A stretch of DNA of 64,000 nucleotides. Origin: Pseudovirgaria hyperparasitica. Lineage: Eukaryota; Ascomycota; Dothideomycetes; Acrospermales; Acrospermaceae. The notes below the pieces were generated by a model, which was not told the origin of the DNA, did not search any database, and worked only from the letters and a program-made list of their open reading frames with translations. Position numbers and translations under genes: made by a program. Each line of letters opens with the position of its first letter. Position 1 is the stretch's first letter. Positions 1 through 64,000 of this stretch are shown in pieces. The stretch is taken from positions 2,443,494 through 2,507,493 of the forward strand of contig NW_022985549.1 of NCBI RefSeq assembly GCF_010093815.1, read 5' to 3'.

Positions 1-162
1 GCCACGGTCCATGACCCGCGAGGCAACCTGGAGTCGCTGAGCCAAAATGTCCGACCGCCTCCTCTGGCATGGGGCTCAGTCGTACAACTGCCATCCGGTA
101 GCACCTCGAGTATGCAGCGCCTCTCCTTAGCAGAGTCTGTCGAGATGGGACGATTGTGCTAA
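1..162 (+). CDS. Possible 3' end of an upstream gene (partial)
   Basis: A frame open from the first base of the window encodes 53 residues and ends at TAA 160-162. The tail contains a PPPLAWGS stretch and a Ser-rich segment, and the codons look ordinary for a coding exon. No domain is recognisable and the 5' part lies outside the window, so this could be a chance open frame. The TATA-like element some 40 bp downstream fits a gene ending here and another beginning further on. Low confidence. Confidence 0.3.
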   Translation, partial: ATVHDPRGNLESLSQNVRPPPLAWGSVVQLPSGSTSSMQRLSLAESVEMGRLC

Positions 163-203
163 CAGCAATTCATTACCAGGGGCGTCGTCAATGATGAGAG
201 AAC

Positions 204-210
204 TATATAA
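204..210 (+). promoter_or_regulatory. TATA-like element
   Basis: TATATAA lies about 140 bp upstream of the ATG at 346, a reasonable distance for a fungal core promoter with a short 5' leader. The assignment rests only on this match and on the candidate gene downstream. Confidence 0.3.
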
Positions 211-345
211 AGGGCGTCGTCCAGCCGGATGGCGACAGTCTGAGCATCGATTCTCGAATTCAATTCCCGACCTTTGACAGTTTCCCAGCAACTCCCCCTT
301 TGTATCCACACTCCTCATCGTACAGGCCTAGTCGTCAGTGCAGAT

Positions 346-547
346 ATGCTTGGTCAAACACCCAACACAGATAACCACGTAGCGTATCTGGGCAGCAGGC
401 TGTCCGAATCAACTACCGAGTAAGTCATGTTGTCTCATGAACGTATTCCACAAGCTGATTTTTCGTTGTCACAGAGAGACATCAGTCCCTGAAGGCCCGC
501 CTCTAGAGTCACTTGGGCCCGAAGAAGAACCAGTAGACGGTACATAA
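346..547 (+). CDS. Hypothetical 48-residue acidic peptide, two exons
   Basis: The proposed model joins exons 346-419 and 475-547. The intron is 55 nt, starts GTAAGT and ends TTGTCACAG, and joins the frames (phase 2) into a 48-residue peptide. The peptide begins MLGQTPNTDNH and ends in an acidic, proline-containing tail (PEEEPVDGT). It has no signal peptide, membrane segment or known domain. Support comes from a good donor, a good acceptor and a TATA-like site upstream. It could equally be chance. The 15-bp minisatellite starts just downstream. Confidence 0.3.
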
Positions 548-576
548 CCGAGCTGTGATAGACAGAAGCACACATC

Positions 577-732
577 ATGGAGCTACATGATACCGGAGCA
601 CACGATACAGAAGGACACGATACAGAAGGACACGATACAGAAGGACACGATACAGAAGCACACGATACAGAAGCACACGATACAGAAGCACACGATACAG
701 AAGGACACGATACAGAAGCACAAGATACATAA
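577..732 (+). CDS. Short ORF of HDTE(G/A) pentapeptide repeats
   Basis: An ATG-to-TAA frame of 51 residues lies almost wholly within the 15-bp minisatellite and so encodes about nine copies of the pentapeptide H-D-T-E-G/A. Because the unit is a multiple of three, copy-number change keeps the frame. No splice signal clearly joins it to the 346-547 model. It may be a translated repeat or simply a consequence of the unit length. The complementary strand also stays open through the repeat (an LLYRV-type repeat), so coding status is unproven. Confidence 0.2.
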   Translation: MELHDTGAHDTEGHDTEGHDTEGHDTEAHDTEAHDTEAHDTEGHDTEAQDT

Positions 733-750
733 GTACACGATATAGAAGTA
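587..750 (+). repeat. 15-bp minisatellite, about 10-11 copies
   Basis: Tandem units of the form GATACAGAAGSACAC run from 587 to about 750. Inner copies differ only at a few positions (G/C before ACAC) and the outer copies are more diverged, as expected when unequal exchange homogenises the middle of an array. Confidence 0.9.
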
Positions 751-1143
751 ATGAATCATCACACACGCTGCTCAACAGGACCACCACAATAGAGACAACA
801 AAGCTTTTCAAGAGGAGTTGCGATAGTCGATGGGATCTGACACACTCGGCGCAGAATCCAGACGACTGGATGAGCTTGGGCGATCCACCTTGTCTAGCAA
901 TGTGGCTTTGGTCGGAGATCAGCTAGATAAGGGAGAGAATTCAGATACTACTACATCACGTATGAAGCCTTACTATGGCTGACTGAGTGTAATACTCGTA
1001 GCCACAACGCAAATTCCTGTCTGATCTCTTCCACGCTTTCGTGATATTAGACGTCTATGGCTTTGGGCTATACACATCATGCTGCCCAGATTTGAGAGAC
1101 ACACACTATGAGCCTTTAGATTCACTGAAAGTGGCCTATCGAG
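733..1143. other. Gene-free spacer between the minisatellite and YSA1
   Basis: About 410 bp outside the minisatellite tail hold no convincing coding frame. This is the 3' flank of the minus-strand YSA1 gene. Confidence 0.6.
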
Positions 1144-1929
1144 TCACTTCAAGTTCCATCTTTTTGCCATTTCGATACCTTCAGCCATCGTTCCCACACG
1201 TGCATCTATCGCGTATCCTTCCTTCGCCAGCTTTATACACTCGGCATATAGGTCTGCGAGTGGGACTGCAAAGCACTCGATGAACTCATTCGCTTCCAGC
1301 TCCGGCTTTGGGTTCTGGTTCTCCGGCCTGCTTAGATCGATCGTGACATGCACCATCTGCAGATTGGTGGTACAGAAGCCAGGGTCATTCCACATGACCG
1401 GACTCACACCAAATCCTTCGCTGACAATGTCACCAGTGTAACCCGTTTCCTCTTTGAGTTCGCGCGCCGCTGCTTCTTCTGCAGACTCGTTCGCGTCGAC
1501 CAAGCCAGCCGGGACTTCGATGCATACGGCGGCGACCGGAGGCCGGAATTGCTTCTGGAGTAGAATGCACGGTTTTCCGGATGCTTGGACTTGTTTGACG
1601 AGTGGGTGAGCGCTATCGGGAAGCGCCTCAGAAGACGGCTGGAAAATGGCTGTAATACCAACGCCATCGATAAGTGAACCTTTTGCGCGTGTGCTACGAG
1701 ATGCGGACTCCCAGACTCGTTCTTTGTTCTCCGGATCGGTGTATGTTATTCTACGAGAAGATCAGAATCATATTCCGATGGACTCGTGAAGTGAGGTGGA
1801 CTTCTCAAGTTTCAACCATTTGGCTTCGCCGGCAGTCTGTGTTGTTTGTGTCAGTGCGTGAGTACGTGCATGCGCTGGAAAACGTACCAGTGACTCGATC
1901 TTTTGGATCTTTGAACTGTGGAGGGACAT
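1144..1929 (-). CDS. YSA1: ADP-ribose pyrophosphatase (Nudix hydrolase)
   Basis: Three exons on the minus strand (1929-1888, 1836-1802, 1750-1144) give 227 residues. The Nudix box is complete: G-x5-E-x7-R-E-L-x-E-E-x-G, in the segment GLVDANE...RELKEETGY. The upstream segment WLKLEKITYTDPENKERVWE is the N-terminal signature of the YSA1/NUDT5 group, which hydrolyses ADP-ribose to AMP and ribose 5-phosphate. The introns are 51 and 51 nt. The first has GTACGT...ACAG and the second a weaker GTCCAC...GTAG, but the conserved protein reads across both. The start is the only ATG in frame with exon 2 (MSLHSSKIQK). Likely cytosolic. Family assignment is firm; the exact substrate is inferred from the family. 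Confidence 0.9.
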
Positions 1930-2864
1930 GTTGAGCGGGTGTTTGAGAGAGTGAGCACTTCGAAACTCTGTATAAGTGCTATGCAAGTGAGTTGAACTGC
2001 ACTGAGAAGCCCGGAGACTTAACGGAGTAGGCACCGAAGTACACGTGAATTATAAATAATATGGGAATCCTGAGCGCGTGGGGAATGCGAATGACTGATC
2101 ACGGGCGATCTGCTAGTCTGCCTCAGGCTAGCTCAGCCCAACTGCACTAATTAGTCAGCCTCGTTCATTCTTATGGTGAGGCTGTGAACACACTTTCTTG
2201 GATGACCCGAGTGTGCATTCAATTTGCACATCTTCGCCTACACATCGCCAGATGCGAGAAGATTATACTTCGTATGGCGTCAGTGCGATGCTTGCCTCTA
2301 CATCTGCAATAGTTCGTTACTCTAAACCTACGTGTACAGCGTAGAGCTGGTGCCACATGGGCCTCCTGAAATGCTATCTAGCCAAGCGACTGCCATAGAA
2401 ATGCCGTATGAGTTTTCCAGATTTCGTACCCAGACATCACACTCTCGCTGTTGGATACCTTGGATGCATTGTATCGTGAGATCACGAACGCTCCAGTGCG
2501 CCAACGAGGTAATGGTAAGCTGAGAGAACTTGATATGTACTTATATGTACCAGGGAGCGAGTGGTGGTGTTCCCGAGAGAGACAACAGAGACTAAATAGT
2601 CTTGCTTATTATTGGCTGTCGACTGGTTAGCCAATGAAAATAGGCCATAGAGGGACTGCGCCGTTCAATCAACAGACAACAAGAGACTAGATAGTCTTGA
2701 TTATTATTGGTTAGTTGGTTGACTGGAGCTCTCAATCGAGAGACTACATAGTCTTAATTATTGTAAGAGCAAAACACACAGAGCATTTGATACTTTCCTG
2801 GTCCTGACGAATGTATGCTGCGGGATTGGGCATGTTTTCTTTTTAGTAGCCAATGCACCGCCCA
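1930..2864. other. Spacer between YSA1 and the ferric reductase region
   Basis: No convincing gene. From 2582 to 2763 it holds three copies of a palindrome-bearing repeat and CCAAT boxes in both orientations, described separately. It is probably the YSA1 promoter on one side and part of the ferric reductase upstream region on the other. Confidence 0.6.
2582..2763. repeat. Three copies of a palindrome plus CCAAT-box module
   Basis: Copies at 2582-2615, 2675-2710 and 2737-2763 share the near-perfect palindrome AGACTA-NN-TAGTCT (2589-2602, 2684-2697, 2741-2754). Only the two central bases vary (AA, GA, CA). It is followed by CTTGNTTATTATTGG. The first two copies thus end in a reverse CCAAT box, and a forward CCAAT box at 2631-2635 forms an ATTGGCT/AGCCAAT inverted repeat with 2611-2617. 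The third copy has lost the CCAAT end. Confidence 0.8.
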
Positions 2865-3248
2865 TTATGATGGAGACGATCTAACAACGAACCATAGTCG
2901 ATAGTTGGCTGTTTTGATGAGGCTTGGGAGAAGGACGTGTGTCTCAAAGGATGACATATACTTATACATGTTTCTCCTAGTCGCCAGCAGGCAGACCTGC
3001 AGGTCCTTGAAACGGAGAAGCAGATACCCGTTGCAGAGGCCACAATCCTCAGATCCTGCATGCCACGGCCTTGTAGCCATCCGGACATCTAGCAACACCG
3101 TCAACTCTTTCGGACCGTATTCCAGCAAGTGCCATCTCCATTGGTCGAGAGCTGCACTCAGCGTCTCGATTAGGTTACCTCTTTCCGGATCGCCCACCAC
3201 CCGGCATGCACAACGGGCGGACACTAGCGGCATCAACCCAAACACCAT
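2865..3248 (-). CDS. Hypothetical 127-residue protein
   Basis: A single ATG-initiated minus-strand frame of 127 residues is divergent from the ferric reductase gene, with start codons 95 bp apart. The translation looks globular (aromatic and charged residues mixed, several Cys) but I recognise no domain, signal peptide or membrane span. An overlapping plus-strand frame of similar length is also open, which weakens the case. If it is real, the two genes share a very short promoter; if not, this is upstream regulatory sequence of the reductase. Confidence 0.25.
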   Translation of the reverse strand: MVFGLMPLVSARCACRVVGDPERGNLIETLSAALDQWRWHLLEYGPKELTVLLDVRMATRPWHAGSEDCGLCNGYLLLRFKDLQVCLLATRRNMYKYMSSFETHVLLPSLIKTANYRLWFVVRSSPS

Positions 3249-3343
3249 GGTGCATGCCGCGCTGTTGATATACTCGCGAGAAGCTGACGTCCTGTTTTTT
3301 CAGAGATGGCCTTCGCACTGCTACATCCTAGAAGTCGCCTAGG

Positions 3344-5486
3344 ATGAGGCTCAAGAGGATCACTCCCAGGACGTGCCTTTGGCCGTTGGTCGGGTGTCTC
3401 GTCGCTACATTCGCACTCAGTCTGGGTCTCACGTACAGATCAAATCACCACTGCTACGCCGGAACGTGCGGAGAGACACTGTTTCCCTTCCAAGCCCGGC
3501 TTCATGTCGTCGTTTGGTATGCCTGGGTTTCTCTTTCGGTCGCTGTTTTGGCATTTCGCGCCTTCAGACCGGCGGTCCATGGATTCCTTCGCACGCAACT
3601 CGGATTCCAGGTCCCAATTCTCGGTAAACAGGTACGCATCAGTGGGATACTCATCGTGCTATGGGTGCTTGGACTCTATGGAATACTCATCGGAGTGTGG
3701 TGGATCAGACTCCGGGACTACTTTCAAGACCGCGGCGAGGGTTTACCGGGCAACAATGTTGTGGCAGCCGTTGCATTGACTGGACATCTTGCCGATGTGA
3801 CCATGGGCATGGTCCTCCTGCCTGTATCAAGAAACTCGGCGCTCGGATCGTTCTTCAAGCTCTCACCGACGACGACCTTCACCTTTCACATGATCCAAGC
3901 GTACACGCTGTTTGGCCTGGTCATGACACACGGAATACTGTACGCAGTCTGGGTCGGCATCTTCAACCAGCACCGACTGCGGATCAAGCCAGTCTTCCCG
4001 GTCTTGAATCCAACCTACGTGTTCAACGAAGTGTGGCCTGGTAACTCCTCATCACTGGGGATCTGGAAGGCATCTTTGATCTTTACAGGCTGCATCTCCG
4101 GGATCATAATGATCATGATTTTCTGCACGAGCTTTCCACCCATACGCCGCAAGCATTTCAATCTCTTCTACTTTACCCATCTGCTCAGCATCCCGGCCGT
4201 CATTGTCATCTGCCTCCACGCAAGCACAATGTTCTACTGCACGATACCAGGGCTGTCAATGTGGCTCTTGGACTGGGGGATGAGACTGTACGATCTGAGT
4301 GGGAAGATAGATAGCAGACTGGAGCATCTTGGGCGAGGTTGGTATCGGTAAGTACCACTAGTCACTTGCTCACATGCTGAGTCGTTTCTAACGATGCGTA
4401 TCGTGTAGCCTCACGCTCCCACTCTCACGGAAACGGCTCACAGGGTGTGCGTGCCACTCCCCGCTCGCACATTTCTACGTCCACCACTCCGACTCGTCGA
4501 TCCGCGAACTGCATCCCTTCACGACAATCACGCATCTCGCCTCGCAGGAGCGGATCGTACACGAAGGCGAGTCCTCGCTGAGCATACAGTTTCTCTTCCG
4601 CAAGAGCGTCTCGGCACCGCTGGAGACGCTGACACCGGGGTCAGCGAAAAGACACAGCTATCCGCAGTGGACAGCAAAGCTCGCATCGCTTACCGCCAAT
4701 GATGGCGAGGCAGCGAATGGTGGAGACGTAGAGCGCTCGAACCCAGCGTCTCAGTCCAGAGACCCAACCCGACGATCTTCAGTGTCGAGCACCACTCCAT
4801 TGAACCTGCGCCTCGAAGGCCCGTATTTCACAATGGCTACGCCGAGCAGATACACTGCAGTGCTATGTCTCGTTGCGGGCACCGGTCTCAGCGGCGCACT
4901 CGCAATCGCCGCAGCCTTCAAAGCCGAATGGGACGGCCCGTCGCAATCAAACTGCGCCGTCGGAGGACAAGCAATTCCCAGCGGAAGCAAAGAGTCGAGC
5001 GATACATGTGCGATGGGCGCCCAAGCCCCCATAGCGCCGAAATGGAGGACATGCAAGATAGCATGGAGTGTGCGAGAGGCCGACTACGTCGACATGCCCA
5101 TGTTCTCAGGTAAGCCCGCATCCGAGCCGCGAAAACACAAACGAGCGGAATTGACAAATTGGTTTTTTTTTTTTTTAGATCTCAAATGCCCCGGACTCTC
5201 CATCGAGGCACACCAGACAGGCACCGGACGGCCTCGACTGGATATCGCGCGCACTCTTCACGACGTGTGCAACGCATCCGCATCCGCATCCGCACCCGAC
5301 CCGAGCGCCGTTCCGGAGAAGCCACGGTCGATCCGCAAGGAGATTCGGAAGTCGCTCACGCCATCTACGACGCACGAACGCAGCACCTGGGTCTATATCT
5401 CCGGGCCTGGGGGCTTCATCGATGCCGCAGAGGCCGAGTGCAGGAAGATCGACGGGCTGGACTGGTTCGCGGCGCGCTGGGATTGA
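3344..5486 (+). CDS. Ferric-reductase-like transmembrane flavocytochrome
   Basis: Three exons (3344-4347, 4409-5109, 5179-5486) give 670 residues. An N-terminal hydrophobic segment is followed by a multi-span ferric-reductase domain with two His pairs for two haems (H182/H196 and H279/H292, spaced 14 and 13). The C-terminal half has the FAD-binding HPFT motif near 370, an NADPH-binding VAGTGLSG near 490, and a terminal YISGPGGF segment typical of FRE enzymes. The family moves electrons from cytosolic NADPH across the membrane to reduce ferric chelates or cupric ions. Introns are 61 and 69 nt with GTAAGT and GTAAGC donors. The second ends in a run of 14 T before AG and is stop-free and divisible by three. 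Whether the substrate is iron, copper or oxygen cannot be read from the sequence. Confidence 0.88.
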
Positions 5487-7867
5487 TTGTCTTGGACGGG
5501 TGCCTATCATCCGAGAGATTGGCTGCTTCTCTCCAAGACCATGCGTGTGCATGAATCGTCCGGATTGCAGAGCGATTGTGGACTGTGGCGTGTTGAGCGT
5601 GTGAATATATCCATGCGCCACGCCACCTCGGATGCCAGCCGTCGAATTCCATCGGGCTCGTCGACCGGACGAACTCTGCAGGGCAAAATCATGTCGATCG
5701 CCGGATCTGAAACCATGCACGATCCCAACCGGCGATCTGTCTGACCACTCGTTCCAGCCCTGTCGTCTTCAGGCGCCCTGAGTGCGCAGTGGAGGGCTCC
5801 AGGTCACGGCTTGTTTTGCATGGAGTGTCAGATGTCTGTGGGCGTATATCTGATGTGTCGGATCAGTTGCGTGTCGAAGGTATGTTCTTGTCGCCTTATC
5901 GTTGTGAGGCACTGGATATTCGCAACTGCTTATGCGTATCTGGCTCGCATGAAGAATAATGAGATGAAGAGAGGGTGTATGAGAGAGTGCGTCAGCATGT
6001 GTGAGTGTGAGTCAGTATGAGAAACGCCATGCAGCCTTGCGGCGCAGGAAGCAGGACGAGTCGCGCCGTATCATACCATACCAAGTAGTCTATATCTATA
6101 CATACGACCTCGCACGCCTTTCTTGCCCTGTTTGCAAACACTTCCCTAATTACCATGCATAGCATAATATACACATCCACAAACACCAACCAACAACCCA
6201 GTACATCAGTCAAGCCCAAAACATCCAGTGAAGCCCCACAAACCTTCAATAGGAAAGAAAGACAGAAGAGACAATAGGCAGGAAAGTGACGTATCACAAC
6301 TCACATCACACCAGCCTGAGTGTCACCTCACCTCACCTACTGGTAGTAAAGTACATAATCCACCTGCAGTATGGCATGCATGCATGCATGGATCTCATGT
6401 GAGCGGCTATATCGGAGTTAACAGTTGCGTGCATGCATTGCATTGCATTGCATGGGCTGGGCGTGCGGGGGGGAAGGGGGCATTCTAAGTTATACTTCGC
6501 GCGCGGCCCATGTTTTGCGTTTTGTGTCAGGATGCAGATGAAACGTGGGCTTTCTCCGCGGAAAGGTTAGGATGTATGTGCTGGTTGTGGTTCTGGATAT
6601 GGCATGGCGCTGCGGTGGATGGAGATGTTGGGGTTGTAGAGAAGATTGATGTGGAATTGTGGATGTTGGATGTTGGATGATGGGGATGATGGGGATGTAT
6701 ACGGGAACGGAGAGAATGGTGGTATTTCATAGTATGTTGTATTTGTCTGGGTCTGAGATGAGATGAGATGACTGACAAGATGATACTGTAGATGATAGAT
6801 CACTCCCCGGGCGGAACAGCAGGCATAATAGACGGGGAGAAGAGCCTTTAGACGGCTAGTCCCGAACTACCTTGACGGAACCCTGGGAATTGACCTGGGC
6901 AGTCAGACAGTAGTAAATTCACATTAGTAATACCTCAATCCCTACCCAACTGACCAGGTTAGATCAATCAGCACTGCGCTGTCAGAAATGAATCATAGAC
7001 AATGATAATAGCATAATCGCGCGCAAGAAAGGGAGCACTTCCGCCACAGAGTAGTGGTAGTAATCAAGGATAAGTCAAGAAGAAAGCCCGACAAAAGCGG
7101 CATATGGACAAAATAAACAAACCCAAAAACCAGGGTCAACCTTAATACTTCCAGGTTACCATCCTGTCCACTGGGGGTGGTACTAACCTTGAATACAGTA
7201 GGCTCACGCTTAAGTAAGCCCCTCTCGGCCGAGCAAAAGGAGACAATCTAGCTCTGCCATCTCGGCCGAGGCACCAGAAAACCCCAGACACTAGCCGGGG
7301 GATGATGCGGGAAAATAAGACTGTTTGTCCTCGGTTTTCCCTCGTTTCTCGTTTCTCGTTTGATGCATATGACAAAAGAACCGGGTTTAGTATTGTGTGT
7401 TTGTGTGGTTTTGTCTCTTTCTTTCGTGTTTCCCCAGGAGTTCGTGGTCACGTCGGTCGGTCGCGGCGGTCGGGCGGTCGGTCGGTCGGTTTGTGTATAT
7501 AGATATATATATAGCACCTTGGCTACATCCATCTCCCCCCCCTTCGCCCCCCGCCTTGCTTTGCCTTGCTTTCCCTCTCTCTCCCTCTCTCTCTCTCCCC
7601 GTTGTGGTCGTGGATGTTGGACGTGTGGAATTTTGTGAAGAGCGATTTCGATTGATCTTAGGCTGGCTTGAACCTGGATTGTCGCGTCGGCTGCTTGCTT
7701 GCTACCTACCCTACCACCACCTAGTATCCTACCTCCGCAAACCCGCACAACATTACGTCACACCAGAACTCCTATAAAAAAAACCCTCCATACCATCACA
7801 AACTACCACAACCCACGACCCAACCCCCCAAATCCTCACCACCACCACCACAAACACCAACACAACA
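5487..7867. other. 2.4-kb gene-free interval with simple repeats
   Basis: No convincing gene on either strand. It contains ATGC-type (about 6371-6392) and GCATT-type (about 6430-6455) microsatellites, CT-rich runs near 7560-7600 and the GGTC array listed separately. The CT-rich, CCACC-rich stretch after 7700 is probably the promoter and 5' leader of the methyltransferase gene. Confidence 0.6.
7452..7490 (+). repeat. GGTC/GGCGGTC microsatellite
   Basis: Imperfect GGTC tetranucleotide repeat interrupted by GCGG units. It lies in the upstream region of the methyltransferase gene. Confidence 0.75.
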
Positions 7868-8764
7868 ATGGCCTTCGCCTCAACCCAGTACGACACCATC
7901 GGCGACAAATACAACGACATCAAAGTCCTGCCCTTCTCCTTCTACGAGCGCGCCAACGTGCGCGCCGCCGTGCAGCCGTATCTAGACGCGAATCCGTCTG
8001 CTGCGGTGCTCGACCTCGCGTGCGGGACGGGGTTTATCTCGCGCAGTCTGGTGGAGTGGGGTGCGCGGTATGTGCTTGGTGTGGATATTAGTGTTGGGAT
8101 GATTGAGGCTGCGCGGGCGGATGGGCGGGGGCAGGGAGGTGGAGGAGGAGGTGGTGATGATGATGACGGTGATAATGGTGGGAGACTGAGGTATGTGGTA
8201 GGCGACGCAAAGGGGTTAGGAAGGCTGGACTGGGAGGGAAATGAGATTGGGCATGCTGGGGAAGAGGGCGCGGGCGAGGGCGAGGGCAAAGGACAGTTCG
8301 ACATCGTCGTCGGCACCTGGCTGCTCAACTACGCCGAAGACACGGTCGAGATGGCAAAGATGTGGCGATCCATCGTCACCAACCTGAAGGACGGCGGGGT
8401 GTTCATCGGCACTGTGCCACGGGCGGCGGACGATCTGGACGGCCTAGTGGCACGCAAGGCGCGGTTCAACGCCGAGCACCCCGGCTATTTCGGCGCAACG
8501 TGGGAGCATCCGCACAAACTTGCCAACGGGGAAGGGTATCTGGGGCGGATGAGGGGCCATGGCACGCGGCCGTTTGTGTTTGAGTGGTATCATCTGCGCA
8601 AGGAGATTCACGAGGTTGCGGCGCGGCGGGCGGGGATGACGGGGAGGTTTGAGTGGAGGCAGCTTGTGCTGGAGGAGGAGGATCGGCGGCGGGCGTCGGA
8701 GGAGTATTGGGAGAGGTATGAGCAGATGTGTGGGCATTTCTCCATCTTGGTAGCACACAAGTGA
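7868..8764 (+). CDS. Class I SAM-dependent methyltransferase
   Basis: A single exon of 298 residues, with ATG in a good context after an A/C-rich leader. Motif I is VLDLACGTGFIS near residue 47, followed by the acidic loop VLGVDIS at the end of strand beta-2 and a later FDIVVGTWLLNYAED segment matching motif IV. These mark a Rossmann-fold methyltransferase of the type acting on small molecules. The C-terminal part (WYHLRKE, FEWRQLVLEEED) resembles ubiquitous fungal and bacterial homologues without assigned substrates. A low-complexity Gly/Asp insertion lies between the beta-2 loop and the next strand, probably a surface loop. No secondary-metabolite cluster genes are adjacent. The substrate is unknown. 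Confidence 0.85.
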   Translation: MAFASTQYDTIGDKYNDIKVLPFSFYERANVRAAVQPYLDANPSAAVLDLACGTGFISRSLVEWGARYVLGVDISVGMIEAARADGRGQGGGGGGGDDDDGDNGGRLRYVVGDAKGLGRLDWEGNEIGHAGEEGAGEGEGKGQFDIVVGTWLLNYAEDTVEMAKMWRSIVTNLKDGGVFIGTVPRAADDLDGLVARKARFNAEHPGYFGATWEHPHKLANGEGYLGRMRGHGTRPFVFEWYHLRKEIHEVAARRAGMTGRFEWRQLVLEEEDRRRASEEYWERYEQMCGHFSILVAHK

Positions 8765-8843
8765 AGGTCAAGTGGGTGGTGTGTTGTATGTATGTAGCTT
8801 GAGAGTTTGGGCGTTGCATGGAGAGTGGGGAGTGATGGGCGTC

Positions 8844-9032
8844 ATGGCCTTTCTGGACTACAGTTCAACAATCAATCCATCGGTTCTTCAGTCCATAGAC
8901 GGTGTTGCAGAGTTGGCAGCCATATTGGACATCCCTCTAGTCTTCGAGACGCAGATTCACGTGATGAAGCCTGAGTTCCAAGGGGGAAGTCATACACAAA
9001 GACTGGCTAACGACGTAATTTCGGAAATATGA
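8844..9032 (+). CDS. Hypothetical 62-residue ORF
   Basis: An ATG-started frame shortly after the methyltransferase stop encodes 62 residues beginning MAFLDYSSTINPS. Its composition is protein-like, but there is no signal peptide, domain or recognisable relative. It may be a small gene, a fragment, or chance within the 3' flank of the methyltransferase. Confidence 0.15.
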   Translation: MAFLDYSSTINPSVLQSIDGVAELAAILDIPLVFETQIHVMKPEFQGGSHTQRLANDVISEI

Positions 9033-10995
9033 GATGGAGAGTGGAGACAGCCATGTGCTCGCTAGCGGACGGGAGAAATGGAAGAATGGAATATTCCATG
9101 CAAATCGGCGTATTCGCCGGGGCTATTAACACGGCAGTAGTAGTAGTACTCGGCGGTGGCATGACGTGGATATAAATGAGGCCGAGAGTACACACACAGC
9201 TGGCGACAAAGGGTGATGCAGCACAACGAGAGACCGAAACCAAGAGACGAAATGAATGAGGCATTGCAGCTATTGAAGAACAAAAAGGAACACGATGAAA
9301 TGGAGATGGCGGTGGACTAAAAAAGGAGGCGAGGAAGCGAAGAAGAAGCGAAGTGTTGAAGCTATTGAAAAAGTGCCGGTCCTGGTCTGGTCTGGCCCTG
9401 TGGGTTTTTGCGGCTCTGGGCATCTCGATTCTGCCGCCTCTCCCCCCCAACTGCACGGACTCGCACGTGTAATGTGTAATGTGTAATGTGTAATGTGTAA
9501 TGTGTAATGTGTAATGTGTAATGTGTAATGTGTAATGTGTAATGTGTAATGTGTAAATGGATCCATGCGTGTGTACAGCATAAAGTTGCCGGCACGACGT
9601 CGCCCAAACAAACGTCTGATGGAGCATGGCCCAGCCCCTTCGTTCATGGATGGTTAGACAGGCGGGGTGGCAGGACCGGCAGGATGCGCCGGCAGCAGTC
9701 TTTTCTTTCAAGCCAGACAGACGATTGACAGACGACAGAGAGGTGGGTGTAGATGTGGATGTGGATGGACGTGGCACAAACCTTGATGTCAACATGGCAC
9801 ACGGAGTCCACGATGGGAGATGTACATATATATATAGATTATAGAAATAGATAGAGACACGGTATGGACGACTGCACTGTCGCAACGCCACGACAACCTA
9901 CACATACACATATAAGCATCTGAATCGATAATGCAATAAGCTACCGAAAGGTTAAGGGGTTAATTAAGGTTAGGAACGAGAACGAGAAGCGAGAGTCAGG
10001 ATAAGGATGATTTGGGCCTGAGGCTGCAACAAGCCAACAAGCGCTCCCTGCTCCCGATAAGAGGGGGAACTGCAGCTGTTACGTCAGCGCAGACTGCAGA
10101 CTGAGTGGCGTATATGTCAGACTGCAGACCGCAGCCTGCACGCACTGTAAACGCCTTATCCGGCGGCAACCTGGAACACAACTGGCGAGTGTTTGTGACC
10201 AATCGCCCCTCCCCAATCCGGCAAGGGCAACAGGGCTTGTTGACGCCCAAAATGATCGGCAGGTACGCGGCTCGCTTGTTAATATATACAAGTAGCGTGT
10301 TCCTATTCCATTCATATCTCTGTCAATACCACTACTAGCTGTCAGTCAGTCAGTCTGTTGGCTTGTGAAAAGGGACAAAGAGATATAGGCATATACTCCC
10401 TCCCTCCCTCGCAGTACATCACAGTCAGACAGTCTGGGTCGCGTATGTATTTATGGATACCGGCGGTGGATACAAGTACCAAGATGACCAAGTGCTGGGT
10501 CTGGTTGTGCATTAATCGCTGCCCCACCTGCAGTATTGGGTGGGTAGTGTCAAGTCTGGCATCTACCCGCTTTACTTCGTCCTTTCCCGTTCCAGCGATC
10601 TTCAATGCCTGGCGCCTGCACTATTTACTATTATACTTCTTCTAGTCGGTCGCGCCTACCTTGCGTGGTGGTTGTTGGTGGTATTAATACAATTATGCCT
10701 CCTTCTCCATCCATCCATTCATGTCCCCCCCTGTCTTGCACTTGTGGTCGTTCGTCCCTTCTATCTTCGGTCTTAACATCCTTCCTTACCACCCTTCCTC
10801 TCACTTTCACTCCGTCGTTCACTCTTTGTCTTCTCCCTCTGGTCCAGTCTCGAGCGTGAAGCATCTTCTCCATCCTTTAATGCTGCCTTGACCTAGAGCC
10901 CGTCGACTTTCCTTACTCTTCTTGCATTGCATCTTACCGGCCACGGCGTTTTTCGTTTCCCTTTTCGATTTCTATATACCCTTTCCCCAGACTGA
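9033..10995. other. Gene-free interval containing a 7-bp minisatellite
   Basis: About 2 kb with no supportable gene. It holds the GTGTAAT array (9467-9556) and, after about 10700, a CT-rich tract that likely belongs to the promoter and 5' leader of the gene starting at 10996. Confidence 0.6.
9467..9556 (+). repeat. Perfect 7-bp tandem repeat (GTGTAAT), 12 copies
   Basis: Twelve uninterrupted copies of GTGTAAT plus a partial thirteenth. Seven is not a multiple of three, so the array is open in several frames, giving apparent HITHYTL-type peptides on the complement that I regard as artefacts. The perfection of the copies suggests recent expansion. Confidence 0.95.
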
Positions 10996-12959
10996 ATGCC
11001 TCAACCGTCACCGCTCGACTCTTGGGGCAGCGCTTGGAAATATGCGTGAGTGCTGCTGCCAGGCAGCAGACTTCCACTTCGTCCTACTCACAGCCCGGCA
11101 GAGTAATCTTCGTTGCCTTACTCGCCGTCGCTGCTGGTACCGGCGGGGGAAGGATGCTCTGGCTCCGACGACGGTTTCATTGCCGACTGACACTCAAGCA
11201 GGCAGACACTGATGTCGTGTAGTAACCGGAGAACGAGGTCCGGTCTCCAACACGATGCCAACGAGTCCACTCCCGCTCCCGCTCCGGCTTTGAGGTCGGA
11301 GGGTGATCTGTTCGGGATAAGAGCACTCGAGGCAGGCTACACTGGAGGCATCGCCCAGTCAAAACCACAGATCACTCAAGAAGAGACCCCCCTATCACCG
11401 GGTCTTTCTCAGCTTTCCTACGTCATGGACTCGCCTCCGCGACGTCCACCACACGCCAGACGTGCTGCTTCGCCAGGGAGCAAGTCACAACTCTCGTTCA
11501 AACTGCAGCCGGCTCCGCGCAAACGAGATGAATCGCCCAATCCACCGCGACCATCCACCGCCAACGGTTCACGATCGGGTACTCCGACCATGTGGTTCCG
11601 TTCGCAGCAGGATGCCTCCGTTCCGAAAAGCTGGTACCTCCCCACTAGCGAAGAGATCTTTGGCAACGGGCCTGTAATCCCGACCTCGAGGCCAAGCACG
11701 AGGACAGAATTGCGCTCTCGAGCCTCCATCAAGTCCACTAAATCTGACCATACGTCGGATTCTTCGAGTAGCCGCGGGCGCGAGAGGCTACAGCCTTCAG
11801 ATGCCGAGCTCAATGGCAGAATCAACCATGCCGTCCCTGCAAACACTATCGCTCCTACCATTGATGACTCGACAACACAACAGTCAACCAGTGCTACCAC
11901 GGCCGCGACGTCTGTCGAGGAATCGCGGACATCGCGGCCCTCTACACCACGCAGCGCTGCACCCGGTTTATCTCTTTTTCCCAAGGTCGACGGATATCGA
12001 AGACCAACCACTCCGCGGACCCCGAAAAGCTTCCAATTCGACCTGGAGTCGGCCGTAGAGAAGAGATCCGTCAAGGAACAATCTCCATCCAAGCCCACAC
12101 CCTCGTCCACTTTGAGGCCTCTCTCCTTTCAGAACGAATCATTTTCTCATACACCGCCACAACCCCAACCCCAACAACACGACTCAGAGAACACTCAACA
12201 AACTGACGATCGCACGCCAAGGCGGCGTGTAGAGTCTCAAATCATAGACAGCTATATCTACTCAAGTATGAACTCATGATTCCATATATTTCGTAGCTAC
12301 TTTTAAATTGAGCTCGACTGACATCTTCTGAAGACATGCGACGTACTTCCTCTCCGAATGGTCACATGACCTGTCATTCCCGCGACGACAGCACGGAAAG
12401 CGCAACCAGTCACTACAGTGACAACACCGTTCGCGATATCCCCCGTGCTCCCTCCACCGCCCCTTGCCTCGAAACACTGAGCATAGCGTCGCTGTCGCCA
12501 TTCGATCCCTTCTTCCCGCTAGAACTCACTCCCCCACTCTCACCCGACGACGACGAAGACGACACTACGATTAAAGGCTCTTCCGCGCCAAACAGACTAT
12601 CTGTACACGCAAACCGCCCTCCCTCGCCCGACCACCTCTCCCCACGGCACCGCCAGTCTCTCTCAGCCTCCACATTCTCATCTTTCAACACGTCCGCATC
12701 GCTGCACGACAGGTCCTATTCGCCCGACCCAGCACTGGAGCCTGTCACGTACGCGAGCGCCAAACAAGCCCGCTTCTCCAAAGAAGCGCCGCGACTCAGC
12801 ATCATCAGGAGGAGCATGACCGCCAGCCCGACGAGTCCGCGGAGTCCTGTCACTAAAATGTCCCACCTGTCCAGTCTGACACCAACACGCGAGGACGACG
12901 GCCCAGATGGCCATGTCTGGCGCACAAACAGTATGAAGATCATTACTGTGTCCGAGTAA
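10996..12959 (+). CDS. Ser/Pro-rich disordered protein of unknown function
   Basis: Three exons (10996-11045, 11223-12265, 12334-12959) give 572 residues. Exon 1 encodes MPQPSPLDSWGSAWKYA and joins across a 177-nt GTGAGT...GTAG intron to NRRTRSGLQHDA. Exon 2 joins exon 3 across a 68-nt GTATGA...GAAG intron. Phases match at both joins. The product is low-complexity, rich in Ser, Pro and Thr, with many SP/TP sites suitable for proline-directed kinases and an acidic patch (DDDEDD) in exon 3. The C-terminus, ending WRTNSMKIITVSE, looks more conserved-like. There is no membrane span or catalytic domain. It could be a cytoskeletal, signalling or nuclear scaffold; I do not recognise the family. Confidence 0.7.
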
Positions 12960-13833
12960 TTCATGACTGGGGGGAAGTCAGTCGTGGATGCACGGTCTCC
13001 CTTTGGTGTATGTGTATATATATGGAAAAACAAAAATCGGGCGTTCTTGGGATGGGCGCAGGTGTGCTTGTATATACCCCCCCCTTGTTGAAATACATGC
13101 CTTGTCTGGCTCAGCCACTTGTCTTGGCTATACTTTTTTTTGGAATTATATCTGAACGAAATTGTGTTATTCGGTCATTACGTGATGACCCGCCCTCCAT
13201 CCTGCACGTACCCTCGCCATGTCTACGGCCTGGCCTGGTCTGATCAGTAGAAGTTTGTGAGACTCAGTTTATAGTGCACCTCTTCAGGGGTGTTGTGAGT
13301 ATGAGTATGGTATATAGCATATCGTATATAGCATGTATATATATATATATACATATGGCATATATATGTATGTAGCACACATCTGCCACGCTCATGTATG
13401 CGACGTACCTATGTATCTATATATACAGCCAGTCGTTCAGAACAGAGAAGGAACAAGGGAGCAAAGAGAGAAAAGGGAGAAAAGGAGGGATTCTGTCCCT
13501 CTCCATTCCATCCCATCTCATCTCTATCTATCCATATATATATATCTCTATGCCATATTCTTAGTCCATCGACAAACTGCCCGACAACACATATTTACAT
13601 GTCTGCACGTCTACACGTACGTACACACTTCTACGCTTGCTGCCTTTTATCTCTCTTTTTCCCATTGTTCCCCCCCTTTTCACTCTTTCCCCCCCCTCCC
13701 CCTTTGCCCCTCTTTTTCCGGCAAAGACCAAACTCAAGTCAACACATGTCAAGCCAGCGACCCCAAGCCAACCCAGCCAAGCAATCCAGCCCAGCACCAT
13801 GCTCAGAAATTGCCCTCGGCAGTTGCCTCGCCA
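12960..13833. other. Spacer with AT microsatellite
   Basis: No gene seen. It contains the TA-rich microsatellite at 13335-13371 and pyrimidine-rich stretches, and separates two converging genes (the disordered protein on plus, CTP synthase on minus), so it holds both 3' ends. Confidence 0.6.
13335..13371. repeat. TA/TATG microsatellite
   Basis: Imperfect AT dinucleotide repeat passing into ATGT units. Confidence 0.8.
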
Positions 13834-15924
13834 TTAACCGCCCTCGGCAGGTGCCTCGCTATCAGCCGCCACGGCAGCAACACCCCTGGTAACCTCCTCC
13901 AGACAGCCCGAACTAGCAGCCACAAAGCCGAGATACGGCCTGCTCGGCTCCAGGACACGGCTCAGGTACTCGGGGTGAAACTGCACGCCGACAAAGTACG
14001 GGTGGTCGGACAGCTCGACAATCTCCATGCGCTCGCCTTTGTCGTCCTTGCCGATGAAGCTGAGGCCAGCGGCCTCGAGGGGCGCGATAAACGCTGGGTT
14101 GACCTCGTATCTGTGCCTGTGGCGCTCGAGCACGGCGGGCTTGTTGGCGTAGAGGGCGCGCAGCTTGCTCCATTCGCTGCCGGGCTGGAAGAGGGTGGGC
14201 TTGAGGCCGAGGCGCATGGTGGCGCCCATGCTGGCCTTGTCGATCTCGGGCATGTACATGATGACCTTGTTTGTTGCGGCGGCGTCGAATTCCTCGCTGG
14301 TCGCGCCGGCGATGCCGCCCATGTTGCGCGCGAATTCGATGACGGCGATTTGCATGCCGAGGCAGATGCCGAGATACGGTGTTTTGTTCTCGCGCGCCCA
14401 TTTCGCGGCTGCGATCATGCCTTCCGTGCCGCGGAGCCCGAAGCCGCCGGGGACGAGGATGCCGTTGGCTGTGCACACGGAGTGCCAGGCTTTGTGGAAC
14501 GCCGCCGGGTCGTGGTCGCGCGTTGGTGCCTCGAGGTGTTCTGAGTCGACCCAGATCAGGTTCAGCTTGCGTTTGCAGCGCATGGCCGAATGCTCGAGAG
14601 ACTTGATGACCGAGAGGTACGAGTCGTGGAGCTCAATGTATTTGCCAACCAAGGCAATGTTGACTTGGTCTAGGAACTGGTCAGGGGCGGCAACGAGGGT
14701 ACGCCACTGTTTCCAGATACCGGCACCCTTCTGCTCGAGTGTTGGCGAGACTTTGATCTCGTCGGTGCGGAGGATGTCGCGGATCAGGGGCAGGAGACCC
14801 TGCTTCTCGAGAAGAACGGGGACTTGGTAGATTGTGGGCATGTCGCGAACGACGACGATCTGCTCGTTTTCAACTTGGCAGAAGCGAGCAATCTTCTCGA
14901 TGGCAGCTTGTTCCAGACCGACTTCGCTACGGCACGCAATCTACCTAGAGGTCAGCGTCAGGACGTCAAAGTCAAATATAAGCAACCTACCAGGTCCGGA
15001 ATGAGACCAGCACTTCGCACGGCCTTGATTGCTTGCTGCGTAGGTTTCGTCTTCTGCTCCCCATGAATGCTAGGCACGTATGAGACGAAGATCTGCAAGA
15101 AGTTGTTCTTGCCAGCTCTCCGCCGCAGCTGGGTCATCGCCTCGACAAAAGGCATGCTCTCGATATCGCCAACAGTTCCACCAAGCTCGATGATACAGAC
15201 ATCCGGCTCCTCGCCCGTATCATCAACAGGGATCCGCGCAACTCTTTCTATCCAGTCTTGGATTGCATCTGTGATGTGCGGAACCACCTGTACGGTCTTG
15301 CCGAGATAGTCACCCCTTCGTTCCCGCTCAATGACATGCTTGTATATCTTGCCGGTGGTGATGTTGTTCTCGCGAGTCAGGGTGATATTGAGATAGCGCT
15401 CATAGTTGCCGAGATCGAGGTCGACTTCGCCGCCGTCGTCCAGAACGAAGACTTCGCCATGTCTGCGCTTGTATGAGTATGGGCTTATAAGCTTCAATCG
15501 AGCCTTTCATGTAATTGCTCACTCTTTAGGGTTCATGGTACCGGCGTCGACATTGAGGTAAGGGTCCACCTTGATTGACGAGACGTGCATGTTTCATCAG
15601 CTTCGCCCAGTTCATGAGTGGATCGGCAGACATATCTTGAGCCCAATGGTCTTCAGCAGCAGGCCTGTCGACGAGGCTGTGACGCGTTCAGGTTAGCCTT
15701 CAGCCTGGACAAGAATGAAGTCTTCTCCATGTCGAGTGCTGCGTATGGAAGCGGTGTATGGAAGCGAGGTGCATGTGCATGGTGTCGCGAATATAGCACG
15801 CGTACCTATGATGCCCTTTCCCACCCCACTGATCACACCTACGAGCCACAGTCAGCTTTCTTCACCGCACTTGGACATGCATAGCAAAGAAACACGTACC
15901 TCCAGAGACCAAAACGTACTTCAT
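13834..15924 (-). CDS. URA7: CTP synthase
   Basis: Six exons (15924-15900, 15838-15806, 15676-15636, 15584-15523, 15462-14991, 14940-13834) give 579 residues, the usual fungal length. The N-terminal ammonia-ligase domain starts [18 protein letters not shown] and has the [16 protein letters not shown] and [18 protein letters not shown] signatures. The C-terminal class I glutamine amidotransferase domain has GICLGMQ (nucleophile Cys) and the catalytic FHPEY segment. It converts UTP, ATP and glutamine to CTP, the limiting step for phospholipid and nucleic-acid precursors, and forms cytosolic filaments in other organisms. The first four exons are tiny (25, 33, 41, 62 nt). Four introns are GT-AG. 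The intron between exons 3 and 4 has AT...AC ends (see separate entry). Identity is certain from sequence motifs. Confidence 0.97.
15585..15635 (-). other. URA7: AT-AC intron in the CTP synthase gene
   Basis: Exon 3 ends ...GGGCTCAAG (G-L-K) and exon 4 starts GTCTCGTCAATCAAG (V-S-S-I-K). In CTP synthases these join directly as GLK-VSSIK, so the protein fixes a phase-0 intron of 51 nt. It begins ATATGTCTGC and ends CATGCAC. The donor equals the common fungal GTATGT with the first base changed to A, and a CTGAT branch-like motif lies about 14 nt before the end. This pattern fits the rare AT-AC introns spliced by the major (U2-type) spliceosome; the U12 consensus ATATCCTT is not present. No GT-AG choice keeps the conserved frame. 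Confidence 0.8.
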
Positions 15925-17623
15925 CTTGGGGCGTATCAACGAGTATATATGCCGATTCTGGCGTCAGCCAGAGGGAAAGAGAGAAGTCCAAAAAAGCCGG
16001 AGCTTCAAGGATTTTTGACAAGCCACTTTCGATGTGGGGCTCGTGACGCGCTAACGAGGTTTCGCGTTTACGGGTGTGGCGCTCAGGCTTCAGCCCTGTC
16101 CAATCAATCACATGTCAATTTTGTGTGTTTGATATCTGTATACACATTGTTACTCTTCTGCTTCACGGCCTGTGTTGCGCCTGACATTAACAACGATGCC
16201 AGTATATCATATCTGGGCGGTTTTGCACTGGATTTCATAGTAAGTCATGTATACAGCCACACAGCAATCGATTCATGTCGTCTCATGACACTAATCTAGA
16301 TGTATGTATGTATGTATGTGGAAGATCATCTCCTTCAAAAACACTGTGTCACGTCCCAGTCCCCGGTCATGCTACTATTCAACACCACCGTACTCGTACG
16401 CTCCGTCTGGTCCATCTCGGCCGGCCCTTAAGACAGCAGTCAAACGATACGTCGCACAGCCGCATCCCACGTGAGTGAGGCTTTGATCCAACAGATGCCT
16501 CAGCAGCTAGCCTTGTCCATGGTCCTGGTAACCTTGCAGATGCAGCTTGTTCTGGAAGCGGTAGCGGCGTAACACAGCGTGTCACGGCAAACCCCCCGGG
16601 CGATGATCGCTGTGATACGGCAACGTCTGGCGAGTCGTTACCTCGCCGATGTCAGCTTCGTACTAGGGGGGGTCCGGTAAGAGGGCGTGCCTGTTGTGGT
16701 GGCCGCGAAACCGGCGACAGAACCTGGTTCTGCAATGGTGCTTTGTTGGAGACACAAGCAACGACCCGTGGACAGGCAGGCATTCGTAGAAAACTGGGAA
16801 ACACTCTAGGGTTAAATAATCGATGCTATTTCGCCCTTGAGACCGGTACCGTGTGCGAGTAGCCGTCACTGCTGGCATGTCGGCGCCGTCATGCTGTCTC
16901 TATATTGCTCGTGCTCTCGCGTGTCCAACGATTCTGCGGCGTTTCATGCATGGGACTGCGTCGAGAACGACTCGTGGGTCCGATACTGCACGTGTATCGT
17001 TTCTCATCATGCATCCAGCTTTGTTTGTATGGCTCCGCAGGCTGCCACGGTAAGGAGAAATGCATGAATGTTTGGAAACGGAAACCTCCAGAAGTCTCAG
17101 TCCGGGCCCTCGCTTCTCGCATTCTCACTCATTCTACTTCAAATGTCGGTGAAGACTTTGAGAACATGCCCTCGTCGATAGATCGCAACGGGTCATTACT
17201 AATGTCGTACCTCTAGATCATACCCCCTCACATAAACCCCGACGGCCAGTTTCCGTCCCTGAGGTAACAACCGCAAATAACGCCGAATCGCGGCTGTTGA
17301 AGACAAACACCAGGAAAATGCATATGCGGATAGCTGAAAGTGTAGACAATAGAGGGCATCGCTCATGGTCGCATGAATTGACGAAAAAAAAAATTAGTCG
17401 CTATTTGGGTACTCGTATTGATCCTGCGATCTCTTGTAGCCTGGCGATATCGGCCACGCCCCGGCCGCATCGCTGCGAGGGATAGTAGGCTTGGGATAAC
17501 AGCTCCGGTCAAAGCCCTAGAGCAGATAGAAAGCCGAGATATGGCACAGGATTGTTGGTTGATGTCTCCTGAAATGACCTTCTTGTGAGATGGAGTATGC
17601 AGGCTTGGTCTCGCCGTTCTATT
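15925..17623. other. Spacer between CTP synthase and velC
   Basis: About 1.7 kb without a convincing gene. The part nearest 15925 must contain the CTP synthase promoter, and the part nearest 17623 the 3' UTR of the velvet gene. A short ATGT microsatellite occurs at about 16300-16320. Confidence 0.55.
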
Positions 17624-19042
17624 TCACCAACCCTTGCGTCGTCGCTTGCCTTCCTCTCCATCATCGTCGTCACTACTATTCGGCGCTCGTTTTCGTGCTA
17701 TCGCTTTGTCGTTGCCTTTCTTGACCTGGATGTTACACCCCTGAAGTTTCAAGGCTCTCGTCAAGGCGCTACTGGAGCGCATTCCGGGGAAGTCCTTGGC
17801 TGTGTAGACTGTGAACACGTCACTGAGCACCTCAGTCAAGACCGGAAAGAAAGTGCCAACTTCAAGATTTGCAGGATCGATCCTCATGAGGACGAATCGC
17901 AGCGTGTACTGTCCATGCGTCCGGCACGAAAGATCTGGAAAGCAGAAGAAACAGCCCTCTACGTCGTGCTCGTCTTTCGCGACGGACGGTGAGGCGACGA
18001 GCTGACCCATCAGTCTTCTAGTTGGCCGCTTCTGATCCTGTAGTAGTGATGTTTGCTCTCGTTCGCCTTGAGGATCCCAGAGTGCGCAATGTAAAACATG
18101 CAAACCGTAGCGGAGCTCGTCGTCCACAGGAATTCCAGTGTTCTTGTCAGTCACTTGAAGCTGTATGATCGGTGGAGGATCGATAACCCTGCGGTCACGT
18201 TCCCCAAACCCACAAGCGCGAGCCGCAAGTGGTTGCTGTCGAACCACCAGCTTGTAATCGTATGAACTACTGCGCGCATCGTGATCAGCATCAACCACTC
18301 TGTTCCTCATCGAGATATATATTTACCTTGGATCCGGAGTAGAGTGAGCTGGCCGTGTTGCTGGTCCAGTAGCTGTTCGCGGTGCAGGTCGAGCCGTAGG
18401 AGGGCGAGGCTCCGAATGAACAGCGGGCGGTCCCGTAGTCGAGGGTGCTGAGCTTGCATGCGAACTAAACGAATTTCGAATCGTATTGTTGGCCGAATTG
18501 TACTGCGACGAATAGCTTGGTGATGGCAGGGCAGAAGGGAAACCAGGAGCCTTCCTTTCTACGGGCGAAACAAAATGAGAATCTACATGCAGATGCCGGG
18601 GGTCGTCCGATCGATATCGCGAGTCGCTCGTGGTCCGTTGTCGCGACACGGGAACATACTCACTGCGTGGAGATACGGCAGCTCCGTAGTGCGAAGATGA
18701 AAAGGCTGGCGGCTGGTAGTGACTAGGAGGTGCTGGTCTCTCGTTTGGATAGGATTGAGCAGTGTAGGGCCGAAGTGAGTGCAGAGGACTCTCACGCGGC
18801 GCATACGGGCTAGGATGTATGCTAGGTAGTTGCGCTTGGGTGATTTGCAGATGCAAATCGGGCCTTGGATGAGGCGGCTCCTGTGTCAATGAAGATAATG
18901 GAGGCAGCGTGCGGCGGTACGGATCATCGTGGAAGACTGGCTGGAAATGCGGAGGATTCTGAGTTTCCGTCATGGCCCAAGTGGTCGAGGGAGGATTGGC
19001 AGCAGTCGGAGGTTGCAGAGCCGAAGGAGGAGGACGGGACAT
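17624..19042 (-). CDS. velC: Velvet-family transcriptional regulator, VelC type
   Basis: Two exons (19042-18327 and 18269-17624) joined by a 57-nt GTAAAT...GCAG intron give 453 residues. Residues 1-240 are Pro/Ser/His-rich and disordered. The velvet domain follows: YDYKLVVRQQP, ARACGFGERDRRVIDPPPIIQL, then GCFFCFPDLSCRTHGQYTLRF and DVFTVYTAKDFPGM. The ARACGFGERDRR and SDVFTVYTAKDFPGM wording is closest to VelC as I remember the family, rather than VelB, VosA or VeA. A basic C-terminus (KRRRKGW) may be a nuclear signal. Velvet proteins dimerise and bind DNA to control development and secondary metabolism; VelC is linked to sexual development in Aspergillus. Family certain, paralogue probable. 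Confidence 0.9.
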
Positions 19043-22000
19043 GCGTATGTTTTATTCGTCCGCAGTATTAATTAGATAAGGACGCAACAGACCGCATTAG
19101 GTGCTCAGTCTCCTGGCCCAGCAGTGGAAGTGTCAGCTTGCGGAACGTCTTTCGTTGTGGTATGGGACGCAAGATGATACAAGAATATCACTATGGCGCC
19201 GGTGAAGCGGGAGTGGATGCAAACCTCGTAGCGGGATGGTGGCGGTCCCGGTGTTTATGGGTGACGGAGGGTGCTCTAGCGAAACGGCGACCAAACAAAG
19301 TATTCCAGATCGGCACTTCTAAGATGACCGGAAAAGAACGGGCCAAAGAGCCTGATAGGTTGAATACTCACGTCTCGGACAAGGTAATCCAGGGTTCAGA
19401 TGAAGATTCCGAGCAACTCAAGTGCAGAATGATCCTCCCTTGACGACAATGCGTCGAGTTGTGGACTCGTAATGGCGGATACGACGAACTGCTGCTATAC
19501 AGGAGCAGTGAGAAGAAAGAAACAGCAGTAGCAGTAGCAGCAGTAGCAGCAGCAGCGGAAGAAGAAGACGAAGATATCAGGCATTCAGAGAGCGAGCGTC
19601 CTTGATAGCAGAAGGTAATTAGATAGCGGTGACTGGTACCAGAGTAGACGAGAGCTATTCTTTCGGGGTTGACGATATAGGCACAAAGACACAAAGCAAG
19701 TGGGGTACGAAGGATGGTCCCGGCGGTTTGTTGGGGGTTGCTGGTCTATAGTTGTTGCTCCTACATGGCCTAATGGCACACATAATGCACTCGCTCAGAT
19801 CACACGCATACTCTAGGTCATTTCCCACACAGAAACCTGCCAAACCCTACACCGAGCTTCGGAGTAGAAGATCGCATCAAGAACTCGGTCCTACCCTCAT
19901 ATGTTGTCCACCTTGTAGGTAAAATCGCCTACAAAAACAAATCCAGGCTCCGGACGACGTGGGGAGCAGAGTGACAAAGCCACTGTTTCAGAGACAGAGA
20001 GGTATGCAGAGCGCAAGAGGACAGTCCCACGGTATATCCCGAGCAAAGGATAATTTGAGAGCAATTAGAAGGTACTGTGGATTAGTGAGCATGTACATGT
20101 AACAGCGTTTGCCGGGCACAAGGGCAGCAGTCAGGGCGGAGCAGAAGCAAGCGACGTAACGTCGACAGTGCGCACATGGCCGGTAACCTGGTAGAGAGGG
20201 ATGGCACAGGCATGAGCGCAGACGGGAGGGTATTAGGTAGGAATTGACATGGCAAAAAAAAAAGGTCAGGACAGAACTCTCTGTTGCTCAAACAGGTGTA
20301 CTCTTCGTATCACTGGCAGATGTGGAGCGAGGGAGAGCAGATTGGTGCGCTTCAGTGGATGCAATCAAAAGCAACAGCGATCCGGGATCCAGGGTAGAAA
20401 AGGCATCTCAGGCCGTTCTAACTAAGAGCAGCAGCCAGATGCAGGATTGGGTCAGGGATGGCCAAGATAGGAGATGCAAGAGGAATTTCACAGGCCACTA
20501 AACCCTACCTAAAAACGTTCTCCCCTAACAGCCTCCTCCGTAAAGCTTACAGGCAGACGGGGCGGAAGCAACCGTGGATAGAAAGGTGGAGTCATCCAGG
20601 GGACAGAACCAGTGTCCGGGCTATGGACGGCGAGCGAGATAGGACTGTGTACTATGTAGGTGGTGCAGGGACTAGAAGCATTAGAGCGAGCATGTTATAT
20701 CATAAACAGCTGGCATTATGGTAGTGGTGTGTAGACGTGGTGTGTAGACATGGCGTGGTATATTATAGTAGTGTATGTGCAATGTATGTACCATGTAGTA
20801 TAGTGTCGTGTACCGTGCAGCAGTTCACTGTCCCATCCATCGCTTTTCTTTTTACCTTTTCTCTGGCTCCGGCTTGCTCCACGCCGAAAGAATGATTGAC
20901 AGTCTAAGAATGATAAACAGACCAACAGACTGACTGACATGATTCACGACTCCTGGTGAACCGCGGCTAAAGGCGATCAGCGGCCTTGCTTCCAGTTCCA
21001 TGGGTTTTCCAGGAGATATGTATGTTGCCTCGCTTTTGGGAGGGTGCCCGCAGATTCGCGTTTAATCATAATCATACATCCATAATACCTCCCCGTGAAT
21101 GTAGCCGCAGGAGAACTCCTCGGCGGGTTTTGCCGCCCATTTTTCTCCTTTTTCCCTGATCGTGGTCCGTCTTTCTTTCAAGATGGTGTTAGTATGGGTC
21201 TTGGTCTGCGTTTGGCGGCAGCTGTTGCGTGCGCGTGTGCCCTGCCTGTGCCCTGTGCCCGCCGCATTCCTGGTTTGCGGGCTCTCTCCACAACGGCCGC
21301 CATGGACCTTGTCTCAAGCCACATAGATGTTAATATCCAGTCATTCTGATAGATTATGCATCAAGACAATAGCGGCCCTTACCCTAACTTACTGCGAGCT
21401 TAGATGGAAAGCATCCTGCCCTTTAATTCACGACCGCTCGCCGCCTGTACGGCCCGATCGTCGTCGCAGTGAACCGTCGCCTCGTGCACGATACGTTACG
21501 GCCGGTTCCCGGGTGCCGTGGCCTAACGATAATCATAATAATGCTGATTCCAACATCCATACCACTGTAAATCGGGCATAGCATTTGATAACTCTGGACG
21601 TGCGCTGTGGGGTAAACTGATCAGATGAATCCTTCTCCTCGAGCACAGGACGGCATAGGCACAGAACGTCCGGCCGACGGTCCGATCAAGCTCGTTCCAA
21701 GGTGCTACGATGCGCATCACGAGCGGCATTGCGTCTTGTAGCGTTCGTTCAGCCCGTCATCATTATGAGATGGTTGCAGACGTAGTGGCCGATCGCCAGT
21801 ACGACACGAAAAGCGGCTGGGAGATGAAGTGCAATGCACGAGCTGGAGCAGCGCCCACAACGCCAACGCCAACGCATCTCGGCACTGGAGGACTAGAGAC
21901 AATTACTACCAGGTAATTCCTAGAGAAAAAGCTTGATGAGAACTAAGATACGTTTCTATCCTTTAGTCTTCCACTTTGAGACACGTTGGGGCTTGGCTGG

Positions 22001-22218
22001 CTTCCGGATCCGTCATGCTAGTCGCGAAAGCCATGTTGATTCGGTAGTTGAGATTCATGCATAGGCCGCATACATACATAGTCCATCCGAACGTCACACC
22101 GAGAACGACTGATCAGCATGTGCGTAAAGCAAGACATGGACATGCCCTTGCAATGATTCCGCATCTGAACGGTAAAGTGAAGCATTCGGACAGCGGCGGG
22201 CGCGGCTGTATGATGATA

Positions 22219-22256
22219 TTCACATACGTACACGCACACGCACACGCACACACCAC
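22219..22256 (+). repeat. CACACG/CA microsatellite
   Basis: Short array of CACACG and CA units starting near ACATACGTACACGCACACG. Confidence 0.7.
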
Positions 22257-22998
22257 CCGGAAAGTCTAAAAGGTTGTTTTCTCAGCCAGTAGACCGGGAT
22301 ATGTTGGATGGAATAGACTGTGAAAGCGCCTACTATGTACAATAATGCAGTAAGCGAGAAGGAATTCTCGGAGAAGCGAGTAATGGAAATGACAAGGGGA
22401 GCGGTGCAAAGCATAATGCAAAAGTAGACGAGAAGAGGATAGACACATTGGTAGCGTAACAAGCCGGTGACGGACGATAGAGACAAGACGGGAAGACAAC
22501 AAGTGAATGCCAAAACCTTCCCGGGTCTTCCAAGTGATTATCCATGGCCAGCACCAGCTCCCGGACTTCCCTCTCGCGCCGTCCCGAGCAGCACTCTTAC
22601 ATGTCCCCTTTACCGCCCTATTCATAAATGGCTATAGTAGACCTCTAGTATATCCACACGCCCGTATTATTCTATGGCTGGTCGTCAATGAATTCGCAGC
22701 AAATTCCAAGGAAACAATCTTGTCTGTCCATTCACTCACTAGTGATGACTCGTTGTTCCCAGATCGGCAGCAGGACAAGACAATACTGCACTGTACACAG
22801 CTAGTACAATAATTGATATAACAGATGATAGTGAACTAGAAGTAGGTATTCACTGTGACCAGGACCCTGGCTGGCGATCAACGCCATACCCGTCGCTTAC
22901 ACGCTGGCTAGGATCCACTGTTGTCACGCGCTGAGCCTGCAATTGGGATTTTCTGCATCACATCACCACGCCATCCCCATCTCCTTTTTCCATATACT

Positions 22999-23047
22999 CC
23001 ACCACCACCACCACTACCATCACCACTATAATCACCACTACCATCGC
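22999..23047 (+). repeat. CCA/CTA trinucleotide microsatellite
   Basis: Interrupted CCA repeat (CCACCACCACCACTACCATCA...) in the probable 5' leader of the Bin3-type gene, about 50 bp before its ATG. Confidence 0.8.
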
Positions 23048-23095
23048 CATCCCCGTATTTCCAGCGCCGTCAGGTCCCAGATCCCAGTGCCCGCC

Positions 23096-24034
23096 ATGAC
23101 CTCGCGGACCACTAACGGCAACTATCGTGGTAACTATCTGCGCCAGCCACCATCCCTTCAAATCTTCACATGCTCTCTCTCTACACACGCTCGTGCCCTC
23201 CACTGACTATCGATTCTTCGTTTCAGCCTACCAAGGTCCCGCACGCCATCAGGGAGCGGCTCCAAATTTGTTGCACGTTCCGGATGCCAGACTGGTGCTG
23301 ATTGCTTCCCTAATCCCGGACATCTTCACCTCCAAGCGCATCCTTGACATTGGCTGCAATACTGGTGTTGTCTCCACCCAGCTAGGTACGTATACGGTGT
23401 ACATACATCTTGATTCACAACCCTAAAGTCACAGGTCGTGGATCGAATTGCTCACTTTTGCCAAGCCATCGATTTCAATGCTGCTTCTGTCCATGGCGTC
23501 GACATCGACTCGTCCTTGATCGACAAGGCAGAATATTACTACCTTCACCGCAGCTCTCGCGTTCTTCCGGCAACTGCTGAGACCGCAAAGGTTCCTGACT
23601 ATTTTCCTTTGTCTGCCGTCCTGGACGCTGGTGTTCGAGCCAAACATGCAAAGGATGACAACGTCTTCTTCGTCGCCGAAGACTGGGTGACTTCGTCTGA
23701 TCATACTGAGACAGCCGGCCCGTTTGACACCATACTCGCGCTCAGTCTTGTCAAGTGGCTGCATCTCAAGCACGGAGATGACGGTCTGCGCAACTTCTTT
23801 GACAAGTGCGCCAGAACCCTGGCTGCCGGTGGCCACCTCGTGATTGAGCCCCAGCCGTGGGTATCGTACGAAAAGGCCATTGCGCAGATGAAGGCCCCAC
23901 AGTACCAGGAAAGCTTTAAAAGCTTGAAGCTGCGACCGGATGACTTTCCCAGGGTGCTGAAAGAAGTTGGATTCGACCTTGTAGCCAGCTCGACGGCCCT
24001 TGCACGAGACATCTTTGTGTACAAAAAGGCATGA
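23096..24034 (+). CDS. Bin3/MePCE-type RNA methyltransferase
   Basis: Three exons (23096-23129, 23227-23385, 23466-24034) give 253 residues. The SAM-binding motif I is RILDIGCNTGVVSTQLA, followed by VHGVDIDSSLIDKA. Downstream come FDTILALSLVKWLHLKHGDDGL and the LVIEPQPWVSYEKA segment, which together mark the Bin3 domain. Animal members cap 7SK RNA at the gamma-phosphate, and fission yeast Bmc1 acts with telomerase and U6. Intron 2 (80 nt) is set at acceptor CCAAG 23465: an earlier CACAG acceptor would shift the frame and destroy the conserved GVVSTQLA-IDF join. The N-terminus is shorter than in animal MePCE. RNA substrate here is unknown. Confidence 0.87.
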
Positions 24035-24670
24035 AGCGGTCTGAAGGTGGGAGCCTGCCTGTAGGTAGCAGCGTACGGCAATACCAGATGCCTTCATACG
24101 ACACACGCATAAACGTGGTCACTTGTGCACAGCTTGAAAAGACTTGGCTGAGACATTCGATATATTCAGTAAGGCTGTAACATCAAGACGTGTGTTGAGA
24201 ATAAAAACACCATGTTCAGCCCTACCACACATACTCCACCAACTCCCTTATCGTGCATCAGCCCGCTATGGCAGTATGACAAGAACAACACTGTGAATAA
24301 GCGACCCTCCCCAATGATCTGATGGCAATAATGAATCTCAAGCTGCTGTTGAACAGCTCATTCTTGCGCTGTCAGCCCAGTCGTCCAGTCCAGTCCAGCC
24401 CATGCATCGTTCCGTCTTGCACTCCTGCTGCTCGCCGCTAATTAGGAGATGCGCTATCGTGCTGTCATCTGATGGGGCCTTGCCAGAACAATCCGACACA
24501 GGCGCGTCACACACTACGTGCGTGCATCCATGGCATGGGACTCTGCAGAGTACGGCTCCGCTTCCCTCAAGCAGTGTATCGCGAGATCAGGGCATCACAG
24601 GGCATCAGGACAGGAATGGTGGTCTACATTCGTGATTCGGTGTTGTTCGCTTAGAGATGTTTGACCTGGA

Positions 24671-24776
24671 CTGGTGGTGTTGTGCTGTGATGTGATGTGT
24701 TGTGTTGTGTTGTGGTGTGTTGTGGTGTGTTTTGGTGTCGTTGGTGTCGTGCTGGCGGGCGGGCGGGCGGACGGGC
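24671..24776 (+). repeat. GTGTT/GTGGT and GGGC low-complexity array
   Basis: A purine/T-rich array of TGTGT, TGTTG and TGGTG units is followed by four GCGG/GGGC units at about 24752-24772. Confidence 0.75.
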
Positions 24777-25310
24777 GAACAGCTCATCATCTGCAGCTGG
24801 AATCCCTGGAGACTTGCATCTGGGCTGCATTACGGCATGGATATGGAGAAAGTTTAGTGAGAAGACGGACTGCAACGGCACTCGAAGCGAGATGTCTTGT
24901 AACAACATCATGAAATTGAAACAATCTTAGAGATCACTCAAGCAACGAAGTCTGGGTATGTCAGAGTAAGTGAATATGTATTGCTGGAGACCAAAACAAC
25001 TGATAGTACCCAGCCAGCGGACTCGAGAAAAGTGCGTATATTACCTACCAACACAGGCAGATACTGTCACGGAAGTACCCGAGGCCCGTTTCTGTCTAGC
25101 GTGCGACAGGAGTGAACACAATCCAAACGACACAGCAACTCAACCCGAACATCCATCCATCAACCCCCTCTGTCGTCTCCAATCTTCTTCCTCCCCTACG
25201 CCCTCCGTCCTCCGTCAATAATGCCATATCTGCAAGACGAATGAGTGTGACTTGCTTTCAAGGAACCCTAGGGCTAGCCACGTAGCGCTGCTGGGCGTCT
25301 GGTGCATTCA

Positions 25311-25874
25311 TCAGCATCTGTCGAATTCAGACTTCAGATGACTGGCATCTTGCCGCCAACTGCACACCACAGCAATCTTCAACCTGCCGTTCATGGCATC
25401 CCGTACCTTTGGAGCGATTACGCTCCGGCCCGTCACAGGCGGAGGAGTCGAGGTAGCCCTGAAATAGAGGTGAATGGTCGTTTGTGCAAATGCAGCATAA
25501 CTTGACCCTACCTCGCCCAAATCAATCGGCTTTGTTGATGGGATCGTTGTCGGACGGCGCAGTACGCCAATCTTGTGCTTCAGATGGTCAATCGACACAA
25601 CCATGTTCACAGTCCGGGGCGCCCGGGCCCATTCTGCCATCTGCTCCATGTCCTGCAGGGCTGCAGTCAGCATGCAGCTATCGATGCCAGCAGTTCGCAC
25701 AGGAGCCGGACGACACTTCATGGGGAAGCTGTTCCATCGTGGAGCTCTGTATTGGCTCCAGACTGTAGGGCCCGGATTGACACGACAGTCTTGTTTCCTC
25801 TGTATCAAGGGTCGACGCGGCGTACATAAATCGTCACTTGGTAGTGTCTCTTCGACTGTTTGCGTGTTTTCCAT
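25311..25874 (-). CDS. Hypothetical protein, model uncertain
   Basis: An ATG-started minus-strand frame encodes about 187 residues beginning MENTQTVEET. A possible 53-nt intron (25511-25459, GTAGGG...TTTCAG) would replace the tail with a Cys-rich one ending CQSSEV and a different stop near 25330. I recognise no domain. The middle (ALQDMEQMAEWARAPRT) looks helical. Confidence is low for existence and lower for structure. Confidence 0.25.
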   Translation of the reverse strand: MENTQTVEETLPSDDLCTPRRPLIQRKQDCRVNPGPTVWSQYRAPRWNSFPMKCRPAPVRTAGIDSCMLTAALQDMEQMAEWARAPRTVNMVVSIDHLKHKIGVLRRPTTIPSTKPIDLGEVGSSYAAFAQTTIHLYFRATSTPPPVTGRSVIAPKVRDAMNGRLKIAVVCSWRQDASHLKSEFDRC

Positions 25875-26713
25875 TGTGCTTTCGACAGCATCCACTTGGT
25901 ACCTGTCTACTGCTTCCACGTTCCGGTGTTATTTAATACTTAATACGTTGTGTCGGTCGGTGCCATCTGCGACAGGTCCGCTTGAATCCCTATCTACCAC
26001 CTCAACACCAACCAGCTACGCAAATAGCTCCAGTAAGAAGTTCACAATCACTCGCAGATGACATGCTTCTCAAGACCCTTGCCGGAAGCGTGCATGTGTG
26101 ATGAGAAACAAGCGGGTACTGACATGCATAGGGCGTCCCTCCGTCGAATCAAAGCCGTTGCTAACGCCCATTGAAACGCGTCTTGCAACTCTCGAACCAG
26201 TGTACAAATTACTCAGTACTACCTCGAGAACGAGTTTCTTGCACTCGAAAGATCCGAGAAAAAGAATTCGCTTGTGCACTCGCGCTTGCACACTCGAGCA
26301 ATCGCTTGACTTCGCACGAGTAACCCTTTAGCCCCCCGTCTAGGCGCGTCAGCTTATGTTACTTGGAAGAACTCCGCTTTGGCAAATGAGAGCGTGATAT
26401 TGACATAGTACATGCATCTCGCTGTTTTCGCTGTACATGCCTTGGACAGTCGAGACTCTGTCCACGAAATCCGTTAAGACTCGATCGATCTCTTGAGTGC
26501 CCCTAGGCCTTCTCCAGTTTGTCGCCAGGAGGTCGAGGTTATCAATACACCGAGGGCGTCGCTTCATACTGCAAGACTCTTCGAAATTCAATGGAAGCCG
26601 TAGCACCAGACCTTGAAAAACGACAAACAAAGAAACCCAGAAGAAGAACCAGAAATTGAGTGCCTCTACAGACCATCCCCAATTGGCTGAACAGAGCGCA
26701 CATATCGCCCAGC

Positions 26714-27709
26714 ATGCCTCCTGACCGCTCCTCGTTCACCGCCCTCAACATCCCCTCTCCACAGATTCCCTCCTGGATGGGCTCCTTCTCCCTCTCCGCG
26801 CCTCCCAACACAGATCTCTGGCGCAAACCCCCCGCGCAAAACATCTCCACCGCGCCCATCCTCTTCACCTCTCTCCGCCAGCCCTTCATCGCCGCCGAAG
26901 TCACCGTCTCAGCAGACTGGGAACTCGAATGGGATCAGGGCGGCCTGGTCATATTCGCCGGCAGTCCGCAAGGCCATCGAAGCCACCCCTCAGACACCCC
27001 CTCGAACACACCAACCACCATACCACAACCCCAAACCGAACAATCCCCCTCCGCACCACCACCACCACCACCCCCCGCCTACGCCTCCCCAAACGCCCCC
27101 AAATGGGTCAAACTCGGCCTCGAATACACCTCCGGCCACCCGCACGCCTCCACCGTCGTCGCCACCTCCGACGGCGCAGACTGGTGCCTCTCCGCCCTAC
27201 CCCAAGCCTACGCCCTCGCCCGCCGCGCCGACCTCCGCATCAAAATGGAACGCATCGGCTACGCCCTCTGGCTCTGGTACCTCGACGACTCCATGCAGCC
27301 AACCTGTCACCCTCCACCTCCCCCTCCCCCTCCTCCAATCTACTCCCCCTCATCCACACTTCCCCCGCCGGTGGTATACCCCCCCACACACGGCCCTGGC
27401 GCGCCCCAAGTCGTGATGATGCCGTTCGACGCCCGTGCTCCCCCGCCCGGGTATCCGGGTGGTGCGCTGCTGTCGCCGCCTCCGCCCCCGCCGCCCCCGC
27501 CGCCTGGCGTGTGGAGGAAGTTGCGGGAGGTGACGTGGTTTTTCTGGGGCGTGGAGGATAAGGCTGTGCGGGTGGGTGTGTATGCTTGTAGGCCTGTTGC
27601 TGGGGGTGCTGGGGGTGCGGGTGCGGGGAGGGGAGGGGTAGGTGGGAGTATGCGCAGGGCGGAGTGTAGGGAGTTGTGTGTTGAGTTTGAGGGGTTGGAG
27701 ATGTATTGA
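26714..27709 (+). CDS. DUF1349-like protein with polyproline insertions
   Basis: A single exon of 331 residues. I chose ATG 26714 (MPPDRSSF); the open frame upstream has no other ATG. The segments FTALNIPSPQIPSWMGSFSL, FIAAEVTVSADWELEWDQGG, WVKLGLEYTSGHPHASTVV and WCLSAL...LRIKMERIGYALWLW follow the order of a DUF1349 concanavalin-like beta-sandwich, the family of yeast Ree1 (regulation of enolase 1). The final strand WFFWGVEDKAVRVGVYAC comes after a large insertion. Three runs of seven to ten prolines interrupt the fold, which is unusual for the family. A Gly-rich segment precedes the C-terminal CRELCVEFEGLEMY. Function unknown; possibly carbohydrate binding by fold only. Confidence 0.78.
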   Translation: MPPDRSSFTALNIPSPQIPSWMGSFSLSAPPNTDLWRKPPAQNISTAPILFTSLRQPFIAAEVTVSADWELEWDQGGLVIFAGSPQGHRSHPSDTPSNTPTTIPQPQTEQSPSAPPPPPPPAYASPNAPKWVKLGLEYTSGHPHASTVVATSDGADWCLSALPQAYALARRADLRIKMERIGYALWLWYLDDSMQPTCHPPPPPPPPPIYSPSSTLPPPVVYPPTHGPGAPQVVMMPFDARAPPPGYPGGALLSPPPPPPPPPPGVWRKLREVTWFFWGVEDKAVRVGVYACRPVAGGAGGAGAGRGGVGGSMRRAECRELCVEFEGLEMY

Positions 27710-28644
27710 TATGGAATTAGGAGGAAAGAGGAAAGAAAGCAGGGGGTTGAGGGGTGGAAGGGGGAGATGGGAGAGAGGGGGAGAGAGCAAGGCAATACCA
27801 CGTCGGAAGGACCGTTCTTTTTCATTATTGCACGCATACATATACGTACCTCCTAAGCTGCGGGACTGCAAGATCTATATTCATTCATATTCCTACTACA
27901 TCGTATAATCGTCCTTATAATCCCCCCTTCAACCATGATTCCATGTGCATCGACATCATTCCCACCGTCTACGACCTCTATGGTTGATATATTCCCAGCC
28001 ACGATAGGATATTGCAATGTTGGCTTTTGTCGAATCGCTGGAATTGGTGGCATTGGTAGGTATAAGGACTTTGGGTGGACGGGTAGGAGGTAAAAGGTGT
28101 AGTTTGTGCATTGGGTTTTAGTTGTATCTTGCACGTAGTTTCGCTTTGTTCTTTTCTCTCCTGGTTGATGGATAGGATATCATGTATGATGTTGCCGTGT
28201 TGATACGGAGAGGCATCTGGTTTGGATTGCGGAGCAGGGAGGATGTATTAAAGGGGCACGTTGAACAGTTGAAAAGAGCGTGTGGTGAGCAGAAGTTTTA
28301 ATTTTGGATCTCTCACGCTTTGTTTCGTGGAGTCAGGGGGAGAGCGGCTTCTCTCTGATAATGCCCTGTACGTTGCACCTATTTTACGCCTTTTCTGCCT
28401 CTCTGGCATTCCGTGGCTTTTAGCCTGGTCAACAATCCCTTCTCCGTCCACGATAGCAACAGCAGTAGTGGTGACGCCGGTGGCGCGCGTGTGTGTGTAT
28501 GTTTGGATGAGCAGAGTTCTCCCTCAAACACCACCTGCCTATGCGACGCCCATCCATTCATATAATCCCCATTTTAGGCGATATCCCAGCTAGCAAGCAG
28601 AATGACATCCTATTGCGCCTTCCCTTTCAGCCCAGCCTTTCATT
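27710..28644. other. Spacer, no gene seen
   Basis: Just under 1 kb between two converging genes; it should contain both 3' ends. No supportable coding frame. Confidence 0.6.
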
Positions 28645-29040
28645 TTACCTCTTCTCATACGCCTCCATGGCCTTCTGCAAGTCCTCCAGGCTGTCCTTGT
28701 CGCCGTACGAGTCCATCAACGAGTTGTTCTGCGCTTGCATCGGGTCGGAGCGTCGTGTGCTCTTGAATTCGCTGTTTAGTGCTACAATCGCGGAACCGAC
28801 GACGATGGCGGCTACGGCTGGGAGTACTCTGTGCGTGGCTTGTTAGTGTCTAGCCGAGGCTAAGAAAGGGAGGACAGTGGAAGTGTACATTCGTTTGCCC
28901 ATCGAGGAGCGTGCTACGTGTGTGACGGGTCGTGGTGCTGCTGAGGATGATGATGATGCTCCGGTGTGGACTTGAGCAGCCTGAGCGAGGCGATTTGCGT
29001 GGATGCTTGTGGCGTTCATTGGAGCTGTACTGTCGTGCAT
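28645..29040 (-). CDS. Small single-pass membrane protein, unrecognised
   Basis: Two exons (29040-28889 and 28828-28645) joined by a 60-nt GTACAC...CACAG intron give 111 residues. Starting at MHDSTAP (or MNATSIH seven residues later), an Ala/Ser-rich N-terminal region with few acidic residues precedes SSMGKR, then one hydrophobic helix (VLPAVAAIVVGSAIVAL) and an acidic, helical C-tail (DKDSLEDLQKAMEAYEKR). The join is supported by the uninterrupted helix and tail. The N-terminus could be a mitochondrial presequence. I do not recognise the family. Confidence 0.65.
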
Positions 29041-30077
29041 GTGGGTGATATGCCGAGGCGAAGTAGTGGATTGGATATACGGATGTTTGTTCAGTGTGTG
29101 TGTGTATGTGCCTATGAGCACGGCGACGAATGTTCGGGAGCCAGGAGATATCGTAGGGAAGACCTAGGAGTGTGAAGCAGACGTAGGCGTTTCGTCACAT
29201 CTAACGAACGGGGTGCGTGGGCCAGCGTATATGAGTGAATAATGCCACCAGCAAGGCAGCGGGACCAGCGCCCGTTCCCCGCAACTGCCACAGGCCCCCC
29301 ATAGCCATGGCCATCGCCATCCTCGCAAGGCAAGCAGACCACCGGTACGGACTGTACCAAAGACGGGCCCCGGTATCAACGTAACCAGCAGGTTTCAGCC
29401 TACACGGCCGGGCGCAATGTTCGTCATTCCGGTAGGTTAGCGGGCGGTGGTGTGTGGATCAACAGATGGATAGGCGAGCAGGCGAGAGAGTGGCTGTCAG
29501 CTGCTCGATGAGATCCGGTCTGGGGAACGTGTGGAGCCATGGTCGCGTGTTCGATGTGGGGAGAGTCTGGGGCTGTGAGAGTGTGTCCGGCTTGGTCCGA
29601 GGCTCAGGGGCGCGTCTCACGTGGTTCTCGGCCGGGAGCGTGGATGAAGGATTCGGCATATAGAATGAGGTACCCTGAGTATATAGCTTTGCTCTATCGT
29701 GAGTTGTTGTAGAGCGGGTCTCGTTGGAGGCGTCGTAGCGGATGAATATGAAGATGTGAAGTGGTAGAACTGTTGGAAGACTGGCTGAAAGAGCGATGGA
29801 AAGTCTAGAGACAAAATAATTGTGGGACTCGGTTGCTCCTCCATCGAGCTAGCGTGTGTGTATCTTGATGCCTGAGGCCTTCACTCTCCTAATAAATCAA
29901 CTGCAAAGCAGCTGTATGCATCTACAAGGACCATTTTCGGACGACATGGACTTGAAAGTTCACGTGTGGTGGTAAACATAGAGACTGTCTTCAAATATGT
30001 ATGTTTCATGAATCACGGTCGACGGACGAAGGTGAAGCAATCAAGAATAGACTCATCGCACGCTCCAATGCACCAGC
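29041..30077. other. Spacer, no gene seen
   Basis: One kilobase between two divergent genes, expected to hold both promoters. No supportable coding frame. Confidence 0.6.
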
Positions 30078-30924
30078 ATGGTTGAAAGCAGGCTTAACAA
30101 ACGCAATAAATCTACGATCACCACAGCGGCAGGTTTCGCCCTCCTCCTGATCCTGCTCGAACTAAACTACCCGTCTCTTTCCACTCTGAAGAATGTACTA
30201 CGTCCGGGACATAGCAACACAGACTTCGTGACCCGCTCCACACTTCCATCAACCCCCTTAACCACCACACCAGTACCACCATCGATCTGTCGCAGTATAG
30301 ATCACCATTCACATGGACCCACTGCTCCTCGAACACCTCCCAAGACTGGTTCCAAATCTCCTCCGTGGACGCCTGGGATCCCCACATCTTCTCCGCCTCA
30401 TCGTACGCCCTGCTCTCCCCCAGTTCCAGACCACACTGACGTCCATAGCGGCTGGATGCCACAAATGGTCATCACAGGTACATTAAAGCGTAATCTCAGC
30501 ACATGGTCGACCTTGTCCTCAACAGCAACGTTCAATGGAGTCGCGCAGCAGAACTACGACTGGACATATCTCTGCAGTGATGTTCTGGCCGATCGAATGG
30601 GGAAAGTAACGCCTGAGAATGTCGTGGACATGCTAAGGGTAGACAGGAAGGAGACAGGGATGGAATGTCCGCCCAGGGAAGGCTTGACAAGGATTATCAT
30701 CACAGACGTGTTTAGGTTCACAGAAGTAAGTACTGTAGTGTTGCGGAAACGGGTCGGAAATGGCTAATGCGGCGTAGGGGGAGTATACTTGGAATGTGGA
30801 GGTGTTGGGCCCGAAACATGATCGTAAGAGGGTCTTTTGTGTTGATGCGAAGGTGAGGTTGCGGAGTGAGTATGATGACTATATGAGGAGTTTGGAGGGC
30901 ATGAATTGGGATTGGCAGTCTTGA
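30078..30924 (+). CDS. Predicted type II membrane protein, unrecognised
   Basis: Proposed exons are 30078-30172, 30223-30422, 30478-30725 and 30778-30924, giving 229 residues with introns of 50, 55 and 52 nt. The N-terminus has a basic stretch (RLNKRNKS) followed by one hydrophobic helix (AGFALLLILLELNY), as in type II membrane or Golgi proteins. Exon 2 has strong third-position-C codon bias (FTWTHCSSNTSQDWF...). Exons 3-4 encode RIIITDVFRFTE-GEYTWNVEVLG. The last intron has good GTAAGT...GTAG signals; the first two donors (GTCTCT, GTTCCA) are weak and chosen by phase and length. No domain recognised. The exon structure is tentative. Confidence 0.5.
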
Positions 30925-32274
30925 TCGTGACGTGGGTTGTCAGAGGACGTACGCTGTGATATAGTTTGTCACTCAAGAGTCGCCAAAGGGTTAGATTGTG
31001 GATGTGATGGACAACAATGATTGAAATGATAGTCTGACATTGGGTCTCTATTCCCGTCGACGACGACATGAGTGCCCGATTGTTGCACTACTAGTTGTAG
31101 CGCCAGAGTTAGGTCTGCATGCCTGTGGTTATTTAGCACATCGATACAGCTCGGCTTCGTACCATTGCTATACTGATCTCTGTACCCTGTAGATACATTA
31201 ACTCTCGACTTCTATTTATGTATTGACTAAACCCATGACGTTAGAGACTTGGATCTGATAAGATCGATCAGTTAATCTAAAGGATAGCTACTTTAATTGA
31301 CTTATAAGCTGAGGAGAATCTTGAATTGAATTGGATCGATTCATCTACTGCCTACCTTATGGGTGTATCCCTGGGGCACGCCGAAACTCATGACTGCAGT
31401 TACCACGATTTGAACTCTCAAAACTGCTTTGTGCGGCATTCACCCTTGTTTTCTCGCCAAATTCAATTCCCAGAACGTCCATCCTTGCCGTCCAAACTTG
31501 TGGTGATGAAGCCATGGCTCGGAGTGTACAGCTGAACAGGAAGGCTGATAGATCATAGTAATGAACTATGTCGTATCGGATAGAACTACCGGATTGCTAA
31601 GCATGAACAGCGCGTGAGACCCTTGCGGGACAGGCCGTTTTATTGCCGAATGCATGCATCCATTGGATGGATTGGCTAGAGTATGGATCGATTGTGGCTG
31701 CACCCATATCGATCGGACATGCAGCTACAGGCATTATGAGCGGTATTGCATTGTAGTGGGTTGATATGCTGATGCTTAGGATAACAGATGTTGTTCTGCT
31801 TATCTTTGAGAGGGCAAATGCCTTTTATCAATGAAGAGAATAGCCCATCTTCAACCAAAGAATAGATCTACTATACCAAATCCACGCCGACAACGTCATC
31901 AAGGGACACGCGACCGGGTCACGGTCCTAATGCTCACCTCCTAACGTAACTAAGGTAGGGCCGCGCCTCAAACACCTCCGAGCGACCACCCCGCCGCATC
32001 GGGTCCAGGTGATAGACAGTACAAATCTTGGCCCCCCTTGTCCTCTTCATAATACCAAATATACCTACAGTTGGCCTGAGTGTCAAATCGGACCGTCTCC
32101 AGACCATCCAGCAAATTAGGGTGGACTATGGGGTTTTGGTACGTGGCTCTCAGCGTGTGACATAGACCCACTAATTAATGAGCGTGCTGTTTCGCATGCT
32201 ATCTGCATACACTTGATCGTTGCTGACATCAAACAGGCCTCAGCCTTTCCCTTCAACGTCAGACGACGCGCCTC
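30925..32274. other. Spacer upstream of the ClC gene
   Basis: About 1.35 kb, moderately AT-rich, with no supportable gene. The part next to 32274 is the ClC promoter and leader; an upstream 5' exon of that gene cannot be excluded. Confidence 0.55.
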
Positions 32275-35209
32275 ATGCCTCCACGACCTCCGCATAGCAC
32301 CCTTCACTTACCTGGGTCTCAAGAACCCTCCTCCAGCGGCAGCAGTAGTAACAATGATCCGGCCTCACCCTCATACGCGCCTATATCTCCACAGCTATCC
32401 AGACGGTCCTTACTGCGCAGCCAGACTGATCGAGGCTTCAACGATATGGCAGACGAAGGCACAGGTCTACTGAGTAGGACTGATACCCGGTCCTACGCCA
32501 GTATGCCGGCCAGTATCCCCGACACCACACCGGGCTCGCCTAGAGGGTTTGGAGACAGACAAAATCAGTTCAGGAATCCTAGACACAGTCGCAGAGGATC
32601 GTTTAGTATGCGTTTAGTCAACGCACTCGGGGGCGCGGACAGGCGTTTTGGTCTTGGTACGTATAGAATAGACAGCATTACCATCGTCGGAGCTTGTCAG
32701 GCATCATGCTAACGCTTGCTCATATTCACAGACAGCAGCATACACGAGCCGAGGTCTTTTTGGAAAGACCACAGGGTCTGGTACGATCAATTCACGTCCA
32801 CCGATTGGGTCCATGACAGCATCGCCGACGCCTACCGAGTAAAAGCACTACGCAGCCGAAAAGACTTCCGTGGTCGAATATTGGCCTGGACTGATGGCGG
32901 CCTCGGCTGGCTTCTGGTATTGCTGATCGGTATTCTGACTGCAATCTTTGCATATTTTGTCAACGTTACAGAGAGCACACTATTCGACTACAAATCCGGC
33001 CACTGTGCGACTGCCTGGTACTACAGCAAGAAGAAGTGCTGCCAGGGCGCTTCAATATGCGATGCATGGCTGCATTGGTCTGGCCCGGCTGACTTAAATC
33101 AATTCGATGAGTCCCAAGTTGGCTATCTTGCCTTCATTCTTGGATGTATTGTCTTTTCATGTTTGTCTTGTATCATCACTTTAAAGACGAAGACTGTTAT
33201 TCCCTCGGCCGTCTCATTGTCTACTCTGGATGAAAATCTGGGGGCTCTCATACCCGGCCAGACTGGAGATTGCCAGAAAGATGGAAGTTCAACAGATCAG
33301 TTAGATTCTCCGGAAAACCCTCCGATGGTGTACTACGCCGCCGCTGGTAGCGGAGTTGCTGAGGTCAAAGTGATACTGAGTGGGTTCGTCTTGCACGGCT
33401 ACCTAGGTCTCAGGACACTTGTTCTGAAGAGTGTAGGCTTGATATTGGCTGTGGCGTCTGGGCTCAGTCTTGGAAAAGAGGGTCCGTACGTACACATTGC
33501 CACGTGTATTGGTAATATCCTCTGCCGCTTCTTCCCAAAGTACAACTACAACGACGGGAAAAGAAGGGAAGTTCTGAGCGCCAGTGCGGCAGCAGGAGTT
33601 GCCGTCGCCTTTGGATCCCCAATTGGAGGCGTGCTTTTCAGTCTGGAAGAAGTCAGCTACTACTTTCCTCCGAAGACTCTGTTTCGTACATTCTTCTGCT
33701 GCATCGTAAGTCTTTCATTGCATTCCTCTCGACGATGACTCAATTCTTGTAGGCTGCCGCCTTGTCTTTGAAATTCCTGAATCCGTACGGGACTGGCAAG
33801 ATTGTTTTGTTCGAGGTGCGATATCTGACCGACTGGCATGCTTTTGAAATGGTCGCTTTTGTCTTTATTGGTGCTCTAGGCGGGCTATTAGGAGCACTCT
33901 TCATCAAGGCTTGCCGCTTTTGGGCCCGCACCTTTCGCCGGATTCCTCTCATCAAACAATACCCGCTGCTGGAGGTGTTCATCGTCGCCTTGATAACGGG
34001 GCTACTGAGCTTCTGGAATCGGTACACAAAACTACCTGTCGCTGAACTGCTTTTTGAGCTGGCAAGTCCATGTGATACTTTCACCGACACAGGAACTGGT
34101 CTGTGCCCAACCAAAGAGCAGATACCGACTATCATTTGGTATTTATCGATAGCTTTCGTAATCAAGGCCTTCCTGACTGTCGTCACATTTGGAATAAAGG
34201 TCCCTGCGGGCATCTACGTACCCTCCATGGTCGTTGGTGGAATCCTTGGTCGGATTACAGGCCACATGGTACAATACCTGGCGCTGAATTACTCGCATAC
34301 CGGACTATTCGGCCAGTGTAGCCTCGACACCGCACCTGAACAGTGCGTTGTCCCCGGAGTCTACGCGATGATCGCGGCTGGTGCTACCATGACTGGTGTC
34401 ACCCGGCTGACTGTAACCCTGGCTGTCATCTTATTTGAATTGACAGGTAGTCTTGATCACGTTCTGCCATTCAGCATCGCAATCCTTACAGCAAAGTGGA
34501 CCGCAGATGCACTGGAGCCGTTGTCTATATATGACCTTCTAATGGACATGAATTCGTATCCCTTTCTCGACAACAAGGTTCGTCCGATCTTTACGACAGA
34601 GTTGGGTGATATCACGTCCACAGTTGGCAAGGACCGTGTTATCGACATCAGCACATCCCCATTGATACTAGCATCAGAATTGCGTGACCGACTAGAAATC
34701 CTGCAAAGCGCCGGGGAGCTCGACGGAGGCTTGACAATTGTCAGGGACGGCATTCTTGTCGGACTGATCCCGGCCCCAGATCTCGAATTTGCACTCGATA
34801 AACTTCCAAACGAAGAAAATAGTCTATGCCTCATGAGCACAAGGGTTGGGTGGAATAATCCCAATCACGAGGAGGAATTGTCTGAGGAGGAAGTCGATCC
34901 TACAGACTTCACTCATTATGTTGATCCGGTCAGTACGAGCTTCAGTGTAAAGAGCTAAAATCTAACTGATTAACCAGGCTCCCATTGCGCTCGATGTACA
35001 TTCTCCAATGGACCTCGTTTATGAGTGTTTCGTGAAGCTTGGTCTGAGATACATCTGTGTTCTGAAGGATGGACGATACTATGGCTTAGTGAGTGCTCCA
35101 CGCAAACGCTGGTACGGTCTTCACAATCTAACACCCTACCTTCTAGGTTCACAAGAAAACTTTTGTCAAATATATGAAGGATTTCGAAAAGGTCGACGAA
35201 AGACCCTGA
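32275..35209 (+). CDS. ClC-family chloride channel or Cl-/H+ antiporter
   Basis: Five exons (32275-32656, 32732-33705, 33753-34928, 34978-35088, 35147-35209) give 901 residues. A Ser/Pro-rich cytosolic N-terminus is followed by WYDQFTSTDWVHDSI, typical of the Gef1/ClC-3-5 branch, then the ClC membrane core. Selectivity-filter motifs are GSGVAE, GKEGPYVH (with the gating glutamate) and the later VPAGIYVPSM. Two C-terminal CBS regions follow, the second split across exons 3-5 (APIALDVHSPMDLV...). Introns are 75, 47, 49 and 58 nt. Yeast Gef1 loads chloride into Golgi and endosomal compartments, supporting copper delivery to Fet3. GSGVAE replaces the usual GSGIPE. The short C-terminus ends DFEKVDERP. 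Confidence 0.93.
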
Positions 35210-36189
35210 TTGACGTGATCATTTCAACGATCTACGTACCTCGCCACGCATGGGCAGGATTGAGATCTCATTGTCATTCTCGCATCACATTTACAAGGCG
35301 TCCATTCTTACATACTTGCATGTTTCTATTCTGAATTTCGCAAGTGCATGTTATGGCGTATTACGGTATACCACGGGGGTAAATCGCGTGGATGTATATA
35401 TCCATAGTTATTATGAGCAACAGGCGAAAATAATCTTGTGTTTCAACAAGAAACTGTATCAATGATGGTTAATCCGAGATGCTACGCTTATATGCTGTCT
35501 TTGGTTCAAATACTGTTCACGTGATCGCGTTCACTGTGTATTGCGTACTACTAATGCTCGGCAAGGTTTGTGGATCTACACTAGTCAGGTAAAATGTCGC
35601 TAGTCCAAATGAGCCATTGGACGGACCTAACATAATGATGGGAATCATTCACTCAATACCTTCTTACAACGTCTACGTCTCCACTTCCCACATTCTGATC
35701 AACCTTTGTATCTCGCCGGTCTGATCGTTCTTAGTTGCTCCCAGAAGTTCAAATATACAGGCCTCCATTAAGTCCTTCTGCGAGACCTCCGAGCGATAAT
35801 TCACCCCGAAACCTTTAGCACCAACCTCACTCGCGTACAACAAGTCTACAGACTCTACCAACACTACATACCAACTTTTGGTCTTGTTGACACTCTAGAC
35901 GCATAACCTCACATCTTTTCTATCTTACTCGGCGCTTCTGACCTACACTTGCTCGAACGACCTTGGGAGCGCTGGGCCGCGTCCGCGATACCAAAGTAAC
36001 ATCTACATCAGCGTGGCAAAAGCACTGGCAGCGAAAAGATATACAGATTGGCTCGCATTCTAAGATCTGGCGGACGGCTCGGCCGTCCCATTGGGCCCTG
36101 GCGAAGGAGGTGTGCAGGAGCCGTACAAGTCGTTCAGCTTGGGAACGGGGTAGACATACTCAGAACGTTCTTGAAGATTTGACCTGGTG
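35210..36189. other. Spacer, no convincing gene
   Basis: Around 35673-35880 on the minus strand a 70-residue frame (ending IRMWEVET) looks protein-like but lacks an ATG and any domain; it may be a relic or chance. Otherwise nothing is seen. Confidence 0.5.
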
Positions 36190-38031
36190 ATGGATTCGCA
36201 GAGCCACGCATTAAATCCACACAACGACACATGGCGTTTTCAGAACGAGATGCTTCGATTTCAGCAAGTGCAGTCGGAGCATGGTGACCGCCTCTCAAGA
36301 CTAGAACGACGCCATGATGATGACGCGCGGTTGAAATCTGTATGGGGCACCTCATCACCGTTTCCAAGTGTCCTCGGAGGTACTCCGCAGCAGGGTATGA
36401 GTACAGTCGAGAGTTTGTGGAAATGTCGCTAACATTCCGTAGTGCCTCTTCAGCATCCACCCAATGAACCGTTTTCGACCTTCGACGATGACCAGAACAA
36501 CCTGCTTGGGAGCCTACACCTTGACGCGAATGACGAGCCGCGTCGTATAGGTGCTACGTCACGCGCGAACAGCGTACGATTTGATGAAAGTGCCAATCAA
36601 GGCTGGGCGCACGCTTCACGCTCATCGATTGATCTGATACCTAGAACCGGAAGCGGGCTTGGGGGACACGCTATGAGTGAGCGGACGTACTCGCACAAGT
36701 CTGATGGAAGACAGAGCTCCACAGGCCATTCTGTCCACTCAGCTACCTCAGGTCGTGCAAACAGCCTTGGACTCGATACGTCGTATGGAAACCAGAACAC
36801 AGTATCGCCGCTTGAAACACCCGGTCTTGCCCCAGGGCTATTTATCCTTGGACCTGTCCCCGCCATCATCAGGTGTTGGCTGACGACGAACTTCAAGCAC
36901 GACTCGCTGCTCTATGCTGCAGTGTGTACGGGTTCTTACACCTCATTTCTGGACTCGCGCCTCATCCATTCCTTGGGATTTCAGGATCATGTCGAAGTCA
37001 ATGACGAAGGAGTCAGCAAGGTGAGACTTGCTGTATATCTGCCCGAAGCCATTCAGTATCCAGTCTCGAGTAGACTAGCCAGTCCGGCGCCCCAGATCCC
37101 ATCATTCACTGTCACGTTTACTCTCGTTAGCTCCCCCGAACCGGAGACAGACTCAAAGGCTATACAGATCTTTCTGGGTAGCGATGTGCTACGGGCACAC
37201 AACGCCGATGTTCTCTTTTCATCAAATACTATGACGATGTTTGACGATGAGAGGTCAAAGTTGTCTATTCCGCTTGTTCGACCAGAAAATGAACAAGCTT
37301 TCAACACTCTTGGCGTGAGCAGTGGATTCACAGCAAGTGCCAGTAGCAAAAACACAACAATAGGCCCTTCCGCCGACAGCTTGAGAAACCTGACTGATCG
37401 AACGCCTGGCAAACAGTTGCTGGCGATGGAGGCCGACAGAGATCTTACAGGTGGCTCATCAGATGAGGGATTAGCGACTACCCCCGAGAGCAGTCGCCAC
37501 AGCCTCGAGCAGCGCCCCATTCCAGGCTTGCTTAGCACAAAGACAGAATCACTCAAAGAGACCAGTGACGGAAGTTTGCCCTCTACTACTGTTTCGCGTG
37601 CTTCCCCTGCTATCTGGAGAGATTGGAGGCGTGGAGAGGAGAAGCCCACGGCCACACCATCAATGGACTGGGCAGGTGCAAGCAAAGGCACGGCAAGCGC
37701 AAGCTATCAACGCCGCGAGACCGGAATCAAAGTTTTGAAACCAGTCAAGACGTCGTCTAGGATAGCATCTGGGCCATCTATACAATCTGGATCACCGTCG
37801 TTGGGCCAATCTCGATTCTTCGATGATGGCAAGCGCCGGACAAGCATGACCTCCTCTGGTGAGGGCAGCGACATTCAGTCCAAACGGCCGGCTGCCAGTG
37901 AGATTCGTTCAACCAGTACGACGATGCCTACGAAAGAGAATACGTCAAGCGGCACCAAAGCTCGCACCACCAATCCGATTGGAGGTGCGTCGGCATTTGC
38001 CTGGTTAAACAGTGGTGGGCAAGCCAAGTAG
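36190..38031 (+). CDS. Disordered protein with a retropepsin-like, catalytically altered domain
   Basis: Two exons (36190-36394, 36443-38031) joined by a 48-nt GTATGA...GTAG intron give 597 residues. Residues 14-55 are a likely coiled coil (RFQNEMLRFQQVQSEHGDRL). A Ser-rich linker precedes a compact domain at about 205-345. This contains LLYAAVCTGSYTSFLDSRLI followed by HSLGF, and later IFLGSDVLRAHNADVLF. The arrangement mirrors aspartic proteases of the retropepsin fold, where the first motif reads V-D-T-G-A and the second I-L-G-x-D-x-L; here the catalytic Asp position is Cys230. The C-terminal 250 residues are disordered. A role as a non-catalytic binding fold is inference; I cannot name the protein. 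Confidence 0.72.
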
Positions 38032-38818
38032 TGAGGATGAAAGCATCATGCCAGCCTGGCAGTAGTGAAATCGACATTTCACGCGCAGGCCGCATCTATT
38101 CACCGAAGTGTACCATGGGAACAACGTACAGGAGTATGGTACGCCTGTCTGGCTCTGTGGCAAATATGATGTTTATTGAGAAATTCACTTAAGACAATTG
38201 TACTTCACCCGCATTGATTATTGGTAACAATTGACTGTGTGACATGCCTGAAGATGGGGCACAAGCTGTTCTTTGTGACCATGGAGTCTGCCCGGACGCA
38301 ATACAGACAAGGTACTCACCAGGTATTAGCCCCTAAGAGTAACGATGAGATGATGCCGCATGCGGTAAGCGGGAAGAACACAAAGCTAAGAGTGCTTTTT
38401 ATATTTCGTGGCTGCCATGAAGCTGTACGCGTGGACGTTGTTGTAGTATTTCCTTCCAGCCACCTACATACAACCCTGAGGAAATTCACCGTCACTACAG
38501 TCATATATATTTCCGTGCATCAGCAAAAGGCAGAGAGCTTCAAAATCCCCAACGCCGTTTGGTCCAACTGTCATCGTAAGTAGAATAAAGTTTCCTCCCT
38601 TGCTGCGGCGCGCACGGACCTTTGAAAACCATCATCACTCCCTCGCTCGCAAAAGCTGTCAGGCAGCCTTGTTCCGAACAACGACACCTATCTCACTGTC
38701 TTCTCCTCCATTTCAACTGAGCATTGAGACCCCGGGATCCTCTCTACGCTCACTCACCCGGAGTTCTCTACGGCTCTTTACAGTATCTTTATACGCGTGC
38801 CCACAGAGCCGATCTGGA
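38032..38818. other. Spacer, promoter of the deubiquitinase gene
   Basis: No supportable gene. The pyrimidine-rich stretch from about 38640 to 38818 is likely the 5' leader of the UBP12-type gene. Confidence 0.6.
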
Positions 38819-41800
38819 ATGCTCGCAGCCCCCGTCTGTACGCCTGGCTAGCGAGACCCTCCTGCGGCTCTCTCCACGCGTGTTTCCATTCATCTGCCTG
38901 CCTGTGGAGCTTCACAGCTCCTGGTAGGCGTTTACTATTCACCACGGCTTCCTCTCAGAAGAAACGCAAGCTTGTCAGGCCTGCAGAGACCGGAAACATA
39001 CAAGGAGACAGCTCATCGCCGTTGCTGCAGGAAGGCTCTGGTCTAGCTTCTCCACGATCCTCCCCGACCCTCACTGCGAATTCGAACCGCCGCACTTCTA
39101 CCTCTCCGCCCCGATATCTACCACCGCATCTGCACGACGAAGTTCGTGAGGCCTCCAAGAACGCAAGGACCTCTCCGGATAGCGGCCACTCTGCGAGTTT
39201 GTCTCCCAGCGAGGCTTACGCCGGTCTGACACTGGATACCGAAGAATCAAGTAAAGACAAAACACGGTACCCAATACGGGAGATTGTGCCTATAGTGTCA
39301 GACAACCCAAGGAAGGCTTCGTTAAGAGGATACGAGCCTTCTCAGGATCTTCAAGAGTCAGGCAGGACATTACCTCGAGCCTCTTCCCCCGCCAAAAGAC
39401 CGTTTTCTGCAATGGATCCAAGTGCTGGCCCTTCAGCAAGAGACGGAATGGATGTAGATGAGGCAAATAACCGTCAGCCGGAACCAGTCAGCGCTGCTGG
39501 CAGCCCTGACCCACCTGCAACGAGCACCGAACCCTATATCGAACAAGCCCGCGCTACTTCTGTCGATATGTTAGATGGATCGAATCCTCAAACGGCCACA
39601 TCCTATGACTCAACATCATCACCGGCTCCCCACTCGAGCACATCAGCCACTAGCTTCAATGGAGATTCTCCGCCTAAAGTCTCTTCTGGAGATAGCGAAA
39701 TGTCGGATCAAAAGCCCCTCCCTTCTTTTGACGAACAGGTCGAAGAGATCCGTGCCTTGGCAATGCAGCCTGTGCAAGAGAAGGCTGTCGGCTTTGCAGT
39801 TGCGAGGGCATGGCTAGAACGACCTATGTCTCGAGCGTCTGCGCCCTCTAAAGATGAGAACTATTCGAAAGAAGCACGTGAGGGCGATGTTGGACCAATC
39901 GACAATTCCAGTATCACCTTAGCTGGAGATTTTGAAGACCTCGTAGACGAGATGGGCGAAAGATATGTACCGCTTAAACCCGATGTCACCATGTCCCAGG
40001 AATACGAAATTCTTCCCAAAGAAGCATGGGATAAGCTTGTTGATTGGTACGGTATTAAAGACAACTTGCCCCCAATACGTCGTTATGTCCATGACACTAC
40101 GCCCGAAGGCTCCCACCAGCAGAACCTGCAATACGAGCTTTCACCACCAATCTTCATTATCCGCAAATTACGCAATGATCAATATGGCACTACAACTGCA
40201 GCGCTGAAAGATAGTAATGCAAAGGCGCCCAGACTCCTCGCTAGCCATGATGCCAATTTCCAAAAGGTTCTTTCTCAGGCCAAGAAGCTTGCTGGCATCG
40301 AGCTCAAGACTAAAGTTAAAGTCTGGCGTATCATTGAGAATCTGCCGACGGCCGAAGAGTCCCACGGACGTTCGGGCATGCTCACCCCGGCCACATCCAG
40401 AAGTGGCTCCCCTGCTCCCCAAGCTCCCGCCCAACAATCGCATGACCTTATAATTGATCTGTTGTCTTTCACGAACATGACTGAAGGCTCACAGCGGGAA
40501 ATGCTAGACATCAAGGATGAGACTGCCAATCCCAAGTATAACGGCCATTCAACTTTGAGCACAGTCGGGCTGGGAGCCAGTCAGGTTCTCGTACTTGAGG
40601 AGCAGATTGGTGGTCCCGCTGGTGGCGAGTTTGTCTCTGATAATGTCAAATCGACCGCAGCGAAACACGGCGTTTCCTTGACCGCCAAAAACAGTAATGG
40701 AAGAAACGCTGCGAAGGCTTTGACTGCGAGTAGGAATGCCAGTCCAGCTCCATCAGGAACAATGACGCGTGGACGCACACGGAGAGACGGCAAGACTCGT
40801 GGTACAGTTGGTCTGTCCAATCTTGGAAACACATGCTACATGAATTCTGCACTACAATGCATTCGTAGCATCGAGGAACTGAGCCTATATTTTCTGCGTA
40901 AGTTAATGAAAGTACAGGATCTAAGTGCAACCTGACTGACAAGCATTTAGAAGGGCAATATAAACAAGAAATCAACCCAGACAACCCGCTTGGACACGCT
41001 GGCCAGCTCGCGAAGAGGTACGCGGAGCTATTGAAAGGTATATATTCTGATACCAGCGGCTCAACCTTCACTCCACGAGACTTCAAGCATACTCTCGGTC
41101 GCTTGTCCGGTACCTTTTCTGGATACCAGCAGCAAGACTCTCAAGAGTTTCTCAGCTTTCTGGTCGATGGTCTCCACGAGGATCTGAATCGCATCAAGAA
41201 GAAACCGTACATAGAAAACCCCGACTCAGACGACAAGACGCATACGGATGCGAGACTCATCAGAGAGCTTGGTGAGAAGTTCCGAGAAGGTCACCATGCT
41301 CGTAACGACTCCGTAGCCATGGATCTCTTCAGTGGGTTCTACAAGAATACCATGGTATGCCCACACTGTGACAAAGTCAGCATCACGTTCGATCCATATT
41401 CTCTCCTCACTCTCCAACTCCCTATAGAGCAAACATGGCAACATACAGTTGTCTTCGCACCTTTACACGATAAGCCAATATACGTGGAAGTTGACATGGA
41501 TAAGAACGCGTCCATTCGCGGGCTCAAGGAGTACATCGCAAAGCGCTTTCCGGGGGTGAACGCCAAACGCCTCATGTGTGTCGAGACTTATAGCAACAAA
41601 ATCTATAAGACTTTCGATGATCGCGAGGCTGTCTCAGATTGCGGCATTCAAGACCGTGATGAGATTGTAATCTATGAACTAGACTCACAGCCGACTAATT
41701 ATCCACCTCCGAAGAAGAAGGCAAAGAAGTTCTCATATGGATCCCTCATCGACAAATCGGAGGAAGAGGATACACCGAAATCCGAGTCTCCGCTGGCTAA

Positions 41801-44077
41801 TCGTATGCTGGTCCCAGTCTTTCACAGAGCGTCAAGCGCAAAAGGCTACAACAACAGATCATTTCAGCTTTGGCCATTCTTCGTTGTCATAACGCGCGAA
41901 GAAGCTGCTAACTACGACGAAATCCACCGCAAAGTTCTTGCAAAAGTTGCAACCATGACCACAAATCCAATATTGAGTGACGAAAACTTGGGCTATGGAT
42001 CAAACAATAGCTCAGACGCTGTACTCACCACGGAAGAAGATGCCTCGTCAACGACAGATCCTACTGTTAAGGCAGACTCGGTGGAAGGCGAGGGAAGTAT
42101 CGTTGATGTCACGATGACAGAGTCGTCCGCCGAACAAGTGCGAAGTCAGGATGAGGATTCACACCTCCCGAGAGTCCTCACGCCAGGTGAATTCATACCT
42201 CCCGAACTTCAACGCCTCTTCACTCTTAGGTTCGCAAAAGCCAACGGAAAGGAAATGATACAGACCGGATTTTCGTCTTTGCAAGGAGGCGACGATTATC
42301 CTGCTGTATCAACACGCATTCCCTCATCACGAGATAGTCGACGCTCGTCAATACAGTCTCAGGGGACCGGAAGTGCGAGCTCAGCTTCTTCTATATCCGA
42401 AGAAACAGAGACGCAGCAAAGCACACCTCCACAACTTTCATTCAACAGCAGGAGTGCCGATAGTGACTCCGATCTACCTTCCGTCGATTCTTTTACGCGA
42501 GTTGGGAAACCACACAAGTTCAGTAATGGCAATAGAGGCAAGCGGCGCGGGAAACGCGGCGCCAAAACTTATAGCAAGAAAGACGGTACCAAGAAGGAAG
42601 GAGGTCGCTGGGCTCATAGGCCACTTCTGCGCCAGGGATCAGAGATATCAGATCTACCATCGGACCCGGAAAGTCCACCTCGTTTGATTCGCCTCGGCGA
42701 AGCTCTCATTCTAGACTGGGACTCCGAAGCATACGAGGCTCTATTTGGTGCTACTAACGATGCAGATGATATGCGTGGCAGGAGCACTTGGGAAGAGAAG
42801 CTCGCTTTTGACGATCCTGATCTCACACACAAAAGAGCAACAAGATCAAAGCGAAAGAAGCACGGCGTGACTCTTGACGAGTGCTTTCAGGAAACAGCCA
42901 AATCGGAGATCCTCTCTGAAGAAAACGCCTGGTACTGTAACAGATGCAAGGAACTACGACGGGCGGAGAAGACTTTGGCTATTTGGACGACTCCAGACAT
43001 TTTAGTCCTTCACCTCAAACGTTTCAGCTCTAATCGAGCGTTCCGTGACAAGATTGACGTGCTAGTGGACTTTCCGATCGAAGGTCTCGACATTTCGAAA
43101 TGGGTCGGCCTTCCGGAAGACAAGAACTGCGTTTATGATCTCTTTGCAGTTGACAACCACTACGGTGGTCTCGGCGGTGGTCATTATACGGCATACGCAC
43201 AGAACTTCTACGATAAGAGGTGGTACGAGTACAATGGTAAGACTAAACTTCAGCATACTTTGTAATCTTTAACTAATGTTGGTCAGATTCCTCTGTCAGT
43301 TCACGCCAGCCTGAATCTTGCATCAGCACCGCCGCCTACCTTCTGTTCTACCGTCGGCGCTCCGACAAACCACTAGGGCCACCCTACCTTCAGAATCTCG
43401 TTCAAGAAGCATGGAACCCGATCCAAGCGGCCGAAGAATCTAATGCAACCGACAATGGGTCCGAAAACTCTACCTCTGCTGCTGATACGAGCTCGGGAAA
43501 CGGACTGCGCGCTCGCGACTCGTCCCGCAGTGGGGCCAATGGGTTGTCGAGCGCATTAGTCGTAGCCGGAGCAGCTCACGATTCCGCCCCCGGAGCGACG
43601 ACGAGTCATAGCGATGATGAGCTGCTGCCGACGTACGGAGAGGAAGGATTCGAGGACTCCATCCGTGTTAGACAATCCGCGGCTTACGAACGACTCGAGT
43701 ATACACAGCCTAGCGGCTGGAGCTTCGACTCACTTGGACACAAGAGTGACGACGCGGCAAAGGATGATGATGATGACAACAGCATGCTGTTGACCGGTCC
43801 AAGAAGTGATAATGGCGCAGACGACTTGCAGTCGCGGATGTTGGAAGACTTTGACGACGATAACGTAAATCTGTTGAACAGCGGAGCGGGTGGCCAAGTC
43901 ACGCCTGACATGAGTGCTGATGAACGCTCACCTACACTGGTTGGTGCGTCACCGAGCCACGACGAAGACGTCGTCGAGAGCATGGAGTTTGACGGTGCTG
44001 CCAATGCCGCTGATGATGACGACAACGAAGAAGTGGTAGAAGTCCACGTTGACAACGGCGATGTGAATATTGATTGA
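38819..44077 (+). CDS. UBP12: Ubiquitin carboxyl-terminal hydrolase, UBP12 type
   Basis: Four exons (38819-38833, 38959-40897, 40951-43236, 43287-44077) give 1676 residues. The 15-nt first exon encodes MLAAP and joins KKRKLVRP, the only ATG-started solution. A long Ser/Pro-rich region precedes a DUSP domain (VGFAVARAWLERPM...WDKLVDWYGI). The USP catalytic core starts GTVGLSNLGNTCYMNSALQC (Cys631) and ends FAVDNHYGGLGGGHYTAYAQ (His1396). An internal Ubl-like segment and an acidic insert split the core, as in yeast Ubp12 and human USP15/4/11. CPHCDK and CNRCKE give the zinc-ribbon Cys pairs. The tail is acidic. Family members remove ubiquitin from mitochondrial-fusion and signalling proteins. 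Introns 2 and 3 are 53 and 50 nt. Confidence 0.93.
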
Positions 44078-45072
44078 TTGAATGAATGATTGGTGCTGAG
44101 TGGCAGGAGAGGGAGCTTCCAGGAGCGGCGGGAGATAACGACCTGTAGTACACACGTTAAACCGGCCATGACATGACGCACACAGCACAGCATATTGCTA
44201 TCCTGAGCATCCATTTTTATTTGGGGCGAAAAGCATCAAAAGCGTTTACGGTACTGTTCTGTTGAACCGAGATACACACACGCGTAAACGGAGGAAAATA
44301 TTTGCATGAAATTGGGAGGAGGGCAAGGGAGAGAGGTTCACGGTGCATTATTAGGGGTGGTGGTGGTGGTGGTGGTGGTGGTGATGGCTAGAGTTGCAGC
44401 GCGCATTATATGTATGTATGAGATGAACATTGCGCTTGTGGATAGATACGCTGGATGGATGGATGGGTGGATGAATGAATGGATGGACGGGTCGCCCTTC
44501 GCTTCGGCGGAATGAATGAATGTTATTGCGTAGTCTAGAGCGAGCGCTAGCTATGATGGCATCAGAGTGCGATATTATATTCGGCAACGAGGTGCCCCCC
44601 CCCCAGCAACCCTTTTTTTAAACTTTGTTTTGCATTTTCCTCCCTGTGGCGAAGATGTAATGTCTTCTTGGTCATGAATGTTGGCCTGGCTAATCCCAAT
44701 TACAATTCCAATTCCAAATCCAGATTTCCCCCCCCCCCCCCCTCGTGTTGGTAAGCTACCACCACCTTTGCAATTCTCGTAGAGAAGAGTAAGTATACTG
44801 GGCGTCGTTGTGGCCTTGTGAGATTCATTGGGTATGGTGATCTGGGGGATACACGCGAGAGGTGTTGTGTTATTGCGTGTACTGGACTGGATGTGTGGTT
44901 TTTGGGGGGCAGAAAGATGTCATTCATGATACTCAACATCCCATCAGGAGAAACGTCAAAAACTAATCAGCCTACCTAACCAGGAAAACGCCGCTGAAAT
45001 GGTTTCGTTCGTTCGTTCGTTCGGTATACTCAACAACGCAGTTGTGCTCAACAACAGTACTAATCTACTCAT
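44078..45072. other. Spacer with microsatellites
   Basis: Between two converging genes. It contains a GTG array (44357-44384), GGAT/GGAT-like units (44449-44490), a 15-C run (44728-44742) and GTTC units (about 45005-45022). No gene seen. Confidence 0.65.
44357..44490 (+). repeat. GTG and GGAT microsatellites
   Basis: Nine GTG units at 44357-44384, then imperfect GGAT/GAAT units at about 44449-44490. Confidence 0.8.
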
Positions 45073-46150
45073 TCATAGCTTCGCCTTCTTGCGCCCCGCG
45101 ACTCCCTGGATAACCTCATCCGACAGCATCGCGTCAGGATAGGCGATGCCATTCCCGCTCGGCCCGGCCGTTCGCCACGCGCCCCCATCCACGACCACAA
45201 CCGCGCCATTCACATAGTTGCCCGTGTCTCCGAAGAGAAAGACCGTCGCATCCGCGATATCCTTGACGGAGCCCATCCTACCCACGGGCACAAGCCTGGT
45301 CAACGCCTGGACATCCTCGGGCCGCGCAAGGCGGTCCATGCCTTCGGTATTCGCGATCGGGCCTGGCGCGATGACATTGCTCGTTATGCCGCGGGGCCCC
45401 TGTTCGATGCAGAGGGAGGCGGAGAGCGCGTCGATGGCGGCTTTGGCGGCGGAGGCGGGCGCTTGGAAGGGTGTGCCGGCGTAGTGCAGGGTGGCGGATA
45501 CGAAGATGATGCGGCCGCCTGTGCCGTTTCGGGGTGGTGTGTTGCCGTCGATTCTGTGTGCGGCGGCGGATTTGACGAGGTGGGGGAGGGTGGCTTTGAG
45601 GGTGTTGTAGGAGCCGAGTAGGTCGATGTCGATGACGGATTTGAATGCGTTGGCGGAGGCCTGGTTGATTGTTGCGAGGAAGTTTCCTGCTGCGCCGGCG
45701 CTGTGGTGTTTGATTTAGCTTTCCTTTCATTCATTCATCATCGTCTTGTCAAATCTTGTGCTGTGTATCGGGGGGCTTACATTGTAAAGTCGATGCCGCC
45801 CAGCTCTTGCACGCACGTTTGCACGGCTTGCTCCAGACTGTCTAGCTTTCGCACGTCGACGTTGCCTAGACCTATCACCTTCGCGCCTTGTCTTGCTGTT
45901 GCGATGTCTTTGGCCATGCGTTCGGTTTTCTCTGGATTGCGGCCTATGATGCAGGCATTTGCGCCCAGATGCACCATGGCGCGGACCTGTGCAGAGCAGA
46001 TGGTGCCGGCGCCACCGGTGCAGAAGACGACTTTGTTGGCTATGAGGCGTCAGTGATTGAATCGTCTTTCTACTCTATTGGCAGAGTACGCGTACCGAAG
46101 ATGCCATCACGCCATGTATCGGAGACGTATTCGTGTTTCGCGAGAGGCAT
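45073..46150 (-). CDS. SPS19: Peroxisomal 2,4-dienoyl-CoA reductase (short-chain dehydrogenase)
   Basis: Three exons (46150-46096, 46039-45781, 45700-45073) give 313 residues. The SDR cofactor motif is VVFCTGGAGTICSAQ, followed by IIGRNPEKTE (NADPH preference), then DFTIAGAAGNFLATINQ, spanning the second intron, and the SAAKAAIDAL helix. The C-terminus is ...RKKAKL, a peroxisomal PTS1 signal of the SKL type. In yeast and filamentous fungi SPS19-type enzymes reduce 2,4-dienoyl-CoA so that unsaturated fatty acids can enter beta-oxidation. Introns are 56 and 80 nt, with GTACGC and GTAAGC donors. The AGAAGNF motif and PTS1 make the assignment strong. Confidence 0.92.
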
Positions 46151-46838
46151 TGGGACGACGAAGGACGGAGATGAGGGCTCGAGGAGTAGATTCTACGCGC
46201 CAGGAGCACTGCGAATGAAGTTTGAGCTAAGAGTGTGTGATAGTCGTTTATGCGGATTCGTAGACGTTCTAGACTTTTGTGTCAAGTAGCGAAGAAGAGC
46301 AGATGAGGATAGCTTTGTATGATGCGCGAGCTTGTCCTCATGCCGAATAGCGCCGAGGTCCCGCATGTCGAAAAAGTAATCAGATCCAGGCACAGCAAAG
46401 TTGCGGCCGGAGAGAGCGCGGAGAGGACGGCTTTGACAAACCAGCGATGTTCGTTTTACGGCTTCATTCGAAGTAAGACGACTGCGTGGAGCATTCTATA
46501 TCGACTTGGGCGAGCAAGTGTATTATTATATTATGTTTGTTGTATGTCGTCTTAGCGGGGCAGGAATGGAGCTTTGACGGTGTTAAGGCATCCATCAGCG
46601 TTTAAGCGCGCGGGTAAGTAAATAGACGCGAATCAGGCTGAGCCAATCAGACGTCTGGAGATGACGCTGCATTCCAATTCCAAGCTCAGCCCAACTCTCT
46701 CGCCAGCACAACGTCTCAGCATCCTCAGACGACAACAACACAACACCACACCACACCCATCTATACAAACCCGGCAGAAACCTCATCGCAACACCGATCG
46801 TCAATTGTCCTATCTCCACCATCACACCCTCATCCAAA
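46151..46838. other. Promoter spacer between divergent genes
   Basis: About 690 bp between divergent SPS19-type and Atg33-like genes, holding both promoters. No other gene is seen. Confidence 0.6.
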
Positions 46839-47415
46839 ATGCCCAAAGCAGTCTCAATCTTCAAATTCGTCGGCACGATATCCCTCGGCCTACTCACCGT
46901 ACGCTCATACAAGCCCTTCACATCCACACTCAAAGCAAACACAACAAAACTAACTCAACCATAACCCCCAGGGCACATCCTACACCCTCACAACCGCCAC
47001 CCTCCCCTCCCTCCTCGCCCTGCCCACCGCACAAACCTGCTCTACCGCCCTGACACACCTCACGCGCTACGCCACCCTCCACCGCCGCATCCTCTCGAAC
47101 GTCGCCTGGGCATCGCTCGCTCTCGCGTACGCCGTCTCGCCGCGTCATGCCAAGCATCCATATCTGCTCTGGACCGGTCTCGCGACGCTGACGGCGGACT
47201 TTGCGCCTACGTTTGCGTTGCGGGTGAGGAAGAGGGTGGTGGTTGGAGAAGAGGAGGATGGCGTGGGGGCTGGGAGGACGGGCGAGGAGGATGTTAATGG
47301 CGAGACTGTGCGGAGGGATGTGGTGCGGTGGCGGAAGGTGGAGGCTGTGCGGGCTGGGTTGGCTGGGACGGCGTTTGCGATGGCTGTGGTGGGGATTTGG
47401 GGGGATGGGTTTTAG
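46839..47415 (+). CDS. Atg33-like small membrane protein
   Basis: Two exons (46839-46898, 46972-47415) joined by a 73-nt GTACGC...CCAG intron give 167 residues. The first segment, VSIFKFVGTISLGLLT-GTSYTLTTATLPSLLALP, spans the intron and forms one or two hydrophobic helices. Two further helices follow (NVAWASLALAYAVS and VRAGLAGTAFAMAVVGIW). The order and the FVGTISLGLLTGTSYTLT wording recall fungal Atg33, the mitochondrial outer-membrane protein needed for mitophagy in yeast. Between helices 3 and 4 lies a charged loop with a Val/Glu/Gly-rich stretch. The family call is from memory of motif wording and is probable, not certain. Confidence 0.7.
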
Positions 47416-47993
47416 GGGTGTTGTGGTTGTGGAGTGTGAGAGCGGGACTCTTGGGGGTGTAGGGTGGCTGCGGGGTGGTGGATGGAGTATGTACTGATGG
47501 AATGCGTAAAGACGGGGGATATATGACATGGACATTGTATCACACACTGCACGGCGAAAGCGCGAGAGCGGAACGAGGCTTGATATCTCGACTCTGTGTT
47601 AGCAGTGCGTGGCACATCTCTCACTCCGCGCGATATAGTTCATTCCAGTCCACTCAATCGAATCGAGATGAACAATTCCCACGCCAAGACGTCAACTAGC
47701 CCTTTGTGCCTGAAGTCAAGTACCAGAGCACGACACGCGCGCATGAACATGTGACGCATGAGTACACAACAGTCTAAACACCAAAGATAATACGTAAATC
47801 TCGTCGCATTCGTAAGTTGGGTATCTCGTATCGTATCGTATCGTTTTGCATGCATCGGTTTCGCATGCATGCATCCATCCATATATCCCATCCCATGAAT
47901 CAATCCCATCCAAGACCACCCAAACCAACCACCACTTCTCCGCATAAGCCATCCCAATCACACAGTCCCCTCTCCTCCTCCCTTCCTCCCCAA
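47416..47993. other. Spacer between converging genes
   Basis: About 580 bp containing the two 3' ends. No gene seen. Confidence 0.6.
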
Positions 47994-48293
47994 CTACCCA
48001 AGCAGATTCAACCTCGCCAAAACCTCCCTCGGCCTCCACGCCCGCCAGTCCACCTCCCCCGTCCTCCCGACAACTTGCGCGTTGTTGTTTTTGTCTTTGT
48101 CGTTGTCGTTCCCCTGTGCATCAGCGAAAAAGACCCCGTCGCGCGCTATCGTGCTTTGATCTACGATGCCGAGGGCGCGTGGGCGGGCGTTGACGGGCGC
48201 CATGTAGAGTGGGAGGGCGGCGGAGAGGGTGGTGATGAGGAGGGTAAGGGCGAGGGCGAGGGTGAGGGTTAGACTGGGGGTGGAGGGGCGCAT
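47994..48293 (-). CDS. Small secreted protein, 99 residues
   Basis: A single exon. The N-terminus MRPSTPSLTLTLALALTLLITTLSAALP is a clear signal peptide with cleavage likely after the ALSAA-type region. The mature part of about 70 residues has no cysteine, is rich in Asp/Asn (NDNDKDKNNN), and ends in a basic/hydrophobic stretch WRAWRPREVLARLNLLG. The open frame extends upstream without a good start; I chose the Met directly before the signal peptide. No known family. Cysteine-free small secreted proteins include effectors, peptide precursors and cell-wall peptides. A pheromone-type repeat precursor is not seen. Confidence 0.6.
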   Translation of the reverse strand: MRPSTPSLTLTLALALTLLITTLSAALPLYMAPVNARPRALGIVDQSTIARDGVFFADAQGNDNDKDKNNNAQVVGRTGEVDWRAWRPREVLARLNLLG

Positions 48294-48910
48294 TTTTGTG
48301 TTTGGTTGTTTGGTTGTTTGGTGGTTTGTTTGGTGGTTTGGTGGTTTGTGAGAGATATTGTGTGGATGTATGTATGTATATGCCGTGCGAGTTTGCAGAT
48401 TATACACGAGCAGTATCGCGAGTCCAGACGCGAAGCTCTGTCGTGACAGTATCGTTGTACGTAGCAAGGAGTCGCAGTCGCAAAAACCCGGATTCTTCAC
48501 TCTTCTTATGATAGATAAGTGAATCAAACACCCGATCGTCCGCAGAGCGCCAGCGCAGACTGTCCCAAGAACCAAGTCACCAACCAACACAACTCGGAAC
48601 GGGACCTTGGGGCTCTTTTAGAATAATTATGCGAGGCGGGCGCAACAGACTCTTTTTGTCTGCTTCTGCGTCTGCGTCTTTGTATGCGTCTTTGTATGCG
48701 CGTGACCACCACCAACACCACGACTAAATACTTCGAGCCTTTTGGGAGGCTGGAATGGACTTAGTGCTGGATCGGCGGGTGAAGCGGGGGGATAAATGTT
48801 CTGGACTACGCCACACACTGGTCGGATGGATCGCGATGGCCGTAGTCTAACGAGGAGAAATCTGGAGTGAAGTACAGAAGTACAGTTAAGTCGTAGTTCG
48901 AGGCCGAAAT

Positions 48911-48962
48911 AGACAGACAGACAGACAGATACAGGTCCAGTCAGTCAGTCAGTCAGTCAGGT
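48911..48962 (+). repeat. GACA and CAGT tetranucleotide arrays
   Basis: About five GACA units, then about six CAGT units separated by a short spacer. Confidence 0.85.
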
Positions 48963-49272
48963 AAGTTGAATACCCAAGTTCCCCATCCGGGAGGTCATCC
49001 ATCAACCTATATATCATACACGCGCCCAAGCTCCAAAAGGAATGTCACTCCAGACAAAACACAAAAGCAGGACACAGTGGCACGTTCTTCCTACGCACAT
49101 GGATATGAATGAATGAATGGATGACCAGCCAGCACGGACTGCCTGCTCCGAGCGAAACCCACCCGCCAACATGTAACACACTCGTCGTCGCAGGTATAAT
49201 TACAAGACCGAGATTCGTAGTCGGACTGCTGCTGCAGTAGCATGTCAAGACACTTGGCACTGTGATAACGGG

Positions 49273-49312
49273 CTGACTGACTGACTGACTGATGGACTGA
49301 CTGACTGACTGT
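49273..49312 (+). repeat. GACT tetranucleotide array
   Basis: CTGA/GACT units interrupted once by ATGG. Confidence 0.85.
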
Positions 49313-49500
49313 CCGAGCCGACATCGAGCTAACTACCTAGTTTAGGTAACCAGGTCGCAGGGTAAGTGAATACAAGATGTTGTTGTTCCCATACCCAATA
49401 TGTAGCGAGCCGTCAGCCCACCGCCAGCCCAGCCCAGCCCAGCCCAGCCCCTGTCCCCGCAAAGCCTCGGTAGTGTCCGAGTAGCGTTTCAGAGACGGGT

Positions 49501-49557
49501 TCACGGTCACGGTCACGGTTCACGGCCACTCCGTCACGGTTCACGGCTCACGGTCAT
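49501..49557 (+). repeat. TCACGG/TTCACGG array
   Basis: Interspersed TCACGG and TTCACGG units, about seven in all. Confidence 0.75.
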
Positions 49558-50346
49558 GTCTAAGGCACCTAACTACAACAGAAAGGAGCTAAGAGTCAAG
49601 AAAATTCGGATGTAAGAACATTTTTTGACCATCTTGCCGTCCCGACTGCGGAACGAGTACAGCACGTCTAGATTGTACAGTACATTGTTTGTTTGGCGTG
49701 ACTTCCGTCTCGTTCACTCCATACTTCTTCTTCCACAGGGAGAAGTTGGGAACAACACCAACCACATACACCTACATACCTAGCCTAGGATGAATCATGG
49801 CGGATAGCTTTCATTCGCTTGACATACTCCTGATTCACCTAAAGCGAGCCAACGAGAACTACAGCCTATGCTGTCAAAACAATGACGGCGGCTCAGGTGA
49901 TCCGATGGTAGTGTAGTCTCAGTCTTCCACCCTTTAAGGCACTTCATCATTTTTTGAAACATGTTATATTCAATACCTGGTAACAATCATTACACCTCGC
50001 TCGCACACGTCCACACCCACACCCGCACCCAGCACCCTTCATAATCCATGACCGAAAAAAACAATACAACACCGAAAGAGACCCCCCTCCACGCCCGATA
50101 CGCCAGTATACAGCCAAAAATGGTTAGAAGCCACTCATTCGTCTATCCACGCACAGCGATCGGAAGAGACATTGAAAGTATGCTTAGTCCATGGTGTTTG
50201 AAAGCAATATGTGCAATCGCCGAAAGGTAGGTAGGACAAAGGGAATGAATTTTGTTGTGGAAAAAAGCCAAGGTAAAAATCGCGCGCCATCGTGAACCTA
50301 TACTCTGTCGTTTGCTATCAAGAGTCGTGATGTGATGTTGTATCGT

Positions 50347-53300
50347 CTAAAACATCATCGACTTCACTTGTCCTCTCCGGTCCAGATTGGTTCGTGCTCT
50401 CGGAGTGCCTGTCGTCGGGTGAGGTTTGTGGTCCTTCTCAACAGGCGGTGGCGGAAGGTCGCCCTTATCACGAAGGTTCTGGCCACATTCGCGTGCAGCC
50501 TTTTGAGGGCTGTTTGGGGCTGTCTTTGATGCCGGCATAGCCTTGCCAGCCGAGCTTGGACGACGCATCTCTCGCTCCTGAGCTGCCTCCTTGATGGCCT
50601 GAGCCTTTTGCATCTGCGCTGCAGGGCCGTGAGGCACACCCTGGAATGTATGCTTCTCGCGTTCCTTTCGCTCCTTTTCGAGCACGAGTTCGGTCCACGC
50701 TCGGGACCTACCCGCGGATTCCTTGCCGACGGTATCGTGGAGAATCTTCATCCAGCCTTCCTTTTGCTCGGCGCTATCGGCGTAGAAGTCGATAGTCTCC
50801 CCATTTGCAAACCGGATACGGAACCCCTCCTCTACGAACATATATCCTTCTTCCTCCTCGCTGAATGCAGACTTGCGACGACCGCCAGACTTGGTCTCGG
50901 TAGGCTGTGTCAACTTCGATCGGTCATCAACGAGTTTTGTTGCCTTGGCAAGGTTGATAGTTGCCCGGGGCTGCCTGGTGGATTCATGGTACGCCGTGAG
51001 CTTTGACCCATGAAGCTTGAAGAATCGCCGACGCCAGTACTGTATCGGATGTCAGGAAGAGTAGCCTATGCCATGCAAATCACAAAACTTACCGGACAAT
51101 CACCGCCTTGCTGACTTAGGTGACCCTCATACGAACGGTCTTTGAGCTGTTCAGCTTCTTGGAGCTCACGAATACATGCGTTCATGGACTTTGGCATGTC
51201 GTCATCTGTAGCCTTCTTTGGTCTAGGCACAAACAATAGTTGAAGAGTAAGTTTGCCAATCCTGTATGGAGGTCTGGTGACAACACCACCATGCTTACTC
51301 CTGGCACTGCTAGCGGCCACAGCATCTTCAACAGTCCACTCGTTGAAGCAAGGGATGTCGACCATTGTCGGACGTCCATATGCTTGCCGTTCATGATTCT
51401 TCAGCGACACATACGACCTGCCGAAAGTACCGTCTGCACAAACACGATCGTGGAGAAGATCCCAAGCGGTCGGCTCTTGGTTGCGTCTTGCTGCTTGGGC
51501 TTCCTGCGCAGCTCGATCACTCTCCTCTTGTTGCTTGCGCTCCATCTCCTTTCGCTTCTTGGGTGATGCAAGAAATCTGCTCAAGGAGGCTGTTTTCTTG
51601 TGCACATGAGTTTTAGTTGGCGATACAGTACCAGCGGGCTTCGGTGGCGCTTGGAGCTTTGTTTGCAGCGCTAGGTTGAATTCCAAGTCATCTTGCACAG
51701 TAAGTTCAAATTCTTGTCCTATAGGTGCATTCCGACTCAGTTCTAGCCAGGATGTGGTGACGCAATGGAGGCCATTATCGAGCGTTAGTTGGAACCAAGT
51801 CTTCTCCTCTGCATATATGGTCAGATATTAGGATCAATGAGTGGTTCGTCGATACTTACTTCGAGGTAAAGGTAGATTAAGATCCTTGACTCCCACCACC
51901 TTGACGAAAAGACGACCACGCTCCTGTTCATCTTCGAATGCGTCCAAGGAGGCTTGATTTTCCATAAGGGTGTCAAGACCAGCATTTACCGCACTCTCTT
52001 GGCCTGGCAAGGGGGGTGCAGGACCAGCCGTGGACCGATTCTGGCTTCCAGAAGTCGAACGGATGCTCTTGCGTCTAACCTTTCCATTCCATGGCTCTGT
52101 GGTCCAAGTCTTTGCACGCTCGTGGCTTGCTTTTCTTGGGCTGCTTCCCGCAGACTTTGAACCTGAGGTCAGCAGGACTTTGGTCTCGTTGCTGACATCG
52201 CGGTTGTTGGCGACGACAAGCTTTGCGTTTTCTCTCGTCACATATCCTTTCTGTTTGCGGGTGTATACGTTAGTTCCTGAATGCTCAAAGCCAAATGGGC
52301 GTCCGCAAACATGCTTGCCGCCAGACACACATTCTGTGGTTGTTGGGAAAGTGGCGTAAGACGGTAAAGGAAATAGTTTATGTACCTTCTGTGCTTCAAC
52401 AACTCGGTCGAACTCTTTGTCCATATCGAAGCTTAGATCTTCCGAAGTGTCATGGATGGAGAGATCCAATTTCATCTTCCTCAGGCTTTCAATTCGACTC
52501 AGTCCATTCTCATCTGGCGCATTCAACTCTTCACTCATCTCTGCAGGTCCTAGTGATCTCCTCGGACTTCGATCGGGAATTGGAGGAGGTACCTCACCGC
52601 TGACCTGACGTCGTGTTGCGGCCATAGCAGCGGCATCGGCTGGAGTCAGAGACGGACGTATTTTGAGCGTTCCTCCCGATGCCTTAATAGTAGCTTCAGG
52701 CTCTGGAATGACGGGGGATACACGCTCGGCTGGCTCGATATCTAAATCGTGATGTATGACAGAATCCGGTGTAGCGGATCGCTCCTCGATTGTGATCGAA
52801 TCCACACCTACTTGGCCATCTTCAGGCGTGATCGACCGCTGCAGGAATTGACGGGCCGCCTCGAGCTTCGGTGGATCTGTAATCGAAACTTTGTGTGGAT
52901 TGGGCGAACCTTTCATTAACCCGCGCAATTGAACATCGAAGTCAGTGTTAGAAAATGCACTAAAGTCTGGCAGACCCGTTATTTTTGAGCGGTCTGTTCC
53001 GTCTGACTTTGGAGAACCCAGCATTCCAGGCTTTGGTGTTGGAGGTCCCTCGTCTTCAGATGTGCTGTCTGAAGCAGGCTTTTGGGTGGATACTGCGTTT
53101 GATTGAGACGAGTACACGCTTCCTTCATCCTCTTCATTCAATGAGCTACCTTCGACGTCATGTCGAATCACGGACTCATCCATATCATAATCATCCAAGC
53201 GAGAAAGGTCGCGCTCGGGGCTATACATATCAGGAATCGAGTAGTGACTAATGTCTTCCTGCTCAGTCTTGACCTGGAAATCGCCTACGTATTCATCGAA

Positions 53301-55073
53301 ATTCGAAGACGCCTCTCTAGATGGAATTGGAACGTCTGGATCAAGATCCGCGAGGTCTCCATAACTTCTTTCGTGATCATCGTCATATTCTTCTTCTGGA
53401 TGCTCAAACTTCTGGCTTTTGACTTTGCGCAAGATTGACTCTCTGGAGATCTTGGGGGCTTGGAAGTTTCCGAGATCAGGAATATCCCCTAAGATTGAAT
53501 CTTCGTGAATCACAATGTCGGATTGCTTCTTCGCCTTTGGTGTCTTTTGTGGGGACTGGCTTCCATATGACAACCTGGAGTTGTTTTGATCTGGGGAGTT
53601 TTGGACATCCATGAGTCTGAATCGCTCTTCAAGAGATAGCGCATTGTCACGCATACCCAAAATCTCCGCTTTAGTAACAGAGGCTCTCGGAGGAGATGGC
53701 AGTGATCGTTGTGAGCTGTCGGCAGACTCTGGAAGGCCAATTGCGGATTCGCGTCTCCCGCGCCCAATAGATTCTCTCACTGATTTGGGCAGAGCAGGCA
53801 AGGGACGGGATCCTTCCGAGTTGCCTGAGCCATTCCGATTTGGTGTTGATGATGTGCCATTGGGCTGTGCGGACGGCATTGGGCTAAGATCCCTGCCCTC
53901 GAAGGGATCCTCGAAAGTATCTGCAAGCGAGGTATTTGCTGCATCTGGGCTCATATGGCGCCAATCTTCGGGCAAAACTACGGGTGTCTTATCTGTGTCT
54001 TCCAGAGATGCATCGAAACTGTCTTCATTCATGATGGATCCAGCCTGCTCGAAGCTGTCATCCTCGTCGTACTCTCCAAAAGAATCGTAGCTTCCTTCTC
54101 GCGATCCTGATGCGACCGAGGATGGCTCTGGAGTAATCATTTCATACTCATTGATCTGTGGAGGTGCTTGCTCGAAGGTAACACTTTTGGCATGCCGCCG
54201 TAAAGCCCTGGCGGGACTGATCTTCGCGGTATCATCGTCTTCCGACCAGATCGACCCCTCTATGTCATATGCCTTAGCTACAGCACTAGGCCTGCCATTG
54301 CTTAGAGAAGATTTGACGGGGGATTGTCTCTCTTTTGGTGGTGGTGAAGAAGACGTTGTATATTCAGCCATCGGAAGTCTGCCAGGAGACTTTGTAGGGC
54401 TTAACATTGGAATTCGGCTTTGTGAGTTGCCTCTTTGGTGTCCCTTGATATCACTGTTTCCTTCACGAAAGCCTTCAAGGCCACGCCCACCATATGCATT
54501 GCCATGAACTTGTGTACTCAGAGGGCGACCCGCAGCCAGGGGGCGCTCGACCTGGGGAATCGCAGTCGGATCGTATTCCGTCTTTTGTTCACGCGCAAAC
54601 ATACTGCTGTTCTTTACCCGAGAGGCTTTCTTGAGGTTCTCGATGGAACTGCGTTTCGGTGACGGCGAAGACTCGCGATCGAAAGAGAACGAGTTCTCGG
54701 CGTTGAAGCGCCCACTGGGAGAAGCTGGGTCTCGCTCTTTCCAAAACAACCGAGTGGAGCTAGTAATGGCTGTAGGGTCGTACGGAGAAGACTCAGCGTT
54801 GGTAAACATCATCTTCTGGAGTGTGTTAGTCAAGCGACAGCTTCCCAATGCGACGACCACCGTACCTTCGTAGCTTGATTGAAGCTTGGAGAGTTCCTTC
54901 TTTGAGATGTAGAACCAATCTCAGAGAGCGGTCGCTGCCCACTGGATTTGCTAGGTGAAGACATCGGTGTTGTTTTACTGATGCGCAACGGAGACACCTG
55001 AGTGAGAAAAGCCGCGGTCAGCTTAGAGAACACCATGATGATGCAGACCAATTCTTACCGTCTCAGATGACAT
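50347..55073 (-). CDS. BUD4: BUD4/anillin-like septin-associated protein
   Basis: Six exons (55073-55059, 54997-54866, 54815-52386, 52250-51860, 51808-51093, 51039-50347) give 1458 residues. The N-terminal two-thirds are disordered with many SP sites and acidic clusters. Then comes KGYVTRENAKLVVANNRDVSNE, an anillin-homology region (RLFVKVVGVKDLNLPLPR-KEKTWFQLTLDNGLHCVTT) and a C-terminal PH domain starting YWRRRFFKLHGSKLTAYHE. This order is that of Bud4, which binds septins and directs septation and axial budding, acting at the cell cortex. The donor of exon 3 leads into a 135-nt intron with no stop and no frame change; I removed it because AQK-KGYVTREN is the conserved join. Other introns are 61, 50, 51 and 53 nt. 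Confidence 0.92.
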
Positions 55074-55965
55074 TATACAAGTGACCCAGATTGACTAACA
55101 ATGGCGATGCAAGGTCGACCGAGTGTCAGCTTTGGAATGTGCACCCAAGAATGCACACCTTCGGAGAGATTCAGTGCTGCGATTGGGACGATGCGAACGA
55201 TTGGCTTGTAACTGGATAGATGAGAGAAATGTAGTTGCACGGCGGCATATGCCAGCGCACGAATGATTGACAGCTTCAGTATATGCGGGCAGCAGTTAAC
55301 GAGTGAGTGCAGCAGGTCGAGGAATGGGTTGTTAGGCTTTGTGATGTGATGCCGGGTTCCAAGACGAGTCGCGCGGCGCTAAGGGTTGGCCGAGTAACGA
55401 CGTTCGAGTCTCACCACACAATCCCTTGGCTTTTGCGCAGACATCCCTACTGTACCCCGCCCATACGGCATTATTGTATACTAATAGTCTATCATTTGTC
55501 GGATACATACATTATAGCAATACCACATCCGGGTCAACAATGGATGCCTCCACAGCTATCTCGTTCGGCCTATGGCTTATAAGTAGACGAAAATACAGGT
55601 TGATATCACGAATTCTCAAGTGAACGTACCGAGTGGAACATGGACAACCTGGCTCTTCGCTAGGAGAAGCAGAGCTGATATATATGAGCAAGTTTCCTCT
55701 TGGCGTGTTGTTGTTGTGTCGGAGATCGAGTACTATTATCTGAATTGATACTCGGTGGGACTTAAGCGGAGCATCTCCGCTCCGCCCCGCTGGCCTGGGC
55801 TTTCCGACGGCACGGTATAGCGCCACAGTGTTCAGCCACAGCCCGTAAATTTGCTAGCACGTAGGCCCTTCTGACATGTGCACGACAGTCTTCTTCGCCA
55901 TGTGTTGATATCTCTTCGACTTCGACTGTGATATCCGTTACCCCATTACGGCGGTCTTCTCCAAT
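55074..55965. other. Promoter spacer between BUD4 and MRH4
   Basis: About 890 bp between divergent genes. No supportable gene. A pair of weak tRNA-promoter-like boxes at 55385-55415 was considered and rejected. Confidence 0.6.
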
Positions 55966-57918
55966 ATGCTGCGCTCACGACTTTCCTTGCCCACATGTCC
56001 TTTCTGTACTTGCAGTCCCGTCCGCCCTCAAACAGCAACACAATGGCAGCAGACGCGTAGCATAGCACGGCTGCAGAAACGCAAACCCTCTCGTATGGAA
56101 CTGTCATCTCGAGTATCAGAAAACCCCTTCAGGCTGTCTCCGCGACAAACTCCCGCTCCTCCGGAACCTCGTCGACCCCCGCCCAGGACATCCGGTGGTT
56201 TCGAACATCTGAACCGAACAAAGCCCCCCGTTTTTCCGCCAGCTCGCAACGGAAGACGCAGAGATGAAAATGAGGAATCGGAGCCTATGAGGCCAACACC
56301 AGTCCACAATCCCTTCAAGAGAGATGGCGACAGACATAGAAGCTATGTTGAGCCATTCAAGGCGCTTAAGATGCAGCGCGCATTAGACGTAATGCCATAT
56401 GGTGAAAGGGCATCCATCAAGAATAGGATCGCAGACATCAATACGTTTGATCAATTTGAACTGCTACCGGAACTTCGAGATGCAATCGTACCAGAGCTAT
56501 TTCCTGAAAGGCCAGATGCTGTCCCGTCACCCGTACAGCGAGTTGCCATTCCCGCCCTTCTGGGCATAGATCAGAAGGCCAAGAAGCCAAAAGCAAAGAA
56601 GGGCGCACGGCTAGCCGTAGAAAAAGACGATGACTACAAGATGGAACAGTTCCTAATAGCTGCGGAGACGGGGTCTGGGAAGACACTAGCGTATCTGCTT
56701 CCGGCAATCGATGCGATGAAGCGCGCTGAAGCAGTAGAACGAGAACAGGCGCAGAGAGACGCAGAGGCAAAGAAGCAATTGGAAGCAGAGAAGTCGAAGA
56801 AGGGCATATACGAGTTGGACCCTCCGCCTCTCTCTTCGTCAGTTCATGACACAGCTCGCCCCAAAGTTATAGTCCTTGTCCCGACCTCGGAGCTCGTCGA
56901 TCAAGTAGGCGCAGTGGCTAAATCCCTCTCACACGTCGTCAAATTTCGCACCGCACTCATATCTTCAGCCTACACTCCTACTGTCATCCGCAACCGCATC
57001 TTTTCTGACAAAGGCATTGATATGATCATCTCGACGCCCCACCTTCTTGCCAGCATCGCCGAAGAGTCCCCCAACATCCTTTCGCGCGTATCTCACCTCA
57101 TCATCGACGAAGCTGATTCGCTACTCGACACCTCATTCTCACCTCTGACCTCCTCAGTCATCGAGCGATCGGCACCTTCTCTCCGACAGCTCATTCTCTG
57201 CTCTGCGACCATCACCCGCAAACTCGAACTCTACGTCGCCAAACGATTCCCCAAAATGAACCGCCTCGTAACGCCGAACCTCCACGCCATCCCTCGCCGT
57301 GTCCAGCTCGGCGTCATGAATGTCACCCATGAACCCTACCGCGGCAAGAAAGATGTTGCCTGCGCCGACGCCATCTGGCAGATTGGCCGGTCGGCCCTTG
57401 AACATGACACCGCTTACACAACTGACTCCGTCGACACCAAACGCATCATTGTCTTCGTCAACGAGCGCGAACAAGCCACGGAACTGGCAGAATTCCTGTG
57501 CACAAAGGGCATAGACGCAACCGCATTGAACCGCGACAGCCAGGCCCGAACCGCCGACATCCTCGCGCCGTTCCGTGCTGCGACGCGAGATTCGACTCCG
57601 GCGCATGCCTCAGGCATGAAACCAAAATCGAACTTCGTGCCTTCGAATGTGAAGGCGGAGGCGAGCAGGGGCAAACTGGCGAATACGAAGGTGCTGGTGT
57701 GTACGGATTTGGGGAGTCGAGGCATCGACACGTTGGCGTGCAGACACGTGATTCTGTATGATGTACCGCATACGAGCGTGGATTTCATCCATCGAATTGG
57801 ACGGCTGGGTAGGATGGGAAGGAGAGGGAGAGCGATTGTGTTGCTTGGAAAGGGCGATCGGGCGGATGTTGTTAGCGAGGTCAGGGAGGCTATGTATACC
57901 GGCAAAGCATTGATATAG
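55966..57918 (+). CDS. MRH4: Mitochondrial DEAD-box RNA helicase
   Basis: An intronless frame of 650 residues. The N-terminus is Arg/Ser/Pro-rich with few acids, as in mitochondrial presequences. Helicase motifs in order: Q-like segment PSPVQRVAIPALLG, motif I AAETGSGKT, Ia LVPTSELVDQ, Ib ISTPHLLAS, II DEAD in LIIDEADSLLD, III CSATITR, IV region IIVFVNERE, V CTDLGSRGIDTL and VI HRIGRLGRMGRRG. A Lys-rich charged insert lies between the Q motif and motif I, and another after motif I; both are typical of fungal Mrh4, which assembles the mitochondrial large ribosomal subunit. All catalytic residues are present. Symbol by family wording and organellar N-terminus. Confidence 0.9.
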   Translation: MLRSRLSLPTCPFCTCSPVRPQTATQWQQTRSIARLQKRKPSRMELSSRVSENPFRLSPRQTPAPPEPRRPPPRTSGGFEHLNRTKPPVFPPARNGRRRDENEESEPMRPTPVHNPFKRDGDRHRSYVEPFKALKMQRALDVMPYGERASIKNRIADINTFDQFELLPELRDAIVPELFPERPDAVPSPVQRVAIPALLGIDQKAKKPKAKKGARLAVEKDDDYKMEQFLIAAETGSGKTLAYLLPAIDAMKRAEAVEREQAQRDAEAKKQLEAEKSKKGIYELDPPPLSSSVHDTARPKVIVLVPTSELVDQVGAVAKSLSHVVKFRTALISSAYTPTVIRNRIFSDKGIDMIISTPHLLASIAEESPNILSRVSHLIIDEADSLLDTSFSPLTSSVIERSAPSLRQLILCSATITRKLELYVAKRFPKMNRLVTPNLHAIPRRVQLGVMNVTHEPYRGKKDVACADAIWQIGRSALEHDTAYTTDSVDTKRIIVFVNEREQATELAEFLCTKGIDATALNRDSQARTADILAPFRAATRDSTPAHASGMKPKSNFVPSNVKAEASRGKLANTKVLVCTDLGSRGIDTLACRHVILYDVPHTSVDFIHRIGRLGRMGRRGRAIVLLGKGDRADVVSEVREAMYTGKALI

Positions 57919-58592
57919 ATGTATGTATAATGTGGAGGGCCAGTAAAGAGGCTGTATATACTGTGTACGATAAGTCTGATGTAGCACCGTGTGTGTGTAT
58001 GTATAAATACTTCGGAGTCGACAGGAGCGCATGTAGCTAACTACTGGGTCGACCACCCAACCGACGAACTCTTTCGTTGCGTCACAATAATAAGATAGAT
58101 ATAGAGTATATTATAATAGATAATACTAGCACTATAACACTTTCTATCATAACTATACTTCTATGTATAGAAATGATTATAGATAAATCTCAAGTGTCGT
58201 CTAATAAAGCAAGACGCTAAGAAGCTATACCTCTACTAGTGCAAAGTGAACCACGTGGAAAGCGGGCCATCCCGAACGCTCGCGCTTATCTGATACGCAC
58301 TATCGCGGCTATCGCCTAATACGCGTGGACCTAAGCGCCACTTGCAGATACTTGCTAAGCCTATAGAGCGCGCGGCACTGTGGGTCTGCATAATGTACGA
58401 TGGCCGTTACTAGAACAATGCGGAGCCGGTCATGCAGGGGTACGCCTGTCCCCACGTGGACGGACGAGAACACACCAGGTGAACGGTTCTAATTATTGTT
58501 CATTCCAATCAAGAGTCATTATTGTCAAGCACCAAGCCAAAACGCCGGTTCACAGTTCCTGGGTAACATGACCGGGACGATGACAGGCTTCT
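57919..58592. other. AT-rich block and flanking spacer
   Basis: Includes the AT-rich, TA-dinucleotide-dense block at about 58080-58225. The next 250 bp, by contrast, is CG-richer and has short broken frames. The boundary is abrupt. A mutated repeat-element relic is possible; no terminal repeats were found. Confidence 0.45.
58080..58225. repeat. AT-rich block, RIP-like
   Basis: High density of TA/AT steps, few CG dinucleotides, and short repeated phrases such as ATAGATA and TAATACTAGCACTATAAC. This composition is expected of a repeat hit by repeat-induced point mutation, but I have only inspected it by eye. Confidence 0.4.
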
Positions 58593-59928
58593 TCAAACAA
58601 GCACCTCGGGGTTCTCCACCCTTCTCTTCGCCGTGCCCAGCCCACTCACGCCGTCCTCCTGGTTCTCGCCCAGCCACGGCTTCTTCGCCTCGCCCAGCAC
58701 GCTCTCAGTCATAAAATACACAAACAGTCCTAGCAGGATTAGAACAAAGGCAATCGGGTACATCCAGTGGATGCTCAGCCCAAACACCTCGATGCCAATG
58801 CACACGCCCCAGAAGTTTGCCGTGAGCAGCGAAATGTTGAAGAATGCGGCTGATGAGAGACGGAACATCAATGGCGCAAGCGAGTAGAACAGTGCGAGAA
58901 TGAGCGTGTATCCGACTAGGTAGCCACCAACGTCGCCGTCCCAGACAGCGGTGCGGAACGATGCACGGTCGAAGATGCCGGCTTGCGTGCCGTTGATCAA
59001 CATGCCCCAGAATGCCAGCTGGCCGATGACTTCGTACATGGGTTTCTTGCTGACGAGGAACTCCTCGAAGACATTGCTTACACCGTAGAAAGTCGCGCCT
59101 GCAAGCGCGAAGAGGTCGCCCTTGAGTTGGTTCTGCGCTGTACCACCGTTGGAGCCAGTGATGTGATCGGAGCCAATCAGAATTCCCATGCCACCAATAC
59201 ACACGATGATGCCGGCGTACTGAGCGACGTGGTAGCGGACCTTGAGGAAAATAAGAGAGATGATGACGACCATGACGATGGCCCAAAAGTTGATTAGTTG
59301 GGCGGAGAGAATAGTCGTGTACCGATACGCGAGTACCACGAAGTAGTTGCCTTCTACGTCAAGAAATGCGAGGATGAAGTCTGGGAATGATGAGCGGAGG
59401 ATGCTCGGATATGCCGAGTGGAGGACTTACATCGCCATCCGTCCTTGAGAACCATCTTGCCCCACTTCTTGAAGCCATACTTGTACCATGTGTAGCTGGT
59501 GTAAACGATGTTCAGCAATACATAATTGAAAAACGTCTGGAATGCAGGAATCGAAGTCCCCTTGCCTGCTAGAAGCGACGAGAACGTATTGGTGCTAGTA
59601 ATACACAACGCCAACACTTGGCTGCAACTTGATCAGCGATGGTATATCTTTCAACGCAGTAAAAAGTAGCATACCCGAGAAGTAGAACGAGCCAGAAGTC
59701 TTTTGTCCTGACATACGAAAACCACTGCTTTCTTGGCGTGTCTTCAGTCAAATTGCCATGCTCGGCAAACGTAGCTTGCCCATGTCCAGTCAGATCGTGT
59801 CCGGTTCCAGAGCTCTGATCCTCGTTTGGCTGATAGTACTCGTTTGTCTTAGGTTGCACAGACGTGGCATCGACTGGGGCTGTTTGTACCTCCTGGGCAG
59901 TATGATTTCTGGACCAGAACGGTGCCAT
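58593..59928 (-). CDS. SLC35F-type drug/metabolite-superfamily transporter
   Basis: Three exons (59928-59675, 59621-59431, 59380-58593) give 410 residues. After a hydrophilic N-terminus rich in Gln/Thr/Glu, about ten membrane helices follow, starting FWLVLLLG-QVLALCITSTNTFSS. Conserved motifs are WRYFILAFLDVEGNYFVVLAYRYTT, spanning intron 2, and GGMGILIGSD and GDLFALAGATFYGVSNVFEEF, matching SLC35F1/F2/F6-like proteins. Substrates of this branch are poorly defined. Intron 1 (53 nt) uses acceptor GCAG 59622; a CAAG acceptor further on would break the conserved frame. Intron 2 is 50 nt. Start at ATG 59928; the codon just upstream in frame is GTG. Clear family, substrate unknown. Confidence 0.9.
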
Positions 59929-60449
59929 GATGTGATCCACAAGAAGATTGTTGCAGCAGTTCGCCGGGTACTACCAGTAGTCGATAAGGTTGGAGCTTTC
60001 TAGCTGTGAAACGAGCGCAAAACTCCAGAAGTCGCCCGCTCAGTTGTAGGATGAAGAGAGCCGGAGATGAATGGCCAGAGGTTTGTCGTGTAGGGCATCG
60101 CCACGCTTTTTATCTGGCGTCGGCAGCGTCGCCAGAACGAAAAATCTACGATGACTTGGCAGTGGATACTTGGGCGGTGGACTTGCCCCTCTAAGTCATA
60201 GTTCGGCCGATCAAGGCCTTCCAGACCCTAGGCCGGGCTTTTCGAGGGCTTGGGCTAGGCCGTGTGCCCAATAGAATTTCAGCGTTTCTATGGTTTCCAA
60301 CTCTACATGAATCTTTCTCGCTTTACCTCGTGCCTCTCGCTCCGTTTTGAGCTTCAGAATACGAACAAAAGCAATAGGGCGGCTGAGCCCTGTGACCCAG
60401 AATATGGTTGGGTAATGCGATCCGCGACTCAATGGTAATCGATGAGATT
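59929..60449. other. Spacer upstream of the SLC35F-type gene
   Basis: About 520 bp that must include that gene's promoter. No gene seen. Confidence 0.55.
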
Positions 60450-60690
60450 CAGTACTGGTATAGACAGTGCTAGGATAAATAGAATAGGTAGTTCTCAGAT
60501 AATTAGTACTAGATTAGATACGATAGGGGAAGATGAATAGTACTATAATAGATAGGATAGGCAGTGCTAAGATAGATAAGATAGGTAGTGTTACGATGGA
60601 TAGTACCAGAATGGGTAGGATAGATAGTACTAGGATAGGTAGTGCTAGGATAGGTATTAGTACTAGGAAGGTAATAGTACTCTAATAGGT
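60450..60690 (+). repeat. Degenerate tandem repeat, left arm of inverted repeat
   Basis: Irregular units close to AGTGCTAGGATAGGT fill about 240 bp. The segment 60553-60623 (71 bp) is the reverse complement of 61682-61752 with three mismatches, all transitions. Apparent open frames are by-products of the repeat. Confidence 0.85.
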
Positions 60691-60826
60691 ACAGTACGTC
60701 TTCACTGACCACGTACGAATAACGCACTAATAGCAAAAATAAACTAGCTACTCGTGACTACTCAGTAATAAGCGCTCATAATGGTCATAGTAATTGGGCA
60801 GCGTCTCGAGCCCTATGTAGTTCTTA

Positions 60827-61103
60827 CTCGACAGGGGGTCGCAAGACTCACCGATCACAGGATAGCAGAATAATAGAAAGTAAGGTAATATATATTAGTT
60901 GTCTAGAGTAGTATAACACTTAAAATAATGATTCTAACTTACTAATATAATATTAATACCTAAATTATAGATTATAGAGGGTATATTTATAGCTATAGCT
61001 ACTAATCTCTTCATTGAATATCGTTCTTTAGCTTTATTCTAGTGATGTAGCCTGCCCCCGGAGACACATCGGTGATCGGTGAGTTTTGCGACCCCCTGTT
61101 GAC
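60827..61103. mobile_element. 277-bp MITE with terminal inverted repeats
   Basis: Left terminal repeat 60829-60858 (CGACAGGGGGTCGCAAGACT...) and right repeat 61072-61101 are reverse complements over 30 bp with two mismatches, both G/A. The element is flanked by the direct repeat TTA (60824-60826 and 61104-61106), a three-base duplication typical of PIF/Harbinger-type elements. The interior is very AT-rich with no coding frame. This is a non-autonomous DNA transposon. Interior composition and the G/A changes in the arms fit RIP. The family assignment is inferred from TSD length and the TIRs. Confidence 0.8.
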
Positions 61104-61106
61104 TTA

Positions 61107-61860
61107 TTATGGCCCTGGACAATGTAGCCGGAACCTGAGATGATCTCGGCGCCAACCCGAAACATAGTGTATCGAGTTGACATCTGAGCTAACCCGATGC
61201 GGTAGCACGGCGCTTCAACACCATCCAGCGGCTAAACGTAGGCAGCGACATGAGATAGGCACCACAAAATCTCACCATTCACGGAAGTGGGATGTGGAAG
61301 TATCGATGCTACTGGGCAACAAACAATATGTTGGACACGTAGGCGAACTACGCCTCCTGCACCATTTGGCTCCTAGGCTGCGTTGTGGGCTGGAGACGCT
61401 GCTTATGATCATGATCGTCATGAACGCTTATTGACTGGTCATGAGTGGCTCGATCAGTTTTGCTGTCAGTGCATTGTCAGTGAATTTGTAATACTTTCGT
61501 TAGCCTGCCACGCTCACGCTCTATATATATTCATCTTGTTGTGCGGACAAGTCGAGCTTCATCAAGCACATTGACACCAATCTTTCTTCATAAACCTTCC
61601 CCTTTCAACATCGGTTTGAAAGTCTTCCTAGGACTACCTGTCATAGCACTTTCCATCGTAACACTTTCATCCTAGCACCACCTATCCTACCCATTCTGGT
61701 ATTACCCATCGTAACACTACCTATCCTATCTATCTTAGCACTGCCTATCCTAGCACTGCCTATCCTGCCTATCCCGGTATCACCTATCCCACTCACCCTA
61801 GCACTGTCTGTCCGACTCCAGCATCCTAGCAACAACTACTCCTCGACACTCTGAAGTACG
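61107..61860. other. Spacer upstream of the nuclease-like gene
   Basis: From the MITE to the start codon. The last 230 bp is the right arm of the inverted repeat and probably lies in the gene's 5' leader or promoter. No other gene seen. Confidence 0.55.
61640..61830 (-). repeat. Degenerate tandem repeat, right arm of inverted repeat
   Basis: AGCACTGCCTATCCT-type units, the reverse complement of the array at 60450-60690. The best-matched segment is 61682-61752. It ends about 30 bp before the ATG at 61861. Confidence 0.85.
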
Positions 61861-62721
61861 ATGGCCCCTCTCACAATTGCCGAATCTTTCGACCACAAGC
61901 TGCCCGATCTAGCTCTTGGACCTCATGATAATCCCAGATGTGGCGACAGTGGCAACACTACGAAGAATACCATACCCCCTAAGATATGGGTTACTGTACC
62001 AGCAGACAGTTGGTCCGATGCTACCAACGAGCCTTTAGGTCGCCACCGCTCAGCTCTGATTACTTCTCAGGTGGCCGCGACAGAGGTTCCATTCGAAATG
62101 CCCGTCGAAGCGGATGTGTCACGTGCGACTGTTCTGTACCTCACTCATCCCATCAACAAAGCCTTGGAAAACATCTTTGGTGGCAAAGTTCGCTTCGCCG
62201 CGGAATTGAGCAATACAGTAGGGAGTGCAACACTTCGAATGGACTTGACCTGGTTTTACTACCCCATACCTGGTGTAAAGAAGGTCATTGCAATTCTGGA
62301 GCTTAAAAAACGAGGCATGTTGGTGTACGAGCACTGGTCCGATGCATATGCTACTTCAAAGACCATGGACAAGAAACTTAACGAGGATAAAGATACCTTC
62401 TTCGTCGATAATGCCGAAAAGATGATGAAACAGATATCTGCATATGTGCTAAGACATAAAACGAAATATGCGGCACTATTCGACTGGGAAACCCTGTTTC
62501 TCGGCTACTTTGCGGAAGCTGACTTCAATCGTGAAAACATAGGCGATTGGGTTGCTGGGACATATATTGGGGGAGATTCTTCGGCACGGCCCTTCAGGAA
62601 AGTCGTCCTTGGATGGCTTTTGTGCGCTTGCGCGGCCGCTGGACTCGGTGGATCCGACAACACTTTGTCAAACGCACGCAACAGTCCGCAAGTGATCATC
62701 TCAGGGACATCAAAGAGGTAA
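61861..62721 (+). CDS. Candidate PD-(D/E)XK nuclease-like protein
   Basis: A single exon of 286 residues. The core (about 105-215) reads like a PD-(D/E)XK fold: E115 in a helix (RFAAELSNTV), D128 in a strand (ATLRMDLTWFY), then VIAILELKKRG with E147-x-K149, followed by a helical part (SAYVLRHKTKYAALFDW). This D...E-x-K spacing is the catalytic triad layout of restriction-like nucleases. C-terminal FRKVVLGWLLCACAA seems hydrophobic. The last 50 residues may be wrong: another frame continues to 62798 with a plausible helical tail (KEVMENNLETCPDEAELLLL), and a short intron could join them. No known family name; fungi have expanded families of this general type. Convergent with the kinase-like gene. 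Confidence 0.6.
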   Translation: MAPLTIAESFDHKLPDLALGPHDNPRCGDSGNTTKNTIPPKIWVTVPADSWSDATNEPLGRHRSALITSQVAATEVPFEMPVEADVSRATVLYLTHPINKALENIFGGKVRFAAELSNTVGSATLRMDLTWFYYPIPGVKKVIAILELKKRGMLVYEHWSDAYATSKTMDKKLNEDKDTFFVDNAEKMMKQISAYVLRHKTKYAALFDWETLFLGYFAEADFNRENIGDWVAGTYIGGDSSARPFRKVVLGWLLCACAAAGLGGSDNTLSNARNSPQVIISGTSKR

Positions 62722-63079
62722 TGGAAAATAATCTCGAAACATGTCCAGATGAGGCCGAACTTCTGCTCCTATCAACCAAGAAGAAGTGGTGGCAATGATA
62801 TCAGAGGTAGTGTGAACCTGGAAAGAGAGACATATTGGCAATTTGTAGCGCATTACAATAGCAACCATGGAATTCATCAGAAGTATCTGGCTAGTATGTG
62901 TCGTTGTTTAAATTCGTGCCAGATGATTAGGCAATAATGTCACCATGTTATGCCTTTTAAGTTCATCCAAAGGCGTGTCTTCTGTGAGCGTGAAGCATGC
63001 CGGCTGTTCTTTAAAGGTCTCAACTTCTCTTCGAGGCCATGCGCAGAGTTTGACTATTACGTCTCTCATAGATCAGTAC
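62722..63079. other. Short spacer between converging genes
   Basis: About 360 bp; the first 77 bp may be the true 3' coding end of the nuclease-like gene. Otherwise nothing seen. Confidence 0.5.
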
Positions 63080-64000
63080 CTAGGACGCTTCTTGGAATAG
63101 ATGCGATCCTTTAAAGTGGTCTAATAGCCAGGCCCGGCGATCGTTCCTTGCCCTCGGAAGCCAGTCATAGGCAAAGTCACCAGCGTTAGCTGTCCACCTG
63201 TAGATAGGTGATACCGGGAGTGCTAGTCTCCTGACAACTGAGACATTAAAGTCAATGAGTACAATTCGAAGGTTCGGATCAACATAGTCGTGGCCTGTGC
63301 AAATGAAATTTCTTGGAGCTATGTCTTTTTGAGATACACCGCCACGATGTTCTATCATAGCTTCTAACTCAATGACCTTGACCATTATATTTGAGCGCTG
63401 TTCATTGGAGAGTTCCGTAGGGAGTAGCTCGTGGAGGCTAACGCCTTGGATGTATTCCATCAAGATGAGTCTAACAGGACGTTGCACCGTTTTGCCTGTA
63501 GGTGACTCCGTAGATATATAGCAGGACCAAGAGCCGTAATAGTGAGGTACATAGTTTCCGTGGAACTCTTTGAGTTCTTGATAGGCCAGTGCTTCACGAG
63601 TGTAGTCTGAATCTGCCATAGCAACGGCGTCAAATTTGATAGCGAAATCGTCTGGGATGTAGTAAAGAGGATCATAGATCTTTGCGACCATGGTTTGATT
63701 GACAACAACGATTTGAGCCCCACTCTGAATATCTTCGCTCTCGGTAAGTCTTATAGCCTTGGTGATCTCTAAGCACATTGACTTGTCCGACAGTGATCCC
63801 GCACGAGGCGGATGTGATAAGCAATACTCCAGTTGAGTCGACTCGTGCATATCAGCAGGGGGTAAAATCGTATCATTCGTGTATGGTGACCCCAGAGGGC
63901 TCGGCGCGATATGTGAGTGTACCTCGAATTTGTATCCTAAGACATAAGGATTCGAGGGCTTGTTGGGATCTGGCTTATACGGTGGCGGATTGTCGCCAAC
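63080..64000 (-). CDS. Protein-kinase-like protein, 5' end beyond the window
   Basis: The minus-strand frame is open from the window edge to TGA at 63080, so the start is unknown; the first Met in the window is at 63850 (256 residues from there). Relative to that Met: VVVNQTMVAKIYDP has the ATP-site Lys (K57), YTREALAYQEL the helix-C Glu (E86), RLILMEYIQGVSLHELL the hinge, VSQKDIAPRNFI the catalytic loop (D176, N181; HRD is QKD), and VLIDFNVSVV the metal-binding Asp (D200; DFG is DFN). All catalytic residues are present but in atypical context, as in fungal kinase-like families outside the classic groups. The C-lobe is short. The substrate could be protein or small molecule. Confidence 0.68.
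   Translation of the reverse strand, partial: VGDNPPPYKPDPNKPSNPYVLGYKFEVHSHIAPSPLGSPYTNDTILPPADMHESTQLEYCLSHPPRAGSLSDKSMCLEITKAIRLTESEDIQSGAQIVVVNQTMVAKIYDPLYYIPDDFAIKFDAVAMADSDYTREALAYQELKEFHGNYVPHYYGSWSCYISTESPTGKTVQRPVRLILMEYIQGVSLHELLPTELSNEQRSNIMVKVIELEAMIEHRGGVSQKDIAPRNFICTGHDYVDPNLRIVLIDFNVSVVRRLALPVSPIYRWTANAGDFAYDWLPRARNDRRAWLLDHFKGSHLFQEAS

Follow-up and report, generated by a model that had tools for sequence, protein, structure and literature searches.

The CTP synthase gene of Pseudovirgaria hyperparasitica very probably contains a genuine spliceosomal AT-AC intron that, judging from its splice signals and the protein that it interrupts, is removed by the major (U2) spliceosome. 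The gene lies in a 64-kb stretch of DNA (hereafter the window), and intron 3 is the only one of its five introns with AT-AC ends, the other four being GT-AG (Table 1).

CTP Synthase Gene

The spliced CTP synthase protein matched 27 distinct PDB sequences, and the top chains are taken to be yeast Ura7 and Ura8. Among these 27 matches, all five alignments shown were free of gaps at the intron 3 join and had K-V at that position, with GLKVTSIK in the PDB sequences and GLKVSSIK in the protein found here. Four of these five sequences appear to be versions of a single protein, and the five therefore amount to about two independent witnesses. The 35-Mb assembly (59 contigs) yielded a single CTP synthase locus, and the AT-AC intron must therefore be removable by splicing. 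A gene for a velvet-family regulator shares the strand of CTP synthase and lies upstream of it (window positions 17624-18310, minus strand). This gene and the telomerase RNA described below mark the genome as fungal. A scan of the 64-kb window against Rfam at gathering thresholds gave no matches.

Table 1. Positions of the CTP synthase gene, its introns and splice signals (window coordinates), and of the putative telomerase RNA gene.
Feature	Position	Strand	Description
CTP synthase gene	13834-15924	minus	6 exons, 579 aa; spliced gene model and PDB alignment
CTP synthase exons	15924-15900, 15838-15806, 15676-15636, 15584-15523, 15462-14991, 14940-13834	minus
CTP synthase intron 1	15839-15899	minus	GT-AG, 61 nt
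CTP synthase intron 2	15677-15805	minus	GT-AG, 129 nt
CTP synthase intron 3	15585-15635	minus	AT-AC, 51 nt, phase 0, between K33 and V34
CTP synthase intron 4	15463-15522	minus	GT-AG, 60 nt
CTP synthase intron 5	14941-14990	minus	GT-AG, 50 nt
Intron 3 donor ATATGT	15630-15635	minus	exon AAG/ATATGT; A at +1; U2-like A+3, G+5, T+6
Intron 3 branch-site candidate GCTGAT	15596-15601	minus	only RCTRAY match in intron 3
Intron 3 acceptor GCAC	15585-15588	minus	C is the last intron base
Putative telomerase RNA gene	L122:1033-1858 (contig C2, about 52.9-54.85 kb)		Rfam pieces, template-like sequence, 3′ signals

Splice Junction of Intron 3

Intron 3 reads ATATGTCTGCCGATCC...GATGAAACATGCAC in the assembly, starting with ATATGT and finishing with GCAC. 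It contains an in-frame TGA, which makes read-through impossible, and its excision fuses GLK with VSSIK. An earlier note on this DNA had described a 51-nt AT-AC intron splitting GLK-VSSIK at 15585-15635; these coordinates proved exact, as confirmed by the sequence and the PDB alignments, and the strand, which the note did not give, is minus. The efficient splicing proposed in the note would be an expectation from the single CTP synthase locus.

To define the junction, we enumerated all frame-keeping single introns of at least 30 nt with GT-AG, GC-AG, or AT-AC ends in the region running from exon 3 through exon 4. With the AT-AC ends at 15635-15585, the protein regains both its conserved length and its conserved residues. 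The sole frame-keeping GT-AG and GC-AG solutions give proteins that are 19 and 30 residues shorter, respectively, than the AT-AC product, and both were rejected. An alternative 45-nt AT-AC intron (15635-15591) also preserves the reading frame, at the cost of two extra residues (MH), and this counts against the main reading; the further AT-AC combinations enumerated alter the protein more than this alternative does.

Ten 51-nt removals keep GLxVSSIK or GLKISSIK, namely, those with the terminal pairs TC-CA, CA-AT, AA-TG, AG-GC, GA-CA, AT-AC, TA-CG, AT-GT, TG-TC, and GT-CT. Among these compatible registers, AT-AC is the only known splice pair and the only one that gives K-V. A CT-AC register (at -6, one beyond the compatible ten) turns LK into MH and was rejected; CT-AC calls in fungi have been described as very likely antisense GT-AG introns (PMC7072748). 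When the 51 nt of intron 3 were shuffled 100,000 times with base composition, but not dinucleotides, preserved, 503 of the shuffles had AT-AC at any of the ten compatible registers, and 7,937 had any known pair (GT-AG, GC-AG, or AT-AC). The latter number fell to 424 when GT at +5/+6 was also demanded and to 40 of the 100,000 with a CTRAY branch in addition.

Two other explanations concern the junction itself. The intron may be an AT-AC intron that is spliced imprecisely or poorly, so that the 45-nt form or intron retention would arise either for regulation or as noise. The in-frame 45-nt intron does become available through another AC located six bases upstream of the acceptor, and AT-AC sites are described in parts of the literature as generally inefficient. 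We nevertheless consider this explanation very unlikely: the 51-nt junction is in exact agreement with the conserved protein, the single CTP synthase locus found has to yield a product, and the upstream AC is only 6 nt past the branch A. Equally slight is the chance that an assembly or sequencing error corrupted a normal GT-AG intron at either or both of its ends. Both end bases are indeed taken from an assembly of 59 contigs, but such an error would need two independent substitutions exactly at the termini (G to A at +1 and G to C at the end), and these would have to yield the one pair known to work while the frame around the intron is intact.

Splice Signals and Spliceosomal RNA Genes

The U2-type branch consensus used here is RCTRAY. 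The candidate GCTGAT in intron 3 matches it with no mismatches, and 12 nt of the intron remain beyond its branch A. Introns 1, 2, and 5 of the same gene have one RCTRAY each, with 13, 16, and 11 nt after the branch A, so the spacing in intron 3 falls within their range; no perfect RCTRAY was found in intron 4. Branch sites in Aspergillus are GCUAACU and GCUGACU. Intron 3 thus combines the features of a U2-type AT-AC intron, namely, protein-supported AT and AC ends, a U2-type donor at +3 to +6, and a U2-type branch. The earlier assignment of the intron to the U2 type is well supported by the junction, the PDB alignment, and these donor and branch signals.

The best match to the U12 branch site TCCTTAAC is TCATGAAC, which has two mismatches in eight positions and places the branch A about 26 nt from the intron end, whereas the spacing in U12-type introns is roughly 10-20 nt. 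The donor differs from U12 ATATCCTT (consensus RTATCCTT; PMC2846911) at three of eight positions and has lost both Cs at +5/+6. What the CTP synthase intron has in common with U12-type AT-AC introns is the terminal dinucleotides and positions +1 to +4; it departs from them at positions +5 to +7 and in the branch site, and the minor snRNAs were not found.

For the snRNA genes, the U6 model gave 16 matches scattered over many contigs (L004-L011 and L114-L121), of which 15 are above the cut-off. The ACAGAGA motif is kept in 14 of these 15 copies, L120 being the exception. Three U2 snRNA genes were found on three contigs (L042, L043, and L044). None of the four minor families searched (U6atac, U12, U11, and U4atac) was matched in the genome, but U1 was missed as well and no control genome gave a match. 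The zero matches of the Rfam U1 model in the whole genome suggest that the fungal U1 is divergent or that the search has its limits. The absence of minor snRNAs therefore carries little weight: the method overlooked U1 too, and one fungus, Cutaneotrichosporon oleaginosum, was found in a published survey to have U12-type RNA genes (PMC7072748). U12 splicing is described as missing from Ascomycota and Basidiomycota (PMC2846911). Removal of intron 3 by the minor spliceosome is accordingly hardly credible: its AT-AC ends, the ATAT of its donor, and the two-mismatch branch agree with a U12-type intron, but the remaining donor positions, the distant branch A, and, to a small degree, the four failed searches argue against it, and no convincing minor introns are reported from Ascomycota and Basidiomycota (PMC10639083).

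Genome-Wide Search for Similar Introns

Patterns were counted over the whole genome with the reversed pattern as a control that is only roughly matched. The pattern ATATGT..CTRAY..CACG occurs at 124 places compared with 139 for the reversed control, and this lack of an AT-AC excess in the genome counts against the main reading. The GT-AG counterpart GTATGT..CTRAY..CAGG occurs at 308 places compared with 148, which indicates that the method sees ordinary introns, yet finds no AT-AC excess. The variant ATAAGT..CTRAC..CAC shows a deficit in the genome (134 compared with 287). With so approximate a control, these counts would overlook AT-AC introns if they were few.

A coding-context score was applied to 102 candidates (combinations of place and end) drawn from the listed part of the 124 places. 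The locus L057 ranked first (4.8), CTP synthase second (2.7), and L104 third (2.7). The position of CTP synthase behind L057 and level with L104 indicates that this score has little power. Nine of the 101 other candidates were read by eye. One of them, L075, was rejected, as a GT-AG intron explains its sequence better, and the remaining eight were unconvincing; L057 and the others are unproven as AT-AC introns. From the listed places of the ATAAGT pattern (134 matches in total), 20 stretches were scored and none was convincing.

Two repeated sequences were encountered in this search. A near-identical 42-base sequence, ATAAGTA...GGATAAGACTAACGC.GCAC, is dispersed over five contigs (C5:1818630, C6:99748, C8:924152, C11:140995, and C7:1617432) and is probably a repeat family. 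A second repeated sequence starts with ATAAGT.CTAGTAGCTAG and was found at C2:2128706, C4:17377, C4:18291, and C7:1609956.

Putative Telomerase RNA Gene and Its AU-AG Intron

The genome also contains a putative telomerase RNA gene with an intron that starts with A. The Rfam model of Ascomycota telomerase RNA matched C2:54497-54551 (E-value 6.6e-5) with 26 bits, below the family cut-off of 30 bits. A second piece of the model matched upstream and in the right order (L122:1033-1129) with 21.4 bits, also below the cut-off. A template-like AACTTAACCCTAATCT is present upstream at C2:52913, and CCCTAA telomere repeats were found at two contig starts (C9 and C12) among the 19 contig ends examined, 5 of which were masked. 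The first match is followed on its 3′ side by an Sm-like T-run and then by an ATAAGT...GACTGACTATATACAG intron (near 54.8 kb). This AU-AG intron (ATAAGT...CAG) has a length of 53 nt with 10 nt after the branch A. Neither match passes the cut-off by itself, and the identification is based on the order of the model pieces together with the 3′ signals and the template.

In Aspergillus niger telomerase RNA, the AUAAGU donor is reported to allow step 1 of splicing and to block step 2, and a change of A to G at +1 makes the spliced form dominant in a fission-yeast construct (PMC4299874). A change of the acceptor from AG to AC alone also blocks step 2 (PMC4299874). The telomerase RNA intron of Neurospora is reported to act alike (PMC5199203). 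We infer that the intron found here would stop after step 1 as in Aspergillus. The genome would then combine an AU-AG intron halting after step 1 with an AU-AC intron that has to pass through step 2, the contrast predicted by the rule on the pair of first and last intron nucleotides.

Possible Origin and Mechanism

The pair formed by the first and last intron nucleotides is reportedly the subject of work by Parker and Siliciano in 1993. For the CTP synthase intron, the donor AAG/ATATGT would be read by U1 and then by U6 through positions +2, +3, +5, and +6, and GCTGAT would pair with U2. The A at +1 would allow branching but not the joining of exons at an AG acceptor. With C as the last intron base, ligation would become possible again, since A-C and the usual G-G are isosteric as first/last pairs (PMC13326754). 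For the same reason, descent from a GT-AG intron through compensating changes, as proposed in the earlier note, is plausible; a GTATGT...AG intron probably underwent G to A at +1 and G to C at its last base, with either change coming first. A section heading and a figure title in PMC4299874 describe the effects of variant donors as dependent on context, so that compensation by C is an expectation rather than a rule proved in this fungus.

A further reading likens the CTP synthase intron to the telomerase one. The A at +1 could hold the CTP synthase transcript between full splicing and a telomerase-RNA-like cleavage after step 1, and slow ligation to the AC acceptor could lead to the 5′ exons being discarded, with the intron as a brake on CTP supply. 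We give this reading very little credence. If true, a coding gene would employ the AU-intron discard route of filamentous ascomycete telomerase RNA.

Comparison With Known AT-AC and AU Introns

U2-dependent AT-AC introns were reportedly described by Wu and Krainer in 1997. The CTP synthase intron resembles these in having AT-AC ends and a U2-type donor and branch without the U12 consensus, and nothing tested separates it from them; its host is a fungus and its length is 51 nt.

AT-AC introns are indeed rare, as the earlier note had claimed, but the kind has already been recorded in fungi. In Trichoderma longibrachiatum, AT-AC ends were found in 69 of 14,305 junctions called by TopHat (PMC4324775). 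In Fusarium graminearum, AT-AC is among the 0.31% of other sites in 2,604 introns (PMC3577648), and 13 AT-AC sites (0.014%), of which one was confirmed by Sanger sequencing, are reported for Ganoderma lingzhi (PMC11590231). An RNA-seq study of human fungal pathogens gives 0.09-5.19% of splice sites as AT-AC, depending on the species. The junctions in Trichoderma, Fusarium, and Ganoderma and the CTP synthase intron are alike as rare AT-AC cases in Dikarya; this likeness is by end type only, and CTP synthase is not among the genes named in the available parts of the three reports. No description of the CTP synthase AT-AC intron was found in a limited literature search (AT-AC introns, CTP synthase, and ascomycetes). 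The CTP synthase case thus adds another to the fungal AT-AC introns on record.

With the telomerase introns of Aspergillus (PMC4299874) and of this genome, the CTP synthase intron shares an A at +1 and a U2-type donor (AUAAGU in Aspergillus) and branch. The Aspergillus intron ends in AG, and its reported stop after step 1 makes the RNA 3′ end. In contrast, the last bases of the CTP synthase intron are AC, and its splicing has to go through step 2.

Implications

For genome annotation, gene finders that accept only GT-AG introns would break the gene for CTP synthase, which is presumably an essential enzyme. For the biology of splicing in this fungus, one genome contains two introns of near-equal length with A at +1, namely, the 51-nt AU-AC intron of CTP synthase and the 53-nt AU-AG intron of the putative telomerase RNA. 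The presence of this pair in one species would make the rule on first and last intron nucleotides directly testable on natural substrates.
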